NCBI GenBank assembly: GCA_015499995.1
Contig: JADNRV010000035.1
Location: forward strand, 1 to 64,000
Origin: Flammula alnicola
Lineage: Eukaryota > Basidiomycota > Agaricomycetes > Agaricales > Strophariaceae
Direction of reading: 5' to 3'
Length of the DNA stretch: 64,000 bases
The notes under the pieces were generated by a model. It ran no database searches, had not been told where the DNA came from, and saw only the letters and a program-made list of their open reading frames with translations. Of the stretch, positions 1 through 64,000 are shown piece after piece; position 1 is the stretch's first letter, and each line of letters begins with the position of its first letter. Both the position numbers and the translations under genes were made by a program.

Positions 1-507
1 AGTCCGATTTATTTGCAAGGCTAGTTTAATGGGTTAAATGTGTAAGATACGACGTTCGAGAAAAACTGACATTAAAATCGGGAAATTCTTGTGAGACATT
101 TCATCTGAATCCGCGAAGGATTGTGTGTCCAACCAAGTGAGCAGGTGCTGGAGAGCCTCGACGCTCTCAGTAAGTCGTCTTCTATCGGAAGAATCAATCA
201 GCCAGATGATCGCATCGCTCTGAAAGATGTATATGCGAATTATATCATAGAGGTATTTGAGGTCACGGCACCCTGTGCCAACGTCCCATCCAGTCATCCT
301 GAACGGGATTCCACAAGCCGTGGCAACATCGATGGTTTCGACGTTAAATCCAATGCTAGGAATTGTCGTGACGATTTTTCCTGTCTTCAACAGATATAGA
401 AATGTTGTCTTCCCACTGGAATCAAGACCAACGATCGTGGTCATGTACGCTCGGCCGTAAGGGTAGAAGCGATCTATGAGGTGGCGAATCATGGAATTCG
501 AAGACAT
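1..507 (-). CDS. ARF/ARL-family small GTPase, 5' part (runs off the window)
   Basis: This is a small GTPase of the ARF/ARL type, a nucleotide-dependent switch in membrane traffic. Exon 1 (71-507, ATG at 505-507) encodes a P-loop GLDSSGKTT, a switch I block PSIGFNVE and a switch II region WDVGTG, where ARFs normally have WDVGGQ. An intron at 21-70 (50 nt, donor GTCAGT, acceptor CTAG) joins exon 1 to positions 1-20. The join restores the frame and creates the guanine-specificity motif ANKSD exactly where ARFs carry NKxD, so I trust it. Reading through without splicing gives an abnormal C-terminus and a stop. The protein starts MSSNS, so it lacks the Gly2 needed for N-myristoylation in classical ARFs, which favours an ARL-like or divergent paralogue. 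The last third lies outside the window. Confidence 0.85.
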
Positions 508-1101
508 GTTGCGTGCTTTGCGGGATTGAATGTGGAGGTGGCATTGTCAGGTCCGTCTTTATACTGCATGAAAGGACAGAAATAAAATTTTCCAACGTGT
601 AAAGGGCATTCGCATTCGAGGGGCTAGTATTCGAATATCAAATCGATGAAGACTTGTGAAGAACTTGACAAGGACTTGAAGCGTCACAATCGTGTGAATA
701 CCGTCGTGTGAATATTGATTGTAGATCTGAGATCTGACACTGCCCACTCCTGATGCACACCCGATGCGGCCATTGTTTAGTTTAATTGTTACAAACTCCC
801 ATGTTCTCACCTCGCGTCAAGTACTCTGTTAGCAAATACTCTGTGTAGTCCACGTTATCCTCTTCGGATCGTTTGCACAGTTCAAACCAAACAACGAGTC
901 ATCTCAAAGTCATCTGAAGATTCTCCACCCCAGCCATAACTGGCAGACGACTCGAAGATTAAGATACACAAGGTATCAAAAGATAGGTAAGGACTTAAAT
1001 TCGTCTATTTCCTTCTAAGTTAAACTCATTCCGAGATCCCGGCGGCTCCTCTATGGTTTAGGCAGTCGCTGCTTTGCGAGTAAAAACTGTGCTCAAAGGT
1101 A
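508..1101. other. Intergenic region, divergent upstream regions
   Basis: No gene recognised. It separates the start of the minus-strand GTPase from the plus-strand F-box-like gene and presumably holds both promoters. I see no clear TATA box or other defined element. Confidence 0.5.
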
Positions 1102-2088
1102 ATGGGACCGCCAGATGCGTCCGAGCTTCCGATTCTGCCTCCCGAGTTGGAAAGAAAGATCTTTGAACTCGCAGTGGTTCTAGAACATCCGTCATCTGCC
1201 CTACCTCTCATGCTGGTAGCACATCGCACTCACCGATGGTATGCACAAGTACTTGCCCTTTCCTCTCGGTCCTCGCGTTTTCTCATGAATCGCAACAGGA
1301 TTGCATCGGTTCTCTACAACATAGCTAACCAACTGAGCAAGATCTATCCTGCTAAGAGGGGGGATCCATCCAAGCCAGATCTCACGTACTACGGCCCCTT
1401 CGTGAAGCATATCATTCTAGGCGGTGACATGAAAGCAGAGAAGATATCCATGTTTTTCTCCTCGTGCCCGAATCTCATTGATGTCGCTCTCTGGTCTCAC
1501 TGCCGCACTAAAGCCTTTCTCGGATTTTTCGACGACATGAAACTCGAAAGGCTCTCTACCAATATTTCGACTCTCGACCCAGAAGATTTCCAAACGTCTG
1601 CGTTGTCCAACATAACACATCTCGACATTACGAAATTCGGATCCGGGTGGCCACGTTGGAAAGATCTTACCGTGCTTCCTCGATTAACTCACCTTGCCAT
1701 CAACGAAGTAGTAGACGTGGATATAATCCGACGACTTTTACACCATTGCAAGCAATTGCAGATCTTGTTACTTGTCGAAGTCGGGACCGCCTGGAATATG
1801 GGAGACATATTCATCTCAGATCCTCGTCTCGTGATGATGAAGTTATGTCGCTACGTTGTGGAAGACTGGAGAGACAGTGCTTTAGGGAAGGAAAATATGT
1901 GGTCGTGGGCTGAGGAAATTTCTCTGGCTAAGCAGCGTGAGTTTTGCGTTAATACCGGCCAACCTACCGATGTGATTCTTCTGTGCCCTTTAGGCGGATT
2001 GTTCAAAGACGAAACCCTACTATGCACATGGTTCGGCGAAAAGGGCTGGCGCCGACAGCTCGGTGACCTTTGCCATGACACGAATTGA
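1102..2088 (+). CDS. F-box-like protein of an agaricomycete family (289 aa)
   Basis: Three exons (1102-1238, 1299-1936, 1994-2088) give 289 aa. Both introns (60 and 57 nt) are multiples of three with GTATGC/CAG and GTGAGT/TAG borders, so the unspliced frame also stays open. They were placed by comparison with the paralogue at 16099-17093, which has the same junctions. Residues 10-25 read ILPPELERKIFELAV, a degenerate F-box-like helix. Then comes MLVAHR..W at the first splice site, then leucine-rich stretches without a regular period. F-box proteins usually act as substrate adaptors of SCF ubiquitin ligases through Skp1; that role is inferred from the family, and no substrate can be named. The start is the first ATG before the F-box-like motif. 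Confidence 0.75.
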   Translation: MGPPDASELPILPPELERKIFELAVVLEHPSSALPLMLVAHRTHRWYAQVLALSSRSSRFLMNRNRIASVLYNIANQLSKIYPAKRGDPSKPDLTYYGPFVKHIILGGDMKAEKISMFFSSCPNLIDVALWSHCRTKAFLGFFDDMKLERLSTNISTLDPEDFQTSALSNITHLDITKFGSGWPRWKDLTVLPRLTHLAINEVVDVDIIRRLLHHCKQLQILLLVEVGTAWNMGDIFISDPRLVMMKLCRYVVEDWRDSALGKENMWSWAEEISLAKQREFCVNTGQPTDVILLCPLGGLFKDETLLCTWFGEKGWRRQLGDLCHDTN

Positions 2089-2870
2089 ATATGGCAGTCG
2101 AGGAATCGAAATTACAGGTGCAGTGTACACGTATTATTACTGCTCGTACAAAAAAGTCCACAAGAAAACACAAAACACGCTACACATAGGCCAATCTGTA
2201 ACTGCCTGGTGTAATTCGTCTTCCGATCCGTATATCTTGATCGCTCGAGGGAGCTGCACGCAAGGAGTCCTGTAAAGGAGAGTACGCACACAGTGCTATA
2301 AATGAAATGAGCACACAACACGCATACGAAATCAAATTACTGAAACAGATGCATAAAGGGAAAAGCGCACCAGAAGTTTGAACATGTTCCAAGGGAAGCG
2401 ATGTCCTCATAAGATCTTTGACTTTTCAGCACCCGTCCAACTGCGGCAGCTCGACATGAGATGTCTCGATATTCATCAATACGTACCTTCACCCCCAAAT
2501 CTTTCGCCAAAAACACAGCTAACCAAATGAAAACCCCAAAAAATAGATATAACGAATGAATTACATACTACGCAACACATCTACAACGCTTATAGTACGC
2601 GAGGACCTCTGTCCGTGCCTCGCCCGGCGAGCAGACAGTCCCAAGTATGTACAGCAGAATCACAAATCTACATCATCATGCATCATAATAATTGCGTTGT
2701 AAGGCAATTCACCACGATCACCCCCACCCCCACCGGCCCCATGCTCCGACATGAATCAGGCCAAGACCACAACGTGAACGACCCCACGACTCCACATCTC
2801 CATGATTTCAACATGAGGCCAAGGCCTGCATCCCGCAGCCAGCGATGCACAGAATGAATGGGGTGTACCT
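2089..2870. other. Intergenic region between convergent genes
   Basis: This lies between the 3' ends of the F-box-like gene and GET1. Only short chance ORFs are seen. No RNA gene or repeat was recognised. Confidence 0.5.
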
Positions 2871-4482
2871 TCATGAATCTTTCTTCTTCTCTGCATCCTT
2901 CTTCGGGGTGTTAAACGGCGTGGGCGCCAAACCAGCAGTCACTTTCTCGCTAGGATCCGAGGATTTCGCAGAAGCACCTAGAAGGGAGAAGTGTTCAGAT
3001 GAGCTTGAATAAAAGAACAGTAAAAAAATACTCACCGGCAAGATCCTTTACCACCCTTTCACCAACAACGATGACGCGTCTGCACGCCATCTGCCATACG
3101 CCCACACTGACAGAACCTGCGGAACAAAGGCCCGGAACGTTAGCTCGGATTCAAATATAGCTTCTGTGAAAAGGAATAGAAAAGGAAAGAAAGAATGCAG
3201 GCAGGTGGCACGCGGGTCATTAAAAGGGAGATACCGGTGGAACATTGCAGGCAAAGGGATGTGGGGAGACGCGGGGACGAAACAAGGAAAAGGAACGCGA
3301 ACAAGCGGGGAACGAATGAATGAATACGATCCATGATCGGTATAAGCAGTATGGGAGGAGAAATAGGAGAATTAAATCATTGCGGTAGCTGCATCATGGG
3401 AAAATGAGGAAGGTATTTTTGGCACAGGGTATGTCGTAGATGTCCAGAATCCCGAAAGGGAGTACAGGTGTAGACGATGTAGATCCATCGTTGGAGAGAA
3501 ATGGGATCGATTACTTGAGACGGAAAACCGAAGGAAGCGAATAGTGAATGTCGAAAGATAAAACCGAATGACCCGAAACGCATTACAAGTGAAAGGATCA
3601 GGAAAAATCGAGATCGGATAAAGTGAATGGAGTTCGCGGAACACTCGGCCCAGCAGTAATAGTATGCAATTACTCGGGCCTTTTCCCAAAAGAAAGGAGG
3701 AAGGAGGAGAAAAGAAGAACGTACCTGCAGGCGCAAATGGCAAGGAAAGCCACCACCCCAGGGGTCCGAACCAACCCTCCGGTAGGTAGAACACAGGCTG
3801 CTTCCGATACCACCATCCGACGACAAATTGCAGCCCAGTCGTCAGAAGCCACAAAATTGTGTTGAACTTCATCCCAAAGCCGGATTTGGCTGAGGCAACT
3901 TCCGCGTCTGTCAGAAGTGATGGACCAGCAAGGACAATGACACGCATGAGGTATGCCGATGGACAGAAGACCCAGTTGATGGAGGAGAGGACAGACGAAC
4001 GAAAGAGGCTAGGTCAGCGATTCGAAATAGCACGTAGCCAGGCTGCAATACGCACTCAATTTCTCCAGGTCCGCAAGACCTTTATCCACACTCCGCCTTA
4101 GCTTCGCCCATTTGGCGAACTGGTCCTGCGCACTCGTCTTCATCAGCTCCGCCTTGGTCGTTAGAATCTCGGACTTGAGCGCCCGCTGGCGTGCCCCCAG
4201 AGGCGAACGAGTGATGCGCAGGTACGCGTCGTATGTCTGTCATCATGGCGCACATGGCGGAGAGAACGTCGGCATTGGCGTCACATTAATGTATTGAAGT
4301 AAGGGGTTTTTCAATCAGATAAAACCGAGGTGGAAGGTGACATTTACAGGTTTTGAGCTGTCAGAATGGATACATAGAAAGACGAGACTTGGACGCACAA
4401 AGTCTAGCAGGACGGTCTTGCCTATCCATGTTACCAACTGTCCAACAAATACGAGAAGAAATATTGTCAAAAGTATCGACAT
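2871..4482 (-). CDS. GET1: GET1, ER membrane receptor subunit for tail-anchored proteins (211 aa)
   Basis: Get1 (WRB/CHD5 family) pairs with Get2 in the ER membrane to receive tail-anchored proteins from the Get3 ATPase. Five exons on the minus strand (4399-4482, 4056-4236, 3725-3907, 3036-3116, 2871-2977) join in frame to 211 aa. Visible features are an N-terminal membrane segment ([20 protein letters not shown]), a charged coiled-coil region with [18 protein letters not shown], and two C-terminal hydrophobic segments including [20 protein letters not shown] and [17 protein letters not shown]. The tail is polar and lysine-rich. Introns are 162, 148, 608 and 58 nt; the 608-nt intron is very long for this genome. 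The next three downstream minus-strand genes are not functionally related. The family match is strong throughout. Confidence 0.92.
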
Positions 4483-5005
4483 GATTCCTGCTTCTGCGCT
4501 TGAAATCTTGTTTTTGCGTTCTGGTTTCTACTCTGCTTTTTAACGCAAAGTAGGCGCCGGTGCAATGTTTCACGTCGATTGGAAGTGTAAAGCGCCTAGT
4601 GTTTCCCGGAGATTATAACTTGAAATAAGTAGTACGATATTGTAGGAGGATAGCACGGGAGAAATGGAGACACGTAGGAGAACGTCGTCGTCGTCGCGAA
4701 AGGTGGCAAAAAGGGCGGCACACCTGAGCTGGCCAACACGTGCGTGATCATGTGCTGCTCCGGTCCGGACTCCGGTAGTTCTGATGCGCACGCTGGGCCG
4801 CTGGCCAGATGCGCACGGAGGAGGCCAGAGATGGTATACCCCCCAAATTAATTGAGTACATTCCAAAGCAGAATAATCAATAAATTATGTAGTAGTGTCA
4901 GCGACATTGCGCCTACATAACTACTATTTGACCCAGGCTTCTTGACTGCCAAAGAGTTGAAGCGCGGGGCGCTACGCTTCGTAGCCAGACGAGTGGGTTA
5001 GTACA
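4483..5005. other. Intergenic region, left copy of a duplicated block
   Basis: No gene seen. The stretch around 4840-4910 resembles 7010-7070 (shared core including gagtaca and aatcaata), in line with the tandem duplication of the GET1 5' end plus 7TM block. Confidence 0.5.
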
Positions 5006-6242
5006 TTATACGTGCGATTCCGGTAGGCTGATTGTAAGCCGCCGACTGGCAGATGATGGCGATAGATTTGACCCAATTGTAATCCGACGCTCCTCGTGTG
5101 TGGCTACATCCTCCCCGCTGAATGCAGTAGAAAGCGGACGGATAAATATAATGGGCTTGGACACCACTGCATCGTTGCCTCCAATGTCAGGAGTGACGAC
5201 TTGCGAAGGCCTGAGGGTGGTGACAGCCTTTCCTCGGGCCACTTGGTACACGATCATGAGGGGCGATATGACCTGAATGATTCAATGGTTCAAAGCTTGA
5301 ATAAATATCTTTCCAAATAACCATTAACTCACACAAACGTGTGGGAGGAGAAGCAGAGGGATGATGCATCCATTGAAGGCCGTCTTGTTGTCTCGGGCGA
5401 ATAGTACAATGTACACCACACAAGTGAGGACAATCAAAAAACAAGATTCAACGCACATAGCGATAATCCTAAAGTATGGCGAACCATACTGAGGCCCAAG
5501 AATTCTGCGCATCGTGTCTTGATGATACAAGAGTCGCATAGAAATCAGGGCAGTCAGAGTGAAGTTGACAAAAGTTGTCATAGAAACCGTGACTATGATC
5601 GGGGTGGATGGCGAGATATGCACGGAGGCAGATAGTTTTGGCGTCAGGTAAAATAAAGTTCCGCTCGCTTTGTGGTTATGGGAGTTCGGGTTAGAGCCTT
5701 CGAAAAATGACGGTGTGAACTAAATGCCTACCAACTGATGCCAATGTGGTTAACATAAGAACTCCATAAAGTAGGAACCGATTAAGCCATGGAATGTTGT
5801 AATACAAAATCCAGCAGCGCCAAAGCTAGGCAGAACATATGAACGATAAAATTCAACCATTAAAATATCGCCAAAGGCGACTCACCATAAAGCCATCGGC
5901 ACCCCAGACGGCAAGTGGAATAGAAAGCGGTTCATTCAGGTGTGTGAGCTGCTCCGTCCTCCTCCCAAGCCCACGAAAAATGGCTCTGATAATGTACACC
6001 AGGCCCTGTCCCAATGCGACCGTGCTCATCAGAAACATAACCACGAAGTAGACGATGAGAAATATGCGCATGCGGTGGGTGTACAGGTGTTTCTTATTGC
6101 CGACCAGTAGCGCCAAGCAGTGGAGAAAAAGAGAAACGACGATGCCATAGGCGATGGCTGAGAGCAGGGTGCCTATCAGCTGCAGCTCCAAGAGAGTGTC
6201 TTTGCCCGGGACGAGTGAGCTCGCAACAGAGGTGCTGGACAT
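5006..6242 (-). CDS. Seven-helix membrane protein, tandem copy A (350 aa)
   Basis: Four exons (5886-6242, 5732-5825, 5333-5667, 5006-5272) join in frame to 350 aa. Seven hydrophobic segments are visible. TM1 is around LIGTLLSAIAYGIVVSLFL, TM2 follows a THRMRIFLIVY block, and TM3 contains the family block GADGFM/LWRCW that spans intron 1. TM5 follows SPSTPIIV, TM6 follows MCVESC, and TM7 is NGCIIPLLLLPH. A polar tail of about 70 residues has an RPSxVxTP motif. The family is common in Agaricomycetes and resembles the uncharacterised DUF6533/DUF6534-type seven-helix proteins, but I cannot assign a Pfam entry or function. The topology would fit a receptor. Three paralogues here (7151, 9274, 21094) share all three intron positions. 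Confidence 0.82.
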
Positions 6243-7150
6243 GTTGAGAGTTTCGTCGAGGTGGCGAATGAATGTAACTTAAAAGATTCCCCTTGCATGA
6301 AGCCTATATGAATTTCGGCCTACACTGAGGGAACCTACTTTTAGGTCTGATCGGCCTAGTTCATCATTGCAGTTGGCCGGTGACCACCATCAGATTATCA
6401 TGGACGTGGCGGCATACAGAGCGCTTGAATATCTTTAAATACCCTTATCTGCAGGGAAACTGGGTCGAGAGTCTAACAAAGGACTGAGCGTTCAGCGTTG
6501 TTCGATTTGGTGCATTTAGTTCCAAAAAGCCGTAGCTCGAGCAGGTCTTGGGGAGCCTCAATGAATCCTCTTCAAATGACAGAATTTCATCCTATGACCA
6601 CATCCAAACTCGTGGTCCTTAAATAAATAAAAATGTAACTTTATCATTACATACTCTGGATAGACTCAGATGATATGTGCAGGCCATACATTGCCAGCCG
6701 CCGGTGCAGCGCCAGAGGCGAACACGTAGTGCACGGGCGTCATATATCATGACGCAACATGTCATAGAGATGGCATTGGCGTCGCGTTAATGCACCGAAA
6801 CCAGTAGCTCGAAAAGGGTGGGAGATATTTAAAATTATAGGGTTTTAAGCGCCCGCTTGAGCTGTCAGTCCGGGAGCACGAGATTTGGACGCACTAGCCC
6901 CGGCCCGGACTTGGGCAGTGTCCGGCATCCATAGCGCGTTGGAGACAAGCCTGCCGCCTGACGAGCTCGTTGGGCAGAGAAACGAAGGCCTGATGTATAC
7001 AAATTTATGCTTTAACCCACCGAATTACTCGAGTACATGAATTATGAATCAATAGACTACTTTACCGTAACGACCCCCATATTTCAAGTTTTACGCGTTG
7101 CAGGCGTCATATATAGTAGCCCGGAGAATAATAATGTGGGGTGCAATGCA
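6243..7150. other. Intergenic region with relic of the duplicated block
   Basis: No intact gene. Around 6370-6430 the sequence resembles 8540-8590 (shared core around accaccatcag), suggesting that 7TM upstream regions were copied along with the genes. A GET1 fragment lies at about 6705-6900. Confidence 0.55.
6705..6900 (-). pseudogene. Decayed GET1 5' fragment
   Basis: The stretch matches the GET1 exon 2 start, intron 1 and exon 1 end (4190-4410) in order and orientation. Shared blocks include cagaggcgaac, ggcattggcgtc, ttttgagctgtcag versus gagctgtcag, and tttggacgcac. Exon 2 breaks off soon after its first codons and the start codon region is not recognisable, so it cannot encode Get1. It marks the edge of a tandem duplication of the GET1-5'/7TM block. 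Confidence 0.7.
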
Positions 7151-8370
7151 TTATACGGGCGACTGCGATAGTGAGGTCGTTGACCGCATTTTCGTGTGGC
7201 ACTCCTCCTCGTGGGGAGTTATAACTTCCTCACTAGTTGTACTGGAAAGTGAATGATTAAATCCAACAGGTTTGGACATCGTCATATCGACGTTGTCTCC
7301 AATGTTAGGAGTGATGACATGCGAAGGCCTAAGGGTGGTAACGGCCCTTCCTTTGGCCACTTGGTATACGATTATGAGTGGTGATATAACCTAAATTATT
7401 TCAAAACATAAGAGGTTGAATAAATATTCTTCAAAAAATTTAGTTGCAAACTCACGCAAATGTGGGGAATGAGAAGTAGCGGAATGATGCACCCGTTGAA
7501 GGTCGCTGCGTTTCCCCGAACGAACAAAATGACGTACGCGCCGCAAGTGACGACAATCAGAAAGCAGGATTCGACACACATGACGATCACCCTCATGTAT
7601 GGCGATCCGTACTGAGGGCCCAAGATGCGGCGCATGGTCTCCTGGTGGTATAACAGTCGTCCCGCAATTAACCCTGCAAGAACGAAGTTGACGAATGTCG
7701 TGATGGAAATTGTAATTAAAATTGGGGTCAGTGGCGAGATTAGCGCCGACGTGGCTAGTTGTGGCGTCAAATAGTACAACATTCCACTCCCTGGTTGATT
7801 AAAATAGCTTCTCTTAGAAGGTTCGAAAAACTGAAGGCGTAGATCAATGTCGTACCAATTGACGCCAGCGACACCAATAACATCAGAACGAGGCACAACG
7901 GGCGCCGACCGAACCATGGCGCGTTTTGGTACAAAACCCAGCAACGCCAGAGCTATTAAGGGAAAAGTATTTCAAAATTCGCTTGTAGAGCATAGTGAAA
8001 GTCAACTCACCATAAACCCATCGGCACCCCAGACCGCAATCGGGAGAGAAAGCGGCTCATTCGTCTGTGTAAGCAGGTTCGACGCCCGATCAACCCCGTA
8101 GAAAAACGCCCTGGTGATATACACAGAACTCTGAACGAGCGCGACTGTGCTTAGCAGAAACATAACCACCACATAGATGATGAGGAACATCCGCGTGCGG
8201 TGGGTGTACGAGTTTTTTTTGTTTCCTACCAGCAGAGCAAGACAGTGAAGGAAGAGGGAGACGATGAAGCCGTAGGCGATGGCAGAGACCACCGTACCGA
8301 TGAGCTGGAGCCGGAGTAGACTGTCGCGGGCTGTGATGAGTGAACTTCCTGCTGGAATGGTGTCGGACAT
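7151..8370 (-). CDS. Seven-helix membrane protein, tandem copy B (343 aa)
   Basis: Exons 8011-8370, 7856-7952, 7456-7790 and 7151-7390 join in frame to 343 aa. The chosen ATG (8368-8370, MSDTIPAG) aligns with the starts of copies A and C; an upstream in-frame start would add an unconserved leader. It keeps the seven hydrophobic segments and family blocks GADGFM, LWRCW, RILGPQYGSPYMR, MCVESC and NGCIIPLLLIPHIC. The tail is shorter and more diverged than the membrane core and keeps VTTLRPSHVITP. The third exon is 335 nt in all four paralogues. Function unknown; a surface receptor or transporter accessory role is possible but unsupported. Confidence 0.82.
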
Positions 8371-9273
8371 ACTGGGAGTTTTAGGAAGCTGGCGAATGAA
8401 CTTTCTCCAAAAGACCCGCCATGGAAGAAGCCTTATAACTAGCATTCGATGTCGTGGAATTTAGCCTAGATTTTGCCTCAGTCTCCGTCGATCGAGGGAG
8501 TAGTGCTATTTTTAGATCTAGTCTTGATGAAAGCCGTTCAATTGATTACCACCACCATCAGCTTATCGTGAACACCGGCGAATATGCATAGGGCGAACAA
8601 CCTTTGCTTTTTGAAGGTTTTGTCCACATTAACGCTGAGAGTTCACAAAACAGCTACTGTATGCTTTCGGAATTCATTTGTTTATAGAAAGACGTCACTT
8701 GCCAGGCTTTTCACCCGATGTGTAGACGACATAGAGCCTTTCTGATGGTCGCATTCAACATTCTCATGTTTGAAACATCGCTCTATGGACTCTGTATAAA
8801 AAGAGCTACGACAAGTAATTGATAGAGTGTACCACGCCACGATGGACATTGCATCATCGCTCAAAACCGATCATCACGGGGACTTCCAAACCCTTCAGCA
8901 TCGTTGAGTCAGTACTGGAGTAGTCTTATAATACTACACTCGGCGCTCGGGCATTGAATAATCTTTCCCCTTCAGTCCTGGAGAATGGTCATATAGCAGC
9001 CCAACGTGCTATACAATTGTATTTTTATTAAACCCTTACAGTCATCTGAAGCAGAATCTCCTGGAAAGGAAGACAATTCCGAGTCGACGAATTTATATAC
9101 TCTACAGCTACAATTCATTAAAGTATTAGAGCGCGTATCAAAGGAAGTCAATAAATTACTCTACGCCTACATGCGCCACATAGGATAAATTAAGTAGTGG
9201 AAAAAACGATCGGGTGGACGGGACGCGGAAGTTCTATACTTATTCCCTGGGCGCCAACGCCTCGAAAATAAAA
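8371..9273. other. Intergenic region upstream of copy B
   Basis: No gene recognised. It contains sequence resembling the upstream region of copy A (about 8540-8590 against 6370-6430). Otherwise it is AT-rich with nothing identifiable. Confidence 0.45.
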
Positions 9274-10505
9274 TCATACTTGCGATTCTGAGAAGCTGGT
9301 GACACTAGGATTCGGGGACGAAGCTGGCGACTTGGATCCCATCTTAACATGGCGCTCTTCGTGGGTCGGCATATCCTGCTGGCTGAATACAGTAGAAGTC
9401 GGATTGTTGAATTGAATAGGCTTGGATATCGCCTCCTCGTTAATTCCTGCAATATTGGGAGTGATGATATGCGAAGGTCGCACACTACTGGCCGATTTTC
9501 CTTTCGCTACTTGGTACACGATAAGGAGGGGTGATATAACCTAAACAACTCCACAATTCAGTACACCATCTCTGAAAAGGGGCCGTCCGCAAACTCACGC
9601 AAATGTGGGGAAGGAGAAGTAGCGGAATTATACACCCATTGAAGGTCACCTCGTCGCTTCGTGCGAAGAGTATGATGTAGACTATACACGTAACCACAAT
9701 CAAACAGCAAGACTCAACACACATGGCGATGACCCTCCTGTACGGCGATCCGTACTGAGACCCTAGGACCCGGCGCATGGTCTCCTGATGGTAGTACAGC
9801 CGCCCTGCAATCAAAATTGCGAAAATCAAGTTTGCGAATGTAGTGAGGGAGGCAGTGATTATGGTAGGGATCAACGGGGATGCCAGCGTGAGCGTGGTCA
9901 CTTGAGCGGTCAGGTAGAATAAGATCGCACATCCTATTATAACAGAAGATAAGAATCAGCGGCATTGCAGACCAATTGATATTTTGGAAAAACGTACCTA
10001 TTGATGTCAATGAAGTTAAACAGAGCACTGTGAACAGGATGACGCGATGCAACCGAGTTGTGTCCTGGTATAAAACCAAACAACGCCAGAGCTATATATT
10101 TCGAGTGAGCACGACAAAACGTATGAAAAAAGAAGTAAACCCGCTCACCATGAATCCATCGGCGCCCAGGACAGCAATCGGTAGCGAAACCGGTTCATTC
10201 ATCCTCGTTAGCCGATGCGACGCACTATCAAACCCATGGAAAAAAGCTCTCGTGATGTACACCAAGCCCTGGACGAGCGCGGTCGTGCTCAACAGGAACA
10301 TAACCACGACGTATATGATGAGGAACGCCTGCATGCGGCGGGTGTACGAGTGTTTCGTGTGACTCGCTAGGAGCGCGAAGCAGTGGATAAAGAGGGAGAG
10401 GACTAGGCCATAGGCGATGGCTGAGAGCAGCGTTCCAACGAGCTGTAGTTCGAGGAGGGTGTCTTTTCCTGGGATGAGGGAAGTTCCTACAGCGGTGCTG
10501 GACAT
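9274..10505 (-). CDS. Seven-helix membrane protein, tandem copy C (350 aa)
   Basis: Exons 10149-10505, 9998-10091, 9599-9933 and 9274-9540 join in frame to 350 aa, with exon lengths 357, 94, 335 and 267 identical to copy A. The N-terminus (MSSTAVGTSLIPGKDTLLEL) is nearly the same as copy A, so A and C look closest at this end. TM blocks GADGFM, LWRCL, RVLGSQYGSPYRR, MCVESC and NGCIIPLLLLPHIC are present. The C-terminal tail keeps SVRPSHIITPNI and is Ser/Pro-rich. The intron at 9934-9997 has clear GTACGT and AATAG borders and was the key to placing the less obvious second introns of the other copies. Function unknown. Confidence 0.83.
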
Positions 10506-12820
10506 GCTGGGACTTGCAGCGCTTACTCGCCGAATATGGAGCCCTAGAGTATAAATCTACTTTCCAACTCTATAGCGCGTGTCCCCGGCTCCTCGCTTTC
10601 GACCATGTCGTAAGGGTATCAGTTTAGATGAGTGCCACTTCCACCTCTGCTCCGTCGATACCGGAAGGTTATTTTTTTTTGCCCAGACAATCACAATTAC
10701 CATCCATCGGATTATGTACATGCCAAAGGAGGAAGCTTGACTTTATTTGTGAAGGACTCTTTCACCCAGCTCACTTCACTAAGTATTCATTGTCAAAGAA
10801 CGCCGATGGAGCCTGTTAGCGGATTCAGCTGAGCCCCTACATCCCATCCAGTGAGATTGATTGTGCACCTCCCAGCGCGGTAGAAACTCCCCACGGGATC
10901 GATCAAGACGGACTGAACTGTGAAAACATCTTGAATATAATTGGCGACGCCACCGTTTCAGAGGTCGGCACCTGTCAATCATAGAGGTTTATAAAGTTGG
11001 AATTCGTTGCCGAGCCACAGTTGGGCTGAGCAAGGCATGCCTAAACATGTAAAGGAAATCGGTCGCTCAAAGTCTCCGGCGTTGGATCAACTGCTTATTT
11101 GTCATCTCGATGGCTAGCACTTCTGCTGTATTATTTCTATTCGCCGCCGTTCTTTTCTTGCAATGGCTTTTATTCGTTAGCGAGTGAACAGCCATGCCCC
11201 AGTAACAAGTTATTAATAGCTGGCATGCCGACTCGGATCAGAGCCATCAGCCAGTTCTTATCTTATCTAGCTTTTCTCTCTCTCTCTCTTATCACCATCA
11301 CTGTAACATGCACGAGAGAGAGAAAAGTAAGTTCTCGTTTTGGTTCTCGTTTGGCGCTACATTAGAACCCCTCATAACCCACACCTCTGATACCCCATAA
11401 CCCATCATATCCCATAGGTTTTAGCGGCTACCAAACCGAGATTTACACCAAAATTGACCTCTCATAACCCATAACCCCCCATAACCCATAGCGTGGGCCG
11501 TCCACCGAGGGGTATGGGTTAAGAGAGGTTCGACTGTTGTGTTGGTGTATACTAAGCTGAGGATGCAGATATACCGTACATGTCGAGGATTTCAGTGATG
11601 CCGCGGCTTCTTTGGGCCCGGTAAGCCGTGTTACTACATTGTTCAAAGCTGATTCAGAGCTAGCTTCCAAACGTCCGATGGGAGTGGTAGGAGGTAGTAC
11701 TCCGTCGATGCCGTCTTCCATAGGGGCACGGGAGCGCAATGCTTTGCTTCCGGCGAACCCGTCAACGGTCCGTAAGGCCAATTGCTATGCAGTTATTAGA
11801 ATTGCCGTTCGATTTTTCACACTAGAGTGAAGAGCTGATGTATGTATAACATTGCTTGGCCTACATGTTCACCATCGCGCTGTCTTCTACAGAAAGGTTT
11901 CTGACATTGATATCTTCAACGTTTAAGCGTTATATACACTGGGAAACGCTGAGTTTATTTAAAAATTCTTCTCTGATGGAAAACATTGGAGATAGCCGTT
12001 AGGCGCATCACTAATAGTACTAGTAGTTGTACAGACACGCGTGCACGTTCACCGAGTCATGACAATAATACTTAGTGCATATCTGCCACGGAACATAAGT
12101 ACGTACGTCTCCGTGTAGATCATGTACGTACGCTCAATTGTAAGCGTTTGTTTGCGCCATTCACCGAGCCAGAACCCTGAATCCAGATTGGTCCGTCCTG
12201 TCTTCTACTTTGATCCGGAGTGGGGAGGCGTTTTCTATGAACCTCTGGAGACCTCTCAGGAGTTGGTACGTTTTGTGAGTTTGCCGTGAGATATGGCTCC
12301 TCACTCGATGATGTACGTATACAATACATTTACTGTACACCTGAAAGGATCATGTTCCGGGACAGGCTCTGCGACGGTGCAACCTGAGAGTCGACGCATT
12401 TTTAAATTGCGGGGTGAGAGGGGGTAAAGATGTTCCCGTTATGACAAGAGAAGTTCCAGTACATTTTTTGGAGAAGCCATGATCACCAGACGCCAAGGTT
12501 GTGGATCGGTGGGGGTGAAGCGTGATATTCACGTCTAGACCCCTTCTGGTACGAAGAAGAGGATTGCAACTCTCTCCAGAGGTATCACAAGGAGAGCTAG
12601 CAATCTGTGTCACGTGCGGTCTAATGTGCCGACGGCTTTTTTTGGCGGAAAGGCTGGAACGCCTTCATGTGATTGCGCTTCCCCGGAATGTGACGTCGAT
12701 CCGTTCGGGCCTCGGATGCGGATATCACGGGGAGCCGACCCAATTCGGTCTGCCTACAAAACCAGTCTCAATCCAATCCACCGTACTTTACTACTCCTTC
12801 TTATCCACTCATCTATCAAA
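10506..12820. other. Long intergenic region upstream of malate synthase
   Basis: No protein gene could be supported; the ORFs are short and lack family resemblance. It holds a CT-rich tract at about 11273-11291 facing a GA-rich tract at about 11313-11326, and a cluster of CATAACCC-like repeats at about 11366-11525. The last few hundred bases presumably contain the malate synthase promoter. Confidence 0.5.
11366..11525. repeat. Cluster of degenerate CATAACCC repeats
   Basis: The octamer CATAACCC or close variants occurs at least six times on the plus strand. The block ends in an inverted pair (taacccata, then tatgggtta) that could form a hairpin. It resembles decayed microsatellite or internal telomere-like sequence but is not the canonical TTAGGG repeat. 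Confidence 0.55.
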
Positions 12821-14817
12821 ATGGTCCAAGGCGTTAAAATACATTCACAGGTCGCCCCAAAGGCTCAGGCCGAGCTCTTCACCGACGGCGCACTCAAGTT
12901 CCTCGCCGCTCTCCATCGTACCTTCGAGAGCACCAGGCAGTCGCTCCTTGTCGCCCGTGAGGATGCCCAGCGCAGGTTTGACTCTGGTGTGCCCCTTGAT
13001 TTCCCACCCGAGACGGCCCACATCCGCGCAGAGCCCTCATGGCACTGCGCACCCCCCGCACCCGGTCTCGAGGACAGACGTGTCGAGATTACCGGCCCCA
13101 CCGACAGGAAGATGGTCATCAACGCCCTCAACAGCGGCGCAAAGACATTCATGGCGGATTTTGAAGGTGGGTTTTTTTACTCGTATCTCAACCCGTCTCT
13201 TGATGATGGGTTAGAGAGAAGACATGATATTAACGTCATTTTTTCCCCTCTTTGTCTTACCCTTGGCCTCCCTATCCAGATTCGAGTGCACCCACTTTTT
13301 CCAACATGGTCAATGGCCAGATCAACCTCCGCGACGCTATCAGGCGTCAAATAGATTTCGAGACGGGAGGAAAGAAGTACAAGCTCTCCGAGAACCCAGC
13401 CGTGCTCATCGTCCGGTCCGTCTTGTCTCACTTTGTTCTCCCATGTTGTCTATTTTTGCTTATCGCTCCGTTTTACCCACCCCAGTCCCCGTGGATGGCA
13501 CCTTGACGAGCCCCGTATCACTGTCGACAACCAGCCTCTGTCGGGATCCCTGTTCGACTTTGCCATTTACTTCTACCATAACGCCCAGGAGCTTGTGAAG
13601 CGTGGATCTGGACCTTATTTCTACCTCCCCAAGATGGAACACTATCTTGAGGCGCGTCTGTGGAACGACGTCTTCGTGTTCTCGCAGTCGTACATTGGCA
13701 TGCAACACAACACCGTCCGCGCGACCGTGCTCATTGAGACGCTCCCCGCCGCATTCCAGATGGAAGAGATCCTGTTCGAGCTCCGCAATCACTCGTCCGG
13801 CTTGAACTGTGGACGGTATGTTTTCGTTGGCCTGAGCTATATTTGGAGGATGTGATGAACTCATCGAGTTATTTTTAGATGGGATTATATCTTCAGCTTC
13901 ATCAAAAAGCGCAGGGCAGATCGCAGTGCTGTCTTGCCCGACCGCAAGGATGTCACCATGACCGTTCCTTTCATGGATTCCTATGTCCGTCTCCTCATCC
14001 AGACGTGCCATAAGTACGTGCCTTTCTGTACCTTCGTAATATCGCCAGCTCATTCATTGTCTTCTCTTTTTCTAGGCGCAAGGTCGCTGCTATGGGTGGC
14101 ATGTCTGCTCAGATCCCCATCAAGGACGACCCCAAGGCCAACGAGGTCGCCATGGCCAAGGTGCGCGCCGACAAGCTGCGCGAGGTCACTGCCGGCCACG
14201 ACGGCACGTGGATCGCCCACCCTCTCATCAACAAGATTGCCCGCGAGGTGTTCGACGAGCACATGCTCGGACCCAACCAGGTGCGTTTCTGAGGTAAACT
14301 CCAAAATGTGTGTATATATTGAAACCGGTTTTCGTTCGTGTAGTACTATGTCCTCCGCTCTGAAGTCAAAGTCGCTGCTGCGGACTTGCTGAACACGACT
14401 GTGCCCGGCAAGATCACATCCGAGGGTCTGCGGGAGAACGTGGAGACCTGCCTCGGCTACACCGCCGCCTGGGTCGGCGGCAACGGCTGCATCCCGCTCA
14501 ACTACCTCATGGAGGACGCCGCCACCGCCGAGATCACGCGCGTGCAGCTCTGGCAGTGGGTCCACTACGGCGAGCGCATCGCCGACACCGGCGTGCCCAT
14601 CACCGCCGAGTCGATCGATGCGCTTGTGGACGAGATCGCGCCGGGTCTGGGGAAGATCGTCGCTGGGCTGAAGGAGGAGAACGTGAAGATTGCGGTGGAG
14701 TATTTGAAGGGACAGGTGAGGAGGAGGTGGCCGAGTGAGTTTTTGACGAGTGATTTGATGGGCTATTTGGCGGTGAGGGATGGGGTTGAGCCTGGGTTGC
14801 AGAGGGCCGCCCTGTGA
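12821..14817 (+). CDS. Malate synthase, glyoxylate cycle (541 aa)
   Basis: Malate synthase condenses acetyl-CoA with glyoxylate to give malate. It lets fungi grow on acetate, fatty acids or ethanol, usually in peroxisomes. Six exons (12821-13166, 13280-13415, 13486-13815, 13879-14013, 14076-14280, 14344-14817) join in frame to 541 aa, the usual length of the short (A-type) enzyme. The family signature is complete: [20 protein letters not shown], then [17 protein letters not shown], whose middle is split by the third intron. Conserved blocks continue through [13 protein letters not shown] and [21 protein letters not shown]. The C-terminus is QRAAL, not the usual SKL-type peroxisomal signal, so targeting may be weak, absent or by another route. 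Exon bases are GC-rich compared with the flanks, typical of a highly expressed gene. Confidence 0.95.
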
Positions 14818-15620
14818 GCGGTGCGATATGGATCTCGCCCTTCCCGCCGCCTCGAACTTTTTTCACGCGTTTTTATTTGTATTTCACTCGCCCAATTTTT
14901 GTGTCACCGTCCTTCGCCATGCGTTCCCCACATATGTCCCATAAGCAAATCGAACTGTCTGCTTTTCACTTTTTTTGTAGTAGTCTCTAGTCTAAATATA
15001 CGTATGTAGTACTCGATACATAACCCATGTCCGTATGATATGATATTGTATGTTGCATATTTTTCTTGTTGAACGTTCGTGCATTGGTATTCGAGAGTTG
15101 TAAACGGTGAGAGCCCCAGAGGTCCGTGCGCCCTGCTCTAACATTGTACACGTGATTGAAGCGCCTTTTTTCTTTGACATTGAAACGAAATAAAAATTAC
15201 CTCGTCTGCATACTTCATCGCCAATGTCTCGCAGCATCCAGAACGAACCTATATTGATTACAGCTAATTAATTATCGATAGACCCACTTCGCAAATGCAA
15301 CGCTCAGCGTCTATGTTTATGTACAAGTAAATCTAACCTGATTTGGCGGAATGCCGAAGATGCCGTTCCAAGCCGCAAAGATTCGGAGAGACGTTTGTTG
15401 AGTGGCGGTCAAACTAAATCGAGTTAGTTTTATTTGTGCACGCTTCCACAACTAAACAAAGGGGTTGAGCGCAGTATTTGCGAATTAGCTGTAACAAGGT
15501 GCTACCGCTTTATGTCCTGGGACGGGTATTTTGTGCACAGCGTTGTGTGCTCCCATTCGAGCAAGGACTAATGCAGTATCCCCGAGCTGGCATATCAAGA
15601 GATACCAAAAATCACTTCGA
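14818..15620. other. Intergenic region downstream of malate synthase
   Basis: The first 200 bases are T-rich and probably 3' UTR. Nothing else is recognised before the F-box relic. Confidence 0.5.
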
Positions 15621-15625
15621 TTGAT

Positions 15626-15825
15626 CATATATCATAGCCGATCCACTCGACACCGGATCCATTGGTCCTAAGCCAAGTCTGCGCACAGTGGCGTAATCTT
15701 GTTCTTGACATGCCGAAGCTCTGGGCATCCATTGCTGTAATCTCATGTCCCGGAAAACGTCACCTCGAGCTCCTGAGAGTATGGCTACGTTCTACGGACG
15801 CATCCGTCCACGTCTGGGTGTGCCC
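15626..15825 (+). pseudogene. Relic of an agaricomycete F-box gene
   Basis: One frame reads PLVLSQVCAQWRNLVLDMPK followed by LWASIAV, the hallmark block after the F-box in many mushroom F-box proteins. It continues through HLELLRVWLRS to a stop at about 15823-15825. The stop and the lack of a start or upstream F-box show a truncated relic. It does not derive from the neighbouring F-box-like gene, which lacks this block. Confidence 0.65.
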
Positions 15826-16098
15826 AATGGACTCTTAATCCTGTTAATCCCTTTCGTCGATTCTCCAGAAACGGAGATAGTAACCAGACATAATCCTTTG
15901 AGAGTCATGACGCATGAGAACAGCGGGTTTCGATTACCTCAAACCGGCGAAACGAGAACATAATTTATGGATCGAAGGGCGATATTCAACTGAAAGACTT
16001 GGGTTGGTTGATAGGTTCAGAACCGCTTATGCATGCACAGTAGGCCTATGTTTTATGAGATACATACCAGCTACATATTTGTTTTGTTGTCTTGACAT

Positions 16099-17093
16099 TT
16101 AGTTAGGGCAACCATCGCAAATCCTACGGAGCTGTTCTTCCCAATCGCTTTCCTTGAACCATGTGCATAGTGAGTTCTCATCCTTGAAATATCCGCCTAA
16201 TGGCCGCGATGTATTTCAGTATATCTTCGTTGTAACTTAGGAAAAACGAAACACTTACTCTGCTTGGCGAAAGAAATTTTCTCGGCCCAAGCCCACATAT
16301 CCCGTTCTCCCTTCCCCGAAGCACTGGATTTCCAGGCCTCTATAGTATATCGACCTATCTGCATCATCACAAAACGAGGGTCCTGGATGACGGTGTTTCC
16401 CATCTTCTCGCTGTCCCAGTCCACGATTAGCAAGATCCGCAATTGCTTGCAATCGTGTAAAAGCTGTCGGAGTATATCCACGTCGACTTCATTATTGATG
16501 GCGAGGTGAGTTAATCGAGGAATATAAGTCATGGCTTTCCAGCACGACCACCCTTCTCTGAATGCCGTAACGTCCAGATGCGTTATGAAAGAGAATGTGG
16601 GCCCATGGAAGTCCACGATGTCCAGACTGGAAAGATTCATAGAGAGCCTTTGGAGCTTTATAGCTTCGAAGAATTTGAGGAAATGTTTGGCAGGGAAAGA
16701 TGACCAGAGAGCGATGTCAATCAGATTAGGACAGGCAATGAAAAACTTGGATATCTCCTCGATGTCCATATCGCCTCCAAGAATGATATGCTTCACAAAT
16801 GGGCCGTAGTAGTTAAGATCTGCTGCAGGTAGATTTCCCTTGGGAGGATAGAGCTGCAAACCCAATTGGTCGACGACGCTATACAGAATCGATGCAATCC
16901 TATTACGTCGTTAGATGAATGAGAAAAAAAGGAAAGAGTGGAAGCAAAATTGTAAATACCATGAATGGGCGCGATGTGCCACCAACATGAGGGGTAGGGC
17001 GGATGACGGATTTTCTTGAACCACGAACTCAAAGATCTTTCTTTCCAACTCGGGTGGTAAAATCGGAGACTCGGACGACTCCAACTCCGTCAT
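16099..17093 (-). CDS. F-box-like protein, paralogue of the gene at 1102 (290 aa)
   Basis: Exons 16960-17093, 16259-16899 and 16099-16196 join in frame to 290 aa. The first two exons total 775 nt, exactly as in the paralogue at 1102-2088. The F-box-like start reads ILPPELERKIFEFVV. The next strong blocks are MLVAHRAHSW, YYGPFVKHIILGGDM, the leucine-rich middle and WAWAEKISFAKQ at the second junction. Introns are 60 and 62 nt. As a family inference it could be an SCF substrate adaptor. The two paralogues lie about 15 kb apart in opposite orientation with unrelated genes between, so this is a dispersed rather than tandem duplication. Confidence 0.78.
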
Positions 17094-18998
17094 TGCTCCT
17101 GATTATTTTTGTCAATCGTAACGATTCCGAAATGGCTCGTGGGCTGCAGAGTCCGATTAGTTTAAGAAAACGTGCAGAATATGTGCTGGAATAAGCCAAT
17201 TCCAGAAAGCTCTCGAATGCGCGTCGAGATAGCCGTTGCGAGCAAGGTGGGTGTTGCGTTCTGTATCGATGGGCTTCGACACCCGCACATGAACTACATA
17301 GAGTATACTACCGGGTCCACCTTGGCTCTGGGCACCCCGCCGGTTACCCCCCGTTCGAGGGTCGGGCACGTACCCAGTTGAATACACGATCCACCAGTGA
17401 AGTCCGGTTTCTCAACCCCCGGTCGGGCCTTTAGCCGTGCATGGCCCCAATCGGGGATTTTTCCATAATGATGGCCCCGGTCTCACAATTTACGGGCCAC
17501 AAGCCTACAAAGCTTGAGTTTTTATTATAGAAAAAATGGTAGACAACATTAAGATCTTAATTTCTATGTGTTTCTTAATACCTACGTCAATAACTAGTGT
17601 GTTCACGGCACCCAGGACCAACCCAGGACATCGTTAGGGAAAGACGGCCCGACATTTCAGACTCCGCTTGACCACATCAACTGTTATCTAACACGGTTAA
17701 TCTCTGTTCTCGACGCCCATCTCCGCTCATCGCGCCACCCGCTCCCCAAAAAAACTAATGCACGAAGGTAAGTATGTAATATTCAACATATCTAATACAT
17801 TTTTACTAACATGTAATGACTTTTTACATAGGCATTCCCTACTCAAAACACAGGAACCGCGGCCGTGTGTCCCTCCCCTCGAATGAGGGATGTGGGCCGG
17901 CTATTTTTGAGGCATGGATGAAGGAGAGGGGGGGGAGAAACACAGGGGGGCCCGTGAAGTGGGAGGCCCGTGCAGTTATGAGTCGTGTTGCCAACGACGA
18001 TGCTAACTCCACCCGATTCACGCAGGTCCCAGACCTTGTCCCTCTCCGTTGTGTTTCGCCTCGCTACGCACACCCAAAGAACCCTCGCCACCCCAAGAAC
18101 CCTCGCAATCAACGACCGCAAGTGCAGACCCTTGCTACCACCTACCAATCACCATGACGTGGCTATGGAGGGCGAGACGAGATGTGGCTACGGAGGGCGA
18201 GACGAGATATGGCTAAGGAAGGTGAGATGAGACAAGTAACGAGGGAAGGACATACGTCCTTCCCTCGTTACTATGTTGCTCGTCTCATCTTACCCTCGTT
18301 GCATGTATCAGAGAGCAACCTGAACCCAAGCCTTTTTCCACATGAAGGCTTTAATTAAAGCTTTAAAATAAATATTCCACAGGTAGATACAAATACTGGA
18401 TAGAAAATAAGGCAAGAAGAAGGACACTGAAGAGAAAAGGACTACGAGCAGGGCGGGAGTTGGCGACTTTCCGCCCCACTCACGTGATGTCCAAATTGGG
18501 ATTGTATTATGTAAAGCACTGAAAATTCAAAGTAGCTCGCCAATTTCGCGACCCAGTTCATAATGTTTGTGGCACGGTGCCACAAAATGAGTTGCCCAAG
18601 TTGCAAATGCCTGACAATGAAGTCCCTCCAGCTTGAAATGCTCTCTTTTTTGGGTGGAAGGGGCATTTATCACTCTTAATTCTCATGAGGCATAATTTTA
18701 ATAAATATAGCATTAGAATATATATCTACTAGACTACTACTATGAAAGCTAGTATAAGAAATAGGGTGTGATATTAGCATAAGTAGAGGCAATGATAGAG
18801 TGCATCATAGCATGGCAGAACACATCAAATGCATCAGGGCAAGCACATAAGGGCTATATGGGGCAGACGTGGTGCTCACAGCATGGGGAGAGGGAGGGGA
18901 GGAGGACGCGGAGGACGCGGAGGATGCGGAGGAGGTGGTGGTGGTGGTTTGAGAGCAAGAAGCCACCGTCACACGCGTTCTTGATTATGGCAAAGCTG
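17094..18998. other. Repeat-rich intergenic region left of the hAT-like element
   Basis: No gene supported. It includes GC-rich sequence at 17310-17480, a hairpin at about 18218-18296, and a GGA/GGT-rich tract at about 18890-18955. A block at 18451-18500 has its inverted partner at about 20625-20670, on the far side of the hAT-like element. Confidence 0.5.
18218..18296. repeat. Inverted repeat with perfect 17-bp arms
   Basis: Arms 18235-18251 and 18256-18272 are perfect reverse complements around a 4-base loop. Similarity continues outward with a few mismatches (gatgagac against gtctcatc). This is typical of a small foldback element. No gene is disrupted. Confidence 0.75.
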
Positions 18999-19006
18999 AT
19001 GGCGAG
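18999..19006. repeat. Target-site duplication, left copy (8 bp)
   Basis: The octamer atggcgag directly precedes the left terminal repeat and recurs at 20556-20563, right after the right terminal repeat. Confidence 0.85.
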
Positions 19007-19118
19007 TAGTGTTGCCGTGACTCAGCTCAACTCGGCTGGGCTCAGCTAACGTGCGGCTTATTGATTTTACGGCTAGCTAAGCTGTAATAAGCTGCTAAAA
19101 TTAGACGGTTCGGCTCAG

Positions 19119-19140
19119 CTAGTCGACTTAAGTCGACTAG
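19119..19140. repeat. 22-bp perfect palindrome in the subterminal region
   Basis: The palindrome is centred on cttaag with GTCGAC on each side. A similar imperfect motif (gtcgacttataagtcg) lies near the other end at about 20422-20440. They are candidate transposase-binding sites. Confidence 0.6.
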
Positions 19141-19182
19141 CCGTGCCTTAAGGTGATATATATGGAAATATATTAAAAATAT

Positions 19183-20099
19183 CTACAATACAGCTTCGTC
19201 GGTGGTACCCTCGCCACTTAGAAGACCCGCGGAGGACGTTTCAGGTTGTGATGTGGCAGCAACGTGAATACCCGTCAATGCCGCGACCATATTGGCGACG
19301 ACCTGCGAAGAAGATCAGCCTCTATACCAACTTTTGAGTCAAGTACATACCATCAGCAATCATGTCCTGCAGCTGCTCCAAGAAGCCGTTGTCAATGACC
19401 AGCTCCGGCTTGAGATCGTACAGCTTAGCAACGCACAGCGCCGCCATCTTGCGCACATAAGGATTCTCGTCTCGGAGACACTTTTGTAGGGGGTCACTGA
19501 GGTAACCGATGATGTTTTCGGCAAGCAGACAGCCCATCGTACGAATCGCCAAGGCCCTTACGAGCGGGTTCGTGTCGTCTGTATCTTTGACAAAGGTGTT
19601 TACCGCTAGGATAACGAGCTCGGGTTGGGTCTTGGCGTAATTCATTAAGTAGAGATATACGAGCTTCTTCTGTTCGAGATCGTCCGTCTGCATGTTCTTG
19701 AGCACGTCGGGGGAGAGTCCACTGACATCTTACGGGATTCTGTTGAGTTACTAGGGCTGAAGATTGCAATATATGCGCACCTTTCCCGACCGTCATCGAC
19801 GCGATGGTGCGCTTGATGGCATCCTTCCGCTTTTCACGATACTCACTATTCGGGTCGATAGCAGTGCTGGGTGCTGGGGATAGCTGGTCGAAATCTGCGT
19901 CGTCGCTGTTGAGGCTGCTGCTGTTTTCATCATCGCCGACTGCTGCCGATGACGAGACGGAGGCAACATAAGAGACTGACGAAGCAAAGGAGAATTTTCG
20001 GGCACTGAGAATGCCAACGGAGGGGGTGGTGGAAGTGAGGACAGGGGTGGAGGTATTTCCTATCGAAGTGGTTAGGAGCGGTTTCTGTACAATAAGGCG
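19183..20099 (-). pseudogene. Captured beta-adaptin (AP complex large subunit) gene fragment
   Basis: The fragment encodes the N-terminal armadillo/HEAT region of an AP-1/AP-2 beta-type adaptin. Recognisable are RKDAIKRTIASMTVGK (exon ending 19781), an intron 19729-19780, then [35 protein letters not shown] and [19 protein letters not shown] in an exon at 19351-19728. A last piece at 19183-19302 reads VVANMVAALTGIHVAA to a stop. Adaptins of this class are about 700 aa or longer, so only a fraction is present. No start codon is found in frame at the 5' end. Splicing the last intron (19303-19350) breaks the frame. The whole fragment lies inside the hAT-like element, retaining introns, so it was captured as genomic DNA. 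Confidence 0.8.
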
Positions 20100-20555
20100 G
20101 ACTGTTGCTTACCGTGGTTCTGCCGCATCTCATGGGCCTTATTCCCCCTGCAGCGCGTTTGCTGTTCTGCTGTTCGCTGGTTTTCTGACGTGTCTTGCAC
20201 AGAGCCGCATCCTTGTTGTGTTAGGCATCTGCGTAGGTCTGACCCTGCCTGCAGTGGGTGTGCTGTAGGTTTCTGGGTGCTGGAGGTTTTCGTGGGCGAG
20301 CCTCGACGTTCATCGGTGGTAAGAGTGAAGACAGGGCGCAACGTTGGTTGAGATAGTTCCCGGGCTTCACGTGCAGAATTACCTCATTTGGAATGGCAAC
20401 TGCAAGCGGCTTGAGCGGCTTGAGTCGACTTATAAGTCGGCTTATAAGATAGCCGCTAGGATTTAGCCGCAAGCTGTTATTTATAACTCGGCTCAGCTAG
20501 CCGTGCGGCTGAGCCGATCCGGCTAGCGAAAATGAGCCGAGTCGCGGCAACACTA

Positions 20556-20563
20556 ATGGCGAG
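20556..20563. repeat. Target-site duplication, right copy (8 bp)
   Basis: Identical to 18999-19006 (atggcgag). Confidence 0.85.
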
Positions 20564-21093
20564 CTGAACGCAACGAACTGATTTGATTCTGAGTATTATA
20601 TAATACTCTTGCCATTTTGGGACTCACGTGCGTGGGGCGGAAAGTCAAAAACTCAGGGCGGGGTGCCCAGAGCGTGACGCGCGAGTGACAGACGCGTAAC
20701 CGCCGCGCCAAAAACGCGGGTGTCCAGGAGTCACGTGATGTAACCGACGTCACCCGGGGCACGCGGCCACCTGAGATAACGCGGGTGTCCAGGAGTCACG
20801 TGATGTAACCGACGTCACCCGGGGCACGCGGCCACCTGAGATACATGACAGAATGATCATGAACGTACACAGCCACATCAATCTAATCTACTATCTGAGC
20901 GAGCACCGTGACTCAGGCGCATCGCGATGAATGCTGAACGCCCAAAGATAGTGAACCAGCCTGTGTGGAATCCTGAAAGGATGCGGATAAATAAAATCGT
21001 TCATTTATATTACATATTATGCTACACTTGTCTTACACGTACACAAGAGAACAACCGAAACACAAGGATCATCTCGACTCTATATGATTTTAA
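20564..21093. other. Intergenic region right of the hAT-like element
   Basis: It contains a 65-bp tandem duplication and, at about 20625-20670, a block that is the inverted counterpart of 18451-18500. No gene seen. Confidence 0.5.
20714..20843. repeat. Perfect 65-bp tandem duplication with CACGTG and GACGTC
   Basis: Units 20714-20778 and 20779-20843 are identical. Each contains tcacgtga (an E-box-type palindrome) and gacgtca (a CRE-like half site). Perfect identity suggests a recent slip or unequal exchange. Confidence 0.9.
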
Positions 21094-22216
21094 TTATACG
21101 TGCAACTCTGAGCCAGTGGATAGGCTAGCAAGAGTTGACGTTGGATCGTTGGATCGCATCAGCGTCGGAATGTCCTCATCTCGGAAATTGGGAGTGGCAA
21201 CATGTGAAGGCCTCACGGCAGTAGTAATAGCGCGTCCTTTGGCGACGTGGTAAACAATTAAGGTGGGCGATAAAACCTATGTAGGTGATTTCAGGAAGGT
21301 GAGCAAAATGCCTCCACAAAAATTACTCAAGGAAACTCACGCAAATGTGGGGAAGGAGAAGCAGCGGGATGATGCACCCGTTTAAGGTCGTCTTGTCGCC
21401 CCGGGCGAATAGAGCAACATATACGATGCAAGTCACGACGATCAAAACACAAGACTCGACACACATGACGATAATCCTCATAAATGGCGATGAATATTGG
21501 GCCCCGAGGACCCGGCGCATGCCTTCTTGATGATGAATAAGTCGTCCACAAACCAACGCGGTTAGGGTGAAGTTAACGAAGATCGTAATGGAAATCGTGA
21601 TTAAGGTTGGCGTCAGTGGTGAGACTAGTGTGAAGGTCGATAGTTCAGGGATCAAATAATATAAAATTCCGCTGCCTTTGTTAGAGAGTTGGTTAGAGCT
21701 AGTGAAGAATGAGGATGGAGGGAAAGCCGCACCAATTGATGCCAACGAAATTAAAAAGAGAACGCCGTACAATATGGTGTGAGCGACCCGCGTTGTGTTC
21801 GTATATAGGATGAAGCAGCGCCAAAGCTATATTTATTAGATACGTAGGGAATTTAGTAACGAAACTACGAAAGCTGTAAAATGGCTGACCATAAATCCGT
21901 CTGCGCCCCAGATAGTAAACGGAAGGGTGAGAGGTTCATTCATTTTGGTGAGATGATGTGACGAGATGTCGACGCCAGAAAACACTGCTATCGTGATATA
22001 CACCATTCCTTGAACGAGTGCCGCAGTGCTCAGAAGAAACATAACCACGATGTAGGTGATGAGAAACATCCGGATACGGTTGGAGTAAGTGTACTTTTTG
22101 CTCGTCACGAGTAGAGCGAGGGAATGGAAGAACAGCGACACGACGAGGCCATAAGCAATGGCTGAAACTAATGCGCCAATCAGTTGTAGTTGGAGGAGAG
22201 AATCCGGGCCTGCCAT
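21094..22216 (-). CDS. Seven-helix membrane protein, dispersed copy D (312 aa)
   Basis: Exons 21890-22216, 21733-21826, 21341-21675 and 21094-21276 join in frame to 312 aa. The start is the first ATG (22214-22216, MAGPDSLL); the frame is open further upstream but only from a TTG codon. Family blocks WGADGFM, LWRCF, RRVLGAQYSSPFMR, MCVESC and NGCIIPLLLLPHIC are kept, and all three intron positions match copies A-C. The donor of intron 1 is GTCAGC. The tail is shorter, about 60 residues, with AVRPSHVATPNF. It lies about 11 kb from the tandem array in the same orientation, beyond malate synthase and the hAT-like element. Function unknown. Confidence 0.8.
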
Positions 22217-23987
22217 GATCCCAGTTGTTGTGAACTTTGGGGCCTCGGGCAAGGGATATCGATCCGACGTAAATGGAGCCCTATAAATATGCGCGGCCTA
22301 CATAGCTTGAAGTCGTGCTTCGAAGATCTAACTGTGCATTGCCACCAATCAGGATTGTTATCAGGAATCAGGATGACAACCTGTTCAGTTCAAGCGAAAT
22401 TACGACATATGGCTAGCGCTTGATCAAAACGCGACCGAACAAAAGAATCCGTTGCCAGCTCGACGGTATTGCCATGTCCAAGTGCTTAGTGCGGGGCCCT
22501 CTAGTGTTTCATGCCTGGTCTACAGGCTACAGCTGACGGAGATCATAATTTTTCCTTCAAGAGAAATTCTGGACGAACTTGTTGACCAAAGCGTTGGGTG
22601 TTCGGGAAGCCAGCCCCGTGGCTACTAGCTAGATTTATTTACGCATGCGATCTGCCAAAAAGCAGTGTCAGGACACAATCACAGGAGGCCCGAAACACTT
22701 GCAAAGAATGATTATTTACTTACGGAACCTAATGTCCAGGCACGATGAGGACCAACCATGACACGGCTCGCGTTTTATCAGGCAGTGGTGCGTCAGCCTC
22801 AGAGACATCTTCAAGAGCTTAATCGACAGGAGTGGAAGTTCTTACGTGACTGTCTCGAAGAGAACAACGGTTCTAGTGGAAACAGTTGTCGGCGATATGT
22901 AGTATGATTGAAGGTGTTGGAGGAGGATGATCGGAGCTCGGAGCTGCTATTCGCATACCGCGCTAGGTGAAAGCAAGAAAAGCACTCAGGCCACCCGTAG
23001 GACATCCTAAAACTCAAAAAATAGCAGTCCACGTAGATACGGGGAATTCAAACCGGGAGGCCAGTGTATGAGAACCGTTGAACTTCAAGTTTCGGATGGG
23101 TGAGTTGTCTGCCAATATTAGCAGTTACTCCAAAGGCGTATGCCATGTCTTTATCCTCGCCGAAGCATCCAAAATAATCGCAGCAGCAAAGGGACATAAA
23201 TCATGTTGGAATGCATGTGCCATAGGTTATGCGAAGAACATGGACATGGGGTGAAAGGTGTGGGTGGCTGGTAAACAATGTTCTCCCTTCCGCGATTGCT
23301 TTTGCTGGTGTTGCTAATCCCCCGGCGCTCTCCTCTGCCACCCCCCATCTATACTGAATACAAAGCCGACATCCGAAAAGAAGGTTCTTTAGATGTTGAG
23401 CTTAGTCCTGCGCCAGTGACGACGCTTGGCGTTGTACTGATGGAAGTATTTGGCAATAAATATCTTGCTTCAGTCAAGACAATAAAATACGCACTTGGAT
23501 CTTAGTATCTGTCTTTAGGCGGAACCATTGGGGAATGGGCCTGTACGCAAAATTGAAACCGTCAACAGCTCATCCCGAACATATACCTTGCAATATCAAC
23601 GCACCTGTTTTGACGGCCGGCCTTAGCGAGGATTCGTTTTGTGCGGAAGGTCTTTTGGGAAGGCTACAAGGTCATAATACGGTTTATCAGAGACGTTCAA
23701 TGGTCCTAGAGTATGATTTGCTCACCATTGTTGTCGACGGCGGCGGCTAGGGGACGTTACGGTGGATATTTGTGTCGTGCTTGAAAATAAGGTTAGCAGG
23801 TGGCGCGAGCTGTATAGTTGTTGTCTCTTGCTTGGGAGGGCCGAAATCCTGCCGAGATGGCTTTCCCAGACCGGAGTCTGGTGATGGCTGATCTCAATCA
23901 CGTGTTTCCCACGTCGCCAGGCGCCTGTAAATAATTACCCATCTCTCAAGTTCGTCGTGTCATCGTTCTCATCCTTATCCTCTCAAA
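22217..23987. other. Intergenic region upstream of FKBP
   Basis: No gene could be supported; the ORFs are short and show no recognisable motif. It holds the divergent promoters of copy D and the FKBP gene. Confidence 0.45.
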
Positions 23988-24660
23988 ATGAAGTTCTTCA
24001 GCTGGCTTTCATTCGCAGTCTTCGGCGCCGTTGCAGCTAATGCTCAAGACGGAAGGCAGCCTCCCACTGAGCTGCAGATTGAAACGACATTCATGCCGGA
24101 CACATGTGGCAACAAAGCCCAGACGGGAGATCGTATCAAGGTTCACTACGTGAGTTCTCGTTGACCTTTATGGCTTGAGGATAAATAGCTGAAATAAACT
24201 GTGCTTAACAGACCGGAACCTTGTTCTCCAATGGAAACAAGTTCGATTCAAGGTATGTATTCTATTACCTTGCTCGAAGTACGTGTCTGACACGGCCTTT
24301 ATTCCCACCTAGTCTTGACCGTGGCCAACCTCTGCCATTGACGCGTAAGCTTCATCACCTTAGTTATGTGGAACTGGCTAACCTCATCTCGATTTTAGTT
24401 GGCGTTGGCCAAGTCATTAAAGGATGGGACGAAGGTCTCAAGGGAATGTGCCTCAACGAGAAGCGCACATTGACAATCCCGTCGAACCTGGCCTACGGTC
24501 AGTTATCTCTATTCCATCCAGCATCGCGAGTCTGACCGTGCACATCTTATATTCCACTGTAGGCTCTCGCGGTTTTGGAAACGTCATTCCACCAAACTCT
24601 GCCCTCGTATTCACTGTGGAGCTCGTGGGCTTGGACCCCGTGCAGCATGAGGAATTGTAA
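23988..24660 (+). CDS. ER-lumenal FKBP-type peptidyl-prolyl isomerase (143 aa)
   Basis: FKBPs catalyse cis-trans isomerisation of X-Pro bonds and bind FK506/rapamycin; this one belongs to the FKBP2/FKBP13 secretory type. Five exons (23988-24149, 24212-24252, 24313-24344, 24399-24497, 24563-24660) give 143 aa. Residues 1-20 are a signal peptide ([20 protein letters not shown]). The domain contains [40 protein letters not shown] and LVFTVELV, so the active-site Tyr, Phe-Asp, Trp, Tyr and Phe are all present. The C-terminus is HEEL, an accepted fungal variant of the HDEL ER-retrieval signal. It probably assists folding in the ER. Confidence 0.95.
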
Positions 24661-25076
24661 CTTATACTTTCTTTATGGAATGTTTGCAATCTATGTAGGA
24701 CTTTGCTCCTTGTATCATCAGACGATAGTAAGCATCGTTAGGCAGTCATGCAGGCGCAGAGTGCATAGAACAGCTGGTGGGTATGTTGACCGCCATGTAC
24801 CTCTGCAGGAGGGCGAGGACGCTGTCCTTTTGTCGTCATTGTATGTACGTCAAGGCTGAAAGCGTCCGACAAATGACTCTCATTTCACGGTCTGTTCGGT
24901 TTAAAATTTAGCTTCAGACGAAATTTATATTTGGTGGTGGAGAATAACGTTCAACTAGATAACAAGCTCGTTCGAATTTGCCCTTGCCCTCTAGTCTCCC
25001 TGTCACAATTTTGTGTTAGTAAATTCTGGAGTAAATTTCGTGTGGATGCTCTTCTCGGATCAAGATTTAGAAGTCT
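24661..25076. other. Intergenic region between convergent genes
   Basis: 3' regions of FKBP and the short F-box gene. Nothing else recognised. Confidence 0.5.
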
Positions 25077-26152
25077 TCAAATTTTGGTCTCGTTCAGGTA
25101 CCATTCGCGGCCTCGGTCATTCAAACACTCCATCCAATTGAGTCTCCAAAACCATCTTTGCAAAGGGTCACGGAGATATTTTTCTGGGAGACGATTAACC
25201 TCGTCAGCATTGTATTCCGACGACGAGACAAAAACAGAAACCGGGTACTCACGACGTCGAATTTGAAAAATGAGTTCGGCGAAATGCCAGTTGTCCATCC
25301 CTCCATGTGCTCCTTGCAGCCAGTCTAACATTCGCTCAAGATGCATGTTGTAGTCTGAGGGAAACAGCAAGATAATGCGATCCTCATCGATTTCCTGGAA
25401 CGCTGCCTCCATCTGAGTTGTAATCCACCCGTCCACTGACATCCCTTTGGGATAACCTGAGATGATGAGATAGCGCAAACGAGTGCACCGTAGAACAAGA
25501 TTGCGAACAACCTCGATTGAAACGGGAGAGTCGAGTTTGATGTGAGTCAAATGGGGTAGTTTCGTCAGTTTTTTCCATGATTTCCAGTCTTCCGCCCCGA
25601 GACTACTAATAATGTTAAGATGGGTGAGGTCAGACAATGTCGGGTGAAGCAGATCTTCCTCGGTGAAAAATGCAAGCTCTGCGGACAGTCTCCGAAGACG
25701 GAGATGTTGTATGTTGGGAAGGAAAAACTTGAACGTTCCTGCAATCCATATCGCGAGATCGTAGACGTTAGGGCACGAAGATAAAAGATGGTTTATCTCT
25801 TCATTCGTGAAGGATGAGTGGGTGATGAAATGTTTGGCGAAATGACCAACATCTTCCAGCTTCAAGGAAGGAAACTTCTTGAAGTCCGGGTATAAACGAT
25901 GTGCTGTCTGATTGAAGACACGATATAAAATCGGCCTTAACCTATGAAATCTTTCAAGTTACACGGTGACTGTTACACCAAAAAATTGTCAAAAACATAA
26001 AATCACAGCACTCACCACTCATTAACGCGTCTTGCTACCAGCATCAGCTTCACTATAGAGCATTTTGAACCGCCATTATCAGGTGCGGCTATTTCAAAAA
26101 TACAACGCTCTAGATCCTGAGGCAGAAACGGAGGACTGCAGTGTTCGAGCAT
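25077..26152 (-). CDS. Short F-box-like protein of duplicated pair 1 (310 aa)
   Basis: Exons 26016-26152, 25253-25941 and 25077-25183 join in frame to 310 aa. The ATG at 26150-26152 (MLEHC) is chosen because the paralogue at 29333-30403 has the same ATG in the same context; an in-frame ATG at 26200 would add 16 residues. The F-box-like helix reads FLPQDLERCIFEIAA. After the first intron comes LRPILYRVFNQ, a pattern typical of this mushroom family, then leucine-rich sequence with HLRLRRLSAEL and LTKLPHLTHIKL. It starts divergently from the long F-box pseudogene at 26472 with 319 bp between them. Role by family inference: SCF-type substrate adaptor, substrate unknown. Confidence 0.75.
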
Positions 26153-26471
26153 ATGTGGGACCACGGAGACTGGGAAGCAGCGGGCCAATGAGGTCTTCAA
26201 CTTGAATCGATAAGAATGGTGACATGTAGAATTAGAGAAAGCTCATTAACAGTTACAATGTGTGATACTCACCAACCGAGTCTACGTGGTCGAGCTCAAG
26301 CGCTCAAGCGCTCAAGACTGATTGGAAATGTATCGACGTACTTATTGTACTTTAAGCTTATTTAGCGGATGGATGTCGGCCCGGGCACGTCGGATGCGTA
26401 GGCGATGCTGCAGTGTGAACGTAGCTTGACTCTTACCACAACAAAGCTCTACTCGGACTCTGAACAATCCA
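26153..26471. promoter_or_regulatory. Shared divergent promoter region, pair 1
   Basis: 319 bp separate the two divergent start codons. The stretch includes a run of tcaagcgc repeats at about 26290-26310. No TATA box is certain. The corresponding region of pair 2 is 30404-30746. Confidence 0.5.
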
Positions 26472-28832
26472 ATGCTTCGCGATATTTTATTTTGCGTGAG
26501 CCTTACTCTTAAGGCATGAAATACAAAAGTTCTTACCATTTGTCCCATCTCCTCACAGGCAAAGCTTCCCGATCCGCCGACACCGCACCTTCTGTGCTCG
26601 AACATCCCTCCTTCCGAATCCGAAGCCACCCTTATTTATGCTGTCATTGCTGAAGCAAAGGCAGAGGAGCAGCGGTTAAGCAAGTTGTTGCTTGATAGAC
26701 CAGGTAGTAGGAGTGCAAGCTGGAAGATGGTGACTAGGTACAAAATCGGGCAAGCGGCCAAGTTCATTCATGCACATGAGGCGATAATATCACCTATCCG
26801 GCGCATTACTCCCGAAATCCTGCAGGAAATCTTTTCCTTTATTTTAGAGCACCCAATACGCGTTCCCTACCGGCGGGTAACGAGAGACCTTCCATGGACG
26901 CCATCCCAAGTCTGTCAGTCTTGGAGGGCCACCGCACTATCTCTCCCGTCTCTATGGAATCACCTGCCAACTGTCGACGCGACGAGACTGACAAAGACTA
27001 AAACGAAGCTCCAACTTGAAGTTCTAAATGAACTCCTGCGACGTTCAGCAAACACATTGCTCAGCGTACACATTTTCGCCCCTGGCGTTGACCTCAGAAG
27101 TCCACATCCCGCCGTTGGTCTACTGGTTCAACATTCCGAAAGATGGGGAACTTTTATCATCCATTCAACACCCTCAACCATAGCTGACATTCAAGGGATC
27201 AGGGGTCGGCTTCCGTCTCTCAGAGCCTTGGAATTAACAATATCTCGCTCTCAGAATGACTACAGTCACACCAGGCTGGACATATTCGAAGTTGCACCCC
27301 AACTGCGGTTAGCGCATGTGAACGGTCGTTACTTCGGCGACGTAGTGCTACCACTTCAACGTCTAGTTCACTACAAGGGCGAGATGGGGCCAATGTTTCG
27401 AATAACACAACTGTGCGATTCCAGGGTCCTTAAGATTCTTACGCTCTCTGAGAGCATCGATTCAAATTTCGACTCCGGCAAGATGATAACACTCCCTCAT
27501 CTCGTCAGACTCACCTTCACAACTTATCGCTCGGCGGAAACAAGCTTTCTACGATGCGTTAGCTTTCCTGCAATCGAGGACCTCCACATCATTTCACGTC
27601 AGGAAATCCTTTATCAACTCTTACATCAGCAATTCTGCGCTCTGGGCTTCCTTGTCGACTAAAAACCCTGGTTCTCCGCACGAATATTGACAGTCCCGAA
27701 CCTGGCGGTTTGACTTCGCTGTTGAAACTCACCCCAGAACTAGTTGAACTGAATACCACTATACCACCACACAGTGACATCTTCGACCTCGCACGCATTA
27801 AGCAAGACCGACCACTTGTTCCTCGATTAGAGAGTTGCACCTTTCAAGTTAAAAAGAAAATCGATGTGGAGACAGCTAGAGTTGTTTCCGACTTCGCCTC
27901 ATCCCGCTGCGAGGTGGAAGAGGCACCGGAACGGAGGTCCTCATTCACGGGGAACTGCGTCGTTTAAAAAGATTGCGCATCACTAACTCTTCCAGTGCGA
28001 TTCTCGTGCGACATGGCGATCTCGTAGTCTTGCTACCAGCTTTGGATCAAGCCCATTCGAAATTTGGACTCCATCTCCTACTTCCTCTGAACTGGAACGA
28101 CTCAAGCACAGACTCCACCGGGAGATCCCTGCCCTCGGTCTCTGGTACCTACATCGCCCAACGAAACGTGGCCCCAAGTGGCGCGACAGTGTATGCAAAA
28201 TCCTGACTGATATCGAAAACGTTGAGATAACGGATGCAAGGGATATTCTCGTGCGTTACCGAACTTTAACTTCAAAATGACAGCATGCCATTAATTAACG
28301 ACACTAAGTAATGATTCATAACAGATGTCTGGCCTTCATTTTTCTTTGCGAAGATTTGAGGAAGCAGCACTTCCACCAAAATTCAAGGGCCGCTTCCTCC
28401 AGTATACACGAAGGATCCGAGAAAAATGGAAGACATTGATCGAGCAATGTCCTAGTACGCAGCTCCAGGATATTCATTGGGCTCTTGAGAATGACCGTAA
28501 CAGCATCTTTGGCACTTGTATTACTTATATTGACACAAATCATGGTAATGTTACCTCACTGCCGAATAATTTCTCTGGCTGATCGTGTATGCCCTCTTGC
28601 AGCCGCTCGAGCAAGTCCAGAAGTATTCAGCAAGAGCCTCATTCATTTCCTCGACGACAAACTCGGGCATGCTAATAGGTTGAAGATTTTTACGGTACAT
28701 GTTGGATACTCCTTTAAACGCTGTTATTTACTTTCTTCTCTATAACATTTGCTTCGGCAATGTTTTTTGTCTCGACTGGCGCAGGTCACATTCCACAGCT
28801 TCCCAACGCATGATTCACATGCGAGACGATAG
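26472..28832 (+). pseudogene. Long F-box gene of duplicated pair 1, frameshifted
   Basis: It is a paralogue of the intact gene at 30747-32958. Exons are 26472-26495, 26559-28250, 28325-28544, 28603-28694 and 28785-28832. The F-box region reads SPIRRITPEILQEIFSFI, followed by WTPSQVCQSWRATALSLPS and leucine-rich repeats. Compared with the paralogue, about 7 nt are missing near 27600, which stops the frame at 27662. Further frame changes are needed near 27930 and 28045 to follow the homologous protein. The last exons remain readable (ASPEVFSKSLIHFLDD, then HSFPTHDSHARR and stop) and show what the intact paralogue has lost at its 3' end. Confidence 0.8.
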
Positions 28833-29332
28833 TCCTAACCGCGTTGAATCGAAGTCAGACGCCAGCGAACGAAGAATATCATCTGTTGGTAGCGCATGAG
28901 CCATTGAAAATTCGAAAGGTTGATCAGCTCATTTAATCGAGCACTCTTCCTCCGTCGTCTCGCCTAGAATGTTCTTCAAGTGCAAGGGTATTTTCAAGGC
29001 TCGCAAATTACTCTGGTATCGCGTACAAAGGTCATGGCAAAGACGCAAGCCAAAGATTACACTGCCTCCTCCCGTCTGGTTTACCTGTTTTGTTTGCTAA
29101 CATCCAGAACCCTCACGCCTTAACGAGAGCACTTGACGTATGCATGTATGTAGCTTCTCTTCGTAATTAATGAGCGGTGTGCAGCGACATTAATTCAACT
29201 ACAAAAAAAAACAGAGGCACCATTGTAGGTACCCAAGTCAATCTACACGGCGAGGTCTGCAAGATAATCCAAGTGCTTATGAGGGTGTCAATACTCACCT
29301 GGATTTAAGGAGACCCCTCGGAGATATACCAA
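28833..29332. other. Intergenic region between duplicated pairs
   Basis: The block at about 29050-29140 (gcctcctccc, tctggtttac, gccttaacgagagcac) recurs downstream of pair 2 at about 34030-34110, so the duplicated unit includes this 3' flank. No gene. Confidence 0.6.
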
Positions 29333-30403
29333 TCACGACTCACGACTTCCGACCTCATTGAGGTACCATTCGCGGCCTCGGTCATTCAGATCCTTTATCC
29401 AATCAGCTCTCGAGAGCCATCTCTGCGAAGAATGACGGAAATATTTTTCTGGGTGACGATTAAGCTCGTCAACATTGTGTATTTCGACAAGGGTGCAGAA
29501 AAGAAATTAGGTACGCACGACGTCGAGCTCGAGAAGCTAGTTCGGCAAAACACCAGTTATCTATTCCTCCATGTGCTCCAAGTTGTAGCCAGTCGAATAT
29601 AAAGTCAAGCGCGTCGTAGGACAATAGCAATACAATGCGATCCTCATCCATTTCCTGAAGCTCCGCCTTTATTTCGGTTGTCATCCACCTGCTGATCCTA
29701 TGAGCATAATTTGATATGATAAGATGTCGTAAACGAGTGCAATGTAGAAGGAGATTGCGAACAACTTCGATTGAAACGGGAGAGTTGATTGTGATATCCG
29801 TCAAATTGGGTAGTTTCGTCAGTTTTCTCCACGCTTCCCAGTCGATATCAACAACATTGAGATGGGTGAGATTGGAAAATATTGGCTCAATAAATCTTCA
29901 TCGCAGAAATCCGTGAGATCTGCAGACAGTCTCCGGAGACGGAGATGTCGCATGGTGGGAAGGAATAACTTGAACGCTTCTGCAATCCGAGTCCAAATCG
30001 CGAGGTCGCAGACATTAAGACAGGAAGATAGAAGATGGCTTATCTCTCCCTTCGTAAAGGATGATGAGATGATGAGATGATGAGATGCTTCGCGAAATGA
30101 CCAACGTCTTTCAGTTTCAAGGAACGAAACTTCTTGAAGTCGGGGTATGTACTCCATTTTGTCTGATTGAAGACTTGATATAAAATCAACCTTAACCTGT
30201 ATAAAATTTCAAGTTAAGTACACCAAAATCGTTGTCAATGACTTCAAATCACGATTCACAGCAACTCACCACTCATGAATATATCTTGCTCCCAGCATCA
30301 ACTTCAAGATAGAGCATTTTGAATCACCGCCAGATGCAGCTATTTCGAAAATACAACGTTCTAGATCTTGAGGAAGAAATGGAGAGCTGCAGTGCTCGAG
30401 CAT
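29333..30403 (-). pseudogene. Short F-box-like gene of duplicated pair 2, frameshifted
   Basis: It is a paralogue of 25077-26152 with the same ATG (30401-30403), first intron (30195-30269 region) and C-terminal exon ending RGREWYLNE. An 8-nt expansion of a gatgatga microsatellite at about 30059-30090 shifts the frame inside the KHFIT-like segment, and a second shift lies near 29880. The intact-looking stretch between (EISHLLSSCLNVCDLAIW, LRHLRLRRLSADL) is therefore in the wrong frame relative to both ends. Confidence 0.78.
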
Positions 30404-30746
30404 ATGTGGCACTACGGAGAGCCTCTGAATCAACCATAAGATTCCGAGTCAAGAATAGTAGTGAGTGACATGTGTAAAGTCTAGAAAAGCTCACTGACAG
30501 TGATGAATCGCCAAAGAGGTCTTATGTGCCAAGGGGGTCAATATTGAAATATTGAAGGTAGACTGAAAGAAATTCAAGGACAAGATCTTGACAATGACAA
30601 GATCATCGACTTCGACTCGGAAGTTGTTGAAGGGTACGCGAAGTCGGCCCGCGCATGCCGGACACTCGATGCGTGAACGTAATTTGACTCCGAGTCTTAC
30701 CACAACTTGACCACAACAAAGCTCTACTCCGACTCTGAACAATCCA
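30404..30746. promoter_or_regulatory. Shared divergent promoter region, pair 2
   Basis: 343 bp between the divergent start codons of the short pseudogene and the long F-box gene. It is the counterpart of 26153-26471. Confidence 0.5.
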
Positions 30747-32958
30747 ATGCTTCACAACATTGTATTTCGAGTAAGCATTACTCTAGAGGTATAAAATACA
30801 GAAGTCCTTACCATTCGTCCAATCCTGTATCAGGCAAAGCTTCCCAATCCACCGACGCCGCACCTTCTGCGCTCGAACATTCCACCTTCCGAATCTGAAG
30901 CCATCCTCGTCCATGCTGTCATTGCTGAAGCAAAGGCAGAGGAACAGCGTTTGATACTTCTCGGCAGGCCAGATGCTGGGAGTGCAAGCTGGAAGATGGC
31001 GACTAGGCACAAAATGGGGCAGGCGGCCAAATTCATTCATGCACATGAGGCGATAACATCAGCTATCCGGCGCATCCCTCCTGAAATCCTGCAGGAAATA
31101 TTTTTCTTTGTCTCGCTTTGGTACAAGGATCCAACACGCAATCCATGGCTCCGGAACTTGGAAGCGAATACACTTCCCTCAGGCTGGGCGCTATCCCAGG
31201 TCTGTCGGTCTTGGAGAGCCAGCGCACTATCTCTCCCATATCTGTGGAGCCACTTGCCAGCCATCAACCTGACGAATCTAAAGAAAAAAACGATACTCCA
31301 ACTTACTCTCCTAAGGGAACTCCTCCAACGTTCCGCCAACACATTGCTCAGCGTACACATTTTCGCCCCTCACATTAAAGTCCATTCACATCCCGTCATT
31401 GATCTACTGGTTCAACATTGCGAAAGATGGGAAACCATTATTATCTCCTCAACAGGCCGCACCATAGCTGGCATTCAAGGAATCAGTGGTCGGCTTCCAT
31501 CACTCAAGGCCGTCGAATTAGTGATATCTTCGTCTCGGAATGCCGACAATTACCCCGCAGACATATTTCAATTTGAGGTTGCACCCCAACTACGGTCAGC
31601 TCATGTGACGGGTGCTTACCTAGGCGAAGTAGTGTTTCCATTTCGACGTCTAGTTCACTATCGGGACGAACTGGGGCCAATGTTTCAAATAACCCAACTG
31701 TGCGATTCCGGCATCCTTGAAACCCTTACCCTCTTGGAGATCCGGGTATCGCATTTCGACTTCAGTAAGGTGATATCACTCCCTCATCTCGTCAAACTCG
31801 ACTTCAAAACTTATCATTCGGCGGAAACAAGCGTCCTACAATGTTTTAGCTTCCCTGAAATCGAGGACCTCCACATCGTTTCGTGTCACAGTGCAGGATA
31901 TCCTTTACAAAACCTTACGTCCACAATTTCGCGCTCCCGGCTCCCTTGTCCCTTGAAATCCCTATTTCTCCGCATGAAATTTGGCACTGTCGAACCTGGA
32001 GCTTTGACCACACTTTTGAAACTCACTCCAGAACTGGTTGAACTCAATATCACAAAGCCACAAGACGGTGATATTTCCGACCTCGTATGCGTCGAGGAAG
32101 ACCGACCTCTTGTTCCTCGATTGGAGAGTTGCATCTTTGAAGTTGAAAATAAAATTTATGCGCAGACGGCGAGAATCATTTCCTCTCTTGCCTCATCACG
32201 CTGCGAGGTTGGAGACGACTCGCGGGAAACCGAGTTTCGCATTCCGGGGGAACTGCGTCGTTTAAAAAGGTTGCGCATTGTCTACCATGCCAGCGCGATC
32301 ATTGTCCAGCACGGAGCTAAAGAGGTCTCGATACCAACTGTGGATCAAGCACCGTTCGAGAACTGGACACCATCCAAGACTTCCCTTGAACTGGGACGAC
32401 TCAAGTATCCACTCTGCTGGGAGATCCCCACCAGCAGTCTCGGGCAGATAGGTCTTCCAAGAAGAAATGGCTCAAAGTGGCCCAATATGATATGCGACAT
32501 TCTGAACGACATCGAAAGTGTTGAGATAACGGACGCAAGGGATATTCTCGTGCGTCACCCAACTTTTGTTCTTGGAAAGGATAGCATATTAACGACAACT
32601 GAAATTATAACAGATGTCTGGCCTTCACTTTTTCCTGCGAAGATTCGAGGAAGCACCGCTCAAACCAAATGTCAAGGAGCGCTTCCTCCACTATACACGA
32701 AGGATCCAAGAAAAGTGGAAGACCTTGATCGAGCAATGTCCTAGCGAGCAACTCCAGGATATTCATTGGGCACTTGACCATGACGAGGCCTCTCACCAGT
32801 GTCTTACCTATATTGACAGAAACCATGGTAATGTTAACCCACTCTCGAATAATTTCTTTGTCTGACCACGTATTTCCTTTGCAGCCGCTCGGACATCCCC
32901 AGAAGTATTTAGCAAGAGCCTCATTTACGGAGTTGACTACCGACTCAGGGCGTCCTAA
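30747..32958 (+). CDS. Long F-box protein of duplicated pair 2 (675 aa)
   Basis: Exons 30747-30770, 30834-32549, 32614-32827 and 32885-32958 join in frame to 675 aa. Exon 1 encodes only MLHNIVFR; the same mini-exon exists in the paralogue at 26472. Residues 9-100 include HLLRSNIPPSESEAILVHAV, an N-terminal alpha-helical region. The F-box then reads SAIRRIPPEILQEIFFFV, followed by ALSQVCRSWRASALSLPYLW and irregular leucine-rich repeats. The C-terminal exon is HFFLRRFEEAPL to LQDIHWAL, then TSPEVFSKSLIYG. The stop TAA (32956-32958) coincides with the target duplication of a MITE. Comparison with the paralogue shows that about 25 native C-terminal residues lie beyond the MITE. Likely an SCF substrate adaptor; target unknown. 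Confidence 0.78.
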
Positions 32959-33601
32959 CACTACTGGCAACAGGTTATTTAAGTTGACCAAAAATGATTA
33001 AGAAAATAAATTAAACATGTTTGCGTGTTTGGGCCGCTTTTCTGTCGCATAAAATCTATTTTCAACTCAACAATTGTTGGTACGAAAATTCTTTTGCCAA
33101 GTACTTCATTTTCAGTTGTATTTATGTGCCTATTAAATCTAATATTTGTGCCAATTTTTGTGATCGAAAAATTGTGACAGAAAGGCAAAGTTTATTGTCT
33201 TATTGTTCTCGTCATCAAATATAGTATTTGCACCGAGTTTTGATCCATTTAAAACAAATGAAAAATATTTTCAATTCAGTTTGGGTGCGAAACATTGTTC
33301 TTTTTGTTTAGCAGATAACTAAAATTCATGCTAAATTTATCATTTATGAGACAACAAAAGAAAATGTGAATACGGAAATTCACAAAAGATTTTCCCTCCA
33401 CAAAAACAAGACATAAAATTTCGGTTTCATGGGGTTAAAAACATTATAATAAGGTAGGATTTATATTATATTTTGTCACGCTTAAAATCTATTATTTTCA
33501 ATAGATTCATGATCTGAGAAAACGGTCGAAAAAATGCAAACATGTTTAATTTATTTTCTTAATCATTTTTGGTGAACTTAAATAACCTGTTGCCAGGAGT
33601 G
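32959..33601. mobile_element. MITE, 643 bp, with 66-bp terminal inverted repeats
   Basis: The left end 32959-33024 and the reverse complement of the right end 33536-33601 agree over 66 positions with two mismatches. It is flanked by TAA at 32956-32958 and 33602-33604. Removing the element and one TAA restores colinearity with the empty site in the paralogue at about 28670-28690. The interior is very AT-rich and has no coding capacity. The 3-bp TAA duplication would fit PIF/Harbinger; a TA-type (Tc1/mariner) reading is also possible because TA is contained in it. Confidence 0.88.
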
Positions 33602-33780
33602 TAACAGGCCGAAGATTTTTGCACCATGCGTTGAATATGCCATTTACTCTTCTTTTTTTACCTTCTTCTCGCTTTGTAATTATAATTTTTGATTCGACTA
33701 TGTTATTTATCTTGACTACCACAGGGTATACATACGTCCCACCTTCCAAGCTCATGGATACCAGGCGACACGATAGTGCA
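33602..33780 (+). pseudogene. Severed 3' exons of the long F-box gene (pair 2)
   Basis: Sequence right of the MITE (cgaagatttttgc at 33609) continues the exon that ends at 28694 in the paralogue. After an intron-like stretch, a block from about 33726 (ccaccttccaagctcatgg, ggcgacacgatag) matches the paralogue's last exon at 28785-28832. Confidence 0.6.
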
Positions 33781-36695
33781 GACCGCAATGATTTAAATTC
33801 GGAAGCTAGCCAACGACAACTACATCTAGATTCTATTCGCAGCGTGCGAGGGATTTAAGGATTACATAAGGTCGTTTCCCTCCAGGCACTCTTCCTGCCA
33901 ACTACTTGCCCCCAATATTATATTCGCTCACATCGATATCGTCACCGTGTCCTTCAAGCGATCATCGATCAGACTCAGCCGTGACCTTTCTATAGCGAGA
34001 ATTGTCGCCTAACTCAAACAGCACACAACGCCGCCTCCTCCCATCTGGTTTACCCGCTGTGCCTATGGAACTGCGCAGAACACTCGCGCCTTAACGAGAG
34101 CACTCGAGTAGCTTTGAAAATCCTTTTTAACCGTCCTGGTAGTAGACACCCGCTGCTTCTGAATCAGCGACATCACTCATAAATCCTGGTACATAACTGC
34201 TTACAGTGTGCAAAACAATATGCAAAACACTGTATTGCAAATTCGTCCTAGTAACCGGGCGTCGAGCTTTCCTGGACTACAGGTATGTTCTCATTTCCGG
34301 GGCTAGCTCTTCGCCGCGGACTCCACATCTATAGCCTACATATTCGGATTTGAACGTGGCTTGCGTCCCCTTGCGTTGCCTCAAGTCAATGAATCCAAAG
34401 TTCAAACACATGGGACGGGATTCAGTGTGGCGCATGAGGCCGCCTTGCAATTCTAACCGAGGCCAGATCAAGCGCCATATTCTTGAAGAAAACCTTTTGT
34501 GGACTTACACGACATAGCGCACGCTAGCCCACACGCTGTACTCGAGTCCGATATCTGATAGACGGTGAAGCGGTGATCATTGGTGGTTATGGTAGTTCTA
34601 AAAATAGTAGAGTTTTGTTGCACGGAACAATTTTGAAGGGAGAAATCACAAGATCCCACAGAAACCCAGAGTAAGTACGATTGTGTGAAAGGCAACGCTG
34701 GTTCCTGGACCTGAACAGCGCAGCCTCACAGGCGTTCGGCAAGCCGCAAGGCGATGCGGCAGCGGTACCGGTGGATGTAGATGTGATATTTATTATCTGA
34801 TATGTAGATCGTAATTATGGAATTTTAGCGAGCTGCGTATATGAAGCGTATATACCTCCGTGCCGAGTCCGCAGTCGCGCCTGAGGCGAGAGAACGCGAA
34901 CTATTCGAAGCGCTATGGCTGCGCCTTTATATATATACTCTATGATCAGGTTCGTCAATCGTCATCGGGTTTCAGCGTACATGGAAGGAAAGCAACGGTG
35001 AAAAAATGGGTCACTGAGAGCGAGTGCGGGAGCTGATCCATGCCATGCCTCATGTACCAACGCACAAATGAGAAAAAACCAGGGAAAGCACATTTTGCGG
35101 CGTTTTACTCATCAACAGTGTGAGTACTCAAGCTACTCAAGTACAATGGACGGCACCTTCCGGAGAGCAAGAATTACCGCGGCATGTAATTATAGCTTCC
35201 TTTGTTCTTGAGCTGCTGACTAGATGTAGGATAAGTAAGCGGCATGTAAAGGCACGCGTATTTCCTAGGCCTGCAGTGGCAGTATGGGATAGCGTCCGGT
35301 AGGTTTGCACGCTGCTTGAGGAGGGCAGGTTCTATTTTTGTAGTAGGAACGACCTTGAGGGATATTCGTGGAGGTGTCTTAAAATAAGACAGCGGTGAGA
35401 GGCCGTAACTTCGCTCTGAAGATACTATCCCCATTATGATTGGTGGACGAAAGAGGCTCGTTGTTTGTTATGATGGGTAAATATAAAGGTTCACCATAAG
35501 GATCCGCAGAGGCAAAGCCTTGAGCTCTGAGTCTGAAGGGAGGGGTTTCGACACTCTGCTGTTGTCATTGTTTGCTCGCTAAGCATCAGTATCATTGATT
35601 CATGCATACCGGTGATGCACTTACATCTACCGACAATGAATGGCATTTCAATGCGGTTAGGTGATTGGTGATTGGCGGTTGGCAGCCGTATGGGTGAAGC
35701 GGCTGCGCAACCGGGGCCGGTGATGATGCAATTTTGGAGTTCATTCGTACGTGCAGCGTCAGTCGATGCGTAGAGCGATAATTCTGAGACACTCGGGGAC
35801 CATTTTGTGTCACTGCATGCTGTCGGGGCTATGTGTCCGACTGGACGTACATTTGAACGACTGCGTCGGATGTCCGAGAATGAGCATGTCTCCAGCGGCG
35901 AGAAAGTGTATCTGGCAGCTCACCTTTTTTAAAATTATCCAAGGCGATCAGGTGGGCATGCCGCGTGCGGGAACACGTCATTGGTTGGCTGGAATTCTAG
36001 AACACGAAACGTCTTTGGGCCAGCTTTCGGGTGAGGTCTCCACTCAGAGTGACGACAGCATGAGTTAGAGTTATCTGATAGCATGTCGCATGATGGGCCG
36101 CGCGCACTCGGATTGAAGAATTCCCCAAGGTGAAAGCAATAAAACAGAAATATACATTGGCGGTTGATTGATAGAAAATACACCCGGCGATGCGGCGGTG
36201 GATACGCATCTGCCAAATGCGTTCTCGTAGAAACCGGGGAAGGGCGCTAGGCCGACTGCCGGCCGACATATTGACCGACGAAGATTTGATCTAGTCCGAC
36301 CTAGGACTCTTAGACCCCTGACGAAGAGAGTGTATTTTTCAAAAAAGCTAGCTCTCTGCACAGTTCAAGGGGGCCTTAGGATTATTTTTTTAAGGACGAT
36401 GAGAACGGTGGACGGCATGTGTGAACAGCAGCTAAATTGAGTTGACGGGACAAGAGACGAAAAGGGAAGATTGAAACTCCGCTTGGGGCTAGCATGACTG
36501 ACGAATTGCCATTTCGTCCTTGTTATCCTCCACCCCCCTCCTACTCATTTTTTTACAACCTGGGTTTCTTTCTGTGTTCCCCGCCGCGCGACGGGTCCCA
36601 TAGATTGTCTCTTCGTCTTTGGCGTCGTAATTCACTCCTTTATATCCCCAATTCGCCACCCAAATGCTGTACCTGACCTCTGATGACTTTCCTAT
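33781..36695. other. Long intergenic region
   Basis: The first 330 bases are the duplicated 3' flank of pair 2 (about 34030-34110 matches 29050-29140). The rest has only short ORFs without recognisable motifs. I see nothing identifiable at 34200-36600. The final stretch is pyrimidine-rich upstream of the glycosyltransferase. Confidence 0.45.
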
Positions 36696-38484
36696 ATGTA
36701 TGTACCCCATTTCAGCCTTTCACTCTTTGCGATTTTTCTCATCATTTCCCCGCCAATAGTCGTCCCTTTTGGTGTCATCGGGTGAGCAAGGCGGGCGGGC
36801 TTTGAAGCAAGGCGGGATGGCTAACAAAATTCTGCAGATTCTACCGTTACCTATGGTACCTAATACGTCTGGCAGCCGCGACGACATATCGCCCAATCCC
36901 ATTGCCTGAAAATCCAACATATATTGCCTCAGAAGATGTCACCATCATTGTACCCACCATTGACGCAGGAGAGGAGTTCAAGGAAGCCGCCAATAGCTGG
37001 CTTGTTGGCAAACCCAAGGAAATCCTCATCATCACTGAGGAAAAAATGCTCGGTCCTCTACAAGATCTCGCCAACCAGGTCGACCCAGAGCGTATACGGT
37101 CCTTACCGTTCCGTTCGCCAACAAGCGGCTGCAGATGAGCCACGGCATCAAGAACACTACAACCGACATCATCGTGTTCGCAGACGATGACGCTATATGG
37201 CCACCCACGATGCTTCCGTATGTGCTGGCGTGCTTCGAGGACCAGAAGGTCGGTGGCGTGGGCACAAGTCAGCGTGTGCAGTCGGTGGGTAGCAGGATGA
37301 CGGTCTGGGAAGTCCTCGCCGCCTTCCGTCTCACAATTCGAAACATCGAAATTGCGTCTTCGACCCACATTGATGGCGGTTTACCCTGTCTCTCCGGACG
37401 CACGGCGGCTTATAGGACCGTCATCCTCAAGGACCCCGATTTCTTGCACGGTTTTACACACGATTATTGGTTGGGCAAATACCAGCTCAACTCGGGTGAC
37501 GACAAATTTTTGACTCGCTGGATGGTCAGCCACGGATGGAACACTTATGTGCAATGCTGCAAGGAGGTGGAACTTCTATCGACTATGAAACCTAATTGGC
37601 GATTCCTCAAACAGGTCCTCCGGTGGACACGAAATACCTGGCGTTCGGATCTACGCAGTCTCTTCATGGAGAGACATATATGGACATCCCATCCTTACGT
37701 CGCTTATACTATGGTAAGAGTTTCCTTCCTGCCTTGCCCCTGAGTCGTCCGAGCTAATTTGCGTCTTCAGGTGGACAAACTCTTTAATCCTCTCACGCTC
37801 CTCGTCGGGCCATGTCTTGTGTCGTATCTCATGTACAAAAGCACAATTCCAGTCGACCAGGGCGGTTATCATCTTCCGTGGTGGTAAGCATTTTTTTTGC
37901 CTCTCAGTTATGGCACCGCCTTATTCGCTTCCTACAGGAACATCCTACTGTCGTACTTTGTGTGGCTATCGGCGACACGTACTCTCAAGCTTATGCCTCA
38001 TCTTTGGCACCAGCCAGAGCACATTATCTACGTCCCAGCGTTCATTCTTTTGGATACTACTTCGCCATCATGAAAATTTACGCCCTCTGCACATTACACG
38101 AGGTATGTCAACTAAGCTTCCGCCAAGCAGGAGTCGACAAATTCTAACCATTGTTATTTTAATTGCTTTTGCTTCATGTAGACTGGCTGGGGCACCCGTG
38201 CCGGAATTGGTGATGCTTCTGCTGCCACTGCTGCCCTCGCTGCGCAGGACAAGATGCAAGACGAGAAGAACAACAATCCGTATCAGCAGCAACGGTCGTA
38301 CAGCGTCAATGAGGCCTCGCCCTTCGCCGATGAGCCCTCACCGTACCGAGACGACCCTAATACGCCTTCCTCCGCGACGCCGATCTTCTCTACGCGGCAC
38401 ACGGGGCGGAAGGCGAGCGTTGGCCACCGGCGGAGGGCCGTCGAGGACGATGGCGTCGAGTTGCAGGTCGGGTTTGCGAGATGA
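36696..38484 (+). CDS. Cps1-like family 2 glycosyltransferase, two single-base frameshifts
   Basis: This is a membrane-bound processive GT2 enzyme of the kind related to hyaluronan, chitin and cellulose synthases; the closest fungal type I recognise is Cps1. Exons are 36696-36781, 36838-37713, 37771-37883, 37938-38102 and 38182-38484. Exon 1 encodes a membrane anchor (LFAIFLIISPPIVVPFG). Exon 2 has the nucleotide-sugar blocks VTIIVPTID and IIVFADDDAIWPP, GTSQRV, then SGDDKFLTRW and QVLRW (the QxxRW motif). Later exons have membrane segments, then KIYALCTLHE/TGWGTRAG and a Ser/Pro-rich cytosolic tail. The frame is lost near 37097 (after ERIR) and near 38050 (in ctttt); one added base at each site would restore perfect family order. 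Assembly error or recent inactivation. Confidence 0.82.
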
Positions 38485-41078
38485 GAAGGAGAAGGCCGAC
38501 GACGGCACGGCGTGTGATTGCGTTTGCGGCGATGTGGGTGTTGGTTCGAGTGGCGGGGTGTGGGAGATGATCGGACGGAGGTTGTTGTCGTTGTTGGTGA
38601 AGCGTCGATCAGATTGGACTTGGACTCGGTGCTTGCTTGGTGGTATCCTTGGTGGCTGAATGAAGGGAGCATGGATGAGGGTGGATGAAAGAAGGTGAGG
38701 AGGAGGAGAGCGGACATTAGAGCTTCGTCGTCTGGAAGGAGAGGTGTCATGTCAAATATCTTGGGGGTGGACCGGGACGTTCGACCGCGTGCTCAGGCTG
38801 AACTTTGTATTCCAACTTCGCCCCCCTACCCTCCTTTCGTCGGTCACTCTCCTTTTTTTCCCTTTCATTTCTTTCATTCCTTCTTTTTCGTCTCTTTCGT
38901 TCTAGACCATGCTGCCTTCGGCGAGCGAGGCATTCGTATTTATTTTCTTTTTGCCTCCTGGACGGACGTCCTTTTTCTTTTCTTTTCAGGCTTCTTTCTA
39001 TTCGACTTCAACTTCTTGGACTTTTCTTTTCTCTCCCATTTTTTTTCGCCCTTGCGAACGAATATTCTACACCACACCACACCACACAAAAACGCATGAC
39101 ATTCGTCGGGCACCCCTTCTTCCCTTTTTCCCTTCTCCCATACGACGTATCTTGTCTCTCAGATTATGTTTCCTGCATCACGATCCAACCGATACCCCCA
39201 ACCCATAGTAAACATAAATTCGCATCCGGCCGCATACATATAGTATATCCCCTCCACCTCGTCATGCCCCCTAGCCACCCATCTCGTAAAGCCCTCCAGT
39301 CCGTATACGCATCGTACTTTATTCCTTTAGCCTATCATCGCACAGCACAGCACCACAGCCAGCCGCTAGCAGAGCGCGAACTCGAAACTCCCAGCACTTG
39401 GACTACGTAATACCTTGTTACTATTATTCATTTCCTTTTTTTCACTCCTCTCATGATTCAGATCAAGTGCTATAGAGCGAATGTTCGATGGAACTGCTTA
39501 GTTTGTCAATGAGCCTCTGGATCGCAGGCTACGCAGGTTAGACTCGATGTAATTATTACGGCTTGCGAATTGGCTCAAGCTTGTGGGTAAATACGTCACT
39601 TTCGAAACGACTGTTGGCCTGCCAGCTGTGTACGTAGACCTGTCCGTTATGCCTGTCTGTGTCCGCCGTTGCACAACACTGGCCGGTCCTGCGGCGCCCT
39701 TGAGCGAGTGTCATTTCTCGGATACGCATGCGGCGGCATAAGTACTCTATGATGCTGAATCACTGATCTTGTTTGAATGTTTGACAGACGCAGAGAAGAT
39801 TTCTCATGGGCCATCATCATATCATGCATTTTATAATTATTCTTGGTTACGGTGGATTCCCATGACGCCCAAAAATAGTGCGCGTATATATGCAGGTTTT
39901 CTGCCATGTTGAGATGAGAACACTTCTGAACGCTTGGGAATTCTATTTCATTGCGCAATAGTATGCCTCAGATGCTGAGCCTGGGGATCCAGGTTTTTGA
40001 AGTTAAAAATGTCAGGTCTTCTCAGTGTCTGTTATTTTTGAATTACTCAAAATACTCTCGTAACTGCGAGCGCTATTTTCGGCACCCGGGCGTTCGGCAG
40101 AAACGTTGGATTCTGGGAACTTGTTTCGATAGAACGTGCGTATGTATATAAGGATACGTGTTCCAAGCAGTTGGCTGTTTTTTTTTAGAACGCAACAGTT
40201 GTCGAGAATAGAATGCTGTTGAGAGTTGGGAGTGTGTCGGCAGCAGTGCCGCAGCACTTTCACCGCCAACCAAATGGCTGGTACCCAGGTGGGTTCTTAC
40301 CATCCCTCGGGCCGTCTTTATAAGTCAGATGTTCTCCTCGTTTATTTCCATAGGGAATGGTGCATAGACAAGGCAAAGGATAAGGTGGCAAGGAGTCAAA
40401 TCAGTTTGTAGGAAGTACAGGTTCAGTATCTGATAAGATTGATCATCATCATAGGTACTTAGAATGATCTCACGCCCTCGAGCACCCCTTAATTCTGCAT
40501 CGCTTATGACCACACTTTGGACGATATAGTTATTTCTCGCACCTTTTCTTCCTCACTTATGTCGAGAGATTTAAGGGCCTGGACCGGGCCCTTGCCTTAA
40601 GAGGCTAAGCGGTCACATCATTTGATGTCATCTTTGATGGCGATCATCGGCATGTCTCGGCTGTCCCCATCACATCACGTTCCGTCACCCTCTCGGCCTC
40701 GGGCGGAGCGGTTTGGCTGCGCTCGCCTGCGCTCGCGCTTCGGTTTCGGACTCCGACCGAGACGTGACCCAATTCAGGTCCTTCTGGATCCGTCGATCAT
40801 CCGCCGGAGCGGGCGCGCTGACGCGCGCTCTTTACTGTACCTCCGCGTCTCGCTCGCAGGTGGACGCTCGGTGGACGCTCCCTCCCTGCGCCTCCCTCCC
40901 CTCAGCGCTCCCTCCCGTAAAATAGGTAGTTAGGTGTAAATAAATGTGCTTAATTTAATTATGAGCTCTCCGAGGCTGATTTCACATGTCCGGACATGGT
41001 TAGACACATCCCGAGGGTTGGATTTAAGGAAATTTCAGGAAAGTGACGATTATCGCGGGTAAAGCAGTTATCTCGTTA

Positions 41079-41135
41079 GATTTAACACGATTTAACACGA
41101 TTTAAGGCGGATCACACACGGATCACACACGGAAC
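41079..41135. repeat. Short tandem repeats
   Basis: gatttaacac is repeated in tandem, followed directly by two copies of cggatcacaca. Similar atttaac-type units recur at about 41726-41745. Confidence 0.7.
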
Positions 41136-41300
41136 ACGGAGCGTGGGGCTCGGGAAAAAAGCCAGCCTGCTTTTTGCTCGGTTGCCAGCACGGACCCTTA
41201 CTTTGCTCACCCTTGATGCTGATTTCGAGCCAGTCTGGCTCGATCTCTCTCGTGAATATCCCGCGCACTGTATGGTGCCCTGGAAGTTATTTTTGGTCTG

Positions 41301-41349
41301 TTTTGCAGCGGGCCTTTAGATTCTATTTTGCAGTGGGCCTTTAGATTCT
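41301..41349. repeat. 25-bp-period direct repeat
   Basis: Units 41301-41324 and 41326-41349 are the same 24 bases with one mismatch (core gggcctttagattct). Confidence 0.8.
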
Positions 41350-41974
41350 GCGGTATGTAGAGGCTTAATCTCCCTTCTCACCCAACTTAAAAAATTAATT
41401 GAGCCTGTGTAGACTGTGTAGTCTACATCTAAGTAATTTAATAAAGACCCTGGCATGAAACTCATAGATTCTGACCTTTTGCACTCAAAAGTGTAATTTT
41501 TTTCTGTGTCTACTTCTTATTTCACATTTAAAAATAATTACAATTGATTTTCTCATATAATCTACCGCAGAAACCTCGATGAAGTCTTCGCGCACATGCT
41601 GCTGACCTTTGCCTGACTTGCTCGAGCCTAATCCGGCTTACAGGCCGTGGTTCATCGCTTCGCACTCGCTTAGGCTCGCTTAGCGCGTCGAACCCTGGTC
41701 ACATCACATAGATCCTGATCTATGATTTAACAGGATTTAACCCGATCCTTAAATCTTAGCGATTCTAAGGACTTATTGAAGCTTCGAGGCACTATACCCA
41801 TAAATTATTGCTGAGACCTCTACGTTGTTCTTTCAGGTGAGTCTTAAGTCTGTCGTGTATTCCGCTCTAAACGCGTAAATTCTAGATGGAAGTGTTGACG
41901 AGGCGAGCAATTTTCTCAGCAATAATTTCTCGAGATGAGATGGTCTGACATGGAATGCCGCCTTCAGACTGCGA

Positions 41975-44213
41975 ATGACCACCGCGGCGCAACTGAAAGC
42001 AAAGGTTACGAAAAGGAAGGAACCTTTGCATCAGGAAGCAAGCCTGAGCGACTTGCCTGAACTCAAGCTTCCAGATTCACCCGTATCACACCTCCTTCTT
42101 TCAAACATGGCCCCTTCCGACTCTGAAATCATTCTTACCCATCGTGCTATTCAAGAGGCAGAGGTAGCGCTGTGGAATTTCTTCCAACACGCGGAGGAGA
42201 AAATTGCAGCTGAGCACAGCCGTCCGTTGAAGGAAACAGAGATACAACAGCACCATATCGAAGAGGCTGCTCGGTTTATTCACCAGCATAATTCGCTTCT
42301 TTCACCAATACGGCGACTCCCGATTGAGATCCTACAGGAAATCATCATTTGGGCTACTGTTGGTCAACTAATTAAACGAGTGGACGAACTTAGATGGGAA
42401 CTTTCCCAAGTATGCCGATCATGGAGGGCAACAACATTGTCTATATCCATGCTCTGGAAATCTCTTCCCGTTATCGAGCTTACCACATCTCAAGAACGAA
42501 CTCGACGTCAAATCGAATCTCTCAACGAACTACTTCGACGATCCGGACAGGCGCCAATCGTTGTCTACATTAATTCCTCGCAATCTCCTACCTTCGAAAT
42601 CAGCACGCACCCCGTTCTAGACCTCCTCGTTCGACATTCCGAACGATGGAAAATGCTGAATGTTTCCTTGGCCCCCGTCGCCCTCAGCGGCCTGCGCGCA
42701 GTCAAAGGACGCCTTCCATTGCTCGAGGTCTTGGGCATACATATACGATCCCGAGGCAGACTTGCATCGGAATCCCTCGACATGTTTGAAGTTGCTCCTC
42801 AACTTCGCAGAATTCACACGAGCGGAACTCTTCGACAAGACCTCCGGTTGCCGTATTCGCAGCTTGTGCATTACAAACACCTCTGGATCACCCCATTTCA
42901 ACTGACCCACGTGGTCGCCTGTTCCGCGTTGGAATCCCTTATGATCAGTGAACTGTCCAATTATATCGTCTTTCCAGATGTGACTATTCCTCGCCTTAAG
43001 AAACTCGAGGTTATCTTCAAACACATCCCAGATGTGGTCGCGCCGACTTTAAACTGCTTTGACCATCTCAAACTCCCGGATATCGAAGAACTCACAGTTG
43101 CAGTGTCTGTCTCATACCCCAGCCTCTTGCCTACCCTCACTTCCATGATATCAAACTCCCGTACTCCGTGTCGGCTGAAAATACTACGCATTCGAGCGGA
43201 ACTCATGGAGCCGGGCGAGTTAACCACACTGCTTGGGCTGACACCGGCGCTTGTCAGTCTCGATACTACAATGCCACCCCCTATCGATATCAACAATCTC
43301 GTGTCAAGAGAGGGCCGTAATCCCCCGGTGCCTATGCTGGAGACTTGCAAGTTCCATTTGGGGAGTGTTGTCGGTCGATTCCTCAGTAGCGATACGCACA
43401 GTGCGTTGAACGAGCTCGCAGCTTCGCGCTGCGAACTTGGGAGCAACGTCACGAACACAGACGTACTTCTTCCTCACGAATGTCGGCAACTGAAAAACTT
43501 GTGTGTGTATTCGCATTCCGAAATGATCGAGGACTCTCCATGGAGTCATTTCAAGCAAGGACAGCTGGAGAACTGGGCCCCGAACCCGATTTCGATTCAG
43601 TTGAATAAGCTCAGATCGCAGCTTCACGCTGAGCTTCCTGAGCTCATTTCCCGCACGCCAAAACGCGCTGGGTTGTTCCCCAAGAAATGGACCGAAAAAA
43701 TGGGCAAGATCTTCGACGCCATCGAGAGTATTCACATCGAAAATCCTCGGCATATATACGTGCGTGCTCTTGAGATTATTCATCCTCGTCTTATATTTAT
43801 TGCTTTCTCATGGCGCCTGTAGGTGTCCCGCATTCACCTTTCTCTCAAAATTCTTAGCGAAATGCAATATGACAGGGATTCCGAAAAAGATGGTTTCTGT
43901 CAGCGGGCAAAAGCTATCCTGCGAACTTGGGAGCCACTTTTCTTGGAAGACCTTTCAGTCATCCACTGGAGCTTTCAAGGACCATATTCTACGGGCTACG
44001 TTCCGAGTCATGATGGTACTTTGACTTCTTGCGGCGTCGGCTGTGTGACTGATTCTTCTTGTAGGTATCAGAACATCTCCAGATGCTCTGCAGGTTGTTT
44101 ATGGGCTCGAAAATAAGATGAGAAAGGATGACGTCCTTTGGCCTATCGATATAGGATGCTACGGTGTGGCACTCAATTGGCCATTCGAACTTTATTTTGC
44201 ACCACCAATTTGA
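41975..44213 (+). CDS. Long F-box protein (708 aa)
   Basis: Exons 41975-43759, 43823-44015 and 44065-44213 join in frame to 708 aa. The N-terminal 100 residues are charged and helical (SDSEIILTHRAIQEAEVAL). The F-box reads SPIRRLPIEILQEIIIWA, followed by WELSQVCRSWRATTLSIS and LWKSLPVI. The rest is a leucine-rich region of irregular repeats with the family markers LDMFEVAPQLR, VPMLETCKF and ASRCEL. The C-terminal exons read HLSLKILSEMQ and ISRTSPDALQVVYG-like sequence, the same architecture as the gene at 44573. Start: first ATG of the open frame. Family inference: SCF adaptor. Confidence 0.82.
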
Positions 44214-44572
44214 TATATCTACGCTCATTAGCAACTCGTACAGGCTACGGCACGATGACTAGATACTACATATTCGTTTATTCGATGATTATGGGATGGA
44301 TAGTTATCTGATAAGGTGATAAGATGTTCTCCCACACACGCCAAATACAGCCTTGGCCAAGCTTTTGTGTCAATCCTGTTGTCACTTGAACACCATCGAC
44401 GCCTTCAGGTCGCTATAGGTCGGTTTCAGACGTTTTTCCATCCCTACTCTAAAACGAGGTTACTATACCCTACACCTTCACACTCGCAAGCACGACATGT
44501 ATTTTTGGTTGCAGGTAAGCCTTATTTCATAATACGTTTCCTCGTTTTCTCTACTCACATACGGGCGGCTAG
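44214..44572. other. Intergenic region between tandem F-box genes
   Basis: 359 bp holding the 3' end of the first and the promoter of the second gene. No clear element. Confidence 0.5.
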
Positions 44573-46816
44573 ATGAAATGCTTGACTGTGAGGCTAGCAA
44601 TTGTCTCGACCAAGCTTTCTATCAGACGGGCGCTGCTAATACGGAAGGCACGATGGAGAGTCAAGCTAGTCAGAGCCCAAATAAAAGCAAGACTCACGAA
44701 ACGGAAAGCAGTAAAGGCGGCAAAAGACTTAATCATACCCTCGTTGCCAGGAGTTTCCAAGCTCAAACTTCCAGAGCCGCCAGCACCCCATCTCCTCTCC
44801 TCCAATCTGCCACCTTCCGACTCTGAAATTATCCTTGTCCAGAAGGCTATCAGGGAAGCAGAGGCAACAGAGTCGCAGCTGAAGCAAAAGCTGGTAGAGA
44901 GGATTGCTGCTGGGCAGAGCAGTCGCGGTTGGGAAACTGTGACAAGGCATAAAATCGGACAGGCCGCACGGTTCATTCATCAACACAAGGGTATCCTTTC
45001 GCCCATACGCCGGATTCCTCTCGAAATTCTACAAGAAATATTCATTTGGGCCACTCCTACCGTCCGAGTGCATACTCGATGGCGACCGATATCGGAGCTT
45101 CCATGGGAGTTTGCCCAAGTGTCACAGCCTTGGAGAGCGAGCGCGCTCTCGATATCTATGCTTTGGAACCACCTGCCAGCGATTCAGCTGAAGAGGTCGC
45201 GAGCAAAAACAAGACGTCAAGTCGAGTGCCTTAACGAACTACTGCGGCGTTCTGGAGAGGCCCCACTCGACATATACATCCATTCATCTTCCTTTGAAGG
45301 CGACACACACCCAGTCATAGATACCCTCGTTCGACATTCCGAAAGGTGGCAAATCCTCAGCATTGACTCGACTTCTTTCGCCATAGCTGCCTTTCGCCCG
45401 GCCAAAGGACGCCTCTCGTCACTCAAGATCTTGACGCTGCAGACACATTCGAGGTCCACTGATGCAATGCCGCCAACGCTGGACATGTTCGAAGTTGCTC
45501 CACAGCTTCGAGCAGTTTATATGAGTGGCCATTTGCCTGACCTCAAGCTGCCATTTTCACAGCTGGTACACTACAAGGAACGGATGGTCACGACAAATCG
45601 AATAAACCAAGTGGCTGCCTCTTCCTTACTCGAATCTCTCACCATCCTGGAACTGTCTGATGATACCATTTTCCCAGATGTGACTATTCCCCACCTCGTT
45701 AAACTCCAGGTCAAATTTCATTATAGGTCAAGAACAGACTGTTTTGACCACCTCACGCTCCCAGCTATTGAAGAAATCAAGATAGTATCGTGGGGAGGAA
45801 ATCTGATAGCAAGCCTGATTTCGATGCTATCGCGCTCGGATACCCCTTGTCCGCTGAAGACGCTAAGTGTTCGAACGGAATCCATAGAACCGGACAATCT
45901 CACAACACTCCTGAAACTCACGCCGGCGCTCGTCAGCCTGGACACGACAATACCATTTTTCCATGCCGATATCGCCAATCTCGCGACGAGAGAGGGCCAC
46001 CAGCCTCTAGTGCCGATGCTGGAGACTTGTAAATTTTATCTCGAAGACGTTGCCACTCGACAGACAACGCAGGCCTTGAACGATCTCGCTGCTTCCCGCT
46101 GCGAACTGGCGAACGATTCCGCTGCGACGGAAATGCTTCTTCCAGGCGAACTTCGGCCTCTGAAATCCCTCTCCGTCTATTTCGACGGCTCTCCGTGGAG
46201 TCATCTTCAGCAAGCAGAATTCGAGAACTGGAATGCGACGACTAGTTCCACTCGGCTGACCATTCTCAAGGCGCAGCTATCATGGAGATTCCTGAGATCG
46301 TTACTGCTCGTCCAGCGCGCACGAAGGCATTCAACAGGAAATGGATGGAGAGAGTTGGCGCGATCCTCGATAGCATCGAGGATTTCCCGCTCGAGGATCC
46401 GAATGATGTTTATGTTCGTGATTTGCAGCCTCTCTTCGCTCTATATGTAGCTAACGTCGCGTCTAGGTCGCTGGCATACACTTCTCCCTCAAACACCTCA
46501 GTGAGATGAAATATCCAACGGTCGGACGCAAATGCTTCTGCCGGCGAGCAAAAGATATCCTGGAAAAATGGCACCCACTATTTCTGGAAAATCTTCCGCG
46601 TCGCCATTGGACCTTCCAGGGACCGTATTCCATGGTTTATGTTTCAGGAAGTGATCGTGCGTATTTCGACATCTGTTGAACGGTATTCCATGACTAACTG
46701 TGCGTTCTTTTGCAGCTATCCGGACGTCTCCGGATGCGTTGGATATCGTGTATGGGCTTAAAGATGAGACGACTTTCCCGTCTGTGTTCTGGCCGATGTT
46801 TATGTCCCATCCGTAG
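44573..46816 (+). CDS. Long F-box protein, tandem paralogue with one frameshift
   Basis: Exons 44573-46413, 46467-46656 and 46716-46816. The protein follows the neighbour at 41975 throughout: PPSDSEIILVQKAIREAEAT, F-box SPIRRIPLEILQEIFIWA, WEFAQVSQPWRASALSIS, LDMFEVAPQLR, VPMLETCKF, AASRCEL. At about 46277-46283 (gctatcatgg) the frame slips by one base. The unshifted frame ends at 46450 with unrelated sequence, whereas the shifted frame continues as the conserved AFNRKWMERVGAILDSIE, HFSLKHLSEMK and RTSPDALDIVYGLKD to a stop at 46814-46816. So either one base is missing from the assembly or the gene was recently truncated by about 160 residues. The open 625-residue frame could still make an F-box plus LRR protein. 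Confidence 0.75.
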
Positions 46817-47257
46817 CTAACTGATGGTTAGTTTTACTTGCGTGTGGCGGGCCTGATCTGTAGCAGGTAGAAAATGTATAACAAGATGTACTTACGGCAA
46901 ATATCTATCATATGTAATACTTTTAGAATACAATTAAAAAGCGAGGATCTCTCGTCGTGTCTATTTGTGGTGGTGCCTTAGGCTATGCAATCAATTTGTT
47001 ACTCTTCAGTGACCACCATGGTGCAACATCATCATCATCACCCGACGTCCTGCAAGACGACGTTCCACTGGCAGGCTCACGGTATAACAAAGAAAGCTTT
47101 TAGCGTGTCGCAGGCAATCGCGCATTTGGACACCGAACTTACCCTTGACGCACCCACCTCCAATATCGCCAACATCTGACATCCAACATCGCAAATAACA
47201 AAAATAGGGATGAGACCTCAGGACCTAAGCTCAGCATCTACTGTATATGGATGCACA
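46817..47257. other. Intergenic region
   Basis: 3' end of the F-box gene and the start of the decayed cyclase copy. Nothing else recognised. Confidence 0.45.
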
Positions 47258-49732
47258 ATGGAGCAGAATAGCCTCTCGGAGCGGCCTTGCCAGATTTCAG
47301 ACGACTGGGAGATGCGTGAGTGTTCGTTCACTCTATGTTATCGTTATTGGGTGACCATCTCGCCGTTTACAACCATGCTGAGATATGCTTTTCAGCCATC
47401 ATCCACACCCCAATACTGCCTTCCAGTTGCAGCTAATCTGGGCAAAACAGATGACTTGCGTCGCTGGCACCCTTCCAGCAAGACCGAGCAACCAGAGCAC
47501 CTCACAGACACACAGGAAACAGCAACCGTCCCTCCGAATCTCTGGCCACACCTTATGTTCCAGATGGCAACCCCTCGGGCCAGCTTTACGAATATGGTCG
47601 AACAGCCAGCTTCTAACTGGCACAAGATACGAATATACCATCTCAAACAGATGTACTCGCGATGGATCTGAATATCACCGTGTCAAACTTGACCGCGAAG
47701 CTGAGGAAGAAGTGCATGTTAGAAGATGACTTGAACATAATCTGTACTTCAAGGAGCAAGGGCGAGGTAAGTCTCAATATTGATAATGTCATTTGCCTTG
47801 CTTGCATCTTGTTAGTTTGTTCGCGTCTAAAATGTCTTCTGCAGAGCGAATGCTGGCCTGAGGCCTGAACGATGACCAGCGGTATCGTTAGTTGGGGTGG
47901 GCAAGCTAGCTATGATATTGAGGATGGATTCCACATCCTTGGTCCGAAAGATCTTGGTATCCTCCTACGCACATGACGAAGTCCCTCTGCGGTAAGTCAC
48001 AATCTCTTTGTTTACATTAATACTGGTATTAATCACCTTTGTAGGTCGAGCGAGTGGATTTTGATACGAGGTTATGACCTCTTCGGCCGCTGTCTGTACA
48101 GTCGTGCACCCGAATGCGGAACACATCGTATCTCTCAAGCTATTATGGAACCTATGAATCATGACCGAAATATCTGTCGACTTTGTCTAGTCATGTACGC
48201 CGCTGCGCGATCTCGGCTAACCATAGTCGACGAAGAGTTTCCGCAAGGCTTGCGGCATTCTACAACCCCCCAGTGACTCGATCTCTCCTCTAATTACATT
48301 TTCGACCTCGAAGATATTGGCCTGATCGCACACAAACCCTTATAATTCTCGACTCGCACAATATCCGGCAGGAAACGCTGTCATGGAGTTCCGCCTGCTT
48401 CAGCCCCTTCCTACCTTCGACCTCGCAGACAACCAATTCCGCGACTTCCCAATAGATCGATACGTTCCACGACCTGGATATCTCGGTTGACAATATTGCA
48501 GAGCTGCTGGAAGAGATTGGAAAGATGATGGCGCGAGGCTCATCGTCATTGGAAATAAAGTAACTAAATTGCCGGACCAGGTTGTGGAACCAGTCAACTT
48601 CCGCGTACTGGATTGCAGGAGTAACTATAACCAGACCCTGGGTTCGTCTGCGCGTCGCCCGAATCAAAGTTTGAGCTCGGATCACAATGCATTCATGCTC
48701 TCGCCTTGGCCCGCATACGACAACGTTTGGCGTCGCATATCAATATCGCTAAATCTTACTCCAAAGCAAGCTGCTCCATCTCATCTATGCGCTGACGGAC
48801 CTCGACCTCTCCTATGCCCAACTCTCTTCTCTGGTCGATGTCCCTCTCAGCCACTTTCCTCCTTATGCGCCCTCAAATTTAACCACAACTCGATTCAGGC
48901 CATACAATACCGCGGGCTCGAAACTCTCCATCTGCCATCGGCAACTTACAGAAACTTGAAGTTTTGGACGTCAACAGCAACAATCTAAACGAGTTACCGC
49001 AGACGCTGTGGAATTGTGCGAAATTGATGAAGATAAATCTTAAATCAAATTTCCTGGAGAAACCGCCGACCGACCGATACGGATTTCTCTATCTGCAGTG
49101 TGCAGCATGGAATACGGTATTGCAGACTCGTTGGACGAGGATGGTCTCTTGAAATGCTTCATCTCGTTCGTCCATGAACAGGAACACCAGGCCGCATGTT
49201 CAGTCGGGCGCATCCTCCGCTGAATCTTGAACCAAGTCCCGGTCCTACTCGACTGACCAAATACCTTCGCCAAGATGATGTATGCCGCGAACGCCTGCGA
49301 CATGCTGGTGACAGTCGATGCCTATGCCATGTAATGTCCAAAAATCACGACCCATGCGATCGTGGCGAGGTTGCTCATGCCCGCGACACAGAAGAGTTTA
49401 TCTCGCTGCGCGGGCTTATCAACAAGGAAGTCGACCTTTCTCGCACATTTGCCTGTTACGATCTTTTTCCATCCATCTTAAATGCTCGTCCGGATATTTT
49501 CGTGTACGACTTGTGTCAGCAGGACGAATTCGTAATCATCACCAACAGCGGACTGTGGGATTTCGTCTCTTACCTGGCCGCGCTCGACATTGCCCACAAC
49601 GCGGCGAAGAGCGACAGACCTGGTGCTATCCTTGCTGCTCAGAGCTTGGGGATTTCTATCAGTTATGGAGCAGATGGTAGCGAGATGGTCATGGTGGTAT
49701 CGGTTGCGGACCTCTTCAAATCTTCCTCGTGA
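47258..49732 (+). pseudogene. Decayed partial copy of adenylate cyclase
   Basis: Segments match the CYR1 gene at 56333-62289 in the same order. The start is ATGGAG followed by SDDWEM and a GTGAGTGTTC donor (47258-47315). A fragment of the RA-like region follows at 47640-47770. Then come EDGFHILGPKDLGILL at about 47920-47975, LRR pieces with NNLNELPQTLWNCAKLMKIN at 48980-49040, and MEYGIADSL at about 49107. The PP2C-like domain includes RPDIFVYDL, DEFVIITNSGLWDFV and SYGADGSEMVMVV, ending in a stop at 49732. The long Ser/Pro-rich region is mostly gone, most LRRs are frameshifted, and there is no cyclase catalytic domain. It cannot make cAMP. The last 178 codons (49196-49732) remain open. Confidence 0.85.
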
Positions 49733-50308
49733 TCCCTTCAGGTAATCGTCATTTCCATCGTTGATCCGCACTGCTAATATTCATTTCACTTGTCCAGGAA
49801 AGTGTTGCAGGAGCATAACCCGTTTCTTGCTGTGCTCGATTATTTTTTCTGCTTCTACGACCCCAAGGAAACCTCCGCGTTGATTTATTCAGAAAAGGTC
49901 GCTTCTTTCGCCTCTGACCTATGCCAAACAGATTCAGCGTCTATGGTGGGGTGGCGCATGTACCAGCGCTCGTTCCGGGAAATCTCGGACAACGCTTCAG
50001 AGTCCATGAGGCTCGAGGCTCTTCCCACCACCCGAGCAAATATCCAACTTGGCAATCGTCTTGAAGAATCTTTCATTATATGACAGCCGTCGTTCGACTA
50101 TATCGTATCTGCGATCAGACGAGATCTAGGCATTTCACCTACCTCAGAAGGCAGACCACTGAGGATGTCTCGATGCATTCGACTGGATTTGGAATGATCT
50201 TTGCTCATTCCGTGCGAACAGTTACTTTCTGATCTCCCCATGTTCTTCCGTCTATACTACAGACGGAAGATTCTGATTCTGACTCCGACTCTATACACGC
50301 CGAAATCG

Positions 50309-50510
50309 TGTTCCACAACCGCCTCTGTGATGTGAAATATCCAACGGATATGGTCAACTCGGGCTTCCGGTATCACTCGCAACTTGGACAGCTTGCGACA
50401 TTAGGGAACAGTGGTATGAAGATGTCCTAGAAACACGGGGTTTGCATTCTATCGGGATTTTAAATTCGAGGGCCTCGTTCCACGGTTTTACGTTCCTGAA
50501 AACTATGGGG
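50309..50510 (+). pseudogene. Relic of the C-terminal exon of a long F-box gene
   Basis: gtgatgtgaaatatccaacgg at 50331 matches the exon 2 block of the gene at 44573 (gagatgaaatatccaacgg). Downstream pieces such as DIREQWYED and FKFEGLVPRFYV resemble that exon's DILEKWHP and FQGPYSMVYV, in shifting frames. Only this fragment is left. Confidence 0.45.
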
Positions 50511-51686
50511 GTCGACTTGTTCCTATTTGTGACGAGACGTCGAGGTACCTCGCGACATTGCTAGTCTTTGGCCAGCATATCGACCCTCGTCCCCAATCGT
50601 TCTCATGTCCAACTTTCCATGAGTGATCAGATCTGTGTCAAGATACGACGTTCATTAAAGCATACATGTTGTTATATACTGCTAGTGGCCCCGACTGCCA
50701 CGCAAGAACTCACTCTGACAAGAATGAGGGCGTTCCAGCTTATACATTGGGCGGCTAACTATAGAACGACAGGGCTACATACCTAAAAGTACCGAACAGT
50801 CCGAACCTATGTCAAACAATGGGCTCTACAGCCATCCAGAACGAGCAGTGAAATAATCATGCAGAGCTGTACTCCTAGTGGCGCGTTCATTAATCAAGGC
50901 TTCTAGTAGATGCCACTGCACACGTTGGCAGGAAATTGAATTTCGACAGCGGGCGCTTAACTTGGACTTGCGAAGGACTTTCAATGACTGCTGGTCTACC
51001 AATACAATACTTATTGGCGATATATAAGAAAAGGGGCACACGAGGTGGATGTCGTGGAGTCTCCTTAATTAAATATGGCCACCTTGCTGCCATTGCGATT
51101 GTTCTTGAGAAAATAGAACTGTCAAACGTCGAAAATACTATCGAGAGTTAGGTTGCTATCTTTCAATACTGCTTCTGGCGAAAGTACTCAATAAAATTTC
51201 TCTATTCCTATATCCAAGTAAGAAACAGGATAACAACATGATAAGAGGAAAGAAAACGGGAACAAAGACATCAAAGGACTGCAGCGTGCTTTCAATTTTT
51301 GTCGGGAGTATGTCCAGGCTCAAGCGCTCAAATGTCAGGAACGTCGAGTGTGACTGTCAAGTGAAATTTCTCGACAGAGAAGTCTAGACCAATCTCTCAA
51401 GAGAGGGTAGAAAATAGGTTCTGAATTCATTAAATGCTATGTGATTCGCCTGGCTAAGATAGAGCTGTCGACGTTCAAACGTCCAAGGTTAAAAATAACT
51501 CCAGGGTATACCCATTGTCTACCTCTCCTTGAACAAACAAATTGTATTCCAATCACAGAGTTATATCGCCCATTCGAGAGTGTGGGGATAGTGTTATGTC
51601 GTACCTAATCATTGCCATTGCCCATGTCTGAACTGGCAGATGAACTGCCATGATCCCGATACTTGAACTTTAAACAGGACACATAG

Positions 51687-51693
51687 TATAAAG
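51687..51693 (+). promoter_or_regulatory. TATA box of the WSC gene
   Basis: tataaag lies 42 bases before the chosen ATG, a normal spacing for a short 5' UTR. Confidence 0.55.
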
Positions 51694-51728
51694 GCCTCAT
51701 GCTTCGACATCTCACCCCCACTCTTCAG

Positions 51729-53634
51729 ATGGCTTCATTCTCTTTCCTTCTCGCCGTTTTTCTAGCATTATCAGCAATTCGTGTATGCATTTTCACCACT
51801 AGGAGAGGAGACGTCCAAATCTCACCAAAGTTAAATTCAGCCTGTTGCTCCGGCAAAGGAAAGTGTGTTGGACCCCAGGCAGAGCCCGGGATGGGAATTC
51901 GTTGGATGCTACACGTAAGCCGAGATAACAGTAGGGAATTCTCAAGCTAATGACTGGTATTTGAGTAGCAACAACGCAACTGTTGGAACTCTGAGAGCCC
52001 AGGCATTTGTCAATAGCTCGATGACCCCTGGTCTATGCATGGAATTTTGCGGGAATCGGAACAACTTTCCTCCCAGTGGATACGGATTTTCAGGCTTGCA
52101 ATTTGACGTAAATTCATTCCACTCTCCACAACTCCATGCAGATTCTGATCTGACACGATTCCAATAGCAATGTTGTGCGTCTTTATGGCTGAAGAGTTAC
52201 TCATCGTTATGGACTCAAGCGAGGCTAACTGCTTCCATACAGTTTGTGATGGTGTGATTCAGCTCTCTGGAAATATAACGGATCCCAGTGAATGCAACTT
52301 ATTCTGCGAAGGAGACGAATTCAAGGAACTCACCTGCGGAGGCAATGAACGACTCAGCATCTACACTAATGGCACGCCGTCACCGAAGATTCCAACAGCA
52401 GCTTCTCCTTTCGAAGATGACGCCGCTCTTGCTGAAACCATACCAGTAGTCTTCAACTATGTGGGGTGCTACAGGTGATCCTTCTTGTATTTATACTGAC
52501 GTCCTTACTCACGCCGATTCCAAATTATGCAGCGACAGCCCTGAGAACCGCACTCTTGACATGTTTCTTGGGGTCTTAGGTGACATAAATCAATGCTCAT
52601 CGGCTTGCGATTTCGCAACAGAAGATCGTTTCAATCAAAGCCCTATCCCACCCTTATTTGCGGGGAGTGAATCTGGAGGCGAATGCTGTAAGTCCAGGGC
52701 AATATTTGACCCTCCTTGTTCGTTTGACTCAGCTTGAACAACAGGGTGTGGTACCTCTGTTTCTACCAGTGCGCCGCGATTGCCAGATATTGCTTGTGAG
52801 TCACTGGGATGCAACGGGATCAATGACCAAGCATGTGGGGGCGAGTTTATCATGGCGCTATACCAGTCCCCGGTCCAAGTCATCCCTCCAATGACTGCTT
52901 GTGACTTTAACGAACGTGCGCCCACCACCGATATGTTCCAGCTCGAAGCAGTGCTGGTCAGCAATCCCTCCGAGCGAATTCCTTTGACAATGGTCAGCGG
53001 ACTGCCTCTTGATTTCATCAGAAACGGCCTTGCAAATATCACCGAAGCGGGTATCCTCTCAGTGCGTCCTTCTCATTCCTTTTCATTGTGCTGTATACAC
53101 GTTTTTCAGCTCTACCATCTGACCATTTGCCCTAGTTCTGCGCCACTTGCCCTGGGACATTGACCTTCAATATCTCCGATGGCGAGCTTCTTCCCAACCT
53201 TGACTCAGGGTTGTTTTTACGTCCCCAGGTACCTCCCGTTCGTGGTGGAGCAGTAAATTTCGTGCAGATCACTACTGCGGTGCGGACTTTCGGTGCATAC
53301 TGCTTCGGTGTAAGGGCGATGAATTTTCTTTGATGTGAATATCCTTCTTATTCAAGCCCTATTTTTTTTTTGGCTCTTCCAGGAGAGCCAGGTGTCATCC
53401 GGCGCAGTAACTCTGAATCCTATCTTTCAACAAATACCTCTGCCCTTTAGTGCCCCGTCGGATGCGGTCTTTGACCCGAATTTCCCCTGGCTCCTCTGTA
53501 TTAATGAAACTCTGCAAGATTTTTTGCACGCTGCTACTCCCATACAAGACATTGTATACAAACCATTGACATTCCAACCTGGGTTTAATCTCTCAGAGTG
53601 CAAGGAAGTAGAATTGCAGGTGGTATTCCCCTAG
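51729..53634 (+). CDS. Secreted protein with two WSC domains (468 aa)
   Basis: WSC domains are Cys-rich carbohydrate-binding modules of fungal surface sensors and wall proteins. Nine exons (51729-51782, 51841-51914, 51966-52107, 52168-52174, 52243-52474, 52533-52687, 52745-53061, 53136-53309, 53383-53634) join in frame to 468 aa. Residues 1-18 form a signal peptide (MASFSFLLAVFLALSAIR). WSC 1 runs from WEFVGCYT through GLQFDQCFCDG to LTCGGNERLSIY. WSC 2 runs from VFNYVGCYSD through GGECWCGTSV to ACGGEFIMALYQ. The fourth exon is only 7 nt (CAATGTT); it is needed to build the QCFC motif and restores the frame. The C-terminal 200 residues have scattered Cys pairs and no clear domain. No transmembrane segment follows, so it is probably secreted or wall-bound. 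The 3' end after EVELQ is less certain. Confidence 0.8.
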
Positions 53635-56332
53635 AGTTTCCGGTGGCGATGATTTGTGTATGAAATAGCTTAAGATCGAAGTACACATTGGATTGTGGTT
53701 ATTACATCACTACCACGGCCCCTACATTTGTCTTTGGAAATGACAACGTAAAAATTACAACCGAGCAAATTTATGTAGGAATAACAATTAAATCACCTAA
53801 GATTGGTGCGAGGAAACTTAGCCTCTTCGGAGAACACTACATAAACGAAGCAAGCGAGCCGCGTACCATTGGCAATGCAATTTTTGGTCTAGAATCCATG
53901 ATCGGGTCTTGCCACCATGAGAAGGGAAAAAACTACATTCAGCTCTCGTTGACCCACATCTGATCCACGGGTGCGAGATTAGCTTGGACACAAATAAAAC
54001 ATCCCTATCCGCACTTGAAGATATCCAAGTGGCCTTCCTCCGGCGCCTATTAGGCCAACGTTGTATGCTGGCACCGATATATACCGAGACATCAATAATA
54101 CTACTCAGATTTTGGCGAATTGTTTTGGCACTGTGATACTTAAAGTTAAAATACCTGATTGCGCTGCCAACCGATCGCTATGCGCGACGGGCGCTTAATG
54201 ACTCTATAGCCGCCGCTCGCGTCGGAGGGCAAAGCCTCCTGGGTAAAAGACCTACAAAGTGTTACAGCTGGCCTACCGACGCCAGTACCTGTCCAAAACC
54301 TTGCCACTGCTACTACTGGAAGCGTGGATAAGATCATAAAAGCAGTGCTAAAAATCTATGAATGATTGGCTTAAAAGAGCCATAAACAATTCGCCGAAAA
54401 TGTATCTCCTCCGTGGAAGGAAGGTTCCAGATAAGGACGATGGGGAACCTACCCACAAGACGCTGCACTTTAGGCATTATCTATCAATAAAAAACTCTAG
54501 CCACAGAAAGTCCATAACACGTCTTCTGCTGTCAACTTGCTACAGCCTTGCGCTAGAGCGCTCGAGGTGGACTGAGCACCGGAGACCTCGTGTCAGGATT
54601 CTGCGAAACAGAGACTGAAAGTCCCGAACATGCACTGCTCGAATGCGAGGGAAATAAATCACTTATAGCACTGCGATCGGAAATTATGCCTCTAATATAC
54701 CAAGCCTCACCAGGGCTACCCGCTATTGGAGACATTGACAGTTCAGATCTCCTTCGCTAAATGGTGGCACAAACACACACAATACAACTGCTCGCAAAAT
54801 ATACCCATGAGGTCCTCGCTCTATTCGTCTCAACGGGCCTTAGTCAATTTTGGATGCGGGTAGTCGCTCTCAGGTTGCACACAGAACATTGTGTGTCGGG
54901 AAAAGAAAGATAAGAGGGACCGGACATCTTGTTTCTCTGTGGAGCAGGAAGTATGGATAGGCTCTGGTAAATGACTGAAATGCGGTCGACTAGAGATAAC
55001 CTCTAGTATTAGGCTTCGTACAAGCGTTCTTACGCCACAATACTGCTTATGTCTCATGAAATTTGAGGACTATCCCCGAGATACTCCAGGAATTATTCTA
55101 CAGGTCAGACTATCCGACATCCACGATAAAAGAGGTTCAAACCTCCAATCCCGCATTGGATCCAAAAATATATTTCATAGCATCTAGTTTCGAAAAGTTG
55201 GCAAAGAGCAAATACTTGGAACAATCAACGATGATTTTAGGCTCGATATTGCGAGCTCCCAGACTCGGAAGAGTAGTTGCAGAATACCGACCTCACGGCG
55301 ATAGGGATCTAGCAGAATTATTAAATTATTAAAAGCTTTGCTTTGCCAGGGTCATCCTACCCAGAATCAACTCAACGGTTCTACTCAGCTTAGCAAGCAG
55401 CCGATTCAACAATGAAGTTCAAAGTCTCCGCCGCCGTCTTCTCCTTCGGCGAGGCGCAATCTCGAGTCCGCTCCCACAAACCCCTCATGTAACTCATAAC
55501 GAGGAACATGGACGCGAGTAATTTATTCACGAACGAGCATAAGCATTAACACCGGATCCTCCATTACTCTAGAGATGAGGAGGGAAACAAAAGTTTGGCA
55601 GATTGATTCCGCTGGTGTAAGGTATGATGTGGGTCACGTGACTGACATTACCCGAAATTCCGTTCTAATAATACCGTGCTTGGAAACGACGATGGTTCCT
55701 CTTCTCGTCCTCCTTCATACGGAAAGTATCTTCAACCTGATAATTGACTGCAACGCGGGCGCAGTACTGGTGTGCCAAGTAAAGCAGATATCGCAAGTAC
55801 TTAAGTACTGGAGTAATTAAAGTTGATCTACAAAATCATTTTCATCTAGTTTAAACCATCCTGTACAACTCCGAGCCTCTCCTTGCAGAGATATATGCTT
55901 GTTTATAATTTTATGTTGGTAGCAATATTCGTGCTCGAGGCAGTTTTAAATTTCTATCATCTCCTCCTAGTAAGCAGTGCGTACTTTTCAGTAAAACTGA
56001 GCATCAAAGGTCGAACTTCGGCGACATTGGCTCGACTTTGGTTTTCTGACTTGTTATTCGCTCCCCTCTCGCATCTTTCTTTCTTGAAGGCCATCCAGCA
56101 CTTTGACAATTTAAATTCAGTCCAACTTGTTTCAGTAAGCGTTGTGTGTGCATGCAGGGTCCACAACTTTGGCGTGTGAGAATTCACAAGCAAATCGGGA
56201 ATCTGGCAGCACACTGGACACAGGACAGCTCGACGAGCTCTTGTTCTGCTACTTATATCACGTATACCCAACAACAAGCCCAAGACTTCGATCACAGTAT
56301 TCAGCGAATACTGAACGTCCGCGACGCCACAG
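53635..56332. other. Intergenic region with transposon relic
   Basis: 53688-53963 is open but unrecognised and might be displaced 3' sequence of the WSC gene. A LINE-like relic lies at 54120-54840. At about 55412 a 26-codon ORF (MKFKVSAAVFSF) looks like a lone signal-peptide exon of a lost secreted protein. 55060-55330 and 55580-56330 hold short ORFs without family. The upstream region of CYR1 is here. Confidence 0.45.
54120..54840 (+). pseudogene. LINE-like retrotransposon 3' relic
   Basis: Frames interrupted by stops read RALNDSIAAAR and then ETESPEHALLECEGN followed by LRSEIMPLIYQ. The ET.EHALLxC pattern with a preceding Cys is typical of the zinc-binding tail after the reverse transcriptase/RNase H part of fungal LINE elements. 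No reverse transcriptase motif is intact. Confidence 0.5.
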
Positions 56333-59300
56333 ATGGAGCGGAGAGAGTCTGCAATCAGACTGCCTGACGAACTTGTCGACCAAAATGGCCAGGCCAAATT
56401 CACAGACGACTGGGGGACGGGGATGCCAGCGAACGATGACGCTGCGATTGCGCCGTGGCTAGAAATGCCTGTGAGTGTTCATATATCCTTGAAATGTTGC
56501 CCTTTGATGTTATGAGAGGGGCTTCATCTCTCCGTTTCCAACCATGCTAAACCGTGTTTTCTCAGCCTACACCCCCGCCAAAATCCCCGCGCTTTGGAGG
56601 ACCATCACAGCCTTCATCTTCGCGCTCTTTTGGTTTTCCCCCGAAAGGCTCGTTCGCATCGCTGGTATCCTTGCGCCAAAACAGCACGAGCAGCCTACTT
56701 CGCAGCGCAGGCTCGAGCACCCGTGCATCAGATTCGCAGACCACCCTTGTCGTACCAGAAGGCAAGCGACAGTCTGCCGATGAAAGCGAATCGTCCAAAG
56801 GCCTTTTCTACAGCGGGTCCTCCACCCACTCGGGCGAAGTACGCAAGATAAAATCCTCCTTCAACCTTATTTCGAAACTCAAGCCTCGCTCGAGTAAATC
56901 ACACTTGCGTTCGGAGTCGGAAGATTCTGAGCACCCTTCTCTGCGCCCACCGGTGCCGCCTCTCCCAGAGCAGAGGTACAACAACCCGCTTGCCGGTCTT
57001 GTCACCAATGTATCGACTCCGACCATTGCTTCTGTGCCTTCAACCATCGGGAAGGGCAAGCGGGACAAGGGCAAGAAGAAAGCGAGTCAGAAAGTACCAC
57101 CGACGCCACCGCCCAAAGGCGACGGGGGTCAGGAATATACGGGTGATCTGAACCTCGAACACATGGACGGCATCGTCAACTTCAGCATCGCCTCCGCTGG
57201 CATTGCGCCATCTTTGTCCTCCGTCACTGGCATTAGCACCATGCGCGATCCCAGTTCGCCCAGCAGCGGTGTCGACTCTGCCCAGAGTTACTCGGACCAC
57301 AGCTCGTACCAACATCATAATTATTACGTCTCGCATTCAGAATTTAGCAACCCGTTCTCGACTACGCCGTTGCAGGACAAGCGTAAAGGTATTATCCCGG
57401 CCGGAGACTACCGTAAAGTGTCGCCCAAGAGCCTGATGGCCCCTCCGCCGCCGAATAGTGCCATCCGCGCCAATGGAGGGATCGCAGGGCCATCCAGCGG
57501 TCCTGGAAGTCCAACATGGGTGCCCCCGGAGAGTTGGGCGGTCGAGAAAGGCGCGGACGATCCGTATAACGTCGCCGAAATGTCGGAGACCCATGACTCG
57601 GGCTCGGAAGACAGCATCGCGAATGCTCCATACCCTATCAACGGCAAGCGGAGGCCCGAGGACAGAATGCGAAGGCGGTCGAAGAATCCCGCCTCAGCCT
57701 CGTTCTCATCCACGATATCGTCTTCGAGGGGGTCGCGAGGGACGTTGCGCGGGTTGCCGAACCAACCGCCTCCTGGCTTCTCGTACAAGATGCGGATCTA
57801 CCGCCAGAACCATTCGTATCACGTCATCTCCATCGAGCTGGACACGACGGTGGGCAGCCTGATCGCGAAGCTGAACAAAAAGGTCACTCCGGAAGACGAC
57901 CGGTTGCAGCATAACCTCTACTTGAAGGAACAAGGCCGAGGTGGGTTTGAATTCGTGCTGTCTCTTCATGCTTCATGCCGACAATTTTTTTTTACAGAAC
58001 GAATGCTTGGTCAGAATGAGCGGCCAGCTGCTATTGTCAAACTAAGGATGGAGCAGGCTGGTTATGACCTCGAGGACGGCCTGCATTTGCTTGGTGCGGA
58101 AAGCCTGGGTATCTTGCTTCGGTTTGTCTTCAAGAGTCAACTACTCGCTGGGGTAAGTCGCACACTGGTCTCTTCTTTAATCTGGTAATAATATTTTTTT
58201 TCACAGGAGGAGCAAATAGATTTCGATAACTACGACTACGTCGACCTCTCTGGCCGGGGTCTACGCACGATACCGCCCATAGTGCATCAGAATGCAGAAC
58301 ACATCGTATCTCTCAGACTCTCAAGGAACCCTATGATCGAAATCCCCCTCGACTTCATCCAGTCTTGTACGACGCTGCGCGACCTCCGCTTAACGCACAT
58401 GTCGATGAAGAAAGTCCCGCAAAGCTTGCGGCACTCGACTACTCTGCATCGACTCGACATCTCGTCCAACTCCATCAGAGATCTCGAGGAGGCGTACCTC
58501 GACCATATCCACGATCTTCTCACCATCCATGCGCAGAACAACCGACTAGAAAACCTGCCATGGCATTTCGCCCGTCTACGGTCCCTCAATACCATCAATA
58601 TCTCGAACAACAAGTTCCGCAAGTTCCCTATCATCCTCACCCAGGTCGAGACCCTTCGTGATTTGGATATCTCGTTCAACATGATCACGGAGTTGCCGGA
58701 GGACATTGGGAAGATGAAGGCGCTCGAGAGGCTGATTATTGTTGGAAATCAAGTTAGCAAGTTCCCGGACCAGGCGGCGGAACTGGTTAGCCTTCGCGTG
58801 CTGGATATCAGGAGGAACCAGATCTCGGACCTCACCCTAATTTGTATGTTGCCGCAGATCTACAGCCTGAGTGCAGATCATAACTCGGTCCATGCGCTCG
58901 ACTTGGCGCTTGGCCCTAACATGCACACGTTGATCGCATCTCATAACGACATCACCCAGCTTTCGCTCGTGCCGGGTCCAATGGGTAACCCTCCCTATGC
59001 CCTGGCCGAACTTGATCTTTCCTATGCGAAGCTCTCTTCTCTCGACGACCTCGCGCTCAGTCATCTTTCCTCCCTTCGCAAACTCAAACTCGACCACAAC
59101 TCGATCCGTTTGATACCTGAAAGTCTGGGTGGCCTTACATGGCTAGAAAGCTTTTCGTGCACGGATAACAAGCTCGACACCCTTCCGTCGACCATCGGCA
59201 ATTTGCAGAAACTCGAGTTCTTGGATGCACACAACAACAATCTCAATGAGCTGCCGCAGACGCTATGGAATTGCGCGAGCCTAACGAAGATCAATGTTAC

Positions 59301-62289
59301 CTCGAACTTCCTGAATGCTTGGCATGACCCGCCAGCTGCTGTCGTCGTCCAAGAAACGCCCGCGGTTATCGACGGAAACCTGGCAGCACCAGTTGCAGTA
59401 GCCCGAAAACCGTCGATGTCCTCGATCAGCTCGGCGCGAAACCTCCCTCCCTCGTACATTCTCTCGAGAAGCTCTATGTCGGGGAGAACTGCTTGGCAGA
59501 CAATGCAATCCTTCCTCTGATGCTGTTCAAAGAGCTTCGCGTCCTCAACCTCTCTTATAACGAGATACAAGACATGCCGGGCAACTTTTTCCGAAACATG
59601 AGCCATCTCGAGGAGCTGTACCTCAGTGGCAACAAACTCACGAGCATACCGGTCGAAGATTTCCCTAGGCTAACGAAGTTATCGATCCTCTTTCTGAACG
59701 GCAACAAGCTCCAGACGCTTCCGCAGGAGTTGGGCAAGGTCGCCAATTTGACGGTGTTGGACGTGGGCAGTAATTACCTAAAGTATAATATCAATAACTG
59801 GGAGTTCGACTGGAATTGGTACGTTTTCATTTGCATTATCCCTTTTTGTAACCATCTGACGGTTTTGTCCGTTCCTTCTTTGCAGGAACTTCAACACCAA
59901 CTTGAAGTACCTGAACCTCTCGGGCAACAAGCGCCTTCAGATCAAGCCAGACTCGACGTCGAGCAGGACGAGCCGACATTTCCACAGCCATTATGCACCT
60001 ATGCTATCCGGCTTCACCAGTCTCTCGCAGCTCAAGGTCCTTGGTCTCATGGACGTCACCATAACGACGACGGCGCATGACACGACTGTCGATATTCCTG
60101 ACGAAAATGCCGACAGGCGCGTACGGACCTCTCTGTCCACGGTATGCGGTATGGGCTACGGCATCGCGGATTCGTTGGGCAACAACGACCACCTCAACAT
60201 GCTCGACCTCGTGCATGAATTCCATGGGCGCAAAAACGAGGCGATCGTTGCGATGTTCGGTCGCACGCACCCGCCGCGAGGTCTCAAGCCGGGCTCGAGC
60301 CCAAATCGGCTATCGAAGTATCTGCACGACAACTTCGTCAACGTTTTCCGGACGCAGCTCGCGGTGATCAACGATAGGCAGGAGAAGGAAGGCATTCCGC
60401 AGCAGTTGAGGAAAGATGGGATCCCGAAAGCCCTCCACTGGACGTTCCTCAAGCTCAATCAAGACCTCTGCGAAACGCTGCTGTTGGGGGCCAGGAAGGA
60501 TTCGATGGCGGGTTTGACCCCGCAAAACATCTCGGATACGCAGTATTCTCGTACGGGCATATCTGGAGTGGCGCTCTATTTCTTCGATAAGACGATATAC
60601 GCGGCGAACGTCGGCGACGCGATGGCCGTTGTATCGAGGCAGGGCGTGTGCCACGAAATCTCCAGAAAGCACGACCCGTATGATCGTCTTGAGACCGCTC
60701 GCATCCGTGCCGCCGAAGGATCAATTTCGCCGCCTGGTCTTGTCAACGACGAAGTCGAGGTTTCGCGCGCGTTCGGTTACTACCACCTCTTCCCGCCCAT
60801 GAATGCTCGTCCGGACATTTTTGTGTACGACTTGACGGACATGGACGAATTTGTCATCATCGCCAATCGTGGGCTCTGGGATTTCGTCCCTTACCAGACA
60901 GCCGTCGACGTTGCCCGCACCGTATTGAGGACCGAAAGACCCGACGCCATGCTCGCCGCCCAGAAACTCCGTGACTTCGCCATAAGTTATGGAGCAGACG
61001 GCAGCACGATGATCATGGTTATTTGGGTTGCGGATCTCTTCACATCGCCCGCTCGATCTCGCCAGCCGACGCTCGATCCGATTGTGGAGCCCCAGCAGTA
61101 TCGCCCGAGGAGGAAGGACGAAGAGCGTGAAAAGGATACTAAATATCTCGACCGCGAAATTGCTCCGCCTACCGGCCACGTTACGCTCGTTTTCACGGAC
61201 ATTCGAAACTCGACTCACCTTTGGGAGGCCAACCCTGGCATGCCAACTGCTATGCGCTTACACAACACCCTCCTTCGTCGCCAGCTCCGGTTCTGTGGTG
61301 GCTACGAGGTCAAAACTGAAGGCGACTCGTTCATGTGCTCTTTCCCGACCACTCTTGCTGCGGTATGGTGGTGTCTTACCACTCAGGTCCAACTTCTCCA
61401 CGAGTCGTGGCCTCTCGAGATCCTCGAATGCGAAGACGGAATGCCAATATACGATTCTGATGGCCGTCTCATCGCTCGCGGACTCTCTGTGCGAATGGGT
61501 ATCCACAGCGGTACGCCTCTGTGCGAGCGCGACTTGCTCACTCGTCGCATGGATTACTTCGGGCCCATGGTCAATCGTTCCGCTCGGATCCAGAGCAGTG
61601 CGCTTGGTGGCCAGATCATGTGCAGCACGGATATCATTCGCGAGATCAACGCGAGGGTCCTGGAGGTTGACGAGGAGACGGAGTATTCGAAACTACAAAA
61701 CCCGGCCGCTGTGGATGCCATCCGTGAGCTAGGTGTGGTCATCATGCCCGTCGGTGAAGTCAGGCTCAAGGGGATTGAGCTCCCTGAAATCCTGTCTCTT
61801 ATCTACCCTTCTGGCCTCGAGGGACGCCACGACCTGAAGGAAGCTCCAGCAGACCCTACCGCATCGGCCTCGCGAGTCCAATTCAGCGTGCCCCAGATCC
61901 GCGAACTTGGTATGTTGTGCCTACGGATGGAAGCTCTCTCCAGCGGGCGCATTTTCCAGCAGTTGCCTGAACGCAAAGCCAGCATCCAGTCTAACAACGA
62001 CCTCGAAGAACATTCGGACACGTCGCGAATTTTCTACGGCGACTCGAACCTCCTCCTTCCTCCCATCAATGACCACTCGACCGACTCGGACCTCATGATT
62101 GTCCTCGACTCTCTATCGCTGCGAATCCAAAGTGCGGTCAGCAGTATCTGCGAACATTATGGTATAGCACCTCCTGTGCCCTCTGCTCCTCTCACCGAGA
62201 AGCAATCCATAATGTCGGCATTGACGCAGGATGGTGGTCTCGATGAGGTGACCCTTCAGTACATTGCTTCCATTCTAGAACGCCAGTAA
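56333..62289 (+). CDS. CYR1: Adenylate cyclase with RA, LRR, PP2C-like and class III cyclase domains (about 1894 aa, one frameshift)
   Basis: Fungal adenylate cyclase makes cAMP for protein kinase A and is controlled by Ras and G-alpha. Exons: 56333-56470, 56566-57940, 57998-58152, 58207-59818, 59886-62289. Residues 1-454 are Ser/Pro-rich with poly-proline (VPPTPPPKGDGG). An RA (Ras-association) domain starts near 455 (MRIYRQNHSYHV). LRRs fill about 580-1110 (LRLSRNPMIEIP, LNELPQTLWNCASL). A PP2C-like domain (RKHDPYDRL, RPDIFVYDL, SYGADGS) follows. The catalytic domain begins near 1525 with VTLVFTDIRNSTHLWE, TEGDSFMCSF, VRMGIHSG and DYFGPMVNRSARI; both metal-binding Asp are present. The frame slips by one base at 59431-59440 (after SMSSISSA). 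The joined exons are one base short of a multiple of three, so a single added base restores it. A decayed partial copy lies 9 kb upstream. Confidence 0.93.
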
Positions 62290-62546
62290 TTAATATTTTA
62301 TACCACATTTCTCCTTCTCTATGTTATATCTCATTTGGCTTCATACCCTCTTTGTCTATTGCTTTGTCGTTGGTGGTTCTTTCTTCTCTGTACATTCTTA
62401 GACATTTCATGTACATATATTTCATGTCATTTGGGCTCTCGGTATTTCAAACTATTCTTCTTGTATATATGCATTATTATTGTACAAAGATTATTTTTTG
62501 GGTGATATCATATGCAGCGAGAAGGCTAGTAAGAGTTATATGGTAC

Positions 62547-63981
62547 TTAAGGTAGATTGGTGACGAAATGCCAGATGTAATGGGTCCAGCCCTCGAGAAC
62601 ACCGCTGCCTGCCATGACGTGCAAACAGTCGCCTGTGGTATGCTATACAGCCAATCAGAAATATTCAGTTGGAGTCGGACAACGTCACGTACTGCATCAG
62701 GTCGCAAGCGCGCCGGACGATCGATGGGAAGGTAATGGATGTCTTGGTATTTATGCAGCAGTTTCTGTAAACCAAGGTCAGGATACCAAGCTCTGAAGTA
62801 AAACGGCGACTGACCCCGAAGATGGCGTTGAACTGCCAGATGTCGCCCCAGTTGTACCAGTTCCAGACGAACGGCTGGATCTCCGTCCATGGTTGGCGGA
62901 AGTCGTGGCAGCTCTCGTGTCCGGGAAGATATGCCCTTACGATAACGCGTTTCCTGCTCCTCCTGAATCTTCCGTGCCCGCTGTGCTCCGAGAGTGCGTC
63001 CTGGAGTTTCTGGGCCCATCGTTGCATCGCAGCCTCGAACAAGGACATGACGCCTTGCATTCCTGGTGGAGAGACTTTCGAGAAGAGTGTGGTCGTCCAG
63101 TGGCCGCCGGTGCTGACGACCATGGTGGCGTAGTTTGCGTCGGGCAGAGGGGCTAGGAACTCGGACAGGTATTCAGCGAGAGGCAGTGTCCATACCGCTT
63201 CGTTGCTGAATAACCCATCATCTTCGAGAGCTTGGGTCTGAATCGAACGATGGATGTCGATTAGCTCTTCTTTCGACAACAGGAGGTCGATGCGCCGGAA
63301 TGTGACCAGCGGGGTCAAGGATATATTGAATCCTTTCGGAGGGATAGCGATTGAAGAAGGGGCGAGGAGGCGAGAGGTAGAGTTTTTGCGGCCAGCCACG
63401 ATCAAAGTTGGACTGGGCAGTGTAGTTTGGCGTCGCGAAAACGTGAGGGTAGAGATACACGACAGAGAGAAGAAATGGTTCTCTGTAACAGAGTCTGAGA
63501 AACAGTAAGATAAGAAATTCATCAGCGTGAACATTGACACTCACCGCCGACCAAATACCACCCTCCATCCTCCACTAGGTCTTAACCAAGGCCTCAGGAT
63601 TTAGTGGTGCCAAGTTTTCGCATCCCCCTCCAGGGATCCATTCCCATGACTGGGCCCCAGGAAACCGGTCATACTGCGCCTCTTGATCAGCAGCAAGGTG
63701 CCAAAAATATTCTCTGGAGCTCGCGCATTTCTCGAAACCGGCAAAAGCAAGGGCGTCCTCTGGCGATGTCATCCGGGGCCCGTTCGTGCGAGGTGGTACG
63801 ACCAGGATCCATTCGCGTATGCTTCTGGCGTACATGTCGTGCCAATGTCGTGCTGTGGAGGTTTCGACGGGTATTTGAAGCTCGAGAATCGGAAGGAGCC
63901 GGTGCTAAACGCGAAGAGGGCGAGCGATACGGTCGTTAGGACCGCGACACGCGCTAGTTTGCGCAGGCGCACGTCTGACAT
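62547..63981 (-). CDS. PC-esterase/TBL-like (SGNH) membrane protein, frameshifted
   Basis: It resembles fungal relatives of plant TBL/PMR5-type polysaccharide O-acetyltransferases, Golgi enzymes with an SGNH fold. The ATG at 63979-63981 starts a type II anchor (VAVLTTVSLALFAFSTG). Then follow GFEKCASSREYFWHLA, SWEWIPGGGCENL and the GDS block GDSVTENHFFSLSC, created by splicing an intron at 63495-63544. Later blocks are PKGFNISLTPLV, STGGHWTTTLF, RAYLPGHESCHD and DRPARLRPDA. The end is HVMAGSGVLEGWTHYIWHF with a stop at 62547-62549. Single-base gaps break the frame near 63800, 63580 (aagacc), 63455 (tgtatct) and again between about 63390 and 63340, so no continuous protein is encoded as written. 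The family order is nevertheless complete. Either a poorly polished assembly or a young pseudogene. Confidence 0.7.
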
Positions 63982-64000
63982 TTCTAATAACGCAAATCTG

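Follow-up and report, generated by a model that had tools for sequence, protein, structure and literature searches.

The locus described here raises the question of how a piece of a host gene, introns included, came to lie between the ends of a small DNA transposon, and whether that piece has since travelled with the transposon. It is found in a stretch of 64,000 nucleotides of the genome of Flammula alnicola, an agaric in the family Strophariaceae (contig JADNRV010000035.1, positions 1 to 64,000 of the forward strand; hereafter 'the window'), where an earlier note had described a gene-capturing hAT-like element from the letters of the DNA. The element is 1,549 bp long (19007-20555), its ends TAGTGTTGCC...GGCAACACTA match as an inverted repeat at 21 of the 23 outer bp, and it lies between two perfect copies of an 8-bp target-site duplication (18999-19006 and 20556-20563); ends, length and duplication are exactly as that note had given them. 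The parts of the element and of its surroundings are as follows, in window coordinates.

17300-20844, no strand assigned: entire nest (outer repeat, host repeat and hAT element), missing from the allelic contig C258
18457-20654, no strand assigned: host repeat of ~640 bp, split by the element (18457-19006, resuming at 20564-20654); its other copies are uninterrupted
18999-19006, no strand assigned: left 8-bp target-site duplication, ATGGCGAG, read from the sequence and present as a single copy in three paralogous empty sites compared base by base
19007-19225, plus strand: hAT left end, with terminal inverted repeat and subterminal repeats; its counterpart in the transposase-bearing copy C156 is 96% identical
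19183-19225, minus strand: transposase-gene remnant, the last ~14 codons and stop, matching in position the 3′ terminus of the L021 transposase model
19227-19858, minus strand: captured genomic fragment of an AP-1/AP-2 beta-adaptin gene, 94% identical to C2 and 93% to C90
19859-20053, minus strand: remnant of an AreA-like GATA-factor gene, 91% identical to C601 and derived from the region upstream of the zinc fingers
20054-20305, no strand assigned: internal segment common to the other copies, C634 and the two-copy unit C834/C138
20305-20315, no strand assigned: point of an internal loss of ~127 bp that six of the eight small copies retain; C848 has the same deletion
20315-20555, plus strand: hAT right end, with terminal inverted repeat and subterminal repeats
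20556-20563, no strand assigned: right 8-bp target-site duplication, ATGGCGAG, read from the sequence

The terminal inverted repeats of hAT elements are typically short and begin with TA or CA. The dense subterminal repeats that had been noted are also present at both ends of the window element: the left-hand 150 bp contain five occurrences of the motif CGGCT/AGCCG and the right-hand 170 bp contain 11, compared with three in the intervening 1,229 bp, and none of 500 dinucleotide shuffles had counts as high at either end. Helitrons, by contrast, are rolling-circle elements not known to have terminal inverted repeats or target duplications, whereas the window element has inverted repeats and 8-bp duplications. 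The host repeat that the element interrupts is itself MITE-like: its ends are inverted, and it too appears to be flanked by 8-bp duplications (CAGGGCGG in the window). It lies inside a larger repeat, so that the window holds a transposon within a transposon within a third repeat. A perfect 65-bp tandem duplication (20713-20842) marks the right edge of this nest, and on the minus strand at ~23394-23440, 16 residues weakly resemble ribosomal protein L39 (Pfam, E 7e-5) and may represent a single exon of its gene.

A search of the assembly (74.4 Mb in 861 contigs) with the element found seven further small copies of 1,550-1,678 bp (C848, C346, C164, C16, C401, C530 and C246), and a long relative of 5,907 bp (C156). 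All nine complete copies (the eight small ones and C156) have both ends and are flanked by perfect 8-bp duplications, every one different; the earlier note had held that a transposon would be in doubt if no second locus shared its termini, and eight other loci have both. When the terminus pattern was searched genome-wide with up to three mismatches, 26 termini were found, 18 of which form the nine pairs, and the reversed-pattern control found none. The remaining termini comprise one end at C634, one each at C268 and C392 with a single mismatch, and five with two or three mismatches. For all eight single-ended loci tried, no partner end with a matching duplication was found, and no further gene-carrying element could be assembled from the unpaired termini among the 26. 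In pairwise comparison, gaps ignored, the small copies are 94.2-99.9% identical (28 pairs), and C346 and C164 differ at one base in 1,667 aligned (gaps again ignored), with different flanks and different duplications. Such near-identity at different places is a signature of recent movement.

Empty sites tell the same loci from the other side. We joined 150 bp of each flank with one copy of the 8 bp kept, and scored 40 of the 248 candidates; these yielded empty sites for at least six of the nine copies (the window copy, C848, C164, C16, C401 and C530), and none for C346, C246 and C156 among the 40 scored. Eight empty loci, three of them for the window copy and one for each of the other five, were inspected at single-base level, and all cross the junction gap-free, with one mismatch within the 8 bp at the C530 site; the empty sites of the window copy, C848 and C401 are other copies of a repeat. 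Further, the allelic contig C258 is 91-94% identical to the window and is without both the element and its surrounding repeats (~17300-20844). As the window allele is thus present as a separate contig, it appears that both haplotypes were assembled. The earlier note had proposed that the same sequence without the duplication, at the orthologous locus of a related species, would speak against insertion; what we find within the same genome is empty sites that have the 8 bp once and an allele that lacks the element, neither of which does so. An assembly of 861 contigs with both haplotypes apparently present might be suspected of containing an ordinary segmental duplication, or an assembly artefact, that mimics a transposon, but nine different perfect duplications and six copies with empty sites already refute this reading, to which we assign a negligible probability.

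The nature of the family is given by its long member. The minus strand of C156 encodes a Dimer_Tnp_hAT domain (PF05699; E 2.8e-10, or E 1.2e-12 in a spliced model), and the transposase model is 44-45% identical, over most of its 686 residues, to the best-scoring agaric hAT transposases, those of Pleurotus and Mycena. As assembled, this gene has two in-frame stops and a frame change in its catalytic region. A search with 140 residues of it found no second copy in the assembly, the best other matches being 64-69% identical, and no intact autonomous copy of the family was found by searches with the partial transposase protein, with PF05699 and with the end pattern. The autonomous element with the same ends that the earlier note had suggested looking for therefore has a partial counterpart in C156, which encodes a transposase but one that is interrupted as assembled; because it is broken and no second copy was found in the assembly, the source of the transposase that moved the small copies is something we infer. 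Related hAT genes with similar ends do exist, for example on C2 near 313.5-315.9 kb (64% in the tested region). PF05699 has 63 matches in this genome and matches none of 14 control genomes. Some of the 63 (C24, C124, C179) score equally and contain open frames of 225 aa, and other hAT families may thus be recent or active.

The small copies descend from an element of the C156 kind. It had been stated that the window element contains gene sequence instead of a transposase, and there is indeed no transposase gene in the window copy; what had been overlooked is that the left end of the small copies still contains the final ~14 codons and the stop of one (window 19183-19225), which makes these copies internal-deletion derivatives of a transposase-bearing element. 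The reading of the window element as a gene-capturing hAT-type transposon is thus supported by the 8-bp duplications of nine out of nine copies, by ends in common with the transposase-encoding C156, by empty sites for six of the nine and by the donor loci described next, and the earlier call of hAT is upheld.

The cargo lies on the minus strand, which encodes Adaptin_N (E 1.2e-39); in the element's own frame the best PDB match is AP-1 complex subunit beta-1 (E 1.3e-51), with AP-2 beta at 3e-51. The adaptin piece (19227-19858) consists of part of exon 1, intron 1, exon 2, intron 2 and part of exon 3, in agreement with the earlier description of a minus-strand fragment with introns. Both donor introns are retained, as they would not be in an intronless retrocopy, and their retention indicates that DNA rather than a transcript was taken up. 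A full-length donor, which the earlier note had proposed to seek, is present: C90 contains a complete adaptin gene (P0001, 728 aa), and the C2 locus is 92.6% identical to that of C90 over 7.5 kb. The two are most likely alleles of the beta-adaptin gene and the probable donors.

Taken over all copies, the adaptin sequence spans ~1.08 kb of donor (L017 3562-4643), and the stretch in C156 differs from, but overlaps, the stretch of the same gene in the small copies. C156 and the eight small copies agree at three sites and one junction base where both donors have a different base; judged from these sequences, a single adaptin capture common to all of them is probable. Gene-derived adaptin and GATA pieces lie inside the ends of all eight small copies. 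Given eight small copies with different duplications and a common adaptin capture, the adaptin piece was multiplied by transposition after it was captured.

As these GATA pieces imply, adaptin is one of two cargoes; the earlier note had correctly named it and missed the other. The sequence that adjoins adaptin (~19859-20053 in the window) matches a C601 gene for an AreA-like GATA factor (Pfam domains GATA and GATA_AreA). GATA sequence abuts adaptin on the left in C156 and on the right in the small copies. Of the GATA gene at C601, the ~586 bp that separate these two contact points (L022 3415-4000) are missing from the adaptin-bearing copies. A further relative, C634, has the same left end and no adaptin, and keeps most of that GATA stretch (to L022 3941). 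GATA sequence on either side of adaptin, together with an adaptin-free relative, suggests that adaptin likely overwrote the middle of an earlier GATA capture, and the simplest reading is that the GATA piece would have been captured first and adaptin would then have replaced its middle.

The bracketing of adaptin by GATA sequence is the stronger argument for this order, since the right end of C634 is gone and its position as sister of the small copies is weakly supported (63/68). C634 also has deletions and an insertion of its own, the latter lying ~390 bp in from the left end (L020) and similar in appearance to a further small mobile element. Given this weak placement, the missing right end and the private insertion and deletions, one could propose that C634 is a later recombinant, which lost adaptin and regained GATA sequence from either the C601 gene or the C834/C138 unit. 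We consider this distinctly unlikely, as the GATA stretch of C634 is only 83-87% identical to C601 and, over long pieces, 74-81% identical to C138 and C834, which makes recent conversion from any of these unlikely, and as GATA sequence still flanks adaptin on both sides when C634 is set aside.

The C834/C138 unit is itself a repeated sequence of ~2 kb, present at two sites with different flanks (L018 2794-4789; L019 3726-5710) and 98% identical between them. It carries GATA-gene sequence and ~460 bp also present in the hAT elements, and the window segment 20054-20305 recurs in it. Its C138 copy is apparently inside another repeat. A Helitron identity was considered for the unit, one end of which is close to a hairpin, but no further end signal was seen and the assignment was dropped.

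Where the loss of the transposase falls in this series is less clear-cut. C634 and the small copies have internal deletions that start within ~2 bp of each other (L021 near 2219-2221, close to the transposase 3′ end) and whose other ends are ~620 bp apart. Starts so nearly identical are odd for independent events, so that a loss of the transposase either before or after the adaptin step fits the data; the common start possibly reflects a breakage hot spot or one common early event.

Considering all of the above, we think it probable that the window element is a transposase-less hAT element that arose by a short series of events. A transposase-bearing hAT element would have taken up the GATA piece; adaptin would then have overwritten part of that piece in the course of break repair or gap filling with a template switch; the element would have lost its transposase; and transposase supplied in trans would have spread the stripped element through the genome. 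The order of these events, the gap filling with template switch and the mobilization in trans are each likely, as deduced from the surviving copies. Since both ends of the element would already have been in place when adaptin replaced an inner stretch of it, break repair with a template switch fits best. Gap filling has been discussed for Pack-MULEs and for animal Pack-TIRs, and in the latter some microhomology is reported at one or more breakpoints in 67.6% of elements (PMC8277862). At the two adaptin junctions here, microhomology was looked for by eye and none is evident.

One feature of the donor gene goes beyond what gap filling needs. The C2 donor contains TAGTGTTGAC (L016 3994-4003), which matches 9 of the 10 bases of the element end TAGTGTTGCC and straddles the capture boundary with its captured side inward; at the equivalent boundary of C90 (L017 4643) the match is 8/10. 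This 10-mer may be a cryptic transposon end in the host gene, and it would be suggestive, post hoc, of the transposase itself having acted at the donor by cutting or marking the adaptin gene. The match is a single one and post hoc, as the other boundaries compared reach only 5-7/10. Of 5,000 random 60-bp windows drawn from the two donor loci, 17 reach 9/10, and most of these must cover the same TAGTGTTGAC site.

It is thus conceivable that the transposase acted on the donor instead, using either flanking hAT copies or a chance end-like site, and that aberrant excision carried the piece into the element. The C2 10-mer lies exactly across the boundary and in the correct orientation, as such an event would have it, and a model of capture by flanking ends has been published for Pack-CACTA elements (PMC13317346). 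Even so, remnants of one and the same earlier GATA capture flank the adaptin piece on both sides. The second adaptin boundary and four GATA boundaries match the element end at only 5-7/10, no longer match to the element ends was seen at either donor locus, and we regard capture in this way as unlikely. Repair of a break within an element that already held GATA sequence remains our preferred reading. A more general proposition, on which we would place even odds, is that the interior of a hAT element is a rewritable slot: some ~590 bp of a first gene, captured from chromosomal DNA by a transposase-bearing element, gave way to a second gene, an end-like site in the donor perhaps having served as a guide, with the states before capture, with a transposase and after stripping and amplification all surviving. 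If this proposition is true, gene capture can be read step by step in the genome of one mushroom.

Whether the captured piece does anything for the element or its host can be judged from how it has changed. Distinct derived changes in the eight small copies amount to 20/181, 21/181 and 21/166 at first, second and third codon positions (0.110, 0.116 and 0.127 per site) and to 12/96 in introns (0.125). Between C2 and C90 the corresponding differences are 0/181, 0/181 and 15/181, with 4/100 in introns. After rough splicing along the donor coordinates, every one of the eight copies has one to three exon gaps and one to five stops in its best frame. A coding function for the adaptin piece was considered and rejected, as it starts within exon 1 and ends within exon 3, has gaps and stops, and shows no codon-position bias. 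The cargo is most likely a neutral passenger without function, and the neutral evolution of these pieces argues against presuming function for captured fragments.

The earlier note had raised the possibility of antisense or small RNA from the fragment, and mobile adaptin pieces might by that route lower the expression of the host beta-adaptin gene. The window copy does have 185 of 615 exact 21-mers in common with C90 and 240 of 615 with C2, and exact stretches of up to 103 bp are found between it and the donors. Substitutions are, however, evenly distributed over codon positions and introns, and nothing indicates selection for retention, and we consider silencing of this sort very unlikely; the fragment is better regarded as the neutral passenger described above.

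How cut-and-paste transposons acquire host genes is debated, with gap filling, template switching during replication and capture by flanking ends all under discussion, and it is debated in part because intermediates are rarely found. In this genome the donors coexist with a candidate for the pre-capture element, with a relative that bears a transposase and with the amplified products, and because the two captures overlap, their order can be read. Transduplication by hAT elements is already known in ascomycetes (histone H3) and in plants (Pack-hAT). What is new is the mushroom setting, the intron-bearing capture and the preserved intermediates of serial capture. Among the literature matches listed (titles and the starts of abstracts), none concerned gene capture by a hAT element in a basidiomycete, which does not imply absence in print, and which accords with the earlier view that such capture is little known in mushrooms.

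The closest parallels come from ascomycetes. In Pyrenophora tritici-repentis, a hAT element is described as having transduplicated a histone H3-like sequence and as occurring in a transposase-bearing form of ~5.6 kb and a non-autonomous form of 2.3 kb, the short form having been derived from the long by internal recombination (Manning et al., 2013; PMC3538342). The present family is similar in being a fungal hAT with non-transposon coding sequence and with long and short forms. It differs in that Pyrenophora is an ascomycete whose histone-like frame is reported to be open and represented by ESTs, whereas here the host is an agaric and the cargo is intron-bearing and decaying, and in that a second host gene was probably captured earlier here and partly overwritten (PMC3538342). 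Similarly, a hAT element of Pseudocercospora fijiensis and its relatives is reported to have taken up a housekeeping gene, again histone H3, and to have multiplied it; that capture is described as intronless, from a transcript or retrocopy, with RIP-mutated copies, while ours is of chromosomal DNA with its introns (PMC6710886). The present case extends hAT gene capture to an agaric and to the uptake of intron-bearing chromosomal sequence.

Among mushrooms, the MarorhAT elements of Marasmius oreades are also agaric hATs, a family in which one form bears a transposase and several shorter ones have the same ends, and they are reported to have been demonstrated active; the word stem 'captur' is absent from the main text of that report (PMC9674265). 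Capture of gene fragments by a DNA transposon in a mushroom has likewise been described for the Helitrons of Pleurotus ostreatus (PMC4289320). Plant Pack-hATs, like our small copies, are non-autonomous and have hAT ends, 8-bp duplications and pieces of genes, but Pack-TYPE elements are described there from plants, whereas in the present family cargo is also found in the relative with a transposase, and a relative without adaptin is still present (Gisby and Catoni, 2022; PMC8903248). Finally, the animal Pack-TIRs resemble the present family in that capture into pre-existing TIR elements is attributed to template switching and that some were multiplied afterwards. For four multicopy Pack-TIRs of frog and alligator that report found no capture-free element at orthologous loci, and for a fly case it names a likely precursor; unlike the frog and alligator elements, the family described here has a candidate pre-capture state in the same genome, and two captures that overlap (PMC8277862).
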